Source: Devosia sp. 66-14 (GTDB taxonomy: Bacteria > Pseudomonadota > Alphaproteobacteria > Rhizobiales > Devosiaceae). From it: 64,000 bases of DNA. The notes beneath the pieces were generated by a model, which worked only from the letters and a program-made list of their open reading frames with translations, searched no databases and had not been told where the DNA came from. Below are positions 1 through 64,000 of this stretch, in pieces. A program made the translations under genes and the position numbers. Location of the stretch: contig MKVB01000006.1 of NCBI GenBank assembly GCA_001899085.1, positions 627,857-691,856 on the forward strand. The letters are read 5' to 3'. Every line of letters starts with the position of its first letter. Position 1 is the stretch's first letter.

Positions 1-640
1 CATTGGGCAGCATCGGGATGCCGGCCGCGCCGTAGTCGGACTGCTTGTAGAGCGCCAGCGCCCAGAAATGCGGCGGGGTCCAGAGGAAGATGATGAGGAA
101 CAGCACGACGGATTCGAGGCTGATCGAACCGGTGACGGCAGCCCAGCCGACCATCGGCGGGAAAGCGCCGGCGGCGCCGCCGATGACGATATTCTGCGGC
201 GTCGAGCGCTTCAGCCACATCGTGTAGATCACGGCATAAAAGAAGATGGTGAAGGCCAAGAGGCCTGCGGCGACCCAGTTGGCGGCGAGGCCGAGCAGCG
301 CCACCGAAAACACCGACAGGACGAGCCCGAAGGCCAGCGCGTGATCGCGCTCCATGCGGCCGGCCGGGATCGGCCGGTTGGCGGTACGGCTCATCACCGC
401 GTCGATATCGGCGTCATACCACATGTTCAGCGCACCAGAGGCCCCTGCCCCGATGGCGATGCAGAGGATGGCGACGGCGCCGACGAACGGGTTGATGCCG
501 CCGGGGGCGAGCAGCAGTCCCACCAGTGCGGTGAACACGACGAGCGACATGACCCGCGGCTTCAGCAGCGCGAGATAGTCCTCGACCCGCGCCTCGTGGG
601 CGCCGGTCGATATCTCATTGCTGTGGTGCACGTAGGCCAA
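1..640 (-). CDS. ctaB: Protoheme IX farnesyltransferase (heme O synthase), partial
   Basis: Inner-membrane UbiA-family prenyltransferase that farnesylates heme b to heme O for cytochrome oxidase. About 213 N-terminal residues are visible; the 3' end lies beyond the left edge. The UbiA-type Asp motif is seen as [14 protein letters not shown], followed by NRPIPAGR, which is typical of heme O synthases. I placed the start at a TTG at 640 because GAGAG lies 5 nt upstream; a GTG at 631 is an alternative. It follows ctaD on the same strand after a 54-bp gap, so it is probably cotranscribed with ctaC-ctaD. The family call is firm; only the start is uncertain. Confidence 0.93.
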
Positions 641-694
641 TGTCTCTCGCCTTGGTTGCCGCGGGACCCAAAGGCCCCGCGCACAGTTTCTTGC

Positions 695-2389
695 TTAGTG
701 CTTGGTGTCGGCGCCGATACGCGGCAGCGTCTCGAACTGGTGGAACGGCGGCGGGCTGGGCAGCGTCCACTCGAGCGTGGTCGCACCATCGCCCCAGGGA
801 TTTGCCGCGGCCGGACGCTTCTTACGGGCAGCCTCGAACAGGATGTAGAGGAACAGCACCAGACCGGCAAAGGTGATGTAGTAGCCGATCGAGGAGACGC
901 GGTTCCACAGCGCGAATGCATCCGGATAGTCGATGTAACGACGCGGCATGCCGGCGAGGCCGAGGAAGTGCTGCGGGAAGAAGATCACGTTCACGCCGAC
1001 GAAGGTGATCCAGAAATGGATGTTGGCCAGCGTCTCGTTGTACATGATGCCGAACATCTTCGGGTACCAGTAGTACCAGGCGGCGAAGATGGCGAACACC
1101 GCACCCAGCGACAGCACGTAGTGGAAGTGCGCCACCACATAGTAGGTGTCGTGCAGCGCGCGGTCGGCGCCGGCATTGGCGAGGATCACGCCCGTCACAC
1201 CACCGACGGTGAACAGGAAGATGAAGCCGATGGCCCAGAGCATCGGGGTGCGGAAGGTGATCGAGCCGCCCCACATGGTGGCGATCCAACTGAAGATCTT
1301 CACCCCTGTAGGCACCGCGATGACCATGGTGGCAGCCACGAAGTAGCGCTGCACGTCGAGCGACATGCCGACGGTGTACATGTGGTGCGCCCACACGATG
1401 AAGCCGACGCCGCCGATGGCGATCATGGCGTAGACCATCGCGAGGTAGCCGAAGACGGGCTTGCGCGAGAAGGTCGACACGATGTGGCTGACGATGCCGA
1501 AGCCCGGCAGGATCAGGATGTACACTTCGGGGTGACCGAAGAACCAGAACAGGTGCTGGAACAGGATCGGGTCGCCGCCGCCTTCAGGCGCGAAGAAGTG
1601 GGTGCCGAAATTGCGGTCGGTGAGCAGCATGGTGATGGCGCCAGCCAGAACCGGCAGCGACAGCAGCAGCAGGAATGCGGTGACCAGCACCGACCACGGG
1701 AACAGCGGCATGCGGTGCAGCGTCATGCCGGGCGCGCGCATGTTGAAGATCGTGGTGATGAAGTTGACCGCGCCAAGGATCGACGACGCGCCGGCGATGT
1801 GGAGCGACAGGATGGCAAAGTCCATCGCTGGCCCAGGCTGTCCGGATGTCGACAATGGCGGGTAGATGGTCCAGCCGCCGCCGACGCCGTGCGCGCCAGC
1901 CGGTCCCTCGAAGAACAGCGACATGACGAGCAGCAGGAAGGCCGGGGGGAGCAGCCAGAACGAGATGTTGTTCATGCGGGGGAAGGCCATGTCCGGCGCG
2001 CCGATCATCAGCGGCACGAACCAGTTGCCGAACCCGCCGATCATCGCCGGCATCACCATGAAGAAGATCATGATGAGCGCGTGCGCGGTGGTGAACACGT
2101 TGAACATGTGCTTGCCGGCGTCGAGCGCGGCATCGCCCTCGGCGCCGTAGACCATGGCCGCGAGGCCGTGGAAGATCTGGATGCCCGGCTCCTGCAGCTC
2201 GAGGCGCATGGCACCGGACAGAAGGCCACCGATCACCCCCGCGCAGATCGCGAAGATAAGGTACATCGTGCCGATGTCCTTGTGATTGGTGGAGTAGACG
2301 TAACGCCGCCAGCCGGTCGGATGGCCATGATCATGCGCCGCGGCATGGCCGTGGCTGTCATGGGCTTCCAAAGCGTGAGTATCGGCCAT
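695..2389 (-). CDS. ctaD: Cytochrome c oxidase subunit I (aa3 type)
   Basis: Catalytic subunit of the aa3 terminal oxidase, an inner-membrane protein carrying heme a and the heme a3-CuB centre. It is 564 aa, usual for the family. The CuB region [14 protein letters not shown] (about residue 285) contains the His-Tyr crosslink pair, and the heme ligand segment [12 protein letters not shown] lies near residue 420. The N-terminus is His-rich ([14 protein letters not shown]), common in alphaproteobacteria. Start is the ATG at 2389, 9 nt after AAAGGGA; an upstream in-frame start at 2443 would add 18 unrelated residues. It lies 60 bp downstream of ctaC. Confidence 0.98.
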
Positions 2390-2449
2390 AGTGAGCGATC
2401 CCTTTATCGAATTCTCGCTGCGCCGGGTCGAGGACCCGCGCACGGGTCC

Positions 2450-3358
2450 TTAGCTGAGTGCAGGCAGGGTGGCGTTGGCGTCGTCGACGGTACCCGCCTC
2501 GAACGCGGCCATCCAGGCTGCGAATTCTTCCTTCGTCACGACACGCACGGCGATCGGCATGAAGGCGTGGTCCTTGCCGCACAGCTCCGAGCACTGACCG
2601 TAGTAGATGCCGGTCTTGCGGGCGTTGAACCAGGTCTCGTTGAGCTTGCCGGGAACGGCGTCGATCTTGATGCCGAACGAGGGAACCGCGAAGGCGTGGA
2701 TCACGCCGGAAGGATCCGCAGTGATCTGCATGCGCACGGTGGTATCGACCGGAACGACCAGCTGATAGTCGACGGCGAGCAGACGGGGCTGCACCGGCAC
2801 CTGCGCCAGGCGTGCCTCTTCCGACAGGATCGAAGAGGACATCGACTTGCCCTGGTCGACATACTCATAGTCCCAGTACCACTGCTGGCCGGTCGCCTTG
2901 ACCGTCAGCTCGGCGGCGGGAACCTCGACGTCGCCGAACGAGAAGATGTTCGAGCCCAGGTATTTGCGCTGCCCGTCGGGGACGGTCAGCTGGTCGGTCA
3001 GCACGGCGAAGGACGGGATGGCGATGATCACGAGGATCAGGATCGGCACGACGGTCCAGACGATCTCGACCAGCGTATTATGCGTGGTCGTCGACGGCTT
3101 GGGATTGGCCTTGGCGTTGAAGCGCACGATCACGATGATCAGCAGCACCAGCACCAGCAGGGCAATCAGCACGGCGGTCCACAATAGCGGGCCATCGTGG
3201 AAGGCGTGGATGGAATCCATGATTGGGGTCACGGAGGGCTGCAGCCCGATCTGACCCGGCACCGGATGGCCTTGCTCCTGCGCAGTTGCCATCATCGGCA
3301 CCAACGCAAGGGCTGCGGCTCCCAGCGAGCCAATCGAACTCAGTAGTTTGCCGGTCAC
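2450..3358 (-). CDS. ctaC: Cytochrome c oxidase subunit II
   Basis: Periplasmic CuA-bearing subunit that accepts electrons from cytochrome c. It is 302 aa. An N-terminal signal-like segment (cleavage plausible after MMATAQ) is followed by two membrane helices and the cupredoxin domain. The CuA ligands are visible as CSELCGKDHAFMP near residue 256, with an aromatic-rich QQWYWDYEY segment upstream. First gene of the visible ctaC-ctaD-ctaB operon. Some family members carry a C-terminal heme c domain; none is present here. Confidence 0.97.
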   Translation of the reverse strand: MTGKLLSSIGSLGAAALALVPMMATAQEQGHPVPGQIGLQPSVTPIMDSIHAFHDGPLLWTAVLIALLVLVLLIIVIVRFNAKANPKPSTTTHNTLVEIVWTVVPILILVIIAIPSFAVLTDQLTVPDGQRKYLGSNIFSFGDVEVPAAELTVKATGQQWYWDYEYVDQGKSMSSSILSEEARLAQVPVQPRLLAVDYQLVVPVDTTVRMQITADPSGVIHAFAVPSFGIKIDAVPGKLNETWFNARKTGIYYGQCSELCGKDHAFMPIAVRVVTKEEFAAWMAAFEAGTVDDANATLPALS

Positions 3359-3719
3359 CTAAAAACCCCCTTGAGATCCCGTCTGGTCCGGTATTCTAGC
3401 GCGGGTTGAGGTGGGCAAATGCGGCATAGCGAAACGCCGCCCCGACTCAACCTCGGAGCGCTTGAAACTTGGAATGTGTCTAAACCACATCGGCCGACCC
3501 AAGGCAATTCATGCCTCTCGTCGCACCGTGCGTCAAAACGCACCTCGGGCCGAATTGCGGGAGTTATAGGGCACGCCTCACGCTCGCCTTGATTGGCAGG
3601 CGTTTATCCGCGGCGTCCCCGGACCGGCTTGTTGACAGGCGTGCGGGGCCAGCCGACTAAGATGCAGAGCCCGCGGGAACGCGGGGATTCGTTATGTCAC
3701 ATATAGAAAGAGTGGATCG
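3359..3719. other. Intergenic region between divergent ctaC and ialB-like gene
   Basis: This 361-bp gap separates divergently transcribed genes and should hold both promoters. A good -35 hexamer TTGACA is at 3632-3637 on the plus strand, but no strong -10 follows at 17 nt (GACTAA); TAAGAT at 3658 would need a 20-nt spacer. On the minus strand TATAAC (near 3568) could be a -10 for ctaC, without a clear -35. A short open frame at 3355-3543 has no recognisable similarity and I do not call it. No RNA gene seen. Confidence 0.4.
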
Positions 3720-4229
3720 GTGCAGCCAATCCTCGGGCTTGTGGTTCGAACCGTCGCGGTGGCCGCCGTCGCATTGGGGCTGATGTCCCCTGCCCTGTCG
3801 CAGGGCGTGGTCAAGGCGCAGTACGGCGACTGGCAGATGAGTTGCGATACCCCGCCGGGCGCCAGCTTCGAACAATGCGCGCTGATCCAGAACGTGTCGG
3901 CCGAAGACCAGCCCAATGTCGGGCTGTCGGTGATCGTGCTGAAGACCGCCGACAAGCAGGCCCGCCTGCTGCGGGTGCTGGCGCCGCTCGGGGTGCTGCT
4001 GCCCAACGGGCTGGGGCTGAATATCGACGGCGCCAATATCGGCCGCGTGGCGTTCGTGCGCTGCCTGCCCAACGGCTGCGTCGCCGAAGTGGTGCTGGAC
4101 GACGACCTGATCACCAAGCTGACGACCGGCAAGAGCGCGATCTTCTTCGTGTTCAAGACGCCGGAAGAAGGCATCGGCATTCCGGTGTCGCTCAACGGCT
4201 TCGGCGACGGATTCGCGCAACTGCCGTAA
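3720..4229 (+). CDS. Invasion-associated locus B (IalB) family secreted protein
   Basis: Small periplasmic or surface protein of the IalB family, widespread in Hyphomicrobiales; the name comes from Bartonella, and the biochemical role in free-living relatives is unknown. It is 169 aa. The N-terminus is a signal peptide (GLMSPALSQG, cleavage near residue 28). The family pattern follows: YGDWQMSCDTP at the mature N-terminus and a paired-Cys segment RCLPNGCVAEV in the C-terminal half. Start is GTG 3720, preceded by AAAGAG. The next gene begins 14 bp downstream, so the two may be cotranscribed. Confidence 0.88.
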   Translation: MQPILGLVVRTVAVAAVALGLMSPALSQGVVKAQYGDWQMSCDTPPGASFEQCALIQNVSAEDQPNVGLSVIVLKTADKQARLLRVLAPLGVLLPNGLGLNIDGANIGRVAFVRCLPNGCVAEVVLDDDLITKLTTGKSAIFFVFKTPEEGIGIPVSLNGFGDGFAQLP

Positions 4230-4243
4230 GGAAGCGCGCTGCG

Positions 4244-4942
4244 ATGGCCCCGGCACGGCAGATGCGCCTCAACGAGGCCCACGTGGCCCGCATGGCGCTG
4301 CTGGTGACCCCGGACGGTCCGCTGCCGCCGGCCGAGACCGCGACCGACGACGACTTCAGGCAGTTCACGCAGGAAATCCTCGCCGGCAGCGATGGCTCGG
4401 ACCAGATCTGGGTGTTCGCCTATGGTTCACTGATCTGGAAGCCGGCATGCGAGTTCGTCGAGATTCGCACCGGGCTGCTGCGCGGCTGGCATCGCGCCTT
4501 TTGCCTGGGCTGGAACACCTGGTTCCGCGGCTCGGAAAACAATCCCGGGCTGATGCTGGCGCTCGACCGCGGCGGCTCGTGCAAGGGCGCACTGTACCGG
4601 TTGCCACCGGGCGCGGCGGCAGAGAATATCGAGAAGCTCTGCCGGCGCGAAATGGGTCGCAAGCCGTCGCCGTTCCCGCCTCGCTGGGTGACGGTGATGA
4701 CCGAGCAGGGGCCGGTACGCGCCTTCACCTTCTGCATCGACCGCAACAGCGGACGCTATGTCTCGGGACTGAACGAGGCGCAGATCGCCGACGTGCTGGC
4801 CAGGGCGGTCGGCTCACGCGGTTCGATGGTCGAGTATCTGTTCAACACGGTCAGCCACCTCGAGCAGCTCGGCATTCACGACCCGCATTTGTGGCGGCTG
4901 CAGGAACTGGTGGCGGAACGGCTGGACGGGGCAGAAGGTTAG
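4244..4942 (+). CDS. ChaC-like gamma-glutamylcyclotransferase
   Basis: Cytosolic enzyme of the ChaC family, which in characterised members degrades glutathione to 5-oxoproline and Cys-Gly. It is 232 aa. The substrate-loop motif is clear as IWVFAYGSLIWKP (about residues 49-61), followed by RAFCLGWNTWFRGSENNPGL and a typical C-terminal segment VEYLFNTVSHLEQLGIHD. Start ATG 4244 has AAGGAA about 10 nt upstream; ATG 4262 is an alternative. The frame stays open far upstream, but that stretch overlaps the IalB-like gene and is not coding. A glutamate-cysteine ligase (glutathione synthesis) lies about 7 kb away in the same window. Confidence 0.92.
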   Translation: MAPARQMRLNEAHVARMALLVTPDGPLPPAETATDDDFRQFTQEILAGSDGSDQIWVFAYGSLIWKPACEFVEIRTGLLRGWHRAFCLGWNTWFRGSENNPGLMLALDRGGSCKGALYRLPPGAAAENIEKLCRREMGRKPSPFPPRWVTVMTEQGPVRAFTFCIDRNSGRYVSGLNEAQIADVLARAVGSRGSMVEYLFNTVSHLEQLGIHDPHLWRLQELVAERLDGAEG

Positions 4943-4946
4943 GGCA

Positions 4947-5618
4947 ATGCCAACTGGCGCTCACCCCAGGAATGTTTCGGGTGATTTCTATGTTGAGGAT
5001 GGATGCTGCGCGGCCTGCGGCGTTCCGGACGCTGAAGCCCCCGACCTGTTCTCTTGGGACGATCTCCATTGCTTCGTCAGCCGCCAGCCGAGCAATGAAG
5101 CAGAGCAAACACAAATGGTCTGGGCCATGTGGGGCACGGAGGTCGATTGCATCCGCTATCGCGGACGTGATGCCGCGATGCTCGAACGCCTTGCGAGCGG
5201 CGGATTGGGCGACCTGATTGATCATGTTCCAACAGTCGCCGCCTCCCCCATCTACCGGACAAAGGCCATCGTCCGTCTGGCATCGACGGCGATCGTCTCT
5301 CCGTTGAGCTTGGCTGCCGCGTTCAGGAGCCACCTTGCGGCGACCACCCGCTACGAGGTGGCGGTTCTGGACCGAAGCAACCCCGACTATGCGCTGGTCA
5401 GCTTCTCGTGGTTCGAGAGCACGATGCATGGGGTAGAATTCCAGCACGGTCCTGGAGCAACCCTGCTTTGTACGGTTCGGCCCAACCCCGAAGTGGATGC
5501 CGGCGTCGGAATCGCACACGTCCTGCAACCTTGGCTCAAGACCATCGCCGTAGATACGAGATGGTTGAGCGCGGACGAGTTTCGCGCCGGCGCAACTGGT
5601 TCGCCCTGGCCAATCTGA
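4947..5618 (+). CDS. Unknown protein with degenerate ferredoxin-like N-terminal Cys motif
   Basis: 223 aa, not assigned to a family. Near residues 11-28, DFYVEDGCCAACGVPDAEAP resembles the cluster segment of small [4Fe-4S] ferredoxins (CxxCxxC followed by APDLF). The third Cys of that pattern is replaced by Asp (CAACGVPD), so a cluster is doubtful. The rest has no motif I recognise; it contains WAMWGTEVDCIRYRGRD and looks cytosolic, with no signal peptide or membrane helix. It begins 4 bp after the ChaC-like stop, which suggests cotranscription. A real gene by length, codon usage and spacing, but of unknown function. Confidence 0.75.
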   Translation: MPTGAHPRNVSGDFYVEDGCCAACGVPDAEAPDLFSWDDLHCFVSRQPSNEAEQTQMVWAMWGTEVDCIRYRGRDAAMLERLASGGLGDLIDHVPTVAASPIYRTKAIVRLASTAIVSPLSLAAAFRSHLAATTRYEVAVLDRSNPDYALVSFSWFESTMHGVEFQHGPGATLLCTVRPNPEVDAGVGIAHVLQPWLKTIAVDTRWLSADEFRAGATGSPWPI

Positions 5619-5619
5619 C

Positions 5620-5645
5620 AAAAAAGCCGGACCCGAAGGCCCGGC
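5620..5645 (-). terminator. Rho-independent terminator of the DUF1127 gene
   Basis: Read on the minus strand, an 8-bp stem with one mismatch (GCCGGGCC / GGTCCGGC, loop TTCG) is followed directly by six T residues. It lies about 110 bp beyond the stop of the minus-strand DUF1127 gene and just past the stop of the plus-strand gene at 5618. The T tract is only on the minus-strand exit side. Confidence 0.8.
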
Positions 5646-5754
5646 AGTTCATCAGGAAACAAGGCCGGCGGGTGAGCCGGCCCGAAGATGGCACAACTGG
5701 GGTTGAGCCAAGGGTGAGGCCAACGGCCTGACGAGTTCCCCTAGCGGGGCCTCC

Positions 5755-6027
5755 TCAGGGGTTAAGCCAATTCCGGGAGCTCTCGGCCCGCCGCTGCGAC
5801 AGCTTGTAACCGGGCCGCTGGCTGGGGCTGTCGAGCGCTTCGAACAGGTCCTGGCGGTTGATGCCGAGATCCTCGAGGCGGGCGGTGTCGTAGTCGAGAA
5901 GCGACTCGAAGGCGACGCGGCGCGCATGTGCAGCCCTGGCTTTGGCGAACCAGTTCACCAGAGCGCGCAACGGGTTGGACGACGCGGCAGCCATCGACGG
6001 CCGCTCGCTCGAAAGCAAGTGGACCAT
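5755..6027 (-). CDS. DUF1127 (YjiS-like) small basic protein
   Basis: 90-aa protein whose C-terminal half is a DUF1127 domain (ESLLDYDTARLEDLGINRQD, about residues 41-60). In alphaproteobacteria small DUF1127 proteins have been linked to RNA turnover and phosphate or carbon metabolism, but this copy has an extended N-terminus. Start ATG 6027 is supported by GGAGAAGGACC directly upstream; ATG 5994 is a second possibility. It is divergent from a LysR regulator and is followed by a hairpin terminator, so it is a monocistronic unit. Confidence 0.88.
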   Translation of the reverse strand: MVHLLSSERPSMAAASSNPLRALVNWFAKARAAHARRVAFESLLDYDTARLEDLGINRQDLFEALDSPSQRPGYKLSQRRAESSRNWLNP

Positions 6028-6138
6028 GGTCCTTCTCCAATTTCATCTTTGCCTGGGCAGGGAGTGCCGGGGCGGGACAAGCGATCGGGAGGCGCCGACG
6101 GCGGCCTCGGGATCACCGATGCGGCCTGATATGAGCGC

Positions 6139-6167
6139 TTGCCTTGTATTCGTCCAACAAATAGATT
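6139..6167 (+). promoter_or_regulatory. Probable sigma-70 promoter of the LysR gene
   Basis: TTGCCT (6139-6144), 17-nt spacer, TAGATT (6162-6167), about 37 nt before the LysR start codon. It sits in the 177-bp divergent region shared with the DUF1127 gene, where LysR regulators usually bind. An overlapping minus-strand candidate is TTGGAC-17-TCATAT. No experimental support. Confidence 0.5.
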
Positions 6168-6204
6168 TCATCCCGATCATCAAATTTCGTGATGGAGAAA
6201 CGGG

Positions 6205-7092
6205 ATGAGCACGCCTCTCGATCTCGACCAGTTGCAGAGCTTCTGCGCCATCGCCGACTGCGGCAGCTTTACCGAGGCGGCGCGCCGGGTGAACAAGACG
6301 CAATCCGCCGTGTCGATGCAGATCAAGCGGCTGGAAGAACGGCTCGGCCAGGCGCTGCTCAGCCGCGATGGCCGCACGGTGGCGCTCACCGAATATGGCG
6401 ATGCGCTCTATGCGCGGGCGCGGCGCATGCTCAGGATCAATGCCGAGATCATGGACGTGTTCTCGGACGGCGACCTCAAGGGCTCGATCCGTTTCGGGGT
6501 GCCGGACGATTATGCGGTGCGGCTGCTGCCGGTGATCCTCTCCAGCTTCCAGCGGACCCACCCCAAGATCGTCGTCGATGTGCGCTGCCAGCCATCGGAA
6601 GAACTGCTCGATGGGATGAAGAAGGGGCGCTACGACCTGATCGTCTTCACCCAGGGGACCAACCACGAATATGGCGAGATGTTCCGCACCGAGCGGATGT
6701 TCTGGGTGGCCTCGCATGGCGGACAGGCGCTCGCCACCGAGCCGCTGCCGATCGCGGGCGGCCTGCACTGCTGCTGGAAGGAGAACGCGGTCGAGGTGCT
6801 GAACCGCATCGGCCGCGACTATCGCATCGCCTATACCTCGTCCAACGCCATGGCGATCGCCAGTGCGGTGCTGACGGACCTGGCGGTCGGGTTCCTGCCC
6901 GAGAGCGCCTTGCAGCCGGGGATGCGGGTGATTGCCGAGGACAAGGACCTGCCGCGACTGCGCGACGCCGAGATCGCCATCATGCGGGCGAGCCATGCCT
7001 ATGGCGGCATCTACGATGCGCTGGCCAGCCACATCGTCGCCAGCATGGGCAATCTCGACGGCAAGGACAGCCTGCCGATGGCGGCTGAGTAG
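6205..7092 (+). CDS. LysR-family transcriptional regulator
   Basis: 295-aa DNA-binding regulator. The N-terminal winged HTH is typical of LysR (LDQLQSFCAIADCGSFTEAA, then TQSAVSMQIKRLEERLG, about residues 8-60). A substrate-binding-protein-like effector domain follows from about residue 90 (IRFGVPDDYAVRLLPVIL). The effector cannot be deduced. ATG 6205 is preceded by GGAGAAACGGG. It is divergent from the DUF1127 gene, the classical LysR arrangement, so the DUF1127 gene is a likely target. Confidence 0.95.
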   Translation: MSTPLDLDQLQSFCAIADCGSFTEAARRVNKTQSAVSMQIKRLEERLGQALLSRDGRTVALTEYGDALYARARRMLRINAEIMDVFSDGDLKGSIRFGVPDDYAVRLLPVILSSFQRTHPKIVVDVRCQPSEELLDGMKKGRYDLIVFTQGTNHEYGEMFRTERMFWVASHGGQALATEPLPIAGGLHCCWKENAVEVLNRIGRDYRIAYTSSNAMAIASAVLTDLAVGFLPESALQPGMRVIAEDKDLPRLRDAEIAIMRASHAYGGIYDALASHIVASMGNLDGKDSLPMAAE

Positions 7093-7135
7093 GCGGGTGG
7101 AATAGCTCTTCACCGCGCTTGCGGCGCCCCCCTGA

Positions 7136-7747
7136 TTACCGCCCCTTCCCATCCAGCAAGCCGTTCAACTCCGCCTGCAACCTCGTCCGGTTCGCCTCCA
7201 CCGCCCGCTCGAACGCCCGGGCCTGGATGAGCCTTGCCGCCGGGGTGGTGGCGCGCGGATCGAGGTGCTCGCGCAGCGCTTCGGCCATTTCGGTCTGCAG
7301 GAACGTGCCGATCTCGAGAAACTGCATGATCGCCGCCAACTGATCGGGCGAGAAGCGGGCCAGCATCATCGGCCCGGTCTCTTCGTAGTGGCCGAAGATG
7401 CGGCGGGTGATGGCCTTCATGTCATCGGTCAGCTCGATCCAGATCTTGCGGCGGTCGAGCGTGTCGCGGGTGCGCAGCACGTAACCGGCCGCTTCCAGCC
7501 GATCGATCACCGCGGTCACCGCGCCGGTGGTGAGGCCACTGTCATTGGCGAGCTGGCCGGCGCTCACCCTGCCCCGCCGATCGATCAGGTCGAGGCACCG
7601 ACCATCGGTGCGGTTGATGCCGAGAAACTGCGTCAGCGTCTCGTCGAACAGGTCGTTGGCGGCCTGGCTGGCCCGGGTCGCTTCCTTGAACTGCAGGCCG
7701 AAACCTTCGGCTGCAGTTTCTCTTGACTCGTTGATATCTTGATCCAT
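7136..7747 (-). CDS. MarR-family transcriptional regulator, probably leaderless mRNA
   Basis: 203-aa winged-helix regulator. HTH and wing are visible as SAGQLANDSGLTTGAVTAVIDRLEAAGYV then RTRDTLDRRKIWIEL. No ligand can be predicted. Start ATG 7747 is chosen because a strong promoter ends 6 nt upstream of it; the frame stays open to 7822 but that part contains the promoter. It is divergent from an ABC exporter (start 7909), its probable target. The gene is probably autoregulated, because inverted GATATCT/AGATATC arms flank the -10 and start codon. Confidence 0.93.
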   Translation of the reverse strand: MDQDINESRETAAEGFGLQFKEATRASQAANDLFDETLTQFLGINRTDGRCLDLIDRRGRVSAGQLANDSGLTTGAVTAVIDRLEAAGYVLRTRDTLDRRKIWIELTDDMKAITRRIFGHYEETGPMMLARFSPDQLAAIMQFLEIGTFLQTEMAEALREHLDPRATTPAARLIQARAFERAVEANRTRLQAELNGLLDGKGR

Positions 7748-7782
7748 AAGATAATTATACGATGAGATATCGGGGAAGGCAA
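7733..7782 (-). promoter_or_regulatory. marR promoter and candidate operator
   Basis: Minus-strand promoter: TTGCCT (7777-7782), 17-nt spacer, TATAAT (7754-7759). The ATG (7745-7747) starts 7 nt past the -10, exactly where transcription should begin, and there is no Shine-Dalgarno sequence. A 7-bp inverted repeat, AGATATC (7765-7771) and GATATCT (7733-7739), brackets the -10 and the start codon and is a plausible MarR operator. Confidence 0.7.
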
Positions 7783-7908
7783 GATTCCCGGATGTCGCAT
7801 GCGGCCGTCCGGCGCCGAGCAACCGAAATCAAGCCGGCCGACCGCCAAACCAGCATGAAGGCCACGCAACCCAAGACTACTCGAAAATGACGGCCGGAGG
7901 GCCGGCAT

Positions 7909-8964
<1,056 letters not shown>

Positions 8965-8975
8965 GGAAAAGCACC

Positions 8976-9734
8976 ATGTCCTTCATTCGCGATACGTGGA
9001 TCATTTTCAGGCGCTCGATGGTGCTGTCGTTGCGCCAGCCGCTCTGGGTGGTGATCGGGCTGTTGCAGCCTATCCTCTATTTGACACTGTTCGGGCCGCT
9101 GCTGCAGACCATCGCCGCGACCTCCGGTTTCCAGGGTGATGCCTGGCAGGTGTTCGTGCCCGGGTTGCTGGTGCAGCTCGGAATCTTCGGCGGGTTGTTC
9201 GTCGGCTTCGGCATCATCGCCGAGTGGCGGTCCGGGGTGATCGACCGGCAACTGGTGTCACCGGCAGCGCGTACGGCAATCATCACCGGGCGGACGCTGC
9301 GCGATGTGGTGGTGATCACGGTGCAGGCGATCGTGCTGGTCAGCGCAGCGTTCTTCATGGGGCTGCGCGTGCCGGTGGGGGCGCTGCTGATCGGGCTGGT
9401 GCTGGTGGCGCTGCTCGGCGCGGCATTCTCGTTCATCTCGAACGCCATCGGCATCGCAACCAAGAGCGAGGATGCGCTGGCGCCGATGGTCAACACGCTG
9501 GCGCTGCCGATCCTGTTGCTCTCGGGCATCCTGCTGCCGATGACACTGGCGCCGGCCTGGCTGCAGATGGTCGCCAACTTCAACCCGTTCAAGCATATTG
9601 TCGAGGCGCTGCGCGCAGTGTTCCTCGGCCAGTTCGATGCGCCGATCGTGTGGATCGGGCTGCTGCTGGCCGTGGTTCTGGTGGTGCTCGGCGCATGGGT
9701 CGGCAGCCGGGTGCTGGCGGCGCAGACCAAATAG
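8976..9734 (+). CDS. DrrB-type ABC-2 permease
   Basis: 252-aa membrane subunit partnering the upstream ATPase. About six hydrophobic helices are visible, with the ABC-2 family pattern including LRQPLWVVIGLLQPILYLTL near the N-terminus and a conserved NPFKHIVEALRAVF segment near the C-terminus. Preceded by AAGGAAAAGCACC at the start. Its stop codon TAG is directly followed by the reverse-complement TAG of the converging MFS gene, with no intergenic base. Likely exports a hydrophobic drug or lipid under the divergent MarR regulator. Confidence 0.93.
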   Translation: MSFIRDTWIIFRRSMVLSLRQPLWVVIGLLQPILYLTLFGPLLQTIAATSGFQGDAWQVFVPGLLVQLGIFGGLFVGFGIIAEWRSGVIDRQLVSPAARTAIITGRTLRDVVVITVQAIVLVSAAFFMGLRVPVGALLIGLVLVALLGAAFSFISNAIGIATKSEDALAPMVNTLALPILLLSGILLPMTLAPAWLQMVANFNPFKHIVEALRAVFLGQFDAPIVWIGLLLAVVLVVLGAWVGSRVLAAQTK

Positions 9735-10955
9735 CTAGGCGGCCTCAGCGCCCGGCCGGCTTCCGAAGGCACGGAAGCTGCGCCGGGCGAGCGGCAACAG
9801 TGTCGCGGCGAAATAGGCCAGGCCGGTGAGCCATAGCGTCGGCGCGAGACCGACCAGAGCGACGAGGGCTCCGCCGACCAGGCCGCCGAATGGGATCAGG
9901 GCCCAGGCGAGCGCTCCAACCAATGCGCTGGCGCGTCCGATCATGGCGGGAGGGATGCGCTCCATGATGACGGCGTTGACGATCGGGTTGATGAAGCCTG
10001 CCGCGAACCCGCCAATTGCCAGGGTGACGAATACGGCGAGGAGCGGCACGTCGATGGCGAACACGGCGAAGCGCGGCAGGCCGGCAAGCAGGAACGCCAC
10101 GATATAGACCGTCAACCGCGGCAGGCGCTCGCCGGTGGCCGTGGCGATGGCGGCCCCCGCGATGGAGGCTGCAGACATCACGGCAAACAGCAGGCCGAGC
10201 AGCGCCGCATCAAAGCCGGCCTGCTGGGTCCATACCGGCAGCAACACGGCGGACCAGGCGGCATCGAGCAGGTTGGTGATGGTGATCATCACCACGATGC
10301 CGACCAGCAGCGCATCGCGACGGATGAAATCGAAGCCTTCGCGCAGCTCGGCGAAATAGGAGCCGCGGGTCTCGGTGCGCTCGCGGCCGAAGGCCGGAAT
10401 GCCGGTGGCAACCACCGCCGCGGCGAGAGCAAAGGTCGCCGCATTCAACGTCAGGGCGAGGCCGGGGCCGATCAGCGCAATCAGCCCACCGGCGGCAGCC
10501 GCGCCGACAGTGGACGCAAGGCGGTCGATGACGCCGGCGACGCCGGTGACGCGCTCGAGCGGCACATCGGCCAGTTTGGCGATGGACGGGACCATCGAAA
10601 TCTTGGCGGCGTCCGAAGGCCCCCGCAGAATTCCCATGGCAACGACGATGGGGAGCAGCAGCGCCAGATCCAGCCAGCCAAAGAGCGCCAAAAGCGGCAC
10701 GAGGCCAACCACCAGAACCGAGGCGGTGTCGCAGCCAATGGCCACCCGCTTGGGGCCGATACGATCGATCAGCGGACCGGACAGCGCCTTGGCGACGACA
10801 TAGGGCAGCATCTCCGCCATGGCGACGACGCCGGTGAGGATCGGGCTGCCGGTGGTGGTGAGCACCAGCCACGGGATGGCGATGGTGGATAGGCGCGTGC
10901 CTGAGATCGAGAGGGTCTCGGCAATGGCGAAAGCCAGGAAGGGGCGGCGGTTCAC
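9735..10955 (-). CDS. MFS efflux transporter
   Basis: 406-aa major facilitator superfamily protein with about 12 predicted helices. The motif-A-like loop is GPLIDRIGPKRVAIG between helices 2 and 3, and GRASALVGALAWALIPFGGL lies in the second half. It resembles the drug/enterobactin-exporter branch, but the substrate is not deducible. It overlaps the stop of the upstream ArsR gene by 4 bp (ATGA), so the two are translated from one mRNA. Confidence 0.92.
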   Translation of the reverse strand: MNRRPFLAFAIAETLSISGTRLSTIAIPWLVLTTTGSPILTGVVAMAEMLPYVVAKALSGPLIDRIGPKRVAIGCDTASVLVVGLVPLLALFGWLDLALLLPIVVAMGILRGPSDAAKISMVPSIAKLADVPLERVTGVAGVIDRLASTVGAAAAGGLIALIGPGLALTLNAATFALAAAVVATGIPAFGRERTETRGSYFAELREGFDFIRRDALLVGIVVMITITNLLDAAWSAVLLPVWTQQAGFDAALLGLLFAVMSAASIAGAAIATATGERLPRLTVYIVAFLLAGLPRFAVFAIDVPLLAVFVTLAIGGFAAGFINPIVNAVIMERIPPAMIGRASALVGALAWALIPFGGLVGGALVALVGLAPTLWLTGLAYFAATLLPLARRSFRAFGSRPGAEAA

Positions 10956-11557
10956 TTGTTGGCCTCCCTGGTGTTGAGACGCCCGGGATAGGGGAAGGCG
11001 TGCAGCATCACGGTGTAGAGCTCCACGCCGGGCGGCAAATCGGCGCCGGGCCCCGGGGCCTCGCGCATCGCCTGCCAGAGCAGCTCGAGCAGCTTGTCCT
11101 TGAGCGCGTTGGCCTGCTCGACGGTCATGGCCATGGTGAAATCGCTGATCTGGGTGGTGGCCTGCCAGTCGGGCGGCAGGCCCACGAACTCGTCCTGGGC
11201 GCGCTGCATCACGTTCACCTGCTCGGTGAGGGCGGCCTGCGCGAAGGCGACATTGGAATCGAACTGCTCCTCGGTGGCGCCCGGCTCAAAAAAGGAAGTC
11301 GACTCATGGCGCGCCCGCCACCAGCGGTCGCGTCGCGAAGGCTGGTCGGGCGCTTCTTCGATGAAGCCATGCTGGGCGAGCTGGCGCAGGTGGTAGCTGG
11401 TGGCCCCGGAATTGAGGCCAAGCCGTTCGGCGAGCCGCGTGGCGGTCGCCGGACCGTCGATCCGCAGCATGCCGAGCATGCGCAGGCGCACCGGGTGTGC
11501 AAGGGCCTTGAGGGCGGTGGCATCGGGAACGATGCGGCTGATTTCGCGGGTTTTCAT
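10952..11557 (-). CDS. ArsR-type winged-helix repressor of the MFS operon
   Basis: 201-aa regulator with an N-terminal ArsR HTH (AHPVRLRMLGMLRIDGPATA, LNSGATSYHLRQLAQHGFIE, about residues 20-65). A longer C-terminal domain of unknown ligand specificity follows. No Cys pairs typical of metal-sensing ArsR/SmtB proteins are present, so an organic effector is more likely. First gene of a two-gene operon with the MFS transporter. A perfect 20-bp palindrome lies 15 bp upstream of its start codon, suggesting autorepression. Confidence 0.9.
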   Translation of the reverse strand: MKTREISRIVPDATALKALAHPVRLRMLGMLRIDGPATATRLAERLGLNSGATSYHLRQLAQHGFIEEAPDQPSRRDRWWRARHESTSFFEPGATEEQFDSNVAFAQAALTEQVNVMQRAQDEFVGLPPDWQATTQISDFTMAMTVEQANALKDKLLELLWQAMREAPGPGADLPPGVELYTVMLHAFPYPGRLNTREANK

Positions 11558-11572
11558 GCCCGGAGCTTACGA

Positions 11573-11605
11573 TTGCAAAGATCTCTTTGCAAATGATTCT
11601 TTGCA
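11573..11605 (-). promoter_or_regulatory. Palindromic operator of the ArsR-MFS operon
   Basis: TTGCAAAGATCTCTTTGCAA at 11573-11592 is a perfect palindrome with 9-bp arms and a 2-nt centre. A further half-site TCTTTGCA follows at 11598-11605, in the same orientation as the palindrome's right arm. It lies directly upstream of the ArsR start at 11557, where autorepressors of this family bind. Confidence 0.8.
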
Positions 11606-11632
11606 GTCACCTGCGAAGCGTGGAGCGTGTGG

Positions 11633-11735
11633 CCCCCACCCTTGATCCCTCCCCACAAGGGGGAGGGAGACGCTGGAACTGAGGACGCGCAGCTATCGCC
11701 TCCCTCCCCCTGTGGGGAGGGATTGAGGGTGGGGG
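11633..11735. repeat. GC-rich inverted repeat with about 35-bp arms
   Basis: The left arm (11633-11668) and right arm (11701-11735) are near-perfect reverse complements, with two substitutions and one indel. Each arm contains a smaller CCCTCCCC/GGGGAGGG hairpin. It occupies the gap between the ArsR operator and gshA. The same C-run/G-run style recurs at 11.8, 27.8, 32.7 and 37.7 kb, so this is a dispersed family rather than a local terminator. Confidence 0.75.
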
Positions 11736-11788
11736 TGGTGCTCCGCGCGCCGGAGTTTGGGAAAGAGAATTACCGAGGAGACTCTGGC

Positions 11789-11837
11789 TGCCCCTCCACC
11801 AGCTTCGCTGGCCCCTCCCCCGCCACGCGGGGAGGAT
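11789..11837. repeat. Palindromic repeat, double hairpin
   Basis: Two adjacent hairpins: CCAGC-TTC-GCTGG, then CTCCCC(C)GC-CAC-GCGGGGAG. The second hairpin matches the copy at 27806-27829 almost exactly. It ends just before the gshA stop at 11855 and could also act as its terminator, but there is no T tract. Confidence 0.65.
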
Positions 11838-11854
11838 GGAGAAAGAAGGTGAGC

Positions 11855-13219
11855 CTAGATCTCGGCTTCTTCGAAGATGCGGGTCAGATCGCCCGCCCAC
11901 GCGCCATTGTACTTGTCGAGCCAGCGCTCGGCCTGGGTCTTGCCCAGCTCGAGGGTCTCATTGAGCGGCGCGAGGAAGCTGGTCTCGTCCTTGCCGGCGG
12001 CCAAGTGCTTGCGGCGGCGCAGGCCATCGCCGGCGAGATCGACGACAAGCCGGGCAATGTCGGCGACGGTGCCGCCCCGGAACGGGGTGTGGATGGCGGT
12101 GCGTGGCACTTCGTTGCGCAGCGTCTGCCGCTCGACGTCGGTCCAGTCACTGACCAGATCCCAGGCGGCGTCGAGCGACTCGCTGTCGTAGAGCAGGCCC
12201 GTCCAGATGGCGGCGAGCGCCAGGACATGGTCGCGATCGCCCATATCGGCGCCGCGCTGCTCGAGGAACTGCTTGAGGCGGACCTCGGGGAACAGGGTCG
12301 ACAGATGGTTCTCCCAGTCCTTCACCGTGGGGCGGACGCCGGGTAGCTGGGGGAGCTTGCCCTGCATGAAGGCGCGGAAGCTCTCGCCGGCGACGTTGAT
12401 GTACTCGCCCTTGCGGATGACGAAGTACATCGGCACGTCGAGCGCGTATTCGGCGTAGCGGTCGAAACCGAAGCCGGGCTCGAAGGCGAAGGGCAGCATG
12501 CCGGTGCGGGCGTTATCGGTGTTGAGCCAGATATGCGAGCGGAAGCTCAGGTAGCCCGAGGGCTTGCCGTCGACGAAGGGCGAGTTGGCAAACAGCGCGG
12601 TGACGATGGGTTGCAGCGCCACCGAGACACGCAGCTTCTTGACCATGTCGGCTTCGTCGGAAAAGTCGAGGTTCGCCTGCACGGTGGCCGAGCGATACAT
12701 CATCGATGTACCCAGGCTGCCGACCTGCTGCATGTACCTGGTCATGATGCCGTAGCGCGACTTCGGCATGGCGGCGATTTCGGCGACCGACCAGAGCGGG
12801 GTGACGCCGAGGCTGAGGAAATGAATGTTCAGCGGACCGCCGACAATCCGACAGTCCTCGAGATGCGCATCAAGTTCGGCGGCGGCATCGTGAATGGTGA
12901 GCTGCGGGGCGCCCGACAGCTCGAACTGACCACCGGGTTCGAGCGAGATGCCACCCACCGCACCCAGGTTGCGCAGGCCGATCGGGTTGCCGCGATCAAA
13001 GAACGGATGCCAGCCGGTGCGGCCTTCGATGCCCTGCAGCAAGGCATGCACGCCATCGTCGCCGGCATAGGGAACCGGGGCGAGCGGCGCTTTGCGGTAG
13101 ACGTGCTTTTCGTGCTCGGTGCCGACGCGCCACTCGGATTTCGGCTTGCTGCCGACGGCCATGACCTCAAGCAGGTCAGCCCGCGATTCAATCAGCGGTG
13201 CATCTTCTTCGCCGGACAT
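11855..13219 (-). CDS. gshA: Glutamate-cysteine ligase
   Basis: 454-aa enzyme for the first step of glutathione synthesis (ATP-dependent Glu + Cys ligation), of the alphaproteobacterial/plant GCL2 class. Visible family segments are SEWRVGTEHEKHVY near residue 28, GGISLEPGGQFELSG near residue 90, and LGVTPLWSVAEIAAMPKSRYGIMTRYM. Start ATG 13219 has TGGAG 7 nt upstream; the frame is open further to 13447 but that overlaps rsmE antisense. The neighbouring order gshA-rsmE-ubiA is conserved in Hyphomicrobiales (from general knowledge). Confidence 0.95.
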   Translation of the reverse strand: MSGEEDAPLIESRADLLEVMAVGSKPKSEWRVGTEHEKHVYRKAPLAPVPYAGDDGVHALLQGIEGRTGWHPFFDRGNPIGLRNLGAVGGISLEPGGQFELSGAPQLTIHDAAAELDAHLEDCRIVGGPLNIHFLSLGVTPLWSVAEIAAMPKSRYGIMTRYMQQVGSLGTSMMYRSATVQANLDFSDEADMVKKLRVSVALQPIVTALFANSPFVDGKPSGYLSFRSHIWLNTDNARTGMLPFAFEPGFGFDRYAEYALDVPMYFVIRKGEYINVAGESFRAFMQGKLPQLPGVRPTVKDWENHLSTLFPEVRLKQFLEQRGADMGDRDHVLALAAIWTGLLYDSESLDAAWDLVSDWTDVERQTLRNEVPRTAIHTPFRGGTVADIARLVVDLAGDGLRRRKHLAAGKDETSFLAPLNETLELGKTQAERWLDKYNGAWAGDLTRIFEEAEI

Positions 13220-13301
13220 AGGCACTCCAGTGAGGCAAACTGCCGGGCTCCTGGCCAGGCGCGGCGGACAATACTGAGCCGCGCTCCGAAAGCAATGGGC
13301 T

Positions 13302-14051
13302 TTATCGCCAATCGCCGATGGTTGACTGAACCACCGCCAGAGCCGCCACCGCCGCGGTATCGGCGCGCAGGATGCGGGGACCGAGGCTGATCGGGATGAC
13401 GAAGGGTTGCGCGAGGAGCAGCGCCCGTTCGTCATCGGAGAAACCACCTTCCGGACCGACCAGGATGCCGATGGGAAGGCCCTCGAGGTCGAGCAACTGG
13501 GTGTTGGGGGCGTGGCTGGGAGCGCTCTCGTCGGCGAAGACCAGGCGACGGAGGCCGTGGTCTTGCTGCCAGTGCGCGATGAGGTCAGCGAGGGTGATTT
13601 CTTCGGCGAGGTTTGGGACGCTGAGCACTTCGCACTGCTCGGCGGCCTCGATGATGTTGGCGTGGAGCTTGTCGGCCTTGAGGCGCGACACCTGGGTGTA
13701 GCGGGTGATGACCGGCTGGATGACGCCGGCGCCCATCTCGGTGGCCTTCTGCACCAGATAGTCGAGGCGCCCGGTCTTCAGCGGCGCAAAGCCGAACCAG
13801 AGATCGGATTTCGGGGTCTGGTGCTGGGTCTGCACCACCAGTTCGAGCGTCGTGCCCTTCCTATGATCGTCGGCGATTTTCGCCAGCCAGGCGCCGTCCT
13901 GGCCGTTGAACACCACCAGGGCATCGGCCGCTTTCATGCGCAGCACGCTGAGCAGGTAATTGGTGTGATCGCGACCGAGTTCGAGCAACGCGCCGGCAGC
14001 GAGCGGCGCCTCGAGATAGAGGCGCGGGAGGGTCTTGTGCGATCTGGGCAT
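13302..14051 (-). CDS. rsmE: 16S rRNA m3U1498 methyltransferase RsmE
   Basis: 249-aa SPOUT-class methyltransferase acting on U1498 of 16S rRNA. The C-terminal knot motifs are clear: IGILVGPEGGFSDDER and SLGPRILRADTAAVAAL. The N-terminal PUA-like part begins PRSHKTLPRLYLEAPL. Start ATG 14051; the frame extends to 14234 but would overlap the divergent ubiA. It lies 82 bp upstream of gshA on the same strand, so the two may be cotranscribed. Confidence 0.95.
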   Translation of the reverse strand: MPRSHKTLPRLYLEAPLAAGALLELGRDHTNYLLSVLRMKAADALVVFNGQDGAWLAKIADDHRKGTTLELVVQTQHQTPKSDLWFGFAPLKTGRLDYLVQKATEMGAGVIQPVITRYTQVSRLKADKLHANIIEAAEQCEVLSVPNLAEEITLADLIAHWQQDHGLRRLVFADESAPSHAPNTQLLDLEGLPIGILVGPEGGFSDDERALLLAQPFVIPISLGPRILRADTAAVAALAVVQSTIGDWR

Positions 14052-14107
14052 CGTGGTACGCGTGACTAAGAAGTGGCCGACCGCCATCAAGGCATACAAG
14101 ACTGACG

Positions 14108-15043
14108 ATGCAAACCCCTGAAAAAGCAACAGGTACGGTAGCGGACGCCAGCCGCGGCAACTGGCACGACCGCTATGCGCCCGAATGGCTGAAGCCCTAT
14201 GGGCGGCTGGCGCGCTGGGACCGGCCGCTGCCATTGCTGCTGCTGTTCTGGCCGTGCGGCTTCGCCCTGGCGCTGGCGGCGCTGGCCGAGCCGGCCCGCG
14301 GCTTCGACTGGTGGGCGCTCATCCTGTTCTATATCGGCTCGGTGGCGATGCGGGGGGCCGGCTGCACCTTCAACGACATCGTCGATACCGACATCGACAT
14401 GAAGGTGGCCCGCACCCGCTCGCGCCCGATTCCGTCCGGGCAGGTGACGAAGCGCCAGGCAGCCGTGTTTCTCGTGCTGCAGGCGCTGGTCGGGCTGGCA
14501 GTGCTGCTGCAGTTCAACGCGACGACGGTCATGCTGGGCGTCGCTTCGCTGGTCCTGGTCGCGATCTACCCGTTCATGAAGCGGGTGACCTGGTGGCCGC
14601 AGCTGTTCCTGGGGCTCGCCTTCAACTGGGGCGCCCTGGTCGGCTGGACGTCGCAGACCGGCTCGCTCGCCCTGCCCCCATTGCTGCTCTATGTCGGCGG
14701 CATCCTGTGGACCATCGGCTACGACACGATCTATGCGTTGCAGGATATCGAGGACGATGCGCTGGTTGGCGTGAAGTCCACCGCCCGGCTGTTCGGGCGG
14801 CGGGCGCGCCTGCTGGTCGCGCTGTTCTACGCCGCCACGGTGGTGCTGTGGGTGGCCGCCGGGCTGATGGTGGGGGCGGGGTGGCCGTTCCTCGTGGGCA
14901 TGCTGGCGGTGGTCGGCATTCTGGGCTGGCAGGTCCGCACCCTGGAGCCGCACAGCCCGACCAATGCGCTGGTGCGGTTTCGCGCCAACCACTGGGTGGG
15001 CCTGGCGCTTACGGCTGCCCTGCTGCTCGACCTTGCGCTGTGA
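14108..15043 (+). CDS. ubiA: 4-hydroxybenzoate polyprenyltransferase
   Basis: 311-aa inner-membrane enzyme that prenylates 4-hydroxybenzoate in ubiquinone synthesis. Both Asp-rich motifs are present: NDIVDTDIDMKVARTRSRP (about residues 94-112) and YDTIYALQDIEDDALVGVKS. The remainder is a series of helices typical of the UbiA fold. It is divergent from rsmE with 56 bp between the start codons. Confidence 0.96.
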   Translation: MQTPEKATGTVADASRGNWHDRYAPEWLKPYGRLARWDRPLPLLLLFWPCGFALALAALAEPARGFDWWALILFYIGSVAMRGAGCTFNDIVDTDIDMKVARTRSRPIPSGQVTKRQAAVFLVLQALVGLAVLLQFNATTVMLGVASLVLVAIYPFMKRVTWWPQLFLGLAFNWGALVGWTSQTGSLALPPLLLYVGGILWTIGYDTIYALQDIEDDALVGVKSTARLFGRRARLLVALFYAATVVLWVAAGLMVGAGWPFLVGMLAVVGILGWQVRTLEPHSPTNALVRFRANHWVGLALTAALLLDLAL

Positions 15044-15070
15044 TGGCCTGCCCGCCCGCCGCCATCATCG

Positions 15071-15901
15071 TCAGTACTTCGCCTCGTTCTCGGCGTTGAG
15101 CCTGTCAAAGGCGTCGCCGTCGGCGACATAGCCGCCGATCGAGGCGCTCCAAGTATAAGTCTGGGTGATCAGCCGATCGTAAGGCGGAGCCGCTGGCGGC
15201 GTTGAACTCTCGGCGTCCGCCGGGTCGGCCGGCTCGACGGCGCGCGTCGCGTGGATGGTGGCAGTGATCGGCCAGTAGCCGGCGCCATCGGGTTGGGTAG
15301 TGACGGTCAGCGACTGCAGTTCCTCGTAACCGGCCCCCTTGACCGAGAAGAAATAGACCGCGTCGATGAGCGCCAGTTTGCCGTCGCGCACAAAGACCAG
15401 TTGAGCGGCATCGTAACCCTGGCTCGAGTTGAAGTGCTCGGAATCGAGACGCGCGCCATCGTTGCCGGCGCCGATGGCAAACACCTCGCCGAACCAGTTG
15501 TTCTCGTAGACGCCGACATCCACCGCGTCGAGCAATCGCAGCTTGTCGTCGTAGAGCGCCAGCAGCACCACCTCGGCCACTGCGTCGCTGCGCCCCAGCG
15601 CCGAGTAGAGAAGCTTGAACGGCCGCCCATCGACGCGCAACGTCACCAACTCAGCCCCGGAGATGGCGATGTCGGCCGGCGGATCTGCGTCGACGTCGTC
15701 ACCAAGGTAGCGAAGCGGCGCCATAGCCGTTCCGTGGCCCTGGCCATCGGCGTCGATCGTCAGGTCGGCGATGACCTGGCGCATCAGGTCAAGGACACTG
15801 GTCTGAGGATGGCCAGGTACGGCTTCGGAGAGGGTCAGCTCCCCTGCCCCTGCGCCGCTGGATACCCCGAGCATTGCCGCGATGGCCAAGGCCTTGAGCA
15901 T
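15071..15901 (-). CDS. Secreted protein of unknown function
   Basis: 276 aa, not recognised. It begins with a signal peptide (MLKALAIAAMLGVSSGAGAG, cleavage near residue 20). The mature part is acidic and has a VCBS-like feel (DIAISGAELVTLRVDGRPFKLL, then VVLLALYDDKLRLLDAVDVG), suggesting a beta-rich periplasmic domain. A Pro/Ala-rich linker (DAESSTPPAAPPYD) precedes the C-terminal 40 residues. Strong RBS GGGGGATC precedes ATG 15901. It converges with ubiA, and a hairpin upstream (15975-16002) isolates it from the next minus-strand gene. Confidence 0.7.
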   Translation of the reverse strand: MLKALAIAAMLGVSSGAGAGELTLSEAVPGHPQTSVLDLMRQVIADLTIDADGQGHGTAMAPLRYLGDDVDADPPADIAISGAELVTLRVDGRPFKLLYSALGRSDAVAEVVLLALYDDKLRLLDAVDVGVYENNWFGEVFAIGAGNDGARLDSEHFNSSQGYDAAQLVFVRDGKLALIDAVYFFSVKGAGYEELQSLTVTTQPDGAGYWPITATIHATRAVEPADPADAESSTPPAAPPYDRLITQTYTWSASIGGYVADGDAFDRLNAENEAKY

Positions 15902-15974
15902 GTTGATCCCCCTTGAACTGGCAGGGGCATCTGGGCCTTGGCGGCTGAAGCCGCGATGAACGGCAAACAGAAGC

Positions 15975-16002
15975 GGGGCCGACCCATTTCTGGATCGGCC
16001 CC
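15975..16002 (-). terminator. Hairpin between two minus-strand genes
   Basis: GGGGCCGA and TCGGCCCC form an 8-bp stem extended by an inner CC/GG pair, loop about 7 nt. The minus-strand exit has a weak T-containing tract (CTTCTGTTTG). It lies about 110 bp beyond the stop of the gene at 16112 and probably ends that transcript. Confidence 0.55.
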
Positions 16003-16111
16003 GGCTCGAAGTGAGTTTGGAGGTCGCTACGAGTCTTCCGACAGTTCAAACGTGCATGGGATCGCTGTCGGCTTGTTCGATTAGTAACGGCTCAACGCCG
16101 CAAAGGTTGCA

Positions 16112-16645
16112 TCAGGAGGCGTTGCTTTCGCCCGGTTTGCGGCGATTGAGGAAGCGGGGCCGGCGTTCGGCGTCGGCGGCGAGACGGCGGCGGTCGTGCT
16201 TCAGGCCCAGAGCAATGCCATCGACCTGCTGCGAATAGGGGAGGAGGTTGCCGTCGCCGGCCTTGATGAACAGCGGCAGGCGCAGCTTCTTGCCCCAGTT
16301 CTGCCACTCGGCCACGACGTTGGAATTGCCGATCTCTTCGAACACCCGGTAGTTCAGGTCGGGATCGCCGTGCACCAGCTCGATGGCGCTCGACAACATC
16401 CCTTCCTCGGTGATCGAGGTCGAGACGGCGACGCCGATGAACTCATCGACCGGCACCTTGATCTTGATGGCGACGCCGCTCTTTTCGAGCGTCTTGCGCA
16501 CCGTCACGGTCTTGACCGGATCCCTGGGGCCATTGTCGTTGGCCGGACCGAAATATTTGGCAGTCAGCGGACGTGTCCGCGGGGCGCGACCCTCACCGAA
16601 CAACATGACAACCGACGACCCGTCGATCCCAACACGACCCTGCAT
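16112..16645 (-). CDS. Conserved hypothetical protein (possibly DUF6101)
   Basis: 177 aa, soluble and without a signal peptide. The N-terminus is MQGRVGIDGSSVVMLFGEG and a basic C-terminus ends RRPRFLNRRKPGESNAS. The middle contains KIKVPVDEFIGVAVS and IELVHGDPDLNY. I think this matches an alphaproteobacterial domain of unknown function (DUF6101), but from memory only. Start ATG 16645 is supported by AGGAAGG 6 nt upstream; an upstream frame to 16705 lacks an RBS. Function unknown. Confidence 0.7.
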   Translation of the reverse strand: MQGRVGIDGSSVVMLFGEGRAPRTRPLTAKYFGPANDNGPRDPVKTVTVRKTLEKSGVAIKIKVPVDEFIGVAVSTSITEEGMLSSAIELVHGDPDLNYRVFEEIGNSNVVAEWQNWGKKLRLPLFIKAGDGNLLPYSQQVDGIALGLKHDRRRLAADAERRPRFLNRRKPGESNAS

Positions 16646-16970
16646 GATAAGCCTTCCTGTCAACTCTCGAGAGCTTGTTTTTGCCGCCCTCTTTGATGCC
16701 CCCAATCTACCCGCGCCCCTTGCCGCCCCGCTTAAGAAACTGGGTTAAGTTTAGGTTGTTTTGCGAAGGGTTAGCGGGTCGTCACCGGGTGTAACGCAGT
16801 CTTAAGTGCGTGTGCTTGCTTGGCTTTAACCAACCGGCTCGGCACAAGCGCGTAGGCGGGCTAAGTAGCCGCCGCGGCCGGCCCAAACCGGCGGCAGTCG
16901 CATCCCGGCCCTTGTTCCAGCAAGGCGATGCGCCTAGAAGCACGGCCAGCCGAAAAAACCCGGAAACCCG
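16646..16970. other. Intergenic region, 325 bp, no gene seen
   Basis: Separates the divergent gene at 16112 from the CysQ-like gene and must carry both promoters. It has AT-richer stretches (16735-16765) against a GC-rich background, but I could not pick a convincing -35/-10 pair. A GC-rich inverted segment CCGCCGCGGCCGGC / CCGGCGGC lies near 16870-16895. No tRNA or other RNA gene is recognisable. Confidence 0.4.
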
Positions 16971-17816
16971 ATGCTCAGTGCCGCCCCGACCACCGCTGCC
17001 GACGACCGCGAATTGCTGCGTTCGGCTGCCGTGACCGCGGGGATCATCGCCTCGGGATATTTCCGCAAGGACCTCAAGACCTGGACCAAGGAGAATGCCT
17101 CGCCCGTCAGCGAGGCGGATATCGTCCTCGACAAGTTCCTCAACTCGGCCCTGCTGACGGCCCGCCCCGACTATGGCTGGCTGAGCGAAGAAAGCGTCGA
17201 CAACCCGGATCGGCTGAGCCACCGGCGCGTCTTCGTGGTCGATCCGATCGACGGGACGCGCGGCTTCATCCGCGGCGACGACAGCTGGACGGTGTCGCTG
17301 GCCGTGGTCGAGGACGGCGTGGCGATCGCCGGCGTGGTCTACGCGCCGGTGCGCGACGAGATGTATGACGCCGCGATCGGCGACGGCGCCCGGCTCAACG
17401 GCAAGCCGCTGGCGCGGCAGCGCCACCCCGGCCGGACGGCGCCGCTGATCCCCGCTCCCGGTGCAGTACACCAGGAGTTGCAGGCCGCCGGGCTCGACTA
17501 CTCGCGTGGACCGTTCTTTCCTTCACTCGCCTACCAGCTGGTGCAGGTGGCCTGCGGAGGGCTCGACGCGGCGGTCAGCCGGCGCGGAGCGCGCGACTGG
17601 GATGTCGCGGGAGCTGCGTGCATCCTCAGCGAGGCCGGCGTGAGCTTTGAGGATGTCTGCATAGGTGCCTTGCGCTTCAATCGCCCGGAAACCCGGCATG
17701 GGGCGCTTGCGGCACTGTGCGAGCCTTCGCTAAAAGCGCCGCTACATGCTGCGCTGGTCAAGGTCTATGGCTGCCCGCAGCCGCAGGAAGTCGATCTGGA
17801 GCGTCTGAAGCCGTGA
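16971..17816 (+). CDS. Inositol monophosphatase family, CysQ-like 3'(2'),5'-bisphosphate nucleotidase
   Basis: 281-aa Mg-dependent phosphatase of the IMPase fold. Metal-binding motifs are intact: WLSEES (about residue 67), VVDPIDGTRGFIRG (about residue 88) and DWDVAGAACILSEAGV in the C-terminal half. CysQ-type members hydrolyse PAP from sulfate assimilation; inositol or sugar phosphates are alternatives. ATG 16971 follows GGAAACCC. Its stop overlaps the start of the DUF4170 gene (GTGA), so the two are translationally coupled, and waaA converges on the pair. Confidence 0.9.
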   Translation: MLSAAPTTAADDRELLRSAAVTAGIIASGYFRKDLKTWTKENASPVSEADIVLDKFLNSALLTARPDYGWLSEESVDNPDRLSHRRVFVVDPIDGTRGFIRGDDSWTVSLAVVEDGVAIAGVVYAPVRDEMYDAAIGDGARLNGKPLARQRHPGRTAPLIPAPGAVHQELQAAGLDYSRGPFFPSLAYQLVQVACGGLDAAVSRRGARDWDVAGAACILSEAGVSFEDVCIGALRFNRPETRHGALAALCEPSLKAPLHAALVKVYGCPQPQEVDLERLKP

Positions 17817-18061
17817 GCAAGCCCAACAAACCCGAGCCCAAGCAGCAGCTCTTGCACCTCGTCATCGGTGGCGAGGTGGAAAAGGGCGAAGACATCGTCT
17901 TCAAGGATCTCGATGCGGTCGACCTGGTCGGGGTCTACCCGAGCTACGCCGCTGCGCACGCGGTGTGGAAACAGAAGGCGCAGCTGACGGTCGACAATGC
18001 CGAGATGCGCTATTTCGTGGTGCACCTGCACCGCCTGCTGAACCCGGAAGACGACGAGTAG
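17813..18061 (+). CDS. DUF4170 protein
   Basis: 82-aa soluble protein of the DUF4170 family, found mainly in alphaproteobacteria and often beside LPS-core genes. The core is HLVIGGEVEKG (residues 15-25), LDAVDLVGVYPSYAAAHAVWK and MRYFVVHLHRLL. GTG start overlaps the upstream stop (GTGA), which fixes the start; the longer upstream frame is the phosphatase gene read in another phase. Function unknown. Confidence 0.88.
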   Translation: MSKPNKPEPKQQLLHLVIGGEVEKGEDIVFKDLDAVDLVGVYPSYAAAHAVWKQKAQLTVDNAEMRYFVVHLHRLLNPEDDE

Positions 18062-18067
18062 GGTCGC

Positions 18068-19324
18068 CTAGTTTCCGACCTCTGCAACAAGGCTCGTCGC
18101 CAGCGCGTCGAGCCGTGTCGTCGCCTGATCGGCCACGCTGCGGAAAGCCTCGATCATCTGCCGGCGGCGCGGCGCGTCCTCAAGCAACCCGACCAGGACC
18201 TGCGGCAGGTCGTCGGCAGAGCCGACCTGCACCGCGCAACCGATCGCCGACAGCGCCTGGTGCAGCGGTTTCTGGCGCTCGACATGAGGGCCGTAGACAC
18301 TGGCGGCTCCCAGATGCAGCGGCTCGCTGAGATCGTGCCCGCCGATCGGCGAGAAGGTTCCGCAAACGACCCCGATGGTGGCGCGCGCGTAGAGCTTTGA
18401 CAGCGTCCCCATTTCGTCGAGCCAGACCGGGCCCCCGGCCCCTGCGATGGCAGCCTCGCTGTCGACGATGGCCAGCTCGGCGCCGAAGCTGGCACTGAGC
18501 ACTTCACCGGGGATCTTGCCCGGATAGCGCGGAACCAGCACCAGCCTGATGTCCGGACGCCGGGCGCGGAGCTCGGCGATGGCGGGCGCAAGCCGTTCGA
18601 TCTCGTCGCGGTGGACATTGCCGAAGACGACGAGGGGTGGCGCATCCTTGCCGGCCGCAGGGGCGCTGCTGAGCGGCACCAGCTTGAGGTTGCCGATCAC
18701 CTCGATCCGCTCGCCGGGCACCCCGAGTTCGGCGTAGCGGGCGGCGATCGCCTCGTCCTGCGCATAGATGCGCTGCGCCTTGGCCAGGGTGCGGTCGGCG
18801 ACGGCGCGATTGCGTTGGTGCCGGGCGAAACTGCGGGGCGACATGGTGGCATTGACCACCACCACCGGCACGCCGGCCGCCTGCGCGGCAGCGAACTGGG
18901 CCGGCCAGAACTCGGACTCGACCAGCACCAGCAGATCGGGCCGCACCGTCTCGAGAATGCGCCGCTGCGCCTCCAGCGTATCGAGCGGCATGATGAAGCT
19001 CGAGGCGTCGCCGGCAATGGCGCGAACGCGCGCGTAGCCGGAATAAGTGGTGGCGGACAGGACGACCGACAGCGTCGGATCAAGCGCCAGCAGACGCTTT
19101 CGCAGCAGCTCGGCGACTTTCGATTCACCGGCGGAGACGGCGTGGATCCAGATGCGCCTGCCGGTCGCCGCCTGCGGCAGCGCCGGGTTGAGGCGCTTGC
19201 TGAACCAGGCCGCACCGCCCTCGTCGCTGTTCGAAAAGCGTGACAGCACGGCATAGTGCAGCCAGGACGCCGCCGTCACCAGCCCGCCATAAGCCTTCCA
19301 GCGAAACGGCACGGCTTGGGTCAC
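18068..19324 (-). CDS. waaA: Kdo transferase
   Basis: Inner-membrane glycosyltransferase (GT30) adding Kdo from CMP-Kdo to lipid IVA. About 418 aa. Family motifs: RIWIHAVSAGE (about residue 56), VLVESEFWPAQF, VFGNVHRDEIE, and GTFSPIGGHDLSEPLHLGA for nucleotide-sugar binding. The start is uncertain: GTG 19324 has GGAG about 12 nt upstream, while the frame stays open to 19384. It is divergent from the kdsD-kdsB-kdsA operon that makes its donor substrate. No lpxK follows it, as it often does in relatives. Confidence 0.93.
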   Translation of the reverse strand: MTQAVPFRWKAYGGLVTAASWLHYAVLSRFSNSDEGGAAWFSKRLNPALPQAATGRRIWIHAVSAGESKVAELLRKRLLALDPTLSVVLSATTYSGYARVRAIAGDASSFIMPLDTLEAQRRILETVRPDLLVLVESEFWPAQFAAAQAAGVPVVVVNATMSPRSFARHQRNRAVADRTLAKAQRIYAQDEAIAARYAELGVPGERIEVIGNLKLVPLSSAPAAGKDAPPLVVFGNVHRDEIERLAPAIAELRARRPDIRLVLVPRYPGKIPGEVLSASFGAELAIVDSEAAIAGAGGPVWLDEMGTLSKLYARATIGVVCGTFSPIGGHDLSEPLHLGAASVYGPHVERQKPLHQALSAIGCAVQVGSADDLPQVLVGLLEDAPRRRQMIEAFRSVADQATTRLDALATSLVAEVGN

Positions 19325-19421
19325 GCGAGGGGCTACTCCAACTGGCTTGTGCTGCTGACTAACCCTTTGGCCCGTGGCGCACAACCTTGCGAGTTCTTAG
19401 CGATTGCTGATAAGCCACGGC

Positions 19422-20447
19422 ATGTCCTCAGCACGGCGTGGGCCGGGTCCTCATTTGCGCTATCCCATTGCCAATGATGCGCGTCTGCAGCAGCTCGCTC
19501 TCGATGAGGCGCGCGCCGCGATCCGGCTGGAGGCCGAAGGGCTGGAAGCGCTGGCCGCCCGGCTCGACGGCGCCTTCGTGGCGCTGGTCGAGCTGATCCA
19601 GCGAGCCCCGGGCCGGGTCATTCTGTCCGGCGTCGGCAAGAGCGCACATATCGCGCGCAAGGTCGCGGCGACCCTGGCCTCGACCGGCACCCCGGCGCAG
19701 TTCGTGCATGGCGGTGACGCCAGCCACGGCGACCTGGGGATGATCACCACCGCGGACGTGGTGGTGATGTTCTCGAAATCCGGCGATACGGCCGAGCTGT
19801 CGGACCTCGCCAACTATTGCGTACGCTTCGATATTCCGCTGGCTTTGATCACCACGCGACCGGACTCCCGGTTGGGGCGCGCGGCCAATATCGTGGTCAG
19901 CCTGCCCGATGCGCGGGAAGCGTGCGAGATCACGGCGGCGCCGACAACGTCGACAACGATGATGGCCGCGCTGGGTGACGCGATGGCCGTGGTGCTGCTG
20001 CGGCGACGCGGCTTCCAGGCCGCCGATTTTCACGTCTTCCATCCGGGCGGCACGCTGGGCAGCGCGCTGCTGACGGTCGGCGAGGTGATGCACCGGGACG
20101 ACAAGCTGCCGCTGGTCGGGGCCGAGGCGAGCGTCGCCGCGGCGATCCTCGAGATGACGTCGAAGGGCTTTGGTTGCACCGGGGTGGTGGATGCATCGGG
20201 CGAGCTCATGGGCATCATCACCGATGGCGACCTGCGCCGCCACATGGCGGATGGCTTGCTGCAGCAGACCGCGGCAGCGGTGATGACCGCCAGTCCGCGC
20301 ACCATCGGCAGCGAGGCGCTGCTGAGCGAGGCGCTGCGGCAGATGACGGCGCTGACGCCACGGATCACTGCGATTTTCGCCATGGATGGACAGCGGCCGG
20401 TCGGCATCGTGCATGTGCACGACTGCCTGCGCGTCGGCCTTATCTGA
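19422..20447 (+). CDS. kdsD: D-arabinose 5-phosphate isomerase
   Basis: First enzyme of Kdo synthesis (Ru5P to A5P), KpsF/GutQ family. About 341 aa: SIS domain (GVGKSAHIARKVAATLASTG, then FSKSGDTAELSDL) followed by two CBS domains (VGEVMHRDDKLPLV and AAVMTASPRTIG). ATG 19422 is preferred; a TTG at 19404 in the same frame would add six residues. First gene of an operon with kdsB, a phosphatase, kdsA and an O-antigen ligase; kdsB starts 2 bp after its stop. Confidence 0.95.
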   Translation: MSSARRGPGPHLRYPIANDARLQQLALDEARAAIRLEAEGLEALAARLDGAFVALVELIQRAPGRVILSGVGKSAHIARKVAATLASTGTPAQFVHGGDASHGDLGMITTADVVVMFSKSGDTAELSDLANYCVRFDIPLALITTRPDSRLGRAANIVVSLPDAREACEITAAPTTSTTMMAALGDAMAVVLLRRRGFQAADFHVFHPGGTLGSALLTVGEVMHRDDKLPLVGAEASVAAAILEMTSKGFGCTGVVDASGELMGIITDGDLRRHMADGLLQQTAAAVMTASPRTIGSEALLSEALRQMTALTPRITAIFAMDGQRPVGIVHVHDCLRVGLI

Positions 20448-20448
20448 G

Positions 20449-21267
20449 GTGAGCGACCTCATCGTCATTCCGGCCCGGTATGGTTCGACCCGGTTGCCCG
20501 GCAAACCGCTGCATCCGATCGCCGGCCGGAAGCTGCTGGAGCGGGTCGCAGCGATCGCCGTGGCTGCGGCACGGCGGCTCGGCGATGCCGACGTGCTGGT
20601 GGCGACCGACGATGAGCGCATCCTGCTGGCGGCGCGCGAGCTCGGGCTCGAAGCCGTGATGACGGCGAGCCAGATCAGCTCGGGCTCGGGGCGAGCGCTG
20701 GCGGCGCTGCGCGCGACCGGACGCTCGGCGGAGCTGGTGGTGAACCTGCAGGGCGACGCGCCGTTCACCGCGCCCGAGCATATCGTCGAGATCGTGCGAA
20801 CGGCGCGGAGCTCCACGGCCGATGTGACCACGCCGGTGGTGCAACTCGACTGGGCCCGGCTCGATGCGCTGATCGCGCACAAGCAGACGACGCCGGCCAG
20901 CGGTACGACCTGCATCCGCGATGGCGCCGGCCGGGCGGTGTGGTTCTCCAAGGCCGTGCTGCCGTTCATGCGCAAGCCGGCCGAACTGCGCGCCGCCGGA
21001 CCGCTGTCGCCGGTGCTGCAGCATATCGGGCTCTACTGTTACCGGACGCCGGCGCTCGAAGCCTTCGAGGCGGCACCGCAATCGGAGTACGAGCGGCTCG
21101 AGGGGCTGGAGCAGTTGCGACTGATCGAGCTTGGGCTCGATATCCGGGCGGTGATCGTTCCGCCGGCACGGATCACCATGAGCGGCGTCGACAGCCCGGC
21201 TGACGTGGAGCGTGCCGAGCGACTGATCGGCGAGCACGGCGACCCGTTCGTCGACTGGCGATCATGA
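20449..21267 (+). CDS. kdsB: CMP-Kdo synthetase
   Basis: 272-aa cytidylyltransferase activating Kdo as CMP-Kdo. The N-terminal nucleotide-binding motif is canonical: LIVIPARYGSTRLPGKPL (residues 4-21). NLQGDAPF is the metal/CTP segment and HIGLYCYRTPALE is typical of KdsB. GTG 20449 starts 1 bp after the kdsD stop codon; the frame is open into kdsD but that part is another phase of kdsD. Its stop overlaps the next start (ATGA). Confidence 0.95.
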   Translation: MSDLIVIPARYGSTRLPGKPLHPIAGRKLLERVAAIAVAAARRLGDADVLVATDDERILLAARELGLEAVMTASQISSGSGRALAALRATGRSAELVVNLQGDAPFTAPEHIVEIVRTARSSTADVTTPVVQLDWARLDALIAHKQTTPASGTTCIRDGAGRAVWFSKAVLPFMRKPAELRAAGPLSPVLQHIGLYCYRTPALEAFEAAPQSEYERLEGLEQLRLIELGLDIRAVIVPPARITMSGVDSPADVERAERLIGEHGDPFVDWRS

Positions 21268-21899
21268 CCCGGTTGGTGATCGTCCGGCATGGCAACACCT
21301 TCGAGGCCGGGGAGCCGCCGCGCCGGATCGGTGCCCGCACCGACCTGCCGCTGACCGCGACGGGGGTCGCGCAAGCGGAGGCGCTGGCGCGGCATTTCGC
21401 GGCCAATGGCGTGACCTTCGACCGGGTCCTGAGTGGCGAGCTGCAGCGGACGCGCCGCACGGCCGACGCTATCGCCGCCGGCCAGCCGATCGAAACCGCC
21501 GCCTTCCTCACCGAGATCGACCATGGACCCGACGAGGGGCAGCCTGAAACCGCCGTTATCGAGCGGATCGGTAACGACGCCATCACGCTGTGGGAGACAC
21601 AGTGGATCGCGCCAGAAGGCTGGGAGGTTGGGGCGCAATGGCGCCTTGTGGCCTGGTGGGAGTTCGTGGCGCGTGCAGCCGAGACGCTGCCCCACGGAAC
21701 GATCCTTCTGGTGACCAGCAACGGCGCAGCACGGTTCGCTCTTGCGGCGATGGGCCTGAAGCCTGGGGAAAACCGTGCTGGTGTCAAATTCCGTACAGGA
21801 AGCTATGGTGTGGTAGAGGTCGGCGGCGGGGCCGACTTTCGACTACTTGGATGGGACATACGACCGGGCGAAATACCCGGCGATACAGGTTTGTTTTGA
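21264..21899 (+). CDS. Histidine phosphatase superfamily protein inside the Kdo operon
   Basis: 211-aa phosphoglycerate-mutase-like phosphatase. The catalytic RHG motif is present as VIVRHGNT (residues 5-12, phospho-His at residue 9), with [19 protein letters not shown] as the second conserved block. The closing segment [15 protein letters not shown] has Ser-Asn where many members carry a second catalytic His. It overlaps kdsB by ATGA and kdsA by TGATG, so it is coupled to Kdo synthesis. No HAD-type KdsC lies in the cluster, and Kdo-8-phosphate is the obvious candidate substrate. That assignment is inference from position only. Confidence 0.9.
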
Positions 21900-22747
21900 T
21901 GCAGCAGGTTTTTGTCGATGCGCCGAACGGGCAGCGCGTCGGGTTTGGTACTGATCTCCCGCTCGCCTTCATCCTTGGACCGTGCGTGATCGAAAGTCGC
22001 GATCACGCCTTGAAGACTGCGAGTCTGCTGGCCGAACTGGGCCGGCGGCGTGGCATTCCGCTGATCTACAAATCATCGTTCGACAAGGCCAACCGCACCA
22101 GTTCGAGGAGCTTTCGCGGCATCGGCATGGACGAGGCGCTGCGCATCTTCGAGGCGGTGAAAAGTGAAACCGGTCTCGCGGTCACCACCGACGTGCACGA
22201 GCGCGAGCAATGCGCGACGGTGGCCGAGGTGGTGGACATCCTGCAGATCCCGGCATTTCTCAGCCGGCAGACCGACCTGCTGGTCGCCGCTGCCGCCACC
22301 GGCCGAGTGGTCAATGTCAAGAAAGGGCAGTTCCTGGCACCCTGGGACATGAAGAACGTGGCCAACAAGCTCGACGGCGCCGGCGCTTCGGGCGTGCTGC
22401 TGACCGAGCGTGGGACCAGCTTCGGCTACAACACGCTGGTGGTCGATATGCGCGGCCTGCCGATCATGGCAGAGACCGGCAAGCCGGTGGTCTTCGACGC
22501 CACCCATTCGGTGCAGCAACCGGGTGGACGCGGCGACTCGTCGGGCGGTGAACGGCAATATGCGCCCGTGCTGGCGCGGGCGGCGGTGGCCGTCGGTATT
22601 GCCGGCGTGTTCATCGAAACGCACGAGGACCCCGACAACGCCCCGTCGGACGGCGCCAACATGATTCCGCTCACCGAGATCGACGATCTGGTGGGCGAAC
22701 TGCAGGCGCTCGACGCCATCGTCAAGGCTCGAGGCTCCGGGAGATGA
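21899..22747 (+). CDS. kdsA: Kdo-8-phosphate synthase
   Basis: 282-aa aldolase-type enzyme condensing PEP with A5P to Kdo-8-phosphate. Family motifs: [15 protein letters not shown] (about residue 24), [18 protein letters not shown] (about residue 56), [14 protein letters not shown] and [12 protein letters not shown]. The start ATG overlaps the upstream stop (TGATG). Its stop overlaps the O-antigen ligase start (ATGA). It has the [12 protein letters not shown] segment of KdsA rather than that of the related DAHP synthases. Confidence 0.97.
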
Positions 22748-24048
22748 CGCCGGCGGTCAGCGACGGCGCGCCCGCCTATATGCGCTGGGCCTGCCTGGCG
22801 ATGATCGTCTTCCTGTTTGCGTTGCCGTGTATCACGGGGCGGCTCACCACCTATTTCGTACTGCTGTTCGGCATCTTCGCCCTGCTTTCGCCATCGGTGA
22901 TCGCGGCCTTCCGGTCGCGCAGCAGCAACCCGATCGACCTGATGTTCGTGACCGCGGCAGCCTTGCCGTCGCTCGCCTTCCTGTTCACTTCGGAAGACCC
23001 GGGCGACCTGCTGTTCGCCTTCAACTTCGTTCCGCTGCTGCTGGCCCTGCCGATGCGCTGGCAGCTGCAGCGCTACGCGCGGCTCGACAGCGCGCAACTG
23101 ATCGGCCGGCTGTCGCTGGCGGGCGCCGGCATCGCGGTGATCGTCAGCGTGGTGCAGGTGCTGATCCTCGGCTACGAGCGAGCCGGCCCGCCGCTGATGA
23201 GCGCGTTCCACTTCGCCGACACCGCGATGCTGCTGGGGTTCGTTGCCCTGGTGGGAGTGTTCGCACCCGGCGCCGATCGGCGCTGGCTGTACCTGCTTGG
23301 ACCGGTGCTCGGTATCGTCGCGGCACTGCTGAGCGGCACGCGCGGCGCGCTGATCGCAGCACCGGTGCTCGGCTTCGTCGCACTGGCATTTGCGTTGGCG
23401 CTGGCGCCGGCCCGCAAGCGCACCATGACGCTCATCGTGGCGGTGAGCGTGGCGGTGGCAACCGTGGTGCTGGTGGTCGTGGCGACAAAACTGGGGTTCA
23501 ACCGCGCCGTCGACGGCTTCTCGGTTACGCAGGATGTGCTGGCAGGTGACGCCGTCGACCAATCCACCCGGGAGCGGCTGATCATGCTGTGGGGCGGCTA
23601 CCAGGCGTTCCTGCATGCGCCGCTGTTTGGCTATGGCTGGCCCGACATGGTGCCAGCGATCCTGCCCTACGTGCCCGGCAGCGAGATCGAGCGGATGCTG
23701 ACGTTCCGCCAGTTGCACAACGGTCTGCTGAGCTTTGCGGTCGGCGCCGGCATCCCCGGGGTGATCAGCTTCCTGATCCTGTCGGTGGCTCCGGTGATTG
23801 CGGCGCTGAAAACGCCGCGGGACGAACTGTTCGTGTCGCGGCTCTATCTGTCGGTGACGCTGTGCGCGGCCTACGCGGTGTTCCAGCTGACCATCATCAT
23901 GATCGGCTTCGAGTTCCATACCGTGCAGTACGCCTTCATGACGGTGGTTATTCTCGGCTTCGTCAGAGCCCCGGCGCGGGTCGCGCCCGCCGATCAATCG
24001 GTGCGCAGCAAGGCGCCGGTAAGCCAGGAAACGGCCAGCACGGCCTAG
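22744..24048 (+). CDS. O-antigen ligase / polymerase family membrane protein
   Basis: 434-aa polytopic membrane protein with about 10-12 helices, of the WaaL/Wzy (O-antigen ligase) family. A large loop before the last helices contains [19 protein letters not shown] and [19 protein letters not shown], which fit the Wzy_C domain pattern with its conserved His. Translationally coupled to kdsA (ATGA). The context supports attachment or polymerisation of surface polysaccharide on the LPS core, but ligase versus polymerase cannot be decided from sequence. Confidence 0.85.
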
Positions 24049-24275
24049 CGCGCTTCGTCGCACCGGCGATCTTGCCGCGCACCATCGGGTCCGCTCCCTC
24101 GGCGAGCAGAGCGCCGGCGCGGCGAAATTATGCAGGACTACGCGATAGACAGTATTTCGGCGACCGACCGGCGCGCGATAGACTTTTCTTACCGCTCGGT
24201 AATTTGACTTAAGGCCCGACAATCGCTAGCCAAACGCCCAATGACGCAAACGGCAGGTTAGGGACCCAATCGTCC
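24049..24275. other. Intergenic region before GT39 gene
   Basis: 227 bp. It holds a 6-bp-arm palindrome TTACCGCTCGGTAA at 24189-24202, then TTGACT at 24204-24209, a possible -35 for the GT39 gene; the -10 at 17 nt (TAGCCA) is weak. No RNA gene or repeat family member seen. Confidence 0.4.
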
Positions 24276-25802
24276 ATGCATGCGCCTGCCTTTCCCCATG
24301 GCGAATCTGCCCGTAATGCGATGATGCGTCGCTGGGCCCTGGCCCTCATCGCCGCAGCGACGCTCGCCAGGCTGGGGCTCGCCGCGGTGCTGCCGGTGGG
24401 CGTCGACGAGGCTTACAGCATCGGCATCGCGCGGCAGTTCTCGCTCAGCTATTTCGACCACCCGCCGCTGCATCTGTGGCTGGTCGGAGCCTGGGCGAAG
24501 CTGTGGGGCAGCGAAGACCTGCTGCTGTTGCGGCTGCCGTTCATTGCGCTGGGGGCCTTGTCATCCTGGCTGATGTACGCGCTCGGAACGAGGCTGTTCG
24601 GGCCGGTGGCCGGGCTGTGGGCGACGGCGATCTTCAATCTCGCGCCGGTGTTCGGCCTGGCGCACGGCGCGCTGATCTTCCCCGATGGGCCGCTGCTGGC
24701 GGCGGCGCTGGCAATGGCGTTGCTGGTGGCGCGCATGGTGCTCGTGCCGGGCGACGGGCAGCGCCTCGGCCTGTGGGCGCTGGCCGGGCTCATGGCCGGG
24801 CTGGCGCTGCTGTCGAAATACCATGGCGTGCTGCTGGTGCTGGGGCTGCTGCTGTTCCTGGCGACAACCCGGCAGGGGCGGCAATGGCTGTTGACGCCCG
24901 GCCCCTGGCTGGCCGCGGCGATCGCAGCCGCCTGTTTCGTGCCGGTGCTGGTGTGGAATGCCCAGCACGACTGGGTATCGTTCGCCTTCCAGGCGGGGCG
25001 CGGCCGGGTCGGCAACGGCGCAAGCCTGCGACTGCTGGGGCCGATCGAATCACTTCTGTCGCAGGCGGTCTATCTGCTGCCGTGGATCGCCGTGCCATTG
25101 GGAGCCTTCCTGGTGCGTGGCGCGCTGGGCGGGCCGGGCAATGTGCGGCGCTGGCTGCTGGTGTGCCTCGCGGTGCTGCCGATCGTCATCTTCACCGGGC
25201 TGACGCTGTTCGGACGCGGCCTGCCGCACTGGCAGATGCCAGGTTGGCTGTTCGCGATTCCGCTCCTCGCGGAGGCACTTGCCAATGCCGGCAGGAGCAC
25301 GCGGCGGCTGTGCGTGGCGGTCGCGGTCGTCACCGCGCTGGCGCTGGCTGCGCTCGCTACCGTGGTGACCATGCAGGCGCGATGGGGCAGTTTCGACCAG
25401 CAGACACTGCAGCTGTTCGGCGGCAGCGACCCGACGGACGCCTTGTTGTCATGGGAACCACTGAAGTCCGAACTGGCGGCGCGCGGACTGCCGGCCGACG
25501 ACAGGACATTCATCGGCACGTTCAACTGGGTGCGCGCCGGCGAGCTCAATGCCCTGTTCGGCAAGCAGCTCCCGGTGCTGTGCCTGTGCAGCGACGCGCG
25601 ACACTTCGATTACCTCAATCCGCCGCAGCAATATGCAGGCTGGAACGCGATCCTGATCGGGATGCCGGGGAACATCGACGACGATGCGCGGTTGAGCGCC
25701 GAGTTCGCAACGCTGGGCCCGCTGCAGGATATCAGCCTGAGCAAGGGCGAACGCGTCGCGGTGCCATTGCGCCTGCGGCTCGCGAGCGGGTTCAGGCCTT
25801 AG
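24276..25802 (+). CDS. GT39 (ArnT/PMT-like) membrane glycosyltransferase
   Basis: 508-aa integral membrane glycosyltransferase. The first luminal loop carries the GT39 acidic motif in VGVDEAYSIGIARQFSLSYFDHPPLHLWL (catalytic Asp-Glu near residues 47-48, then DHPPL). About ten helices follow, then a soluble C-terminal part from about residue 370 (NWVRAGELNALFGKQLPVLCLCSD). Members use polyprenyl-phosphate sugars to modify lipid A, glycans or proteins. Position after the Kdo/O-antigen genes suggests an LPS target, but it is a separate unit 227 bp downstream. Confidence 0.9.
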   Translation: MHAPAFPHGESARNAMMRRWALALIAAATLARLGLAAVLPVGVDEAYSIGIARQFSLSYFDHPPLHLWLVGAWAKLWGSEDLLLLRLPFIALGALSSWLMYALGTRLFGPVAGLWATAIFNLAPVFGLAHGALIFPDGPLLAAALAMALLVARMVLVPGDGQRLGLWALAGLMAGLALLSKYHGVLLVLGLLLFLATTRQGRQWLLTPGPWLAAAIAAACFVPVLVWNAQHDWVSFAFQAGRGRVGNGASLRLLGPIESLLSQAVYLLPWIAVPLGAFLVRGALGGPGNVRRWLLVCLAVLPIVIFTGLTLFGRGLPHWQMPGWLFAIPLLAEALANAGRSTRRLCVAVAVVTALALAALATVVTMQARWGSFDQQTLQLFGGSDPTDALLSWEPLKSELAARGLPADDRTFIGTFNWVRAGELNALFGKQLPVLCLCSDARHFDYLNPPQQYAGWNAILIGMPGNIDDDARLSAEFATLGPLQDISLSKGERVAVPLRLRLASGFRP

Positions 25803-25837
25803 GGCTTTTTGCCCATCACGGGCGTGGCGATGCCGCC

Positions 25838-26062
25838 CTAGCGGCCACCCAGACCGTAGCGTTTATAGGCTTCATGCGCAGCGGAGGCGTTGGCGTAGGG
25901 CTCCTGCCGGTCGACGTTCCAATAGGTCAGCTCGTCCAGCGGGATGGGGACGCCGGTAATGGCGCAACGGACAAAGCTGCCCGGCCGCAGCACGACATAG
26001 TCGGCATCGAGGTAACGGACCTGCGCCTCGGAGGGGCTGAAGCTCTTGTCGAAAATGTTCAT
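25838..26062 (-). CDS. DUF2093 protein
   Basis: 74-aa soluble protein of the alphaproteobacterial DUF2093 family: ARxLDADYVVLRPGSFVRCAI-like core (residues 13-35), IPLDELTYWNVDRQEPY and a terminal AAHEAYKRYGLGGR. Function unknown. In relatives it often sits between lpxK and xseA; here xseA is the adjacent upstream gene on the same strand, 93 bp away, but lpxK is absent. Confidence 0.88.
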   Translation of the reverse strand: MNIFDKSFSPSEAQVRYLDADYVVLRPGSFVRCAITGVPIPLDELTYWNVDRQEPYANASAAHEAYKRYGLGGR

Positions 26063-26155
26063 GGCGCCAACAGATATAGGTCAGATCAGCTGACTTGGAA
26101 ACCGGCCGGTCTCAAACCGAGCCCGAGCATCGTTGAACCGATTTCGTGGCGATTT

Positions 26156-27703
26156 TCAGAACAGGCTTTCCTGCCCCTCCTCGTCGCGCGGTGGCCGAAC
26201 CTTCTTTCGCGCCACGAGCCCGCTGCCGATGGTGGCGCCGATGGTGCCGTCGGACACCTGGATATGGACGGGGTCTCCCGGCTTGACGTCGGCGGTATGC
26301 TTGACGATGTGGCCTTCGGCGTCAGTGACCACCGAGAAGCCGCGCGTGAGGATCGAGCGGTAGTCCGCGGCCTCGAGCAGCCGGGCTGCGAGGTCGAGAC
26401 TGCGGCGGCGCTGGTCGATGAAACGGGCGACGGCCGGATGGAGCGCCGTGGCGAGCGGATCGAGGCGGCTGCGCAGGTGCCGGATCTCGTTGTTGAGCGC
26501 CTTGGGCGACAGGCGCCCGCTGGCAGCGGCGAACTGCCCGCGTTTGCGCTCGGCGGTGCGCGAGGCAGCGGTGTCGGCGCGGCGGCGGAGATTCTCGAGG
26601 CGGGTCGCCAGTTCGGTGGCGCGCCGCGAGAGCAGGTTCGGCGTCAGCTTGTTGGCCGAGCGGCCGAACTCGATGCGCTTTTTCTGCTCGGCGTGGCGCA
26701 GCGCCGCGGCGAGATTGGAGGCGGCATGGTCGAGGCGCTGGCGGGCACTGGCGACCAGATCGAGCGGGCGCGGCAGGCCGGCGGCGGCAGCCCGCAGACG
26801 ATCGCGATAATTGGCGGCGGTGCGGCGCATGGCGTGGCGCTGGCGCCCGCCGATCTCGTCGACATAGCCGATGAGGTCGGCGCGCACCGGCACGGCGGCC
26901 TCGGCGGCGGCAGTCGGGGTCGGGGCGCGATAGTCGGAGGCATAGTCGACCAGGGTCGTATCGGTCTCGTGCCCGACGGCGGTGATGACCGGGATGCGGC
27001 TCGCCGCGACGGCACGGACCACGATCTCTTCGTTGAAGCCCCAAAGGTCCTCGATCGAGCCGCCGCCACGGGCGACGATCAGCACATCGGGGCGCGGGAT
27101 CGGGCCGTTCGGCACCAGCGCATTGAAGCCGTTGATGGCCGCAGTCACCTCGGGCGCGGCGGTCTCGCCCTGAACGCGCACCGGCCAGACCACGACGTGG
27201 CTGGGGAAGCGGTCGGAAATACGATGCAGGATATCGCGGATCACCGCGCCGGTGGGTGAGGTGACGACGCCGATGACGCGCGGCAGGTAAGGCAGCTCGC
27301 GCTTGCGCTCGCTGGCGAACAGCCCCTCGGCGGCGAGCTTGCGGCGCCGATCCTCGAGCAGGGCCATCAGCGCGCCGGCGCCGGCCGGCTCGATCTGCTC
27401 GATGACGATCTGGTACTTCGAGGAGCGCGGGAAAGTGGTGAGCCGCCCGGTGGCGATGATCTCCATGCCCTCCTCGGGCTTGAAGGTCAGGCGCGGCCAG
27501 GAACTCTTCCACACCACCGCGTCGATCGAGGCGTTCTCGTCCTTCAGGGTGAAATAGGCGTGGCCGGACGAGTGAACACCGCGAAAGCCGGAAATCTCGC
27601 CGCGGACACGGACATTACCGAACTCGTCCTCGACCGTGCGCTTCACCGCCTGGGCGATCTCGGAGACGGTAAACTCGGCGGCATTGGTCAGCGGAGCGGG
27701 CAT
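26156..27703 (-). CDS. xseA: Exodeoxyribonuclease VII large subunit
   Basis: 515-aa catalytic subunit of the ssDNA exonuclease ExoVII. N-terminal OB domain (EFTVSEIAQAVKRTVEDEFG, VRGEISGFR), then the catalytic region with VIGVVTSPTGAVIRDILHR, ARGGGSIEDLWGFNEE and PVITAVGHETDTTLVDYASD. A long Arg/Ala-rich helical part and a C-terminal strand (ILTRGFSVVTDAEG) follow. Start ATG 27703 gives the normal N-terminus; the frame runs on to 27844 but crosses a palindromic repeat. The small subunit xseB is not in the window. Confidence 0.96.
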   Translation of the reverse strand: MPAPLTNAAEFTVSEIAQAVKRTVEDEFGNVRVRGEISGFRGVHSSGHAYFTLKDENASIDAVVWKSSWPRLTFKPEEGMEIIATGRLTTFPRSSKYQIVIEQIEPAGAGALMALLEDRRRKLAAEGLFASERKRELPYLPRVIGVVTSPTGAVIRDILHRISDRFPSHVVVWPVRVQGETAAPEVTAAINGFNALVPNGPIPRPDVLIVARGGGSIEDLWGFNEEIVVRAVAASRIPVITAVGHETDTTLVDYASDYRAPTPTAAAEAAVPVRADLIGYVDEIGGRQRHAMRRTAANYRDRLRAAAAGLPRPLDLVASARQRLDHAASNLAAALRHAEQKKRIEFGRSANKLTPNLLSRRATELATRLENLRRRADTAASRTAERKRGQFAAASGRLSPKALNNEIRHLRSRLDPLATALHPAVARFIDQRRRSLDLAARLLEAADYRSILTRGFSVVTDAEGHIVKHTADVKPGDPVHIQVSDGTIGATIGSGLVARKKVRPPRDEEGQESLF

Positions 27704-27805
27704 GCTGCATGAGGTGCGGGAAAGGGACGAGTCCGTCAAGGGTGGCGAGACAATCGAGCAGATGCTAGATGGCGCGCAATGGCCAGACGCCACGCGCCTG
27801 ACCGC

Positions 27806-27829
27806 CCCCTCCCCCGCCACGCGGGAGAG
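27806..27829. repeat. Palindromic repeat copy in the xseA-purD gap
   Basis: CCCCTCCCCCGCCACGCGGG, followed by AGAG: the same hairpin (CTCCC..GC-CAC-GCGGGAG) as at 11.82 kb. It lies between the divergent xseA and purD start codons, 30 bp before purD, so it may affect the purD leader. Confidence 0.6.
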
Positions 27830-27858
27830 CATCGACGGTAACATCGGAGCTTTGGCTG

Positions 27859-29139
27859 ATGCGTATTCTGGTGATTGGATCGGGTGGCCGGGAGCACGCG
27901 CTGGCCTGGGCGATTGCCAGATCGCCGCGCTGCGACAAGCTGTTTGTGATGCCGGGCAATGGCGGAACCGGCGAGATTGCCGAGAACGTGCCGGTGGATA
28001 TCACCGACCATCAGGCCGTGCTCGCCTTCGCGCTCGCCAACCAGGTGGATTTCGTGGTGATCGGGCCCGACGCGCCGGCGGTGGCAGGGCTGGGCGACGA
28101 CGTGCGCGCGGCGGGGCTGTTATGCTTCGGTCCCTCGAAAGCGGCGGCGCAGCTCGAGGGATCGAAAGCTTTCACCAAGCAGCTCTGCGATGAGGCTCGG
28201 GTGCCGACCGCCGCTTACGGCCGGTTCGACAACGAGGGCGATGCGCTCGCCTATGTGCATGACCAGGGCGCGCCGATCGTGATCAAGGCGGATGGGCTGG
28301 CGGCCGGCAAGGGCGTGACCGTGGCGATGACCATCCAGGAAGCCGCGGATGCGGTTCGCGACTGTTTCTCGGGCGCGTTCGGCGAGTCCGGCTCGACCGT
28401 GGTGGTCGAGGAATATCTCGAGGGTGAGGAAGCCTCGATCTTTGCGCTGTGTGACGGCGAGAGCGTGGTGATGCTGCCGAGCGCCCAGGACCACAAGCGG
28501 GTGTGGGACGGCGATCGCGGCCCGAACACCGGCGGCATGGGCGCCTACTCCCCTGCCCCGGTGATGACGCGTGAGGTGACGGCGCGGGTCGAGAACGAGA
28601 TTATCCTCCCCTCGATCCGCCGCATGGCGGAACGCGGCACGCCGTTCACCGGAGTGCTGTTCGCCGGCATCATGGTGACGTCGAAGGGCCCCAAGCTGAT
28701 CGAGTACAATGTGCGGTTCGGCGACCCGGAGTGCCAGGTGCTGATGCTGCGGCTCAAGTCGGACGCGCTGGACCTGCTCGAGGCGACGGCGCGCGGCACA
28801 CTGAAGACGGTGGAGCCGGCGTTCAGCGACGAGGTGGCGTTGACCGTGGTGCTGGCGGCCAAGGGCTATCCGGTGAACCCCGAAAAGGGCAGCGAGATCC
28901 GCGGCGTCAACGGCCAGGACGACGACAAGCTGATGGTGTTCCATGCCGGCACGCTGCACCGCGACGGCAAGCTGATTGCCAATGGCGGGCGGGTGCTGAA
29001 CGTCACGGCGCTGGGGCGGACAGTGAGCGAGGCGCGCGACCGCGCCTATGCCGAGGTCGACCGGATCGACTGGCCGGCGGGTTTCTGCCGACGCGATATC
29101 GGCTGGCGGGCGGTGGCGAGGGAACCGAAACCCGCCTGA
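27859..29139 (+). CDS. purD: Phosphoribosylamine-glycine ligase
   Basis: 426-aa ATP-grasp enzyme of purine synthesis (GAR synthetase). Canonical N-terminus [40 protein letters not shown]-grasp segment [16 protein letters not shown] (about residue 143), [20 protein letters not shown] and the metal site [13 protein letters not shown]. The last about 15 residues ([16 protein letters not shown]) match the family end. Divergent from xseA. Confidence 0.97.
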
Positions 29140-29191
29140 ACATCTTATAAACGAGAAGAGAGTACCCTACCTCCTTATCGTGACCCATGAG

Positions 29192-30163
29192 ATGACAGCG
29201 CCGGTCGAGCCGACGCCGCTGCAGCGGCGGGGGCAGCAGATTGTCGATCGCCTGCGCGGCGAGTTTCGTGAACATACCCACGGCCGTGCCCCACCTCCGG
29301 AACCCCGTATCGGTGTGGCGCTCGGTGGCGGCTCAGCCCGCGGCCTGACGCATATTCCCTATATCGAGGCGATGGACGAAATGGGGCTCAGGCCCCACGT
29401 GATTTCCGGCACCTCGATCGGCGCCTTGATCGGGGCCGGCTGGGCCAGCGGCATGACCGGCAAGGAACTGCGCGAGCATTCGTTCTCGGTGCTGGGGACG
29501 ATGCGGATCATCGCCGCGCGGCTGTGGGCTGCGAAGGTGCGCAATCTCGGCAACTTCTTCCAATCCGGCTTCAACGTGCAGCTCGATGCGGTGCAGGTGG
29601 TGGATGCGTTCCTGCCCGAGCCGTTCCCTCTCGAGTTCAAGGACCTGAAGACCAAGTTCTACGTGGTGGCGACCGACTTTCAGTCCTGGCACCAGGCGGT
29701 GTTCTCCGAAGGGCCGCTGCGCCAGGCCATCGCCGGGTCGATCGCCATCCCCAGCCTGTTCAAGCCAGTGGCCTTCGCCAACCACCTGCTGGTCGATGGC
29801 GGGGTGGTCAACCCATTGCCGCTCGACCAGGCGGCGGCCGACACCGACATCCTCGTCGGCGTCGACGTCAACGGCGATCCATCCGAGCAGCTCAACAAGA
29901 CCAACCACAAGGCGCTCGATGTGTGGTTCGGCGCCGCGCAGATCATGATGCATTCGCTGACCGCCCACATGATGGCGGCCTATCCGCCGGACGTCTACGT
30001 GCGGCCGCACCTGAGCGCCTTCGGGGCGCTGGAGTTCTGGCGGGTGCGGGAACTGGTGGCGCATGTCGAAAAGGACAAGGACAACTTCAAGCGCGCGCTG
30101 GATGGCCGGATCGAGTCGTTCCTGAGCAAGCAGCAGGATTCGATGCGGGCCGAGGCGCGGTAG
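29192..30163 (+). CDS. Patatin-like phospholipase (RssA-like)
   Basis: 323-aa serine lipid hydrolase family protein. Oxyanion motif GGGSARGL (preceded by RIGVALG), nucleophile motif GTSIGA and the catalytic Asp in DGGVVNPLP are all present, so it looks active. It is soluble. The start is uncertain: ATG 29192 or GTG 29180; neither has a convincing RBS. It is 52 bp downstream of purD. The physiological lipid is unknown. Confidence 0.9.
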   Translation: MTAPVEPTPLQRRGQQIVDRLRGEFREHTHGRAPPPEPRIGVALGGGSARGLTHIPYIEAMDEMGLRPHVISGTSIGALIGAGWASGMTGKELREHSFSVLGTMRIIAARLWAAKVRNLGNFFQSGFNVQLDAVQVVDAFLPEPFPLEFKDLKTKFYVVATDFQSWHQAVFSEGPLRQAIAGSIAIPSLFKPVAFANHLLVDGGVVNPLPLDQAAADTDILVGVDVNGDPSEQLNKTNHKALDVWFGAAQIMMHSLTAHMMAAYPPDVYVRPHLSAFGALEFWRVRELVAHVEKDKDNFKRALDGRIESFLSKQQDSMRAEAR

Positions 30164-30237
30164 GTTTGGTGCTTGCCCCTGCGCAGGTGCGCGGGTCGTC
30201 CCCGTCCCTGACGGTCCACAGCCACTGATTTTCGGCG

Positions 30238-30678
30238 CTACCGCAACCCTTGGAAGAACGCCTTCAGCAGTTCCCCGGACCGGCTGGCCCCGACCCCGCC
30301 GATGACCTCGGGGTGGTGATGGCAATTGGGGCTGTCGAACAGGCGGACGCCGTTGTCGACAGCGCCGGCCTTCAGGTCTTCAGCACCATAGTAGACGCGG
30401 CGCAGGCGGGTGTGGGCGATGGCGCCGGCACACATGGCGCAGGGCTCGAGCGTCACATAGAGGTCGCAGCCATCGAGCCGGCCGGTGCCACGCACGGCGA
30501 GCGCCGCCCGGATGGCGAGGAACTCGGCATGGGCGGTGGGATCGTTCAGCTCGCGCATGCGGTTGCGTTCGGCGGCCAGCACGCGGTCGCCTGCAACGAT
30601 CACGGCCCCGACCGGGGCCTCACCGGCTGCGGCGGCGGCTTCGGCGAGGGCGAGGGCCTGGTCCATCGGGGTGGGCAT
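30238..30678 (-). CDS. tadA: tRNA-specific adenosine deaminase TadA-like
   Basis: 146-aa zinc deaminase. Zinc-binding and catalytic motifs: AHAEFLAIRAA (His-Ala-Glu) and LEPCAMCAGAIAHTRL (PCxxC). The order and length fit bacterial TadA, which makes the inosine at position 34 of tRNA-Arg(ACG). A guanine-deaminase-like paralogue is less likely given ELNDPTAHAE and SPNCHHHPEVIGGV. Neighbour of the rRNA-modification genes rsmD and the pseudouridine synthase a few kb away. Confidence 0.93.
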   Translation of the reverse strand: MPTPMDQALALAEAAAAAGEAPVGAVIVAGDRVLAAERNRMRELNDPTAHAEFLAIRAALAVRGTGRLDGCDLYVTLEPCAMCAGAIAHTRLRRVYYGAEDLKAGAVDNGVRLFDSPNCHHHPEVIGGVGASRSGELLKAFFQGLR

Positions 30679-30723
30679 GATGCCTCACTAACACCGAAGG
30701 GGGACGACGGCTAGCGGCCGGCC

Positions 30724-31440
30724 CTACGACCAGCCGAACACTCGCAGCTCCTCGAAGTGGTTCATGTCCTCGAACGCGCAGAATGCCGGTGGCCGCAGGT
30801 CGATGAGCGGGGCGCGGTGGGCGATATCGCGGACCACTTCGTCCAGCAGCTGTTGCCAGGCCGGCAGCGCAGCGTCGTCAAATCGCTCGATGACGTAACT
30901 GAAGGTGATGTGGAAGACGTAGTCATCGTGGTCCGGATGGCGGTAGCCGAGGATGGCGGCAAAGGCGTCGCGCCAGTCTCGCAGGGCCTGGCGATCGGCT
31001 GCGGTAGCGCCTTCGAGCTTCAGGCCGGTGGGAAGCGCGTCGGTGACCTCTACCTTGAACGGAGGCCCCCCGGCGTAGGGAGCGAGGCGCTCGAGCATGA
31101 GCCGGGTCATCTCCGCTATCGGCGTGTCGGTGGGCACCTCGGCGGGCCAGTAGGGGACGGCGCGGCGGCCCTCGATGATGCCCTGGAACAGGGTCATATG
31201 GAGACTGGAGATCGGCGTGAACGCCAGGTTGCCGCTTTCGGGCATGGCGAGGAAGCGGGAGCGGGCGTCAATCAGCGCCATCTCGGTGGGCGAGCCGGCC
31301 TCGAGGTGGCAGACCACCGTGTTGCCCGGCTCCGGCAGGAAGGTGCCGGCGGTGTCGTAGCGTGTGCCGAGATGCGTGGGTGGATTGGGGTTCGCAGCGC
31401 GCGAATACTGACGCAGCAGGGGCGAGACGGCGGCAGGCAT
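30724..31440 (-). CDS. DUF1868 protein, 2H-phosphoesterase-like
   Basis: 238-aa soluble protein. It carries two H-x-T/S motifs, SSLHMTLFQG (about residue 86) and FHITFSYVIERF (about residue 189), the hallmark of the 2H phosphoesterase superfamily to which DUF1868 belongs. N-terminal segment HLGTRYDTAGTFLPEPGNTVVCHL is typical for DUF1868. Start ATG 31440 follows GGAG at 6 nt. Substrate unknown; RNA ends or cyclic phosphates are usual for the superfamily. Confidence 0.85.
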   Translation of the reverse strand: MPAAVSPLLRQYSRAANPNPPTHLGTRYDTAGTFLPEPGNTVVCHLEAGSPTEMALIDARSRFLAMPESGNLAFTPISSLHMTLFQGIIEGRRAVPYWPAEVPTDTPIAEMTRLMLERLAPYAGGPPFKVEVTDALPTGLKLEGATAADRQALRDWRDAFAAILGYRHPDHDDYVFHITFSYVIERFDDAALPAWQQLLDEVVRDIAHRAPLIDLRPPAFCAFEDMNHFEELRVFGWS

Positions 31441-31553
31441 GGCGACTCCAGGCTGAATGGAGCGCCGCTGGTACGCAATGTTTGACACCGGGATGTGACA
31501 GGCGTGGCACCGGCCGAGCTGGATCGCTACATTCCCTTCCCAGGAGAATCGCC

Positions 31554-33359
31554 TTGCCCATCCGCCAGCTTCCCGAAGACCTGATCAATCGCATCGCCGC
31601 CGGCGAGGTGGTGGAGCGGCCGGCGAGCGTGGTCAAGGAGCTGGTCGAGAACGCCATCGATGCCGGCGCCAGCCGGGTGCAGATCACCACTGCTGGAGGC
31701 GGGCAGAGCCTGATCCGGATCGAGGACGACGGCGTCGGCATGGATGAAGCCGACCTGGTGCTGTCGGTGGAGCGACACGCGACGTCGAAGCTCGCCGATG
31801 ACGGGCTCGAGGATATCAGGACGCTGGGATTTCGCGGTGAGGCGCTGGCTTCGATCGGGGCCGTGGCGGAGCTCGTCATCGCCTCGCGGCGAGCCGAGGA
31901 TGCGAGCGGGCTGCGGATCACGGTCAAGCACGGGATGAAGTCGCGGCCGGTGCCGCTGGCGATGAATCGCGGCACCATCGTCGAGGTGCGCGAGTTGTTC
32001 GGCAATGTGCCGGCGCGGCGGAAATTCTTGAAGACCGAGCGCTCCGAAGCCGGCGCGATCACCGACATGGTGAAGCGGCTGGCCATGGCCAATCCGCATG
32101 TGCAGTTCGTTCTGGATGGGGCCGACCGCACCACCTCGAACTGGCCAGGGCGAGAGGGCGATGGGGCGCTGCGTGCCCGGCTGGGCGACGTGATGGGCGG
32201 CGATTTCGGCGACAATGCCGTGCCGCTGGCGACGATGCGGCATGGCATGGTGGTGACGGGCCTCGCCGGGCTGCCGACCTACACGCGGGCCAACTCCCTG
32301 AGCCAGTATTTCTTCGTCAACGGCCGGGCGGTGCGCGACAAGGTGCTGGTGGGCGCGATCCGTGCCGCCTATGCCGATTTCGTCTTCCGTGACCGGTTCC
32401 CGGTGGTGGCGATCTTCCTCGCCGTCGATCCCCAGGAGGTGGATGTGAACGTCCATCCGACCAAGGCGGAGCTCCGGTTCCGCGACCCCGGCGCGGTGCG
32501 CGGCGCGGTGATCCGGGCCATCACCGAGGCGCTGGATGCGGCCGGTCATCGGGCGGCGAGCACGGTAGCCGAGGATGTGGTGCAGGCGTTCCGGGTGCCG
32601 GAATATGTCCCCTTCGTGGAGCGGTCCGAGAGTTTTGCCGCCCCCTCCCGCAGCTATGCCGCCTCCCCTCCCCCGCTCCGCGGGGGAGAATCACAGACTG
32701 CACGGTTCGTGGATTTTGCCGAACCGAGCGCCCGCTACGAGCATACGGAGCCCGCGCCCGTCGCCGAGCCGGCGGAGTACCCGCTCGGGACGGCGCGGGC
32801 GCAGATGTTCGACAATTTCATCGTGGCGCAGAATGGCGACAGTCTGTTGCTGGTCGATCAGCACGCAGCGCATGAGCGGCTGGTCTATGAGCGGTTCAAG
32901 GCGCAGATGGCGGCAGGACCGGTCGCCAGCCAGATGCAACTGATCCCGGTGGTGATCGAACTCAGCGAGGACGATTGCGGGCGGCTCGAGGAGGCCGCGC
33001 CGACGCTGGAGCGGCTCGGCCTCTATCTCGAGCGCTTCGGGCCGCGGGCCGTGGCGGTGCGCGAGACCCCGGCGCTGCTCGGCCAGGCGGACATTGACGG
33101 GCTGGTACGCGACCTCGCCGACGGGTTGGCGGAGTGGGACAGCTCTGCGGTGCTGGCCGACCGCCTTGAAGCCATTATCGGGCGCATGGCCTGCCATGGC
33201 TCGGTGCGCTCGGGGCGGCGGCTCCGGGTGGAGGAAATGAATGCGCTGCTGCGCGAAATGGAGACGACGCCGCATTCGGGCCAGTGCATCCATGGTCGCC
33301 CCACCTATGTAGAGCTGAAGAAGGCGGACATCGAACGGCTGTTCGGGCGGACGCGCTAG
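31554..33359 (+). CDS. mutL: DNA mismatch repair protein MutL (with endonuclease motif)
   Basis: 601 aa. GHKL ATPase motifs: ELVENAIDAGAS (near residue 30), DDGVGMD and TLGFRGEALASI. The C-terminal domain has the nicking-endonuclease motif DQHA(x)2E(x)4E as DQHAAHERLVYE (residues about 435-446), plus QCIHGRPT. It is therefore a nicking-type MutL, as expected where MutH is absent. TTG 31554 is the start (AGGAG 7 nt upstream). The linker around residues 365-385 contains ASPPPLRGGES, encoded by a copy of the palindromic repeat. Confidence 0.96.
   Translation: MPIRQLPEDLINRIAAGEVVERPASVVKELVENAIDAGASRVQITTAGGGQSLIRIEDDGVGMDEADLVLSVERHATSKLADDGLEDIRTLGFRGEALASIGAVAELVIASRRAEDASGLRITVKHGMKSRPVPLAMNRGTIVEVRELFGNVPARRKFLKTERSEAGAITDMVKRLAMANPHVQFVLDGADRTTSNWPGREGDGALRARLGDVMGGDFGDNAVPLATMRHGMVVTGLAGLPTYTRANSLSQYFFVNGRAVRDKVLVGAIRAAYADFVFRDRFPVVAIFLAVDPQEVDVNVHPTKAELRFRDPGAVRGAVIRAITEALDAAGHRAASTVAEDVVQAFRVPEYVPFVERSESFAAPSRSYAASPPPLRGGESQTARFVDFAEPSARYEHTEPAPVAEPAEYPLGTARAQMFDNFIVAQNGDSLLLVDQHAAHERLVYERFKAQMAAGPVASQMQLIPVVIELSEDDCGRLEEAAPTLERLGLYLERFGPRAVAVRETPALLGQADIDGLVRDLADGLAEWDSSAVLADRLEAIIGRMACHGSVRSGRRLRVEEMNALLREMETTPHSGQCIHGRPTYVELKKADIERLFGRTR
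32661..32690. repeat. Palindromic repeat inside mutL
   Basis: CTCCCCCG-CTCCG-CGGGGGAG, an 8-bp perfect hairpin preceded by CCTCC, read in frame as SPPPLRGGE. It falls in the poorly conserved linker between the ATPase and dimerisation domains. The hairpin is of the same type as the intergenic copies at 11.8 and 27.8 kb. Confidence 0.7.
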
Positions 33360-33362
33360 CGT

Positions 33363-33800
33363 TCAGGGACGGCCCAGCGCTTCGACCAGCTTGCCGATCC
33401 GACGCGCCCTGACCTCCGGCGTCTTCGCCGCCTCGATGTCGCGGACATGCTTGCCCTTGAGGCCGAAGGGCAACTTGTCGAAGGCAGCGCGGGCGCCGGG
33501 GCGGTCGTCAAGCGCGGACTTCAGATCGTCCGGTTCCTCGACCTCGCGCGGCGCGGTGTCGAGCGTTAAGTCGATGTCGATCGTCTGGCCCGGCTCGATG
33601 CCCGCGGCCGTGCGGTTGGCGGCACTGATGCCGACGAGGCGCTTGCCGTTCATGGCGGCGACACGGCTGCGCCAGCTGTGACCGTTGATGGTGATCGCCA
33701 CCGGCGGCCGGGCGTCGGAACCGAGCGCCTCCATCACCTCGTCAGGGATTTCGACGGCAGTGGCGTTACCGGAGGGGATGACGACGGCGCGGAACTGCAT
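33363..33800 (-). CDS. DUF1905 / YdeI-OmpD-associated protein
   Basis: 145-aa soluble protein. The N-terminal DUF1905 barrel (MQFRAVVIPSGNATAVEIPD, then GHSWRSRVAAMNGKRLVGIS) is followed by a YdeI/OmpD-associated C-terminal segment (ALDDRPGARAAFDKLPFGLK, then AKTPEVRARRIGKLVEAL). Function unknown. Start ATG 33800 has GAGG 7 nt upstream; a GTG at 33812 adds four residues and overlaps the rsmD stop. Probably cotranscribed with rsmD. Confidence 0.85.
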   Translation of the reverse strand: MQFRAVVIPSGNATAVEIPDEVMEALGSDARPPVAITINGHSWRSRVAAMNGKRLVGISAANRTAAGIEPGQTIDIDLTLDTAPREVEEPDDLKSALDDRPGARAAFDKLPFGLKGKHVRDIEAAKTPEVRARRIGKLVEALGRP

Positions 33801-33811
33801 GGCTCGCCTCA

Positions 33812-34363
33812 CTATGCGCGGATGAAATGCACCGCCGCCGCACCATACTCGCGCCGATCCTCGAGGGTGAAGCCCTCGGGCAGCGCCAAATCGATCTCGG
33901 CGCTCTCCTCGAGCACGATGGTTGCGTCCTCGCTCAACCAGTTGCCATCGCGCAGCGACGTCAGGGCCAGTTCGCCGAGACCTCTGGCATAGGGCGGATC
34001 GAGGAAGACCAGGTCGAACGGCCCCATGGTGCCGGCGGGCCCGAGCGCCGTGGCGTCGCGGCGCAGCAGCTTGGCGATGCCGGCAATGCCGAAGGCCTCG
34101 ATGTGGTCGCGGATGATACCGCGCGACTCGGCGCCATTGTCGACGAACACCGCACCGGAGGCGCCGCGCGACAGGGCTTCGAGGCCAAGCGCGCCGGTAC
34201 CGGCGAACAGGTCGAGCACCTTCAGACCATCGAGATGCACGCCGATGCGGCTCGCAAGAATGTTGAACACCGACTCGCGGGCCCGGTCTGAGGTCGGGCG
34301 GATGCTGTCATCCGATGGCGACAGCAGCGCCTTGCCGCGAAACTTGCCGGCGACGATGCGCAT
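33812..34363 (-). CDS. rsmD: 16S rRNA m2G966 methyltransferase
   Basis: 183-aa Rossmann-fold methyltransferase. N-terminus MRIVAGKFRGKALLSPSDDSIRPTSDRARESVFNIL is typical of RsmD. SAM site VLDLFAGTGALGLEALSRG (about residue 49) and catalytic FDLVFLDPPY. It starts 3 bp after the stop of the upstream pseudouridine synthase, so the two rRNA-modification genes form one operon. Confidence 0.96.
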   Translation of the reverse strand: MRIVAGKFRGKALLSPSDDSIRPTSDRARESVFNILASRIGVHLDGLKVLDLFAGTGALGLEALSRGASGAVFVDNGAESRGIIRDHIEAFGIAGIAKLLRRDATALGPAGTMGPFDLVFLDPPYARGLGELALTSLRDGNWLSEDATIVLEESAEIDLALPEGFTLEDRREYGAAAVHFIRA

Positions 34364-34366
34364 CGC

Positions 34367-36295
34367 TTACTCGCGCGGCTTCTTGGGCCCACGGGGACGA
34401 TCGCCGGATGGACGGCCAGGGCCGCCCGGACGACCACCGCCTGACGGACGGCCAGCGCCACCCGACGGTTTGCCGTAGGGCTTGCCGCCGGGCTTACCGG
34501 CGAACGGCTTCTTGTCGCCGAACGAGCGGCCGGGACGGTCGCCGCCGTCGCGCGGACGATCGGTGGAGGGGCGATCGCCGCGGGGCGGCCGGGTGCCATA
34601 GGGCTTCTTGTCGCCAAAGGAGCGCGGGGCATCGCCGCGTGCCGCGTAGGGCTTCTTGTCGCCCAACGGACGGCTGCTGGTGCGCTCACGCGGGGTGGAG
34701 TTGCGCGGCGCGTAAGGGCGCTTTTCTTCGGCGCGCGGGCCGCGTTCGGCAGCGTCACGCGGACGGTCGCCATAAGGTTTCTTGTCGCCGCGGGGGGCGT
34801 AAGGCTTCTTGTCGCCGTAGGGACGGTCGCTGGCGTCGGTGCGCGGCGCATAGGGCTTCTCGCCGTAGGGGCGATCACCGGCCGGACGACCAGCGCCGCC
34901 CTGGGGGCGCGCCGAACGGGGCTTGTCACCATAAGCGCGTGCAGGCGCGTCGCCTCGCGGCGCGTAAGGCTTCTTGTCGCCAAAGCTGCGAGGCTTGTCG
35001 CCATAAGAACGGGCGCCGGCCGGCTTGTCGCCGTAGGGACGCTTGCCGGCGGGTTTGTCGCCGTACGCGCGCTTGGGGCGATCGCTGGCGTCCGGACGGG
35101 GTGCGCGGGCCGGGCGATCCTCGTGGTGGGCGGGACGGCCGAAATTCCTGGCCGAGCTGTCCTCGGGGTCGTTCCAACGCTTGCGCTCTTCGCCTTCCGC
35201 ACCTTCGCGGCGGGGCGGCTTGACGCGGATCTCGGCCTCGCGCCCATCCTCGAAATGAATGGTGCGGATTTCGGAGGGGTCGACCGGACGCGGGCGGCTC
35301 GGGGCCTTGGCCGGCTTCTTGTCGAAGCGACCAGGGCGATCCTGGCGCGGGCGCTCGGCGAGCGCCGCAGCGGCGGCGGCTTCGGTCTCGTCGTCCTCGA
35401 AGCGGAACTTGTTCTCGCGCGACTTGCGCGGCGAATCCTTTTTGAGCTCCTTGCCAGGCGCGGCGGCGCGCAGCTTGGGGTTGGTTGCCGGCTTCTTCTT
35501 GGGCGCGACTTCGGGCATGTCGCTCTCGAAATCGGTATTGGCCTCGGCGGCGAGACGCTTGCCGAGCTGCTCGCGCAGCACGCGGGCCGCCACGACTTCG
35601 ACCTCACCTTCAGGCAGATCGCCGAGCTGGAACGGCCCGTAGCTGACACGAATCAGGCGGTTGACCTGCAGGCCAAGCGCGCCGAGGACGTTCTTGACCT
35701 CGCGGTTCTTGCCTTCGCGCAGGCTCAGCACCAGCCAGCTGTTGGAGCCCTGGGCCCGCTCGAGAATGGCCTCGATCGGACCGTACTGGATGCCGTCGAT
35801 CTCGATGCCGTCCTTGAGCGTATCGAGCTGCGCCTGGGTGACGGAACCAAAGGCGCGGACCCGGTAGCGGCGCAGCCAGCCGGTGGCCGGCAGCTCGAGC
35901 ACGCGCTTCAGGCCACCATCGTTGGTTACCAGCAGCAGGCCCTCGGTGTTGATGTCGAGCCTGCCGATCGAGACGACGCGCGGCAGTTCCTTTTCCTCGA
36001 GCGCCTCGAACACGGTGGGGCGCCCCTCGGGGTCCTTCTCGGTGACCACCAGCCCGGCGGGCTTGTGGTAGAGCCAGACGCGGGTGCCCTGGCGCGCCGC
36101 CAGCGGCTCACCATCGACCTTGATCTTGTCTTTCTCGGAGACGTTGAAGGCCGGGGTCAGCACCTTCTTGCCGTTGACGGTGACGCGACCGTCCTTGATC
36201 CAGCCTTCGGCATCACGACGCGAGCAGAGACCGGAGCGAGCGATGACCTTGGCCAAGCGGTCGCCATCCGTAGGGACGGCTGAAATATCGGGCAT
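34367..36295 (-). CDS. rRNA pseudouridine synthase (RluB/RsuA family) with long repetitive basic tail
   Basis: 642 aa, more than twice the usual length. Residues 12-60 are an S4 RNA-binding domain (DRLAKVIARSGLCSRRDAE); residues about 70-245 are the synthase with the catalytic Asp114 in GRLDINTEGLLL. From about residue 255 the protein is disordered-looking and Lys/Arg/Pro/Gly-rich. Residues about 410-625 consist of about 11 imperfect copies of a short unit (YGDKP, or FGDKKPYAPRGD). Start ATG 36295 has CAGGAG 7 nt upstream. Target is likely 23S or 16S rRNA; the tail probably binds RNA (inference). Confidence 0.93.
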   Translation of the reverse strand: MPDISAVPTDGDRLAKVIARSGLCSRRDAEGWIKDGRVTVNGKKVLTPAFNVSEKDKIKVDGEPLAARQGTRVWLYHKPAGLVVTEKDPEGRPTVFEALEEKELPRVVSIGRLDINTEGLLLVTNDGGLKRVLELPATGWLRRYRVRAFGSVTQAQLDTLKDGIEIDGIQYGPIEAILERAQGSNSWLVLSLREGKNREVKNVLGALGLQVNRLIRVSYGPFQLGDLPEGEVEVVAARVLREQLGKRLAAEANTDFESDMPEVAPKKKPATNPKLRAAAPGKELKKDSPRKSRENKFRFEDDETEAAAAAALAERPRQDRPGRFDKKPAKAPSRPRPVDPSEIRTIHFEDGREAEIRVKPPRREGAEGEERKRWNDPEDSSARNFGRPAHHEDRPARAPRPDASDRPKRAYGDKPAGKRPYGDKPAGARSYGDKPRSFGDKKPYAPRGDAPARAYGDKPRSARPQGGAGRPAGDRPYGEKPYAPRTDASDRPYGDKKPYAPRGDKKPYGDRPRDAAERGPRAEEKRPYAPRNSTPRERTSSRPLGDKKPYAARGDAPRSFGDKKPYGTRPPRGDRPSTDRPRDGGDRPGRSFGDKKPFAGKPGGKPYGKPSGGAGRPSGGGRPGGPGRPSGDRPRGPKKPRE

Positions 36296-36345
36296 GTAAA
36301 ACTCCTGCGTGACCCGTTACGGGCGGCGCATCTTTCGAGTTGAGA

Positions 36346-36975
36346 TCAGTTCGCCTGCGCGGCTAGGGCCTTGCGGACCTCCGGCGGGCACGACTTGTCG
36401 GTGAGCGGCACGAGCTCGCCATTGGCGGCGAGGCAGACCATGTCCTGGCCCTTCACCGTAGTATAGTACTCGTCGGGCGGCAGATAGAGCGGCTTGGGAC
36501 CGCCCTGCAGCTTGGCGGCAGTCATGCGCGCGGTGAGCTGCCGGCTTTCCGCTTCGGTCAGCGGGCGGCCGCTCAGTGTGCGCAGGTCGACCACGCGGGC
36601 GTTGCGCAGCCGCTTCAGGTCGGCTTCGGAAATGTTCGAGGTATCGATCTGCACACGGCTCGAATCCTCGGGAATCAGGGCCGTCTTGGCGGCCTTGGGA
36701 TCGGCCGGCGGCGGCAGCGCGGTGGATTTGGGGAGCACCAGCGGACCACGGCGTTCCGGGGTCTCCGGCTTCTCTTCACGCTCCATCATGCCCATGCCCT
36801 TCATGGTCTCAGTCAGCACTTCGCGCTCGAAAGTTCCGACATCGGTCATGGCATTGGTGCCTTCAGTGGTGGTGCAGGCGCTCAGGCCAAGGCCGAGCAC
36901 AATGCCCACGGTCAGCAATCCGCCCCGGGTCACGGCTTTGAGAGTGGGCCGCCGCCCGGTCAAATCACTCAGCAT
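36346..36975 (-). CDS. Predicted lipoprotein of unknown function
   Basis: 209 aa. The signal sequence has a lipobox LGLSAC with the Cys near residue 34, followed by a flexible Glu/Pro-rich stretch (EREEKPETPERRGPLVLPK). A C-terminal region contains ISEADLKRLRNARVVDLRTL and DMVCLAANGELVPLTDKSCPP (two Cys). Start ATG 36975 is preceded by AAGGGAAG. Located just downstream of lspA on the same strand, whose product would process it. Function not recognised. Confidence 0.8.
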   Translation of the reverse strand: MLSDLTGRRPTLKAVTRGGLLTVGIVLGLGLSACTTTEGTNAMTDVGTFEREVLTETMKGMGMMEREEKPETPERRGPLVLPKSTALPPPADPKAAKTALIPEDSSRVQIDTSNISEADLKRLRNARVVDLRTLSGRPLTEAESRQLTARMTAAKLQGGPKPLYLPPDEYYTTVKGQDMVCLAANGELVPLTDKSCPPEVRKALAAQAN

Positions 36976-37065
36976 GAAACTTCCCTTTTCCCCGACCCGT
37001 GCGCGCCCCGCGCGGGCCTTATAGACCATGACCGGCCGTAAGGCCAGATTGAGGCGCCTTTGCGT

Positions 37066-37611
37066 TCAGGCAGCTTTCCTGCGACCGATCCCGACGAAGT
37101 CGAGGAGGAGCAGCAACACACCCAAAGTGATCGCCACATCGGCGAGATTGAAAATGTAGAACGACCAATCCTGCCAATGAAAGTGAAAGAAATCCGCAAC
37201 GGCGCCATAAAGCACGCGATCGAGGGCATTGGAGACGGCGCCGCCAATGGCCAGCATCAGGCCATAGCGCACCAGCACGTCGGCAGTGCGCGACCACCAG
37301 ATGCCCAGGGCAAGGATGGCGATCACGGCAATGGCCCCCAGCGCCCAGACCGGCAAGTCGCCGAGCAGCCCGTAGGACACCCCGGTATTCCAGACCAGCA
37401 CGTAGTCGAAGAAGGGCGTCACCGGGACGATTTCACCGCCCTGCCAACCGAGCGGGGTGGCGGGGGTGACGAAGCCGAGATGCTCGATGCAGAGCGAGGA
37501 AGCCGCGCCGATGCAGTCGGCGCTGACCTGCAGGAACTTGTGACCGCGGTCGAGGGCGAAGGCGGCGAGCCCGGTCAGGAGGGAGGCGATGAGATGGGGG
37601 CGGGCTAGCAT
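37066..37611 (-). CDS. lspA: Lipoprotein signal peptidase
   Basis: 181-aa inner-membrane aspartic protease cleaving prolipoproteins. Four helices. The two catalytic Asp segments are visible: GGAVSNALDRVLYGAVADFFHF and FNLADVAITLGV; also NTGVSYGLL. Order ileS-lspA on the same strand is the classical arrangement, but here a 172-bp gap with a 40-bp inverted repeat separates them. Confidence 0.94.
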   Translation of the reverse strand: MLARPHLIASLLTGLAAFALDRGHKFLQVSADCIGAASSLCIEHLGFVTPATPLGWQGGEIVPVTPFFDYVLVWNTGVSYGLLGDLPVWALGAIAVIAILALGIWWSRTADVLVRYGLMLAIGGAVSNALDRVLYGAVADFFHFHWQDWSFYIFNLADVAITLGVLLLLLDFVGIGRRKAA

Positions 37612-37645
37612 GGCGAACGCTCGGCTGCGTGTGCCCCGCCGATAG

Positions 37646-37769
37646 AGACGGCCCCCTCCCGGCCTCCCCCATGAAGGGGGAGGTGAAGAGTCGAGCGTGT
37701 GGCTCGATCGTGCCTGGCACTCGATGCGGCACCTCCCCCTTCATGGGGGAGGCCGGGAGGGGGCCGTCT
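37646..37769. repeat. Perfect 40-bp inverted repeat between ileS and lspA
   Basis: Left arm 37646-37685 and right arm 37730-37769 are exact reverse complements over 40 bp, with a 44-bp unique centre. Each arm contains its own hairpin CCTCCCCC-ATGAA-GGGGGAGG. It ends 14 bp from the ileS stop codon (minus strand), between ileS and lspA. No open reading frame and no target-site duplication could be confirmed. The architecture is that of a small non-autonomous mobile or dispersed palindromic element. Confidence 0.85.
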
Positions 37770-37783
37770 GCTCGCGTTCAAGC

Positions 37784-40741
37784 TTACCGCCCCGCCGCCT
37801 TCAATTCGCGCATCGCCTGCGCGTCGCGCAGCGACAAGTCGGGATACTCGGCGTCGGTGCCGACCTCCGGCAGGATCCGCCAGGAGCGGGCGCAGCGCTG
37901 GCCCTCGGCCTTGGCAAAAACCGCCGCGACGCCGCGCACCTCGTCAAGCCGGAAGGCATCCGCCGGGCCTTCGCCCTCGACGATCTCGATGGCCGAGGTG
38001 ATGGAGATCTCGGCCATGTCCGCGCCGCGAACGGCAGCGGCGAGTTTGTCGTCGGTGATGTAGACCTTGGGCGCGGCTTCGAGCGAGGCGCCGATCACCT
38101 TGTCGCGGCGGGCGATCTCGAGCGCGCCGGTCACGACCTTGCGGACCTCGCGGATCGCCTCCCACTTCTCGTCCAGCTTCTCGTCCGTCCACTCCTCGGG
38201 GAGTTTGGGGAACTCCCTGAGGTGCACCGAGGACTCGGCGCCGGGGTGACGCTCGAGCCAGGCCTCTTCCATGGTGAACACCAGGATCGGGGCAAGCCAG
38301 GCGGTCAGCGCGTCGAACACGTGATCGAGCACGGTGAGGCTGGCGCGGCGACGGACCGAGGAGATCGGGTCGCAGTAGAGCGCGTCCTTGCGGATATCGA
38401 AGTAGAACGCCGAAAGGTCGATGTTCATGAAGTTGGACAGCGCGGCGACGATACGCTTGTAGTCGTAGCTCTCGTAGGCGTCGCGGACCAGCACGTCGAG
38501 ATCCTTGAGCTTGGACAGGATCAGCTGCTCGAGCTCGGGCATGTCGCGATAGTCGATGGTCTCTTCGGCCTTGCGGTGCGCGAGGTTGCCGATGAGCCAG
38601 CGGATGGTGTTGCGGAGCTTGCGATAGCCGTCGACGGTGGTGTTGATGATCTCCTTGCCGATCCTGAGGTCATCCGAATAGTCGGACTGCGCGACCCAGA
38701 GGCGGAGGATGTCGGCGCCGAACTGCTTGATGACGTCCTGCGGCGCGGTGGTGTTGCCGAGCGACTTCGACATCTTCTTGCCCTCGCCATCGAGGGTGAA
38801 GCCGTGCGTCAGCACGCTCGCATAGGGCGCGAAGCCATTGGTGGCGCAGCTTTCGAGCAGCGAGGAGTGGAACCAGCCGCGGTGCTGGTCGGACCCCTCG
38901 AGATACATGCCGGCCGGGAACTGCATGTCCGGCCATTTCTGCGGGTTCTTCAGCACCCAGGAATGCGTGGTGCCGCTTTCGAACCAGACATCGAGGATGT
39001 CGTCGATCTTGGTCCAGTTCTCGGGGTCGGGCACGGCATTACCGAGGAAGCGTTCCTTGGCGCCGGCCTTGAACCAGGCGTCGGCCCCCTCTTCCTCGAA
39101 GGCCTGGCCGATGCGGTGGTTGACCGTTGCGTCGTTGAGGATGGTGTCGGTCGCCGCGTTGTAGAACACGGCGATCGGAACGCCCCAGGCGCGCTGGCGG
39201 CTCAGCACCCAGTCGGGGCGATCAGCAATCATCGAGCGCAGCCGGTTCTGGCCGGCCTGCGGATAGAACCGGGTGGCATCGATGGCGGCGAGCGAACGGG
39301 CGCGCAGGGTGTCGCCCTTCTTTCCCTCGATGTCGCGGTCCATGTAGACGAACCACTGCGGGGTATTACGGTAGATGATCGGCTTCTTGGAACGCCAGGA
39401 ATGCGGGTACTGGTGCTTGAGACGGCCGCGCGCCAGCATGGCGTTGCGCTCGGCCAAGGCGGTGATGACGCGGTTGTTGGCGTCGCCCTTCTTGCCGGCA
39501 TCGTCGATGACGCGAGCCCCCTCGAGGCCGGGCGCGGCCGCGGTGTAGAAGCCGGCATCGTCGACGACGAACGGGATCGAGGTGTCGATGCCGCGCTCGG
39601 TGAGCTGGCGGCCCGATGCCATCCAGATCTCGAAGTCGTCGAGGCCGTGGCTGGGCGCAGTGTGAACGAAGCCGGTGCCGGCATCGTCGGTGACGTGCTC
39701 GCCATCGAGCAGCGGCACTTCGAACGCATAGCCGCCGCCCAGACCGCGCAGCGGATGGTTGCAGGAGACGATCTTCGAACAGTCGACATCATGCAGGCGG
39801 ACGAAGCTCTCGACCTTGGCCTTCTGCAGCGTCTCCTCGGCCAGCTTGTCGGCGAGGACATATTTCTCGCCCCTGGACGCCCAGTTGCCGTCCGGCGCAC
39901 CGGTGACCTCGTAGAGGCCATAGCTGATCTTGGACGAATAGCTGATGGCCCGGTTGGCCGGGATGGTCCACGGCGTGGTGGTCCAGATGACGACGTAGGA
40001 GGAGCCGAAATCCTCGAACGAGCCGGTGCCGAAGGCGCCGTTGGCCGAGTGGATCGGGAACTTCACCCAGATCGCGTCGCTTTCGTAATCCTGGTACTCG
40101 ATCTCGGCTTCGGCGAGCGCGGTGCGCTCGACCACCGACCACATGACCGGCTTGGAACCGCGATAGAGCTGGCCGGAGGCGGCGACCTTCATCAGCTCGC
40201 GGGCGATCTGCGCCTCGGCGTCGAAGCTCATGGTCAGATACGGGTTGGACCAATCGCCAACCACGCCGAGCCGCTTGAACTCCTCGCGCTGGGTATCGAC
40301 CCAGTACTGCGCGAAGCTGCGGCACTCGCCGCGGAACTCGTTGATCTCGACGTCGTCCTTGTTCTTGCCTTTGGCGCGATACTGCTCCTCGACTTTCCAC
40401 TCGATCGGCAGGCCATGGCAGTCCCAGCCCGGCACATAGGCCGAGTTGTAGCCGAGCATGGTCTTGGAGCGGCTCACCAGGTCCTTGAGGATCTTGTTGA
40501 GCGCATGACCGATATGGATGTTGCCGTTGGCGTAGGGCGGGCCATCGTGCAGCGTGAACAGGGGCTTGCCCTTGCCGGCGGCGCGCTGGCGGGCATAAAT
40601 ATCCATGTCTTCCCAGCGCTTCAGCCAGTCGGGCTCACGGGCCGGCAGGCCGGCGCGCATCGGGAACTCGGTTTCGGGCAGGAAGAGCGTCGCGGAATAG
40701 TCGGTCTCGGCGCCGCTGGTCGCAGTATCGTTCATCGTCAT
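37784..40741 (-). CDS. ileS: Isoleucyl-tRNA synthetase
   Basis: 985-aa class I aminoacyl-tRNA synthetase. HIGH signature at residues 76-79 (GNIHIGH), KMSKS loop as KKMSKSLGN near residue 650, editing (CP1) domain with [14 protein letters not shown] and [12 protein letters not shown]. Two near starts, 40741 and 40735, without a clear RBS. Likely in one operon with the upstream ribF and downstream lspA. Confidence 0.97.
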
Positions 40742-40825
40742 CGATCGATGTTCAAGGGAAGTTGCGGGCTTGTAGCAAGAGGGGGCGGCCGGTTCCAGTG
40801 CAAATGGCCCCGGGCGCCGAACACG

Positions 40826-41800
40826 CTACCTGAAGAACCCGAGCTTCTCGTCGAGCTCCGACACCGGCAGGGTCGACTGCAGCAGCAGGCGGGCCTGGGC
40901 GGCGTCATTGTTGACGGCGGCGATCAGTTCGTCGAGGCCGGCGAACTTCACCTGGCCGCGGACGGTGCCGAGCAACGCCACTTCCAGCGTTTCGCCGTAA
41001 ATGTCCTCGTCGAAATCGAAGATCCAGGTCTCGAAAGGCGGCCGTTCGTTGTTGAACATCGGCTTGCCGTAGCTCGCGACACCATCGAGCAGGCGGCCAT
41101 TGAGCTTGGCGCGCACGGCGTAGACGCCCTGCAGCAGGCCGAAGCCGGTGGGGCTCGCGGTATTGGCGGTGGGAAAGCCGAGTTCCCTGCCCCGCTGATC
41201 GCCCTTCACCACGACGCCCGAGAGGAACCAGTGATAGCCGAGCAGCTGCGCAGCGCCGGCAACGTCGCCCTCGCCGAGCAGGGCGCGGATGCGCGAGGAC
41301 GAGATGTGGTCGTCCCCCTCGTCGAGCATATCGAGGATTTCGACCTCGAAGCCGTGGCGCACCCCGGCATCCCTGAGGAAATCCGGAGTGCCCTGGCGCT
41401 TGTAGCCAAAGTGGAAATCGGCTCCCACCGAGACACCGGTGACGCCGAGCGCCCCGACGAGGAACCGGGTAACGAAATCCTCGGCGACGATATGGGAGAA
41501 TTCGAGCGAGAACGGCATCACCACGATGCCGTCGAGCCCGAGCGCCTCGGCGACCTCGGCCTTCTGGTCAGCATAGGTCAGACGGAACATGAACGGGGCC
41601 GGCGCGAACACGTCGCGTGGGTGCGGCTCGAAGGTGAGCACCAGCGCCGGCACGCCGAGCGCGGCGGCACGGGCCTTCAGCGCCCGAAACACGTGCTGAT
41701 GACCGCGGTGGCAGCCGTCGAAATTGCCGATCGCGACCATGGCGCCGCGCAGCGACGCCGGAACCTGGTCGAGTCCAGCGAGCCTGATGAAGCCGCTCAA
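40826..41800 (-). CDS. ribF: Bifunctional riboflavin kinase / FAD synthetase
   Basis: 324-aa enzyme making FMN and FAD. N-terminal FAD synthetase domain with VAIGNFDGCHRGHQ (about residue 21) and HISSSRIRALLGEGDV; C-terminal flavokinase domain with GRELGFPTANTA and GVYAVRAKLNG. The start is TTG 41800, with AAGGCGGG upstream and the family-typical SGFIRLAGL next. The upstream open frame to 41902 lacks similarity. Confidence 0.95.
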   Translation of the reverse strand: MSGFIRLAGLDQVPASLRGAMVAIGNFDGCHRGHQHVFRALKARAAALGVPALVLTFEPHPRDVFAPAPFMFRLTYADQKAEVAEALGLDGIVVMPFSLEFSHIVAEDFVTRFLVGALGVTGVSVGADFHFGYKRQGTPDFLRDAGVRHGFEVEILDMLDEGDDHISSSRIRALLGEGDVAGAAQLLGYHWFLSGVVVKGDQRGRELGFPTANTASPTGFGLLQGVYAVRAKLNGRLLDGVASYGKPMFNNERPPFETWIFDFDEDIYGETLEVALLGTVRGQVKFAGLDELIAAVNNDAAQARLLLQSTLPVSELDEKLGFFR

Positions 41801-41942
41801 ATTCGTACCCGCCTTGAGAGTGATGGCGATATGGCAAGAAACCGGATGGGTTGCAAGGCAGCTAAGGTTGGAGGCTGCTATGCGGATGCCGTGCTGGAGC
41901 ATTCCGGCGCAGCTCGCGGCCGCCCTGCAAAATGCTCCAGGC

Positions 41943-43310
41943 CTAAGGCACTACCCGGCACACGAAATCCTCGAACTTCCCATTGGGCCCGCGCTGCAGG
42001 GCGCCCTCGTGATAGTGAATCACCAGCTCGAAGGGGTGGCCCAGCGCTTCGCAGACGATGTCGCGGAAGGCGCGTTCGTCCCTGCTGTTGAACGGGCGGC
42101 CGGTGACGAGGTGGGCCTCGATGGTATCGCGATCCACCTGGATGAACTGGAACTGCAGGATGGGGCCGACTTCGGGGAACCGGTGATAGCCGGTCAGCGG
42201 CCAGCGGCGGGTACCGTCCGGCATGACGATCAGGTTACGATCGCGCCCGACAATGCGGCTGAGGGTCGGAAGGCCGCGCCCGCAGGTGGCGGGTTCGCCC
42301 ACCTCGGCATAGTCGCCGATGTCATAGCGAATGACGGGCGTCGCGAAATTGGTGAGGTCGGTCACCAGAACGCGGCCGATCTCACCGGGCCGGCACGGCC
42401 TGCCATCGGCATCGACGACCTCGACGACAACGGTTTCCGCCACGACGTGGTATTGCCGGCAATCCGGACACTGGACCGCGATGATGCCGACTTCCTGGGC
42501 GGAATAGAGATCATCGATCTCGAGGCCGAAATAGGCCCGCGCCTTGTCACGAATACGGGGCGACAGCGTCTCTCCGATGGTCTGGAGATGCTTCAGCTCG
42601 GGCCACGGTTTGCCACCCTCCGCCAGGGCGTCGATCAGCACGTCGAGATTGTTGGGGTAGCTGAGGAGCGTGCCGGGGCGAAAGGCGCGCAACTCGGCGG
42701 CTTGCCGATCCGGCAACAGGGAGATCGGCAAGCCAAGCCCCGGCCCCGTGGCGAACAGCAGATTGTGGGGCGGCCCCCAATCCTTGAGCCGGGCCACCGC
42801 CGGCAGGTTGGCGCGAATGCTGGCGAATGGCGCGCGCATGTCCCGGCGATGCCAAAGGTGATCCCGCGCCCCTTGCGCCATCCACATCAGGTTGCTGATC
42901 GAGGTACGACGGATGACGACCGGCTCGCCCGTCGAGCCGGAGGTACTCGACTCGCCAGTGGGCATGTGGGTTTTGGGAATGCCGGTGCAGTAGAACGAGG
43001 CGCCCGCCAACTGGATATCCCGCCGCGTAATCGGCGACAGGCGCTGCAACCCGCCCGGGTTTCCAAGGTCGGCTGCAGTCAACCCGGCGGCGGCCAGCCG
43101 GCGCGCAAAACCGGGCGAAGCCTCCTGGCAATGGTCGGCGAGGCTCGCCAGTTGCTGCCGGGCGTGGCTTGCGAGATCATGGGGCGACAGCCACTGGCTG
43201 GCATCGAGCCAGGACACCAAGGTGGCGATCGAGGCAGCCGGACCGACCTGGACCGGAGGCCACAACAGGCCCTCGACGGCGCTGCGCAGCGGCAAGAGTG
43301 TGGGTTTCAT
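41943..43310 (-). CDS. Phenylacetate-CoA ligase (PaaK/CapK)-like adenylate-forming enzyme
   Basis: 455-aa soluble member of the ANL adenylating superfamily. Core motifs look intact: P-loop TSGSTGEPVVIRRT (about residue 125), A5 LYSAQEVGIIA, A7 VIRYDIGDYAEVG, A8 RIVGRDRNLIVMPDG, and the C-terminal Lys in GPNGKFEDFV. A CPDCRQYHV segment matches the PaaK/CapK branch. Substrate unknown. Start ATG overlaps the stop of the upstream methyltransferase (ATGA), so the pair act together. CapK-type enzymes occur in surface polysaccharide and natural-product loci. Confidence 0.85.
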   Translation of the reverse strand: MKPTLLPLRSAVEGLLWPPVQVGPAASIATLVSWLDASQWLSPHDLASHARQQLASLADHCQEASPGFARRLAAAGLTAADLGNPGGLQRLSPITRRDIQLAGASFYCTGIPKTHMPTGESSTSGSTGEPVVIRRTSISNLMWMAQGARDHLWHRRDMRAPFASIRANLPAVARLKDWGPPHNLLFATGPGLGLPISLLPDRQAAELRAFRPGTLLSYPNNLDVLIDALAEGGKPWPELKHLQTIGETLSPRIRDKARAYFGLEIDDLYSAQEVGIIAVQCPDCRQYHVVAETVVVEVVDADGRPCRPGEIGRVLVTDLTNFATPVIRYDIGDYAEVGEPATCGRGLPTLSRIVGRDRNLIVMPDGTRRWPLTGYHRFPEVGPILQFQFIQVDRDTIEAHLVTGRPFNSRDERAFRDIVCEALGHPFELVIHYHEGALQRGPNGKFEDFVCRVVP

Positions 43311-44107
43311 ACGCGTTCCAGAACCGCGAGCGGGCAATGTTCGGCCAACTCGTACCTGCCCGAGGCGGAAAACGCGAGGAAGCGGACGGATGCCGGCAAC
43401 GCCGCGAGCAGTTCGCCGCCGGTGGGAAAGCAATAGGTCTCGGTCGACCCACGATAGATATCAATGGTGTCGATATCCTGCCGGGACATGCCGCTTTCTT
43501 CGACGAATCGCTGGCGATCCGTCACCTCTCGCTCGAAACGATCGCGGATCGCGGCAACGGGCATGACCGGATCGCGGCGTTCGTGCGCGATGGCCATTGC
43601 CAGCCGCCACTTCAGCGCGCCGAACGAAATGACCCGGCGGGCGCGAGCGGCCTGAAACACCTCAGCCACGGTTTCGCAATCATCGGGGGTGCGATAGACG
43701 CGGAAGGCCATGCGGCCTCCCGCCGCGACGAAACCGGCGACGCGATCGAGGATGGTCGTGACTGCCAATAGCGAAGGCAGCGAGTTGAGGCTGCCATCAC
43801 CGATGCAGGCCGTGAACGACGCCGGCGGAAAGGCCATGTCGCGCCAGTCGGCGCAGAGTGCACGGCGGTGTGGGGTGTCTCCCGGCCAGCGCGAAACGAT
43901 GACGCTGGGATTGCGCTCGACGGCGGTGACGTCCTCGGCAAAGTCGGCCAGCTGGGGTGTCGCCCCCAGCAACAAGCCTCGCGCCCTGTGCCCGGTGATG
44001 GCGCCCTGATACGCGGCGGCGATCGAATCGTCGACGAACAGCGGCGGGCCTAGGCGAGGCGCCGGTTGATACACCGCAGCCCAATGGGCATCCGAGCGGG
44101 ACGACAT
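43307..44107 (-). CDS. Class I SAM-dependent methyltransferase paired with the PaaK-like gene
   Basis: 266 aa. A relaxed motif I (RGLLLGATPQLADFAEDVTA, about residue 43), acidic motif II in TAVERNPSVIVSRW, and DWRDMAFPPASFTACIGDGS (motif IV region) indicate a Rossmann methyltransferase. The glycine-rich loop departs from GxGxG, so SAM binding needs checking. It is coupled to the downstream adenylating enzyme by ATGA. The substrate may be the acid activated by its partner; that is inference. Confidence 0.8.
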   Translation of the reverse strand: MSSRSDAHWAAVYQPAPRLGPPLFVDDSIAAAYQGAITGHRARGLLLGATPQLADFAEDVTAVERNPSVIVSRWPGDTPHRRALCADWRDMAFPPASFTACIGDGSLNSLPSLLAVTTILDRVAGFVAAGGRMAFRVYRTPDDCETVAEVFQAARARRVISFGALKWRLAMAIAHERRDPVMPVAAIRDRFEREVTDRQRFVEESGMSRQDIDTIDIYRGSTETYCFPTGGELLAALPASVRFLAFSASGRYELAEHCPLAVLERV

Positions 44108-44177
44108 CAGGTTTCGACCGATGCGCAGCCGGACCAGGCGGCGGAGGCACGGGGCCTCCAGCTGCCGGTTTCGACCA

Positions 44178-44855
44178 TCAGAACTTCCAGGTGACGCCCG
44201 CCGTCAAGGCGAAGGCCGACAGGTCCGCCTTGTAGCTCCCAAACTCGGCATCGAAGGTGTGCGAGCCGAAGTTGTAGTAGAGGCCCTGCAGGCGGACACC
44301 AACCGTGTCGGTGACCATGGCTTCGACGCCCGCGCCGGCGACGAGACCAAGCTTCAGGTCGTGCGCGTCGCTGCCGGCTGGGACCACGTAATCAGAGGTG
44401 GCGTAGGATACGGTGGCGGTACCGACCGCGATACCGGCGGTCGCATAGAAGAGCAGATTGTCGACCGGGATACCGACACGACCACGAAGGCTGCCGATCG
44501 CATCGACGGATGCGGAAACCGTCAAGCCCTCGCCATCGCTGATGAAGGTCTCGCTGTCGTTGCAATCCAGAAAGTTGAAATCGGCTTCGGCGCCAAGCAC
44601 GAAACCATCCATTTGGACGTCATGGCCGGCGAATACGCCGAGGACAAGACAGGTGTCGGTCAGCGACACATCGTCGAGGTCGAATACGAAGTCGTCGATC
44701 GTCCAATCAGAGTTGAGGCCGGCGATGCCAAGCTGGGCGCCGATATAGGTGCGGTCCCAGGTGTTATCCGGAGGTGTGCTACCGCCCTGGTCAGCCGCCA
44801 GTGCCCCGGCGGGAACCAAGGCGCAAACCGCGCCAGCCAGAAGGAGATGCTTCAT
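44178..44855 (-). CDS. Outer-membrane beta-barrel protein (Omp25/Omp31-like)
   Basis: 225 aa. Signal peptide MKHLLLAGAVCALVPAGALA, then an eight-stranded-barrel pattern: YIGAQLGIAGLNSDW, GLRGRVGI-like turns (SLRGRVGIPVDNLLFYATAG), and a terminal aromatic residue (AGVTWKF) as required for outer-membrane insertion. Two Cys (residues about 69 and 98) are unusual for barrels. Probably a small structural porin-like protein. Part of the accessory insert between ribF and the HAD gene. Confidence 0.85.
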   Translation of the reverse strand: MKHLLLAGAVCALVPAGALAADQGGSTPPDNTWDRTYIGAQLGIAGLNSDWTIDDFVFDLDDVSLTDTCLVLGVFAGHDVQMDGFVLGAEADFNFLDCNDSETFISDGEGLTVSASVDAIGSLRGRVGIPVDNLLFYATAGIAVGTATVSYATSDYVVPAGSDAHDLKLGLVAGAGVEAMVTDTVGVRLQGLYYNFGSHTFDAEFGSYKADLSAFALTAGVTWKF

Positions 44856-44964
44856 ACGTCCGCCGCCCTGTTGAAGATCAGTTGGCGGAGGCTAATACAC
44901 TTTCGGGCGATTTGCAGATGGCCGGCGGCGAAAACATGACGGATTTTGGGCAGGCACTGCAATA

Positions 44965-44992
44965 TTGCGCCGCCAGTGTAACGGCGGCGCAA
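44965..44992 (-). terminator. Strong hairpin downstream of the HAD gene
   Basis: TTGCGCCGCC and GGCGGCGCAA form a perfect 10-bp stem with an 8-nt loop, 5 bp beyond the stop codon of the minus-strand HAD gene. There is no proper T tract (exit sequence TATTGC), so termination strength is uncertain. Confidence 0.6.
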
Positions 44993-44996
44993 CAAA

Positions 44997-45866
44997 TCAG
45001 GCCAGTCTTGGCATGAAGCCCACGACGTTGGCACCACTCGGTTCGACCAGGCGGCGGATGGCTTCGGGATCGGCATTGCCGAAGGCGTCGAGTTCGGCGG
45101 CGTGGATCGAGCCGGTGATGAACAGCAGGTCGAGCCCGGCGCCGGCAGCGCCGATGGCGTCGGTGCGCACGGAATCGCCGATCGCCAGGATGCGGGTGCG
45201 ATCGACCGCGTGGCCGGCGGCCTTCTCGGCGAGACGTAGCGCTTCGGCATAGATCGGCTTATAGGGCTTGCCGACCATGACGATCATGCCGCCCCGCGCC
45301 TCGTAAAGGTCGGCCAATGCGCCGCCGCAGTACAGGATCTGGTCGCCATGCTCGACCACCCGGTCGGGGTTGGCGGCGATCAATGGCAGGTTACGGCTGA
45401 GCCACAGAGTGATCCGGTCATTGTACATGTCCGGGGTGTCGTGGTCGGTATCGAGGTCGGTGACGACGATGGCCCTGGCATCCTCGGCACGGCCGATGGT
45501 GATGTCGAGGCCTTCGAACAGGCTGTCATTGTCGTGCGGCGGGCCGACATAGTGCACCGTCTGGCCGCGGTAACGCTCGAGCACGACACGGGTCGCATCG
45601 CCGGAGGTCACCACATCGTCATAGGCTTCGCGCGACACACCGAGCCGATCCATCATCTCGATGATCGGACCGTGCGGACGCGGCGCATTGCTGATCAGCA
45701 CGACGCGGCCGCCATTGCGGCGATAGTCGACCAGGGCGTCGACGGCAGTCTGGTGGGCGGCGACGCCATTATGCACGACGCCCCAGATGTCGCTCAAAAC
45801 CACATCGTAGCGGGGGGCGATGCCGCTCAGTCCAGCCAGTGCCTGCATAGTCGGTTCCAGTGTCAT
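44997..45866 (-). CDS. HAD-IIA family phosphatase (TIGR01459-like)
   Basis: 289-aa HAD hydrolase. Motif I is DIWGVVHNG rather than DxDG, a feature of the TIGR01459 subgroup; motif II is VVLISNAPRP; a Lys in VGKPYKPIY and motif III/IV ILAIGDSVRTDAIGA complete the active site. Substrate unknown, probably a sugar phosphate. In relatives it adjoins ribF; here three genes intervene. Start ATG 45866 has GAGG upstream. Confidence 0.9.
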   Translation of the reverse strand: MTLEPTMQALAGLSGIAPRYDVVLSDIWGVVHNGVAAHQTAVDALVDYRRNGGRVVLISNAPRPHGPIIEMMDRLGVSREAYDDVVTSGDATRVVLERYRGQTVHYVGPPHDNDSLFEGLDITIGRAEDARAIVVTDLDTDHDTPDMYNDRITLWLSRNLPLIAANPDRVVEHGDQILYCGGALADLYEARGGMIVMVGKPYKPIYAEALRLAEKAAGHAVDRTRILAIGDSVRTDAIGAAGAGLDLLFITGSIHAAELDAFGNADPEAIRRLVEPSGANVVGFMPRLA

Positions 45867-45972
45867 TGCCTCGGCCCCTCCCCGGTTGGTTGAATCGGTG
45901 AAGAGCTCCAAGTGTTCGACCTATCACGCTTTTCGAGCGGGCGGGTCGGCAAGTCTTCTCGTGCCGCGCCCG

Positions 45973-47205
45973 CTAGGCCTGCGCCTCGATGCGGCGTTCG
46001 GCGTCGCGCGGACGCTCCGCCGTGAGGTCCGGCCGGACCGGGCCGGGCCGGCCGACATGCGGTCCCTGGACGAGGCTGATGCCGTCTTCGAACAGGCTCA
46101 GCAACTGCTGCTCGTCGATCACCCCGGTGCCGCAGAGCTCGATCTCGAAGCGCTTGGCATAGGGCGCGATGTCCGCGGTGTGAAAGTCGGTGAAGCTCTG
46201 CGGCTGCGACAGGAAGCGGGTCGCATCGAACCGCACGTCGCTGAAGCCGAGCCCCTCGAGCTCGGCGAAATCGAAGCGCAGCGAGGTGGCGTCGGTCAGG
46301 ACGAAGCCGGCCCCTGCCTTGCGGAACTCGTAGAGTGCCCGCTTCTCGGTGGGGCCGAGCGGCTTCCATTCGGTCTGGCGGACGGCGAAGTTCAGCGAGG
46401 CGGTGATCGCCTGGTTGGCGACGAGCGTTGCCGTCACCTGCTCGAGTGCCTTCTTGTCGAGGATGGTGGCGCGGCTCAGCGGCAGGAACAGGGTGATCGG
46501 TTGCCCGGAGGTTCTGGCACGCCGCGCAATGGTGACGGCCTCATCGAGCGCCATTGCCTCGATGCGGCGGATCAGGTCCTCCCCGCCACGACGCGGCATG
46601 AAGTCCGGCGCGTCGGCCAGGCCTCCCGCATCCTGCATCAGGCGCGGCACCAGATCGTAGCCCAGTGGCTTGCGCGCCGGCAGGCGGACGATGGGTTCGA
46701 TGTGGAAGACCAGCCGGTTGGCATCGAGGGCGGCGCGGAGTTCAGCCTCCGGGATCATCGGATCGAGGAAGATGTCGTCGTCTGCCTCGACCGGCCCGGC
46801 CGTCGCTGCCGCGAGGCGCGAACCGCCATCGGCGCGCCGGGCCTCCTCGAACTCGGCCAGCGCCTCGGCGAGCTGGCGCGTCACCGTGCCGAGTACGGAA
46901 ATATCAGCTTCGATACCATCGAGCCGGCTGCCCACATTGGTGTCGGCGATGGCGTTGACCCGCTGGCTCAACACCTGCCCCGCCTTGGCATCGGTCGACA
47001 GCAGGCGGGCCAGATCCTCGACAGCGCGCTCCAGCCGTGCCTCCGAGCGCTGGCGCAGGCGGCGCTCCATCAGCATGACGGCGATCGCGCCAAAGGCAAT
47101 CGCGGTGACGAAGGCCTCGATCGGTGAAAAGGTCAGCCCGAAATAGGCCGCGGCCGCGACGCCAAGCGTGGCCAGCGCAATGAAGATGTAGACGAGGCCT
47201 TGCAC
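45973..47205 (-). CDS. TipF-like membrane protein with degenerate EAL domain
   Basis: 410 aa. Two N-terminal membrane helices (residues 2-24 and 27-45), a helical region likely to coil (about 48-120), then an EAL domain (about 155-390). The EAL core is altered: GYDLVPRL where GxEALxRW is expected, TDATSLRF in place of DDFGxGxSS, and VRFDATRF instead of LKIDxSF. It should therefore not hydrolyse c-di-GMP. The layout matches Caulobacter TipF, a c-di-GMP receptor for flagellum placement. GTG start at 47205. Divergent from a receiver-domain regulator. Confidence 0.82.
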   Translation of the reverse strand: MQGLVYIFIALATLGVAAAAYFGLTFSPIEAFVTAIAFGAIAVMLMERRLRQRSEARLERAVEDLARLLSTDAKAGQVLSQRVNAIADTNVGSRLDGIEADISVLGTVTRQLAEALAEFEEARRADGGSRLAAATAGPVEADDDIFLDPMIPEAELRAALDANRLVFHIEPIVRLPARKPLGYDLVPRLMQDAGGLADAPDFMPRRGGEDLIRRIEAMALDEAVTIARRARTSGQPITLFLPLSRATILDKKALEQVTATLVANQAITASLNFAVRQTEWKPLGPTEKRALYEFRKAGAGFVLTDATSLRFDFAELEGLGFSDVRFDATRFLSQPQSFTDFHTADIAPYAKRFEIELCGTGVIDEQQLLSLFEDGISLVQGPHVGRPGPVRPDLTAERPRDAERRIEAQA

Positions 47206-47408
47206 TTAACGCTCGGGCTCCCAGATGCCGCGGGATTCGACGCATCCCGTCATAGCATCGGGCGGGGTCTGCCGATAGGCGCGGGGACGCGGCAGCTGTG
47301 GCTAACCGGACGGTCCGGCGCATTTTCCGCCGTGCCGGCTGAACGGTTTATTTACCCAGTTCGTCAACACTCCGTTCAGCACAGCCACGTGCCCAAGGAC
47401 TTGTCGCC

Positions 47409-48206
47409 ATGCCCGCTCCCGGCTTCGGCCTGGATAACGCCGCCCGCATCCTGCTCGTCGATCGCGACGAGGCGGGCGCTCGGGCTTTGATCGAAGTGCT
47501 TGATCAGGGCTTCATCGTCGCGCCCGAAATTGCGCTGGCCCGTGGTGGCCGCGAGGCGGCAGACCGGCTGCGGCTCGCCTCCTACGACCTGCTGCTGGCC
47601 GAACTCGACAGCCTGCGCGACCTTTCGGTCGAGGCTGAGGACGCAGTGGCGCGGCTGGTGCGGCTGGCGCCCGGATCGCTGGTGGTGGTGCTGTCCGATG
47701 GCACCTCGGTGTCGGCGACGCTCGCCGCCCTGCAAGCGGGCGCGCACGAGCACGTGACCCGCCCGGTGGATTCGGCCGTACTGTCGGCGCGCCTCAGCGA
47801 GCTGGCGCACCGGCACGGCCGTGCGATCGCCGGGGCCTTCCGTGGCCCGGCGGAGCAGGAACGTGTCGCCGGCCTGCTCGACGCATCCACCCAGCTGCAG
47901 ACGGTCCTCGACTTCGTGGCGCGTGACCTGCCGGGCAGTGCGGAACATCTGGAGGGCGTCGCCCGGCGGATCGTCGCGATGTTCGACGGTGGCGAAACGG
48001 AACGGCGCGCCGCCTCGGCCGAGTCGCCGGTGCGCCCGGTGGTGCTGCCGATGTGGCGGCAGGAACAGCGGATCATCGAAGAAGCGATCGAGAGCTTCGC
48101 GGGCAACATCGCCTTGGCCGCCGCGGCGCTGGAGCTCAGCCCGTCGACGATCTACCGCAAGCGGCAGGCGTGGGCAGAGCTGGAAGGCAAGAAGGGCGCG
48201 GCTTAA
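47409..48206 (+). CDS. REC-Fis orphan regulator with altered phosphoacceptor
   Basis: 265 aa. Residues about 13-130 form a receiver domain (ILLVDRDEAGARAL), a helical middle follows, and a C-terminal Fis-type HTH (GNIALAAAALELSPSTIYRKRQAW, about residues 230-253) resembles the DNA-binding end of NtrC proteins; the AAA+ module is absent. The phosphoacceptor region reads YDLLLAELDS, placing Glu where Asp is expected, and the Lys of the KP pair is Arg (HVTRPVDS). It may mimic the phosphorylated state. No kinase partner nearby. Confidence 0.82.
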   Translation: MPAPGFGLDNAARILLVDRDEAGARALIEVLDQGFIVAPEIALARGGREAADRLRLASYDLLLAELDSLRDLSVEAEDAVARLVRLAPGSLVVVLSDGTSVSATLAALQAGAHEHVTRPVDSAVLSARLSELAHRHGRAIAGAFRGPAEQERVAGLLDASTQLQTVLDFVARDLPGSAEHLEGVARRIVAMFDGGETERRAASAESPVRPVVLPMWRQEQRIIEEAIESFAGNIALAAAALELSPSTIYRKRQAWAELEGKKGAA

Positions 48207-48208
48207 CG

Positions 48209-48237
48209 TTGCCGCCGTAATGCACGTGCATTACATT
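48209..48237 (+). promoter_or_regulatory. Promoter and 18-bp palindromic operator of the TA operon
   Basis: TTGCCG (48209-48214), 17-nt spacer, TACATT (48232-48237). GTAATGCACGTGCATTAC (48217-48234) is a perfect palindrome filling the spacer and entering the -10, as expected for autorepression by a RelB-type antitoxin. RBS CAGGAG precedes the antitoxin ATG 48261. Confidence 0.85.
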
Positions 48238-48260
48238 GGGGCTCAAGCAGGAGTTCCGAA

Positions 48261-48569
48261 ATGGCCGCCAACGCCCTCGTTCAAACTCGCATCGACCCCG
48301 AGATACGAGACCGTGCCAGCGAGGTTCTGGCGAAACTAGGCCTCACCGTTTCGGATGCGACGCGGATCCTTCTCACACGCATCGCCAATGACGGCATCGT
48401 TCCGATGGAACTGCTGGCCCCCGAGCAAGAGTACGATGCCTGGTTCCGAGCCAAGGTTCAGGAAGCGCTCGACAGCAAACTACCGCGCATCCCACACGAA
48501 GAGGTCAAGGCCGAATTCGCAGCGCGCAAGGCGATGCTTAGGGCGCGGATTGCTCGGGGAGAACGTTGA
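48261..48569 (+). CDS. RelB/DinJ-family antitoxin
   Basis: 102 aa. Ribbon-helix-helix N-terminus: VQTRIDPEIRDRASEVLAKLGLTVSDATRILLTRIA (about residues 7-42), matching RelB/DinJ. The C-terminal half is a charged helix (EEVKAEFAARKAMLRARIARGER) that should wrap the toxin. Stop overlaps the toxin start (TTGA). The palindromic promoter supports autoregulation. Confidence 0.92.
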   Translation: MAANALVQTRIDPEIRDRASEVLAKLGLTVSDATRILLTRIANDGIVPMELLAPEQEYDAWFRAKVQEALDSKLPRIPHEEVKAEFAARKAMLRARIARGER

Positions 48570-48856
48570 GGCTCGTCTGGGCCGATGAGGCCAAGACGGA
48601 TCGATTCGAACTCATCGGCTTTGTGGAGACGCAAAGTCTTATCAACGCAATCGAACTGGATGACAGGCTGGATGAAGCCGCCGAACGGCTCCTTTCCTTC
48701 CCCCACTCGGGCCGGCTGGGTCGCGTTCACGGCACGAGGGAGCTCGTGATCGCCGATGCGCCCTATATCCTGGTCTACGCCGTGGAAGAACGGGAAGTGG
48801 TCATACTGAGGGTGATCCACGGCGCCCAGGATTGGCCGCCGCGGGATCTGACTTAG
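48566..48856 (+). CDS. RelE/ParE-family toxin
   Basis: 96 aa. The family fold is indicated by VWADEAKTDRFELIGFVETQS near the start, FPHSGRLGRVHGTRELVI in the middle and the C-terminal ILRVIHGAQDWPPR. The sequence is nearer ParE/RelE of the YafQ-ParE group than canonical RelE; ribosome- versus gyrase-directed action cannot be told from sequence. TTG 48566 overlaps the antitoxin stop, giving tight coupling. Confidence 0.92.
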   Translation: MRLVWADEAKTDRFELIGFVETQSLINAIELDDRLDEAAERLLSFPHSGRLGRVHGTRELVIADAPYILVYAVEEREVVILRVIHGAQDWPPRDLT

Positions 48857-49035
48857 CCCTTCAGCTTATCGCGAGCCTTCTTGGCCGTGGCGAAGGCACG
48901 GGCTTCTTCGCCCAGGGCGGAGCCCTTCTTCACCACGGTGCCGCTGGCATCGACGAGACTCCAGTCCCACTTGGTGTTGGGGCCGACGCCACCGGTGCGG
49001 CGGAGCTTGATTTCGAGTTCTGCGCTTACCGCCAT
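48853..49035 (-). CDS. Small conserved-looking protein, 60 aa
   Basis: 60 aa: residues 4-12 AELEIKLRR, then a Gly-containing turn (TGGVGPNTKWDW), SLVDASGTVVKKGSA, and a basic helix ending AFATAKKARDKLKG. No family recognised. ATG 49035 lies inside the end of the GT2-GtrA gene (10-bp overlap), and its stop overlaps the toxin stop antisense by 3 bp. Probably translationally coupled to the glycosyltransferase. Codon use is like the neighbours. Confidence 0.65.
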   Translation of the reverse strand: MAVSAELEIKLRRTGGVGPNTKWDWSLVDASGTVVKKGSALGEEARAFATAKKARDKLKG

Positions 49036-50177
49036 GTGAACACCTTTGTAACGGAATAGTTGAAGACGACGCTCATCAGCACGCCGAGCAGGCCGGCCAC
49101 GTAAAACTGCCCATCATAGGCATAGATCCAGCTCGCCACCGAGACGTTGGCGAGGGCACCGATGGAGCAGACCGCATAGAAGGTCAGCATGCCGGTGAGA
49201 TAGCGCCAGCCACGCAGCTTCTTGTTGGCGTAGGTCAGCTCGTTGTTGAGCATGAAGTTGAAGGTCATGGCGAGCAGCGTGGCCGCCACCTGAGCCCAGA
49301 AGAAATTGAACCCCAGCAATTCGTGGGTGATGCCGAGCGTCGCCATGTGGACGACGACACCAAAGCCACCGACCAGCGCGAACAGCAGGAAGGTGGTGGG
49401 CAGCAGGCCGCCGGAGAGCTTGGAGACGATCAGGCCAAGGAACTGCACCACGACGATCGAGCTCATCTTGCTCTCGCCGGCGTGGCGCGGCCGGAAGGTA
49501 TAGGGCACCTCGCCGATGCGCAGTTCCTTTCCCTGGCGGGCGCGCGAGCGGCCGGCCGAGACAATGATATCGAGCAGGACCTTGAAGCCGTCGTCGCTGA
49601 GCGAGGGCGCGATCTCGTCGAAGACGCTGCGGCGCATCAGGAAAAACCCGCTCATCGGGTCGCTGAGCGATTTGCCGGTGACGAGGCTGGAGAGCTTCGT
49701 GGCAAAGCGACTTCCCGCTTCGCGGGTCTTGGACAGCCCCTCGCCCACGCTGCCCTCACCACCGTAGCGGGTGCCGACGACGATGTGGTCGCCGGCAATG
49801 GCCTTGTCGAGCATCTGCGGCAGAATGGTTTCGTCATGCTGCAGATCGGCGTCGATGACGGCAAAGTAGGGCGCGGCGCTCGCAAGGATGCCCTCGACCA
49901 CGGCCGAGCTCAGGCCGCGACGGCCAAGCCGATGAATGCCGCGCACGTTCTGGTGGCGGCGCGCCATCTCACGCACCACTTCGGAGGTGCCATCGGGGGA
50001 ATTGTCGTCCACGACGATGAATTCGAAAGGTGTGGCGCCGAGCGCCGCCGTGACCTTCTCGTACAACAGCGGAACATTGTCGCGCTCGTTGTAGCTGGGG
50101 ACGATCACCGCGAGCTGCGGAGCAACCCAGGTATCGGGGGATTTTCGGGGGTGGCTATCGAACTGGACGACGGTCAC
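49026..50177 (-). CDS. GT2 glycosyltransferase fused to GtrA-like membrane domain
   Basis: 383 aa. Residues about 20-240 are a DPM1-like GT2 domain: AVIVPSYNERDNVPLL, VVDDNSPDGTSEV, VIDADLQHDE (DxD region) and SGFFLMRRSVF. Residues about 265-383 contain four helices of a GtrA domain (FALVGGFGVVVHMATLG, FNFMLNNELTYANKK, FNYSVTKVFTW). Such enzymes transfer a sugar to polyprenyl phosphate and flip or anchor it. GTG start 50177 with GGAG upstream. It could supply the lipid-linked donor for the GT39 enzyme encoded at 24.3 kb (inference). Confidence 0.92.
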   Translation of the reverse strand: MTVVQFDSHPRKSPDTWVAPQLAVIVPSYNERDNVPLLYEKVTAALGATPFEFIVVDDNSPDGTSEVVREMARRHQNVRGIHRLGRRGLSSAVVEGILASAAPYFAVIDADLQHDETILPQMLDKAIAGDHIVVGTRYGGEGSVGEGLSKTREAGSRFATKLSSLVTGKSLSDPMSGFFLMRRSVFDEIAPSLSDDGFKVLLDIIVSAGRSRARQGKELRIGEVPYTFRPRHAGESKMSSIVVVQFLGLIVSKLSGGLLPTTFLLFALVGGFGVVVHMATLGITHELLGFNFFWAQVAATLLAMTFNFMLNNELTYANKKLRGWRYLTGMLTFYAVCSIGALANVSVASWIYAYDGQFYVAGLLGVLMSVVFNYSVTKVFTWR

Positions 50178-50349
50178 GTCTGCTCCGGGGGTATCTGCGG
50201 CGCCTCAGGTACTGCCAAGCTGGCCGCTTTGCAACTTACCATCAGGGCGGTTTACGGTTTCTCTCGGCACCACAAACGTGGCAAGGACGGGCTCGTTTCA
50301 TGCGTTCGTCGCATAGCCGCCACATCATCATCGTATGGCTCGGCTCGTC

Positions 50350-50379
50350 CTTGACTCGCTCTGGACCCCCTCCTATATC
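50350..50379 (+). promoter_or_regulatory. groESL promoter, sigma-70 and RpoH-like
   Basis: TTGACT (50351-50356), 17-nt spacer, TATATC (50374-50379). The extended sequence CTTGAC...CCTATAT also fits the alphaproteobacterial RpoH consensus. CIRCE begins 12 nt downstream of the -10, so transcription should start at or just before it. Confidence 0.75.
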
Positions 50380-50391
50380 CCCTGCCAGCTG

Positions 50392-50418
50392 TTAGCACTC
50401 CTCGATCATGAGTGCTAA
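50392..50418 (+). promoter_or_regulatory. CIRCE element (HrcA operator)
   Basis: TTAGCACTC-N9-GAGTGCTAA, an exact match to the CIRCE consensus in both arms, 37 bp before the groES start codon. It implies repression of groESL by HrcA; hrcA itself is not in the window. Confidence 0.97.
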
Positions 50419-50455
50419 CAGACGCGAAATCACTTAGTTGCTGATAGGAGCAAAA

Positions 50456-50743
50456 ATGGCTTTCCGTCCCCTGCACGACCGCGTGGTCGTCCGGCGCGTC
50501 GACAGCGAAGAGAAATCGGCTGGCGGCATCATCATCCCCGACACCGCCAAGGAAAAGCCCTCCGAGGGCGTGATCGTCTCGGTGGGCCCGGGCGCCCGCG
50601 ACGAGGCCGGCAAGATCGTGCCGCTGGACGTCAAGGAAGGCGACCGGATCCTGTTCGGCAAGTGGAGCGGCACCGAGGTGAAGCTCAATGGTCAGGACCT
50701 GCTGATCATGAAGGAATCCGACATCATGGGCGTGATCTCGTAA
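50456..50743 (+). CDS. groES: Co-chaperonin GroES
   Basis: 95-aa GroES heptamer subunit: [14 protein letters not shown], mobile loop [21 protein letters not shown] (residues about 16-36), and [22 protein letters not shown] 50456 with TAGGAG upstream; an ATG 18 bp earlier lacks an RBS. groEL follows 56 bp downstream in the same heat-shock operon. Confidence 0.98.
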
Positions 50744-50787
50744 CCAGGCGCTCCGCCGGTTCCGACCACTCCCCCTCAACTTCGTAA

Positions 50788-52440
<1,653 letters not shown>

Positions 52441-52494
52441 GAAGTCCGGCCCCAAGCCAACACATCCGATCTTCTCACGAAGGTCACGAACGGG

Positions 52495-52526
52495 AGGGCG
52501 GTCCATCGGGCCGCCCTTTCGTTTTG
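52495..52526 (+). terminator. Rho-independent terminator after groEL
   Basis: AGGGCGG and CCGCCCT form a 7-bp stem with a 9-nt loop, followed by TTCGTTTT. It lies 55 bp past the groEL stop codon. Confidence 0.85.
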
Positions 52527-52552
52527 ACCTGTCGCGTACCCACCCAATGTCA

Positions 52553-52570
52553 TTGCCGCGAAGGCGGCAA
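52553..52570. repeat. Short palindrome resembling a dispersed alphaproteobacterial repeat
   Basis: TTGCCGC-GAAG-GCGGCAA, in the context GTCATTGCCGCGAAGGCGGC. It resembles the GTCATTCCCGCGAAAGCGGG repeats common in alphaproteobacterial gaps. It lies between the groEL terminator and the DUF2975 gene. Confidence 0.5.
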
Positions 52571-52709
52571 CCTGGCGGGATGCCGCGATGACGCCGGTGC
52601 ACAGGAAAGCACCCAGCCCGCCAGCATCGCGCTTATCGCGAACGATTCATCGCTTTACGTGATACGGACCGGCGTGGAATATGCGCCGGATTTGCGATGG
52701 AGCAGCAAC

Positions 52710-53237
52710 ATGGCGCGATCGGCGACACAGCGTGTCGGAGCGATAAGGACCTGGAGCCGGCGGTTCGGCGTGGGGTTGCTGCTGGTGATCGTCGCCCTGC
52801 CCGTGGGAACACTGGCGGCGTTGCTGGCGAGCCGGCTGTTCGGCGGCGACGTCTATATCGGGCCGCCGGACCCGGTGGACCTGTCGACGGTACCGCTGGG
52901 GAGCGCTCTGCTGATCGGCGCGGGTGCGCTGCTCAGCGTCGGGCTCTACCTCGTGCCGCTCTACTTCTTGCGCCAGCTGTTCGGGCTGTGGGCAGCGGGT
53001 GAGATCCTGACGCGCGGCGCGGCGACCGCCATCCGGCGAGCCGGCATAGCGCTGCTGGTGGCGACGGCCGGCTCCAGCCTGATCGGGCCGCTGACTGACC
53101 TGCTGACCAATGAACTGGGCCGTTTCTCGATCAGCATCGACCTCGCCAACCTGCTGCCGGCGGGGGTGATCTACGTCGTCGGGCTGGTACTCGACGAGGC
53201 TGCGCGCGTCGCCGAAGACGCCGAGCTGACCATCTAG
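52710..53237 (+). CDS. DUF2975 membrane protein
   Basis: 175 aa with four predicted helices (residues about 20-42, 60-83, 105-130 and 145-165), matching the DUF2975 layout; segment YFLRQLFGLWAAGEILTRG after helix 2 is characteristic. Start ATG 52710 follows GGAG at 7 nt; a longer frame upstream crosses a repeat. It is 8 bp upstream of a small XRE regulator, the usual partner of DUF2975. Role unknown. Confidence 0.82.
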   Translation: MARSATQRVGAIRTWSRRFGVGLLLVIVALPVGTLAALLASRLFGGDVYIGPPDPVDLSTVPLGSALLIGAGALLSVGLYLVPLYFLRQLFGLWAAGEILTRGAATAIRRAGIALLVATAGSSLIGPLTDLLTNELGRFSISIDLANLLPAGVIYVVGLVLDEAARVAEDAELTI

Positions 53238-53245
53238 GCCCGGCG

Positions 53246-53476
53246 ATGATCATCGTGAACCTCGACGTCATGCTGGCGCGGCGCAAGATGCGGCTGGGCG
53301 ACCTTGCCGATGCCGTCGGCATCTCGATGCAGAACCTCAGCGTGCTCAAGACCGGGAAGGCCAAGGCGGTGCGGTTTTCGACGCTGAACCGCCTGTGCGA
53401 CGTGCTCGAGTGTCAGCCGGGGGACCTCCTGGCCTACGAGCGGCGCCCTGAGGACGATCAGGCAGACGACGAGTAG
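53246..53476 (+). CDS. Small XRE (Cro/C1, YozG-like) regulator
   Basis: 76 aa, essentially one HTH: MLARRKMRLGDLADAVGISMQNLSVLKTGKAKAVRF-type pattern at residues about 9-45, then LNRLCDVLECQPGDLLAYE. This is the YozG-like group that accompanies DUF2975 membrane proteins. The acidic tail (PEDDQADDE) is short. Spacing of 8 bp from the DUF2975 gene implies one mRNA. Confidence 0.92.
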   Translation: MIIVNLDVMLARRKMRLGDLADAVGISMQNLSVLKTGKAKAVRFSTLNRLCDVLECQPGDLLAYERRPEDDQADDE

Positions 53477-53478
53477 CT

Positions 53479-53493
53479 TCACGATTATCGTGA
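53479..53493. promoter_or_regulatory. 15-bp palindrome downstream of the XRE gene
   Basis: TCACGATTATCGTGA is a perfect palindrome (7-bp arms, one centre base), immediately before an AT-rich stretch with TATAAT (53494-53499). It could be an operator for the XRE protein acting on a downstream promoter, but no -35 is evident and the next gene starts 215 bp later. Confidence 0.45.
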
Positions 53494-53707
53494 TATAATT
53501 ATTGACTATCGATATGCGATGCGGCATCTCTGAGCTTGCACGCAGGATACGCTTCACCTGCACCTGCCCCGCCGGCGTGCACGCGGAGGCTTTCGAGGTA
53601 ACGACAATGATCTCTCGTCTCACGGCGTCAGCCGCGGGAGCGCTGGCGCTCGCGTCGGCGTTCGCCAGCCGCGGTCCCGCGTTGGCTGCACTTTCGAGGA
53701 GTGCGCC

Positions 53708-54100
53708 ATGCTGAAGGCGCTGGCCTGGGCGCTGATCGCCCTGCTGCTGTCGATGCTGCCGGAGTGGGCGAAGGCCGGTCAGCCGGAGCTGAGCGGGCGC
53801 TGGACCACCGCCGATCGCGGCAGCCTGATCGAAATAGCGGCCTGCCCCGATATGGCGGGAGCGCTATGCGCGACGGTCCTCGCCGACCAGCCGGCTGCGG
53901 GGCAACCGAGCCTTGCCGGCAAGCAGGTGGGCATCAACTTCGTGCCGGGCAAGGACGGCTGGTCCGGCCAGATCCTGACCGAGGACGGCAGCGCGCTGGC
54001 GGCGACGATCTCGCTGGCCAACGCCAGTCGGCTCGACCTCAAGGTCTGCGTGATGGCGGTGTTCTGCGATGCGACATCGTATTGGCGGGTCGCGCCGTAA
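53708..54100 (+). CDS. DUF2147-like secreted protein
   Basis: 130 aa. A signal peptide ends near residue 23 (LPEWAKAGQ). The mature part follows the DUF2147 pattern: LSGRWTTADRGSLIEIAACPD, ALCATVLADQP, and a C-terminal CVMAVFCDATSYWRV with Cys pairs. It is shorter than usual for the family. RBS GAGGAG precedes ATG 53708. The 231-bp region upstream has a small open frame (53502-53714) that I do not call. Function unknown. Confidence 0.75.
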   Translation: MLKALAWALIALLLSMLPEWAKAGQPELSGRWTTADRGSLIEIAACPDMAGALCATVLADQPAAGQPSLAGKQVGINFVPGKDGWSGQILTEDGSALAATISLANASRLDLKVCVMAVFCDATSYWRVAP

Positions 54101-54251
54101 CCGAGCCCGGGAGAGCGCGACCAGGCGGGTGTCGCTCCCCTCGCCGCCTACTCGTCATGCCCTGATGCAAGGCTCGTGCGCATATGCCTGCAATTGACTC
54201 CGAGCCTGCGCTCGCGCCAAACGTCTCGGAGCCAAGCCCTGGAGTTCAAGC

Positions 54252-55946
54252 ATGAGCGTTGTGCCGCCGATGATGGCTGTCCCGCCGATGACGGAGCAGA
54301 AACCGACGCCCGAACAGCCGCTCGACAAGGACTGGTGGCGCGGCGCGGTAATCTACCAGATCTATCCCCGCTCGTTTCAGGATCACAACGGGGATGGGGT
54401 GGGCGACCTCGTGGGCATCACCGAGCGGCTCGACTATGTCGCCGACCTCGGCGTCGACGCGATCTGGCTCAGCCCGTTCTTCACCTCGCCGATGAAGGAC
54501 TTCGGCTACGACGTATCCAACTATCGCGACGTCGACCCGATCTTCGGCACGCTGGGGGATTTCGACCGGCTGCTGGAGAAGGCCCATTCGCGCGGCCTGA
54601 AAGTGATCATCGACCAGGTGATCTCGCACACCTCCGACAAGCACCCGTGGTTCGCCGAGAGCCGGCAGAACCGGACCAACCCGCGGCACGACTGGTATGT
54701 GTGGGCCGATCCCAACCCCGATGGCACGCCGCCCAATAACTGGCTGTCGATCTTCGGCGGCTCGGCGTGGACCTGGGACAGCCGGCGCATGCAGTATTAC
54801 ATGCACAACTTCCTGACCTCGCAGCCCGATCTCAACTTCCACAACCCCGATGTGCAGGACGCCGTGCTCGGCGACATGCGGTTCTGGCTGGAGCGCGGGG
54901 TCGACGGGTTCCGGCTCGATACGGTGAACTTCTACTTCGCCTCGCTCGGGCTCGAGTCGAACCCCGTGGTGAAGCCGGAGGATTTCAACGCCTCGACGGC
55001 GCCGGCGGTGAACCCCTACAATTTCCAGGAGCATCTCTACGACAAGAGCCGGCCGGAGAACCTCGAGTTCCTCACGCGCATTCGTGCGCTGCTCGATGAG
55101 TATCCGGGGCGAACGTCGGTTGGCGAGATCGGTGACAGCCAGCATCAGCTCGAGGTGATGGCCCAGTACACCTCAGGGACCGACAAGCTCCATATGGCCT
55201 ACACCTTCGACTACCTGGGCGGAGCCTTCGACGCCGGGCACTTCAGAAAGTCGATCGACCTGACCGAGAAGGACGCACCGAACGGCTGGATCTGCCTCGC
55301 CTTTTCCAACCATGACGTGGTCCGGCATGTGAGCCGGTGGATGAGCCATGGCGACCGCGACGCGTTCGGCAAGCTGACGGCGACGATGCTGCTGACGATG
55401 CGCGGTTCGGTGTGCCTGTACCAGGGCGAAGAGCTGGGACTGACCGAGGCGGAACTGGCATTCGAAGACCTGGTGGATCCCTACGGCATCGAGTTCTGGC
55501 CGCAGTTCAAGGGGCGTGACGGATGCCGGACGCCGATGGTGTGGCAATCCACGGCGCATCTGGGCGGGTTTTCGACGGCGCCGCGGGCATGGCTGCCGGT
55601 GCCGGGCGATCACCTGCTGAAGGCGCCTGACCTGCAGGAAAAGCGGAACGACTCGCTGCTGCACCACTACCGGGCAACCCTGCAGTTCCGCCGAGCACAC
55701 GAGGCGCTGGTGAAGGGCACGATCAAGACGCTCGACGCCCCCGAGGGCGTGCTGATGTTCACCCGGACGGCTGGCGCCGAGACCCTATTGTGCGCCTTCA
55801 ACATGACTGGCGGCCCGCTCGTCGTCCGCCTGCCCGACGGCATCGGGGTGAGGGGCATCGACGCTCCCGGCTCCATCGCTGCTCCCATCGGCGATGGGGA
55901 CCTCGACCTGCCGGCTTTCGGCGGCTTCGTCGGGGCCGTGCTCTAG
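54252..55946 (+). CDS. GH13 alpha-glucosidase (oligo-1,6-glucosidase / AglA-like)
   Basis: 564-aa cytosolic glycosidase. WWRGAVIYQIYPRSFQDHNGDGVGD at the N-terminus is typical of GH13 alpha-glucosidases. Catalytic residues are Asp223 (GFRLDTVNF), Glu292 (SVGEIGDS) and Asp355 (FSNHDVVRH). Rhizobial AglA usually lies in an alpha-glucoside ABC operon (aglEFGAK); here it stands alone. ATG 54252 has GGAG upstream. The last 162 bp overlap the converging ABC ATPase gene. Confidence 0.94.
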   Translation: MSVVPPMMAVPPMTEQKPTPEQPLDKDWWRGAVIYQIYPRSFQDHNGDGVGDLVGITERLDYVADLGVDAIWLSPFFTSPMKDFGYDVSNYRDVDPIFGTLGDFDRLLEKAHSRGLKVIIDQVISHTSDKHPWFAESRQNRTNPRHDWYVWADPNPDGTPPNNWLSIFGGSAWTWDSRRMQYYMHNFLTSQPDLNFHNPDVQDAVLGDMRFWLERGVDGFRLDTVNFYFASLGLESNPVVKPEDFNASTAPAVNPYNFQEHLYDKSRPENLEFLTRIRALLDEYPGRTSVGEIGDSQHQLEVMAQYTSGTDKLHMAYTFDYLGGAFDAGHFRKSIDLTEKDAPNGWICLAFSNHDVVRHVSRWMSHGDRDAFGKLTATMLLTMRGSVCLYQGEELGLTEAELAFEDLVDPYGIEFWPQFKGRDGCRTPMVWQSTAHLGGFSTAPRAWLPVPGDHLLKAPDLQEKRNDSLLHHYRATLQFRRAHEALVKGTIKTLDAPEGVLMFTRTAGAETLLCAFNMTGGPLVVRLPDGIGVRGIDAPGSIAAPIGDGDLDLPAFGGFVGAVL

Positions 55947-57344
55947 CGCCGGTACCTGCGCCGCGGCAACCGCCGGTGGCTCGATGACGGCTGGAGGCGC
56001 CGCCGGCGGCAGTGGTTCGGGGTAACGAGCCGAGAGCAGCACCAGGGTAGCCGGATGCTGCCCACCCTCCTCCAGCTCGGAGGGTTTGCCGCCTTCGACG
56101 ATATGGCCGGCTTCGAGCACGAGGATGCGGTCGGCGACGAGGCGCAGCACGTCGAACTCGCGACTGGCACACAGTACGGTGAGGCCATAGTCCGAGCGGA
56201 CGCGGTTGAACAGCACGAGAAACTCGGCCTCTTCGACCGGATCGAGCCGGGCGGTCGGTTCGTCGAGCACGACGAGGCTGGGACGCCCGACCAGGGCGCG
56301 GGCCAGTGCCAACCGCTGCAGTTCGGCGGCGGAGAACCTGCCGGGGAGATGGTTGAGCCTGTCGGGAGCGAGCCCGACGACGCGCACTGCTTCGACGAGG
56401 CGGTCGGCCTGTTCATCGATCAGCAATTGCTCCTCGACACGCAGCGGCTCGGTGAGCGACAGCCCGACGGCCAGCCCCGGGTTGAAGGCGGCGTGCGGAT
56501 CGGGGAACAGCAGGCTGATGCGGGCGCGCGCCTCGCGAGCCAGATCGTCACCGTGATAGGGCATACGCTCGAAGGCGAGGCGCCCGGTGCTGGCGCGATC
56601 AAGGCCGGCGACCAGGCGCAGCAATTGCGACTTGCCGGCACCGGCGGCGCCGAGGAGGCCGACCGCCTCGCCGCGACGGACCGACAGGGTGATGTTCTCA
56701 AGCACCGAAATCGGCGGTCGGCGCTTCCAGATATGGGAAGCAGGATCGGCAAAGCGCTTGCCGAGGCCGTGCAGTTCGAGCAGCGGATCACCGATGGGCG
56801 GGCGGGCCATGGTGCGCGTGCGTGGCCGGCCGGCCGCGACCAGTTCGCGGGTCGCTGCGTGCTGCGGGCGATCCTGCAGAGCGGCGGCCGGGGCGCGCTC
56901 GACCAACTTGCCGCCGCTCAGGATGGCGGTATCCAGCCCCATGGCGCGCGGCAGGCGGAAATCGCGGGTGAAGATCAGCAGCGCCACATGACGATCACGA
57001 TTGGCGGCCAACAGCGCCGCGAGCAACTCGCGTTGTTGGGCGGTGCCGAGCGCATTGCCCGGCTCGTCGCAGACGAGGAGAGTGGCGCCGCGATCGAGGC
57101 GGCGGGCGAGTTCGGCCAGGTCCGCATCGGGCCCGATGAAGCCCGTGGCTCCGGTGGGAAGGCCCCTGCCCTCTGCCGTCACGCCCGCTGGTAGCAGGCC
57201 GGCGATGGCCTGGGCCAGCAGCGTCTTGCCGCTGCCGGCGCGGCCGACGATGGCCAGCGCCGCGCCGTCGGCCAGAGCGAGATCAAGGCCGGCAATCGGA
57301 CGGTTTTCGCCGATGGCGATGCCGAGGCCGGCGAGCTCAAGCAC
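55785..57344 (-). CDS. Double-NBD ABC ATPase of a peptide/nickel-type importer, degenerate
   Basis: 519 aa, two fused ABC domains. NBD1 (residues about 1-170) has Walker A GRAGSGKT and Walker B LLVCDEP but is short, with no recognisable LSGGQ. NBD2 (about 190-420) has Walker A GAAGAGKS, Walker B LVVLDEPTARLD, and FSAAELQRLALARAL where LSGGQQQR is expected. The last about 100 residues are Pro/Ala/Glu-rich low complexity, and the final 54 codons are antisense to the alpha-glucosidase end. GTG start 57344, overlapping the permease stop by 8 bp. Confidence 0.85.
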   Translation of the reverse strand: MLELAGLGIAIGENRPIAGLDLALADGAALAIVGRAGSGKTLLAQAIAGLLPAGVTAEGRGLPTGATGFIGPDADLAELARRLDRGATLLVCDEPGNALGTAQQRELLAALLAANRDRHVALLIFTRDFRLPRAMGLDTAILSGGKLVERAPAAALQDRPQHAATRELVAAGRPRTRTMARPPIGDPLLELHGLGKRFADPASHIWKRRPPISVLENITLSVRRGEAVGLLGAAGAGKSQLLRLVAGLDRASTGRLAFERMPYHGDDLAREARARISLLFPDPHAAFNPGLAVGLSLTEPLRVEEQLLIDEQADRLVEAVRVVGLAPDRLNHLPGRFSAAELQRLALARALVGRPSLVVLDEPTARLDPVEEAEFLVLFNRVRSDYGLTVLCASREFDVLRLVADRILVLEAGHIVEGGKPSELEEGGQHPATLVLLSARYPEPLPPAAPPAVIEPPAVAAAQVPALEHGPDEAAESRQVEVPIADGSSDGAGSVDAPHPDAVGQADDERAASHVEGAQ

Positions 57345-58146
57345 CGGGGCGCACTCCTCTGAGACCGGTGGCAGCCAGCATCAGGGCCAGCACGGTGCCG
57401 AGCACCACCGCCCCCGGGGCCAGGACCAGCAGCGGGCGGACGGCCATGACCTGCTGGGCCTCGCGCAGCATCAGCCCGAGGCTGGCGCCCGGCGGTGAGA
57501 TGCCGAGGCCGGCAAAGGAGAGACTTGCCTCGACTAGGATCGAGACCGCCAGCAGTTCGAGGGCAAGCGCCGCCAGTTGGGGAAGCAGGCCCGGCAACAC
57601 ATGGCGCTGCGCGGCGGCGAGTGGGCGAAGGCCGGCGAGACGCGCCGCGGTGACGTAGTCGCGATGCCACAGGGGCGCGAGGGCGCGTCGGGCGATGATG
57701 CTCGCGATGACCATGCCGGGAAGCACGGCCCCCAGGAAGATGGTGAGGTTGGCCGGCGCACCGAGGCCGCTGACCACCATGCCGATGAGCAGCGCCGGCG
57801 GCAGCATGGCGACGGCATGGGTGGTCAGCGAGGAGGCGGGCCTGAGGATCGCCAGTGCCGCGCCAACCGGAACGCCGATGAACAGGCTGGCGAGCGTGCC
57901 GAACATGGCGAGCAGCAGCGTCGTGAGCGTCGCCGACATCAGCAGCGACGCAACGTCTCGCCCGATCGCATCGGTACCGAGCCAGTGCGCCGCATCCGGC
58001 TCGGCGAGCGGCGTCAGCAGTTTGGCGCCGTGCGGGGTCCAGGCCAGCGAGACCAGCGCGAGGGTGACGACAAGCAGCGCCAGCGCGGCGCCAAAGGCCA
58101 CCCGCAGATCGATGATCGCCCGCCTGGGCGCCGCCTCGAGCGTCAT
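57337..58146 (-). CDS. DppC-type ABC permease
   Basis: 269-aa membrane subunit of a peptide/nickel-type importer. LLTPLAEPDAAHWLGTDAIGRDVASLLM is the classical DppC signature (HxLGTDxxGRD). The EAA-like loop is RRALAPLWHRDYVTAARLAGL, and SFAGLGISPPGASLG is the C-terminal motif. Coupled to the upstream permease by ATGA. Confidence 0.92.
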   Translation of the reverse strand: MTLEAAPRRAIIDLRVAFGAALALLVVTLALVSLAWTPHGAKLLTPLAEPDAAHWLGTDAIGRDVASLLMSATLTTLLLAMFGTLASLFIGVPVGAALAILRPASSLTTHAVAMLPPALLIGMVVSGLGAPANLTIFLGAVLPGMVIASIIARRALAPLWHRDYVTAARLAGLRPLAAAQRHVLPGLLPQLAALALELLAVSILVEASLSFAGLGISPPGASLGLMLREAQQVMAVRPLLVLAPGAVVLGTVLALMLAATGLRGVRPGA

Positions 58147-58991
58147 CGCTGCAACTCCCTGCGCATCGCGGGATCGGTCAGCAGGCGCAGGAGGGCCAGC
58201 AGCAGGGCACCGATGGTCGCCACGAGGACCAGGACGAGCAGCCCGCCGCGCAGCAGGGTGAGGTCGTGCTGTTCGGCTGCCGCGAGGATCTGCCGGCCGA
58301 GGCCGGGCAGGTAGAACACGCTCTCGACCAGCGCCGAGCCGATCAGCAGCGCGGCGAAGGTGCGACCGAGGGTCTGCGGCAGATCCGTCAGGACGTCGGC
58401 GAGGCCAAGCTGCCATGCCGCCTGCTCGACTGCGACGCCATCGGCGCGCAGTCGCGACAGTTCGCGCGCATCGATAGCGGCGAAGGCGCGGCGAACGCGC
58501 AGGGCCAATTGGCCCGCATAGGGAAGACCGAGGGCAGCGGCGGGGAGCAGCAGCGAGGCCAGCGCCGCAGGCGGGCTGTCACCCCAGGGAACGAAGCCGC
58601 CGGCAGGCAGCCATTTCAGCAGCCCGGCAAAGAGCAGCGCCAGGAGCATGCCGAGCCAGAAGGGCGGCACGAGGGCCAGCGGTCCCGCTGCAGTCCGCAC
58701 CAGGCGGTCGACCAGACCGCGATAGCGGCCGGCGGCAAGCCCGAGGCCGACGCCAACCAACGCCGCGACCAGCAAAGCCAGCAGCGCCAGCGGCAGGGTG
58801 ACGGCAAGACGGTCGCCGAATGTGTTGGGCGTGCCGGTATCGCCGATGAACAGGCCGAGGAAGCGAGCCCAGGCCGGCCGATCCGTGCCGCCGGCGCCAG
58901 GCAGAATGTCGAGGACGAGGAACAGCAGCGCCGCGGCTCCGAGGACCGTAGCCGCTGCCAGTGCGAGCCGCGTGAGGACGTAATCTCTCAT
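58143..58991 (-). CDS. DppB-type ABC permease
   Basis: 282-aa partner permease. MRDYVLTRLALAAATVLGAA start, LALVPPFWLGMLLALLFAG helix, and AFAAIDARELSRLRADGV before the last helices are the DppB pattern; LVESVFYLPGLGRQILAAA is the EAA region. Start ATG 58991 chosen over a TTG at 59006. First gene of the cassette; no binding protein (DppA) lies nearby, which is unusual. Confidence 0.9.
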   Translation of the reverse strand: MRDYVLTRLALAAATVLGAAALLFLVLDILPGAGGTDRPAWARFLGLFIGDTGTPNTFGDRLAVTLPLALLALLVAALVGVGLGLAAGRYRGLVDRLVRTAAGPLALVPPFWLGMLLALLFAGLLKWLPAGGFVPWGDSPPAALASLLLPAAALGLPYAGQLALRVRRAFAAIDARELSRLRADGVAVEQAAWQLGLADVLTDLPQTLGRTFAALLIGSALVESVFYLPGLGRQILAAAEQHDLTLLRGGLLVLVLVATIGALLLALLRLLTDPAMRRELQR

Positions 58992-59080
58992 GCCCCGGCG
59001 CCCCAAGAACCGATCAAGTTAAGGAAAGACCCAACCGGCTAATGCTTAGTCAATGAGCGGTTAATTTCCAATGTACCGGA

Positions 59081-60700
59081 TCAGCGTCGGTCGCTGAAAC
59101 GGGTGGAAAGGATCACCGGCACCAGACCGACCAAGACGATGGTCAGCGCCGGAAGCGCCGCTTCGGTGAACAGGCTGACATTGGCGCGGGCATAGACCAC
59201 GGTCGCCAGTGTTTCGACGCCGAGCGGACGCAGCAACAGCGTGGCGGGGAGTTCCTTGACGATCTCGACGAAGACCAGCGTCGCCGCCGTCAGCAGAGCC
59301 GGCGACAAGGTGGGCAGGTCGACGCGCAACAACAATCGCCAGCCGGTGACGCCAAGCACGCGGCCGGCATCGAGCATGGTGTCGCCGCGCTTCTTCATCG
59401 CCGCATCGATGGTGGAGTGCGACACTGCAAGAAACCGGATGGCGTAAACATAGAGCAACGCAGCGATCGAGCCGGAAAGGATGAGGCCCGGCCGCCAATG
59501 GGCGACCGCCATGGTCAGGCGGTTGAACCACAGGTCGGCCTGGCCGAGCGGCTGCAGCAGGCCCAGCGCCAGCACCGTGCCCGGAATGGCGTAACCGAGG
59601 GTGGCGATGCGGACGAGACCGTGCGCCGAGCGCGACCTGGCGAGGCGGGCGGCGATGAGGCCCACGCAGACCGTGATGAAGGCGCCGAGCGCGGCGAGGG
59701 TTACCGTGGTGAGGCCGGCAGTGAGGGTGAGCCCCAGTGCATCGGGGCCGAGGTTGCGCAGCGCCAGCACCAGCAGTTCGCCAACCGGGATACCGAAGCC
59801 GAGCAGCAGCAGGATGGTGCAGAAGCCGATGGCGAGGGCCCGCTCGGCCCCCACCAGTTGCTCGCGCGGCGGAGCGACGCGGCTATCGCGATGCAGGGCG
59901 TAGACGCGGTCGCGGCGCGCCCATTGTTCGAGCAGGATCAGCAGGCCGATGATGAGCACGATCATCACCGCCAGTTGCGCGGCGCCGCCGAAATTGGAGC
60001 GATTGATCCAGGTGGAGTAGATCACCGCGGTGAGGCTGTTGACGCCAAAGTACTGCACGGCGCCCAGATCGTTCACCACTTCCATCATGGCGAGGGTGAT
60101 GCCGACCACGAGGGCCGGCCGGCTCAGCGGCAGGGTGACCGAGAAGAAGGCGCGAAAGCCCCCTGCCCCCAGGGTGCGCGCCGCGGCGGAGATGGAACCC
60201 GACTGCATGACGAAGAAGGCGCGGCAGGAGGCGTAGACGTAGGGATAGAGCACCATGGACAGCACAAAGGCCGCACCGGTGGGGCTCTTGATCTGGGGGA
60301 ACCAGTAATCCTTGATGGTCTGCCCGCCGATGATGGCGCGCAGGGCCTGCTGGATCGGGCCGGTGAAATCGAGGAACTCGACATAGGTGTAGGCCGCCAG
60401 ATACGTCGGGATGGCCAGCGGCAGCACCAGCGCCCATTCGAAGATGCGGCGGCCCGGGAACTCGAAATGCGTCACCAGCCAGGCCGAGACGAGGCCGAGG
60501 ATGCCGGTGATCAACCCGACCCAGGCCATCAGGGTGGCGGTTTCGCGCAGCGCAGTCGGCAGCATGGCAGCCGCGAGGCCGCCGGCGCCAGTGGTGTCGA
60601 GCGCGGCGACGGCCAGCCAAAGGATCGGCAGGCCCATCAGGGCCAGCAGCACGATGGCCGAAACCGGCGGGAGCATGCCCCCGCCGGTTCCGGATTTCAT
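59081..60700 (-). CDS. Fe(III) ABC transporter permease (FbpB-like, double domain)
   Basis: 539-aa permease with two permease halves in one chain, as in FbpB/SfuB iron importers (about 12 helices). EAA loops are AARTLGAGGFRAFFSVTLPLSRPALV and DAGRVLGVTGWRLLLRVDLPTLSPAL. ATG 60700 preferred (a GTG at 60703 precedes it). It follows the binding proteins on the same strand, but the ATPase (FbpC) is not adjacent. The next gene downstream is DppB, 89 bp away. Confidence 0.92.
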   Translation of the reverse strand: MKSGTGGGMLPPVSAIVLLALMGLPILWLAVAALDTTGAGGLAAAMLPTALRETATLMAWVGLITGILGLVSAWLVTHFEFPGRRIFEWALVLPLAIPTYLAAYTYVEFLDFTGPIQQALRAIIGGQTIKDYWFPQIKSPTGAAFVLSMVLYPYVYASCRAFFVMQSGSISAAARTLGAGGFRAFFSVTLPLSRPALVVGITLAMMEVVNDLGAVQYFGVNSLTAVIYSTWINRSNFGGAAQLAVMIVLIIGLLILLEQWARRDRVYALHRDSRVAPPREQLVGAERALAIGFCTILLLLGFGIPVGELLVLALRNLGPDALGLTLTAGLTTVTLAALGAFITVCVGLIAARLARSRSAHGLVRIATLGYAIPGTVLALGLLQPLGQADLWFNRLTMAVAHWRPGLILSGSIAALLYVYAIRFLAVSHSTIDAAMKKRGDTMLDAGRVLGVTGWRLLLRVDLPTLSPALLTAATLVFVEIVKELPATLLLRPLGVETLATVVYARANVSLFTEAALPALTIVLVGLVPVILSTRFSDRR

Positions 60701-60743
60701 CACTGCTGCGGTCGTCCGGCTGATGGTTCAGCCTCCGCGCTGG

Positions 60744-61793
60744 TTACTGCGCCTGGGCGCCTTCGTTGAACTTCAACTCATCGATCAGCGCCGCCGCTTC
60801 GTCGCGGAAATCGGCAGTGGCGGTCAGAGAGACCTTCGAGGGGTTGAGCGCGCCCCAGCTCTGGGTCAGTTCAGCCGGCTTGACGCTCGTTACCGCCGGA
60901 TACTCGTAGTTGGCATCGGCGTAAAGCTGCTGCGCCTCGTCGGAGAGCAGGAATTCGACCAGCTTGTTGGCGTTTTCCAGGTTCGGAGCGTGCTTGGCGA
61001 TGAAGGCGCCAGCGGCGTTCACCTGCGTGCCCTCGCCTTCGGCATCGGGGTAGACGATGCGCGCCGAGGCGGCCCAGTCCTTCTGCTCCGGCTCGGCGTC
61101 GTTGGTGAGCATCAGGCCCATGTAGTAGGTGTTGGCGATGGCCAGGTCGCACGACCCTTCAAGGATGGCCTTGACCTGTGCGCGGTCGTTGCCGGCCGGC
61201 GGGGCCGACATGTTGTCGCGCACGGCGGTGAGCCAGGTGCGGGTCTTGTCCTCGCCCCAGGCAGCGATGCGGTTGGCGACGAGGCCGATATTGTAGGCGT
61301 GATCGCCCGGACGGGTGCAGAGGCGCCCCTTCCACTCGGGCTTGGCGATATCTTCGTAGGTCAGCGCGGTGGCATCGACGCGATCCTTGCTGACGTAGAA
61401 GACCCGGGCGCGCAGCGACAATGCGGCCCAGTGGCCCTCGGCATCGCGAAACTCCGGCGACAGGCGCTCGGCGAGCGCCGCAGTGGTGATCGGCTGGGTC
61501 AGGCCCTGCGTCTTGGCGCCGACCAGGTTGCCGATATCGACGGTCAGCACCACGTCGACGGGCGACAGTTCGCCTTCGGCGGCGACACGCTCGAGCAGGC
61601 CGTCACCGGCATAGAGCACGGTGGCCTTGACGCCGGTGGCGGCAGAGAATTTGTCGAGCAGCGGCTGGATCAGGCCAGGCTCGCGGTAGCTGTAGATATT
61701 GACTTCGCCGCTCTGGGCAAAGCTCGGCCCGGCGGTGCCGGCAATCATCGCGGCGCCAAGCAGCGCAGCGGACAGTCGCATCGTCATGGTCAT
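60744..61793 (-). CDS. Fe(III)-binding protein 1 (FbpA/FutA-like)
   Basis: 349-aa periplasmic binding protein. Signal peptide ends at GPSFAQ. Family motifs: NIYSYREPGLIQPLLDKF at the mature N-terminus and the iron-coordinating tyrosine pair in ANTYYMGLML. It shares long identical blocks with the gene immediately upstream. ATG 61793 has AGGAG. An IRO-like box lies 59 bp upstream. Confidence 0.94.
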   Translation of the reverse strand: MTMTMRLSAALLGAAMIAGTAGPSFAQSGEVNIYSYREPGLIQPLLDKFSAATGVKATVLYAGDGLLERVAAEGELSPVDVVLTVDIGNLVGAKTQGLTQPITTAALAERLSPEFRDAEGHWAALSLRARVFYVSKDRVDATALTYEDIAKPEWKGRLCTRPGDHAYNIGLVANRIAAWGEDKTRTWLTAVRDNMSAPPAGNDRAQVKAILEGSCDLAIANTYYMGLMLTNDAEPEQKDWAASARIVYPDAEGEGTQVNAAGAFIAKHAPNLENANKLVEFLLSDEAQQLYADANYEYPAVTSVKPAELTQSWGALNPSKVSLTATADFRDEAAALIDELKFNEGAQAQ

Positions 61794-61851
61794 CGGAATC
61801 TCCTGTGATCGGCGCCCGGAAAGCGCCGGTGACAGGGGCAAACACGAATTC

Positions 61852-61866
61852 TGACGCTCAAAGTCA
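61852..61866 (-). promoter_or_regulatory. IRO-like box (TGA-N9-TCA) upstream of SBP 1
   Basis: TGA-N9-TCA, the RirA iron-responsive operator pattern. It is embedded in TTGTTGACTT...GTCAGAA, and the same frame and spacing recur before SBP 2. TTGACT within it could also be a -35. Iron control via RirA is inference. Confidence 0.65.
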
Positions 61867-62000
61867 ACAATCGGCCAGCGTGGATTGCCGGCGGTTTGCG
61901 ACGGTCTTTTAGAACCGTTCCAGAACAGCTCGGGAGTCGCCAGCCGGCCTGCCGGTTTCGGCGTGGCCGGTCGGAGCCAAAGCTGCGGCAACATGTCCGC

Positions 62001-63032
62001 TCAGTTCTGCGGACCTTCGTCAAAGCGCAGTTCGTCGACCAGCGCGCTGGCCTGCTTGCGATGGGCCGCGATCTCGGTGAGCGGCGTCTTGTCGGCCTTG
62101 AGCTCGCCCCAGCTGGCGACGAGGTCGGACGGGGCGACGCCGGCGACGACGGGGAATTCGTAGTTGCCGCTGGCATAGAGGTGCTGGGCTTCGTCGGAGA
62201 GCAGGAATTCCACCAGCTTCTGGGCGTTGGCCTGGTTGGGCGCGTACTTGGCGATGACCGCGCCCGAAACATTCACCTGGGTGCCGTCGCCATCGGGGTC
62301 GGGATAGATGATGCGGGCGGCGGCGGCCCAGGTCTTCTGCTCGGGCTCGGCGTCGTTGTTGAGCATCAGCCCCATATAGTAGGTGTTGCCGATGGCGAGG
62401 TCGCAGCTGCCATCGAGGATCTTCTTGACCTGATCGCGGTCGGCCCCGGAGACCGGGCCGTTGAGGTTGTCGCGGACCTTTGTCAGCCAATCGCGGGTCT
62501 TGTCGACACCCCAATGAGCAATGCGCGTGGCGATCAGCCCGATATTGTAGACGTGCTGGCCGGAACGCGTGCACAGGCGCCCCTTCCATTCCGGCTTGGC
62601 GATATCCTCGTAGGTCAGCGCCGTCTCGGGGACCCGATCCTTGCTGGCATAGAAGACGCGGGCCCGCAGCGACAGGGCGATCCACTGCCCGTCCGGATCC
62701 TGGTAGGCGGCGGGCACGCGCGCCTGCGCCTCGGCCGGAATGGTCTGGGTGATGCCGAAATCCTTGGCATTGGCGAGGTTGCCGATATCGACGGTGAGCA
62801 CCACGTCGGCCGGCGAAAGTTCACCCTCGGCCGCCACGCGTTCCAGCAGGCCGTCGCCGGCGAACAGCACATTGGTCTTGATGCCGGTCTCGGCGGTGAA
62901 CTTGTCGAGCAGCGGCTGGATCAGGCCGGGCTCGCGATAGCTGTAGACATTGACCTCGCCGCTTTGCGCGAAAGCGGGGCCTGTCGCCAACGAGACAAGG
63001 AGGGCGGGAACAAGGCGCAGGTACTTGGTCAT
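62001..63032 (-). CDS. Fe(III)-binding protein 2 (FbpA/FutA-like paralogue)
   Basis: 343-aa paralogue of the downstream binding protein. Signal peptide ends near GPAFAQ, then NVYSYREPGLIQPLLDKF and the tyrosine pair GNTYYMGLML. The C-terminus differs more. This is a tandem duplication; each copy has its own promoter region with the same box, so they may be expressed separately. ATG 63032, weak RBS GGATCCG. Confidence 0.94.
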   Translation of the reverse strand: MTKYLRLVPALLVSLATGPAFAQSGEVNVYSYREPGLIQPLLDKFTAETGIKTNVLFAGDGLLERVAAEGELSPADVVLTVDIGNLANAKDFGITQTIPAEAQARVPAAYQDPDGQWIALSLRARVFYASKDRVPETALTYEDIAKPEWKGRLCTRSGQHVYNIGLIATRIAHWGVDKTRDWLTKVRDNLNGPVSGADRDQVKKILDGSCDLAIGNTYYMGLMLNNDAEPEQKTWAAAARIIYPDPDGDGTQVNVSGAVIAKYAPNQANAQKLVEFLLSDEAQHLYASGNYEFPVVAGVAPSDLVASWGELKADKTPLTEIAAHRKQASALVDELRFDEGPQN

Positions 63033-63083
63033 GATCGGATCCGGATCGCGGGAACCTCCCGCTCGGGTGGTTTTTGCTTTTTC

Positions 63084-63098
63084 TGACCGAGCAAGTCA
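63084..63098 (-). promoter_or_regulatory. IRO-like box (TGA-N9-TCA) upstream of SBP 2
   Basis: TGA-N9-TCA in TTGTTGACTT...GTCAGAA, 52 bp before the SBP 2 start. Identical flanks and spacing to the SBP 1 box, although the sequence between the arms differs. Confidence 0.65.
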
Positions 63099-63147
63099 AC
63101 AAACCGCATCGTGAACGCGACCAGCGACAACAGTCGAGGTCACCGGC

Positions 63148-64000
63148 TCACTGGGCGGTTTCGCGAACGAGATCGGCCGGGATCAGCAGCGAGAACATGG
63201 TGCCGACGCCGACGGCCGGATCGACCGACAGCTGCAGCGCATTGACGGCGAGCAGCGAGCGGGTCAGCGCCAGCCCGACGCTGGAGCGCACCGGCTGCAG
63301 GGTTTCGCCATCCTTGCCGACACCATCGCGGAACACCACGAAGCGCTCGCCAAGGTCGCGCCGGGCCTCGCCACCATCCCGGACATTGACGATCACCGCG
63401 CCGTCATCCTCCTGCTGAGCCGAAAGGATCACCGAACCGCCGACCGGGGTCTGGTCGATCGCGCTGGCGAGCAGATTGAGGATCGCCTGGGTGAGCGAGG
63501 CGGTGTCGGCGGTGATGCGCGGCAGCCGCTCGGACACGGCGTTGCGGACCAGTACCCGGGCTTCGCCGGCCTGGCCCCGCACACGCATCAGGCAGCTTTC
63601 GAGCAGCGTCACCAGGTCGATATCATTGGCCTCGGCCGGATAACGCCCTTCGCGCAGGCGACTATAGTCGTCGAGTTCGTCGACCAGCGTGGCGATCTCC
63701 TGGCCGGCGGTCTTGATGTCCTGCGCGTACTCCAGATAGCGCTGGTTCTCGATCGAGCCGAAGGCGGCGGAGCGGATCAGATCGGCGAAACCGATCACGG
63801 TGTTGAGCGGCCGACGCACGCCGCGAGTGATGCGGGTGAGCATCGAAGGCTCGACGTCATCGGGTCGCGGCGGCGGTACCGCCACCGGAGCGACGAAGCC
63901 GGACGCCGCGGCCTTGCGCACGAACGCATAATAGCCGGCGACGATGCCGGCCTGCCCCTCGGCGAACAGGGTGAGGCGGGTATTGGGGACGGCGCCGGCG
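63148..64000 (-). CDS. Histidine-kinase-like protein, C-terminal part (partial)
   Basis: About 283 C-terminal residues are visible; the frame is open through the right edge, so the apparent GTG start at 63921 is internal. Upstream residues (NTRLTLFAEGQAGIV) look like the end of a sensory domain. The dimerisation region reads ITRGVRRPLNTVIGFADLI, with Arg where SHELRTPLN has the phosphoacceptor His. The ATPase part has ILNLLASAIDQTPVGG (N-box changed) and VRDGGEARRDLG. Probably a pseudokinase or a diverged phosphatase-type HK. Confidence 0.8.
   Translation of the reverse strand, partial: AGAVPNTRLTLFAEGQAGIVAGYYAFVRKAAASGFVAPVAVPPPRPDDVEPSMLTRITRGVRRPLNTVIGFADLIRSAAFGSIENQRYLEYAQDIKTAGQEIATLVDELDDYSRLREGRYPAEANDIDLVTLLESCLMRVRGQAGEARVLVRNAVSERLPRITADTASLTQAILNLLASAIDQTPVGGSVILSAQQEDDGAVIVNVRDGGEARRDLGERFVVFRDGVGKDGETLQPVRSSVGLALTRSLLAVNALQLSVDPAVGVGTMFSLLIPADLVRETAQ

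Follow-up and report, generated by a model that had tools for sequence, protein, structure and literature searches.

How Devosia sp. 66-14 removes the phosphate from Kdo-8-phosphate is the question raised by a compact gene cluster in the 64,000-nt stretch of contig MKVB01000006.1 (positions 627,857-691,856) that we analyzed; this whole stretch is called the window, and all coordinates are relative to it. Kdo is a core sugar of LPS and also of some capsules, and most genes needed to make it lie side by side here on the plus strand. The first is kdsD (19404..20447), which encodes a KpsF/GutQ-type arabinose-5-phosphate isomerase (TIGR00393, 265 bits against a cut-off of 204; under the cut-offs of both the KdsD and the GutQ equivalogs). 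It is followed after a 1-nt gap by kdsB (20449..21267, GTG start), the gene for CMP-Kdo synthetase (NF003952, 226 bits against a cut-off of 193; PF02348; under the cut-offs of the kdsB equivalogs TIGR00466 and NF003948). A 4-nt overlap, ATGA, leads into the gene of a 211-aa branch-1 histidine phosphatase (21264..21899), here called HP and regarded as the candidate Kdo-8-phosphate phosphatase, which in turn overlaps by 1 nt with kdsA (21899..22747), encoding Kdo-8-phosphate synthase (TIGR01362, 402 bits against a cut-off of 314) and represented by a single match in the genome. The last overlapping gene (22744..24048, plus strand, 4-nt overlap with kdsA) encodes a Wzy_C-domain protein of the O-antigen ligase/polymerase type (PF04932). 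The Kdo transferase gene waaA (18068..19384, minus strand) is divergent, and its product matches Glycos_transf_N (PF04413) with 166 bits against a cut-off of 23.9, below the cut-offs of the NCBIfam waaA equivalogs. The joins of 1-4 nt from kdsD to kdsA and the divergent waaA described in the first-pass annotation are thus borne out to the nucleotide. A DUF4170 gene adjoins waaA, after a CysQ-like gene of the inositol-monophosphatase family (16971-18061 for the two). The genome likewise has lpxC. As far as profile matches assign these genes, the phosphatase is the sole gap in the Kdo pathway, with the remaining steps represented by genes.

The known enzyme for this step, KdsC, appears to be missing from the genome as a whole. 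In the assembly, which comprises 13 contigs and is scored 100% complete, no protein passed the TIGR01670 cut-off (107; 106.95 bits), so that the genome-wide check for a KdsC-like HAD protein proposed earlier returned nothing above threshold. Four matches of 22-29 bits lie inside long proteins, and a KdsC elsewhere in the genome was rejected because their translations read as three P-type ATPases and one HAD/ATP-binding fusion; the same scan gave no match at HP. This lack is not peculiar to Devosia. Within its lineage (phylum Pseudomonadota, class Alphaproteobacteria, order Rhizobiales, family Devosiaceae), KdsC passed the cut-off in only 8 of 249 genomes of the order and 6 of 289 of the class, and 14 further order genomes gave KdsC-like matches under the cut-off, whereas kdsA is present in 219 of the 249. 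KdsC over the cut-off was found in none of the HP-carrying genomes examined, 16 from the order, 23 from the class and 49 from the named set (sets that may overlap), a result whose chance at the background rate of 14/538 is about 0.10 for 0/88, again with possibly overlapping sets. Mutual exclusion of HP and KdsC was therefore dropped as proof; since KdsC is rare in Alphaproteobacteria, its absence from genomes with HP is expected anyway and adds little.

Two HP-carrying genomes have sub-cut-off KdsC matches, G119 (62 bits) and G560 (102 bits), the latter reading as a cytidylyltransferase-HAD fusion. At locus L178, a cytidylyltransferase is joined to a HAD domain resembling KdsC and probably serves a nonulosonic acid; such fusions can mimic KdsC in profile searches, and several sub-cut-off matches of the order genomes, which lie in frames of about 400 codons, may be of this type. 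An exchange of KdsC into the position of HP was also looked for and not seen in 13 KdsC regions, taken from the 14 genomes over the cut-off with G234 omitted. A match to kdsB, kdsD or waaA lay within about 6 kb of KdsC in 6 of these 13 regions, the nearest about 1 kb away. Finally, about 196 of the 219 kdsA-carrying order genomes (219 less 16 with HP and 7 with KdsC) hold neither HP nor KdsC over the cut-off, a count in which distant HP members may be missed, as HP was sought in the order by a single-protein search rather than by a profile. Another solution to the same step thus exists elsewhere.

What kind of enzyme, then, is HP? Its product matches His_Phos_1 (PF00300) with 95 bits against a gathering cut-off of 21.7, and only histidine-phosphatase-type models were matched in Pfam and NCBIfam. 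The AlphaFold model (mean pLDDT 93.9) was matched by Foldseek with a probability of 1.00 to CobC, phosphoserine phosphatase and PhoE, and the best PDB matches also include glucosyl-3-phosphoglycerate phosphatase and a riboflavin HFP. HP falls under every listed cut-off of the CobC, dPGM and PspA equivalogs of NCBIfam; for the other 27 members of our family profile (A2, 28 HP sequences), only E-values against NCBIfam equivalogs are available, the best being 2.4e-19, and among the 22 NCBIfam families matched by the 28 aligned members there is no model dedicated to HP. By profile and predicted fold, HP is assigned to the histidine phosphatase superfamily, of which it forms a divergent branch.

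The active site has both expected and unexpected parts. The RHG motif at residues 8-10 (codons at 21285..21293), with the phosphate-binding Arg and the nucleophile His, the second phosphate-binding Arg, R62 (21447..21449), and the likely proton donor E84 (21513..21515), all on the plus strand, show no variation across the 96 aligned rows (95 distinct sequences beyond residue 5), so HP has the RHG, second Arg and acidic donor of branch 1. The named loci among these rows were retrieved with patterns around RHGNTF and RSDLPL, by which conservation at the pattern sites, RHG included, is inflated; the SNG motif lies outside the patterns. The second pocket His of the superfamily is absent from HP. 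It is replaced by S152-N153-G154 (21717..21725, plus strand, likewise in 96 of 96 rows), part of SNGA at residues 152-155, and in alignments with Shigella CobC, PhoE and histidine phosphatases that retain the His, Ser152 falls at its position. This placement is based on alignments and on secondary structure rather than superposed coordinates; in the AlphaFold model, Ser152 sits between the strand 146-151 and the helix 153-162. Asn153 was considered as the His equivalent and rejected, as the alignments put Ser152 there. The first-pass annotation, which had HP keeping RHG with SNGA in place of the second catalytic His, therefore holds, and can be refined to Ser152 at the His position. SNG recurs in 21 of 23 other class members; one of the others has SSQG (L137) and the sequence of another ends after SSN (L139), which makes Ser the firmer residue than Asn. 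The replacement is a fixed feature of the family and not a local loss. A separate 77-bit relative (L144), with RHGET at its start, GSKG at the second-His position and no kdsB match, may be a further lineage in which the pocket His has disappeared.

Genomic context also bears on function. Of the 249 order genomes searched with HP, 21 had a match at E<=1e-10. In all 15 genomes other than that of Devosia sp. 66-14 with a best BLAST E<=3e-16, kdsB adjoins HP on the same strand, with 6-287 nt from the aligned kdsB end to the aligned HP start, while the six weaker matches (L026-L031) have no kdsB in their loci and keep the usual His at the second site. With profile A2, 24 of the 289 class genomes scored at least 119 bits, followed by a break to 78.4, and kdsB adjoins HP in 22 of the 23 besides Devosia sp. 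66-14 (exception, L140). In 398 phylum genomes, nine matches at E<=1e-22 comprised our own, seven from the same class and one from the same order, the last with 91 bits, a normal His and no kdsB. The named-genome scan yielded 457 confirmed relatives, the closest being from Devosia (up to 90% identical); among the best 80 of the 457, 78 have kdsB upstream of HP in the same orientation (exceptions, L085 and L099). Wherever both genes occur in the named and class loci, they share a strand (100 of 100), and no kdsB-HP fusion was found in these 100. Between the stop of kdsB and the aligned start of HP lie no more than 73 nt in all 22 class loci and in 76 of the 78 named loci (from the best 80 of 457), and about 1.6-1.7 kb in the remaining two named loci. 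HP is thus an alphaproteobacterial family defined by its linkage to kdsB. One locus with kdsB and HP (L112, HP 39% identical) comes from a MAG titled Chlamydiia, which may reflect transfer or mis-binning.

The other partners are less constant. Among the best 80 of the 457 named loci, kdsB is found in 78, kdsD in 68, kdsA in 62 and waaA in 7; in the same set, kdsA lies upstream on the opposite strand in 52, downstream on the same strand in 6, downstream on the opposite strand in 3 and upstream on the same strand in 1, and is not seen in 18. With kdsA in four placements and kdsB-HP steady, the constant pair is kdsB-HP. Distance matrices of HP and KdsB, compared for 92 of the 100 loci having both, correlated with r=0.92 (best of 2000 permutations, 0.25, in a test that ignores shared ancestry), evidence of shared inheritance; over the same 67 loci, r was 0.89 for kdsB-kdsD and 0.84 for HP-kdsB, so this correlation does not single out HP. 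Among Devosia copies, dN/dS is 0.13-0.16 for HP and 0.09-0.18 for kdsB, and HP is under ordinary purifying selection.

HP also goes together with Kdo synthesis at the genome level, and the co-occurrence with kdsA and kdsB in genomes that have no KdsC above threshold, suggested earlier as a check, was indeed found. All 16 HP-carrying order genomes have kdsA, as do all 23 HP-carrying class genomes, against 18 of 24 class genomes with neither HP nor KdsC (two-sided Fisher p 0.02). This difference is modest: the 24 are a non-random sample that includes small or incomplete genomes, one of them (G268) shows a fragment resembling HP where a contig ends, and G311 was scored as having kdsA through split matches under the cut-off. 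Within the family, kdsA (E<=1e-30) is absent from all 9 other Devosiaceae genomes of the order draw, with two same-genus genomes left out, and lpxC occurs in 26 of 26 Devosiaceae genomes searched; the kdsA-less relatives may produce a lipid A that carries no Kdo. The operon is nevertheless present in six Devosia-titled loci (L036-L041), and may have been acquired or retained in one clade.

The gene set also occurs on plasmids. On plasmid pLA5 of Novosphingobium pentaromativorans, a divergent kdsA, kdsD, kdsB, HP and a Capsule_synth gene form a block, and on pHbal01 of Hirschia baltica, kdsB adjoins HP, with a KpsF/GutQ gene about 9 kb off. The HP protein search of 72,556 plasmid records gave only four matches, the fourth being a Rhizobium protein annotated as phosphoglycerate mutase (31% identity over 75%). 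Three roseobacter plasmids, of Sagittula (L200), Roseivivax (L201) and Thalassovita (L202), bear cassettes in the order kdsD, kdsB, kdsA, in which the last two genes overlap or are spaced by 10 nt and no phosphatase gene lies between them (plasmids only). A linked dedicated enzyme is thus not obligatory, and these cassettes, together with the kdsA-carrying genomes that have neither KdsC nor HP, indicate that HP is one solution among several and that a less specific phosphatase could serve.

Taken together, the linkage, the residue conservation, the predicted fold and the absence of KdsC over the cut-off make HP a candidate, and in our judgment the probable, dedicated Kdo-8-phosphate phosphatase replacing KdsC. 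The conserved linkage to kdsB makes this the most likely role of HP, and the variable placement of kdsA beside a steady kdsB-HP pair fits a step that feeds KdsB. In the proposed pathway, KdsD would supply arabinose-5-phosphate and KdsA Kdo-8-phosphate, from which HP, presumably in the cytosol, would take off the phosphate before KdsB forms CMP-Kdo and WaaA transfers the Kdo. In catalysis, H9 would attack the phosphate to give a phospho-His while R8 and R62 hold the phosphate; E84 may give a proton and then activate water, and the nearly invariant R25 and K175 may compensate for the missing charge or contact the carboxylate of Kdo. The first-pass annotation had already proposed this step for HP and is partly borne out: the kdsB linkage and the co-occurrence add to that proposal, but its appeal to the lack of KdsC loses force, since this lack is the rule. 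With somewhat less confidence, we favor the broader view that HP represents an unrecognised alphaproteobacterial family of dedicated Kdo-8-phosphate phosphatases, a non-orthologous replacement of KdsC that can move with Kdo/capsule cassettes on plasmids and works without the second pocket His by means of Ser-Asn and other fixed residues. What emerges is a known reaction that, by context, is assigned to another fold, one with an active site unlike that of the rest of its superfamily. In the openly accessible literature (titles, abstract starts and passages), no paper assigning the Kdo-8-phosphate phosphatase to a histidine phosphatase was found; the sole paper found with both kdsB and a histidine phosphatase places the latter, in its accessible text, in a vitamin B12 cluster (PMC4758666).

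Other explanations have to be weighed against the dedicated enzyme. HP might act on another phosphate (arabinose-5-phosphate, CMP-Kdo breakdown, or a Kdo-glycolipid or capsule intermediate) or regulate, while an unlinked promiscuous phosphatase cleaves Kdo-8-phosphate. The roseobacter cassettes that manage without HP and the many kdsA-carrying order genomes that lack both genes are in line with this, as is the published guess of a different, possibly non-specific phosphatase for KdsC-less bacteria (PMC5615194, in the passages available). In addition, at least some Sphingomonadales loci have a capsule gene directly after HP, as judged from a downstream ORF cluster in 26 of the best 80 (of 457) named loci, with one member typed Capsule_synth. 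However, kdsB is the most constant partner, as expected if the product of HP is used by KdsB, and an arabinose-5-phosphate or CMP-Kdo phosphatase would probably be wasteful, so we regard such a role as unlikely.

The same gap could be filled by the CysQ-like gene (16971-17816), which is separated from waaA by a single gene and whose family comprises phosphatases of sugars and nucleotides. However, 9 of 9 sampled Devosiaceae members without kdsA retain a close copy (61-74% identity), so the gene does not track Kdo synthesis there; it was rejected as the phosphatase, and we give it very little chance. Equally implausible is a catalytically dead or scaffold HP, a pseudo-phosphatase that lost its pocket His. 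Ser does stand at the His position in every full-length aligned member, but dead enzymes usually lose the nucleophile, Arg and acid residues too, and here H9, both Arg and E84 are invariant throughout the alignment and purifying selection is ordinary.

HP as the dedicated enzyme can be compared with several known systems. KdsC (HAD, TIGR01670) and HP share the proposed reaction and the position in the pathway, but their folds and chemistries are unrelated: HAD chemistry is metal-dependent with an Asp nucleophile, whereas a phospho-His is proposed for HP. This suggests that a different fold took over the Kdo-8-phosphate step. According to the accessible passages of PMC5615194, a KdsC homologue is missing from divergent bacteria that do have the CMP-Kdo pathway, a different and possibly non-specific phosphatase being suggested for them and a HAD one for Rickettsia; the histidine phosphatase family of HP is not named in those passages. 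The same passages report KdsC to be non-essential in E. coli, which implies that another phosphatase can suffice. A pathway gap that is open in many bacteria, as far as that source describes it (PMC5615194), thus gains a concrete candidate gene in part of the Alphaproteobacteria, and the generic label "histidine phosphatase family protein" in the annotations of pLA5 and pHbal01 would be sharpened.

A close parallel is provided by Aquifex aeolicus, in which, in the available part of PMC12051542, a histidine-family phosphatase fills the missing phosphatase step of the riboflavin pathway. This HFP (PDB 9mmh) has the same fold as the HP model (Foldseek E 2.9e-11, 17% identity), and the role proposed there for its E82 is equivalent to that suggested for E84 in HP (PMC12051542, accessible text). 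The substrates differ, and the Aquifex enzyme has the pocket His, H149, where HP has Ser152; the accessible text describes this second pocket His as characteristic of all superfamily members (PMC12051542). The HP family is therefore a natural case for how necessary the "universal" pocket His is. CobC (6nru, 6e4b) and PhoE (1h2e), which are among the best structural and profile matches, have the fold in common with HP, although HP reaches only 51.7 bits with the CobC model against a cut-off of 162.9; unlike both, HP has Ser-Asn in place of the pocket His and is linked to kdsB.
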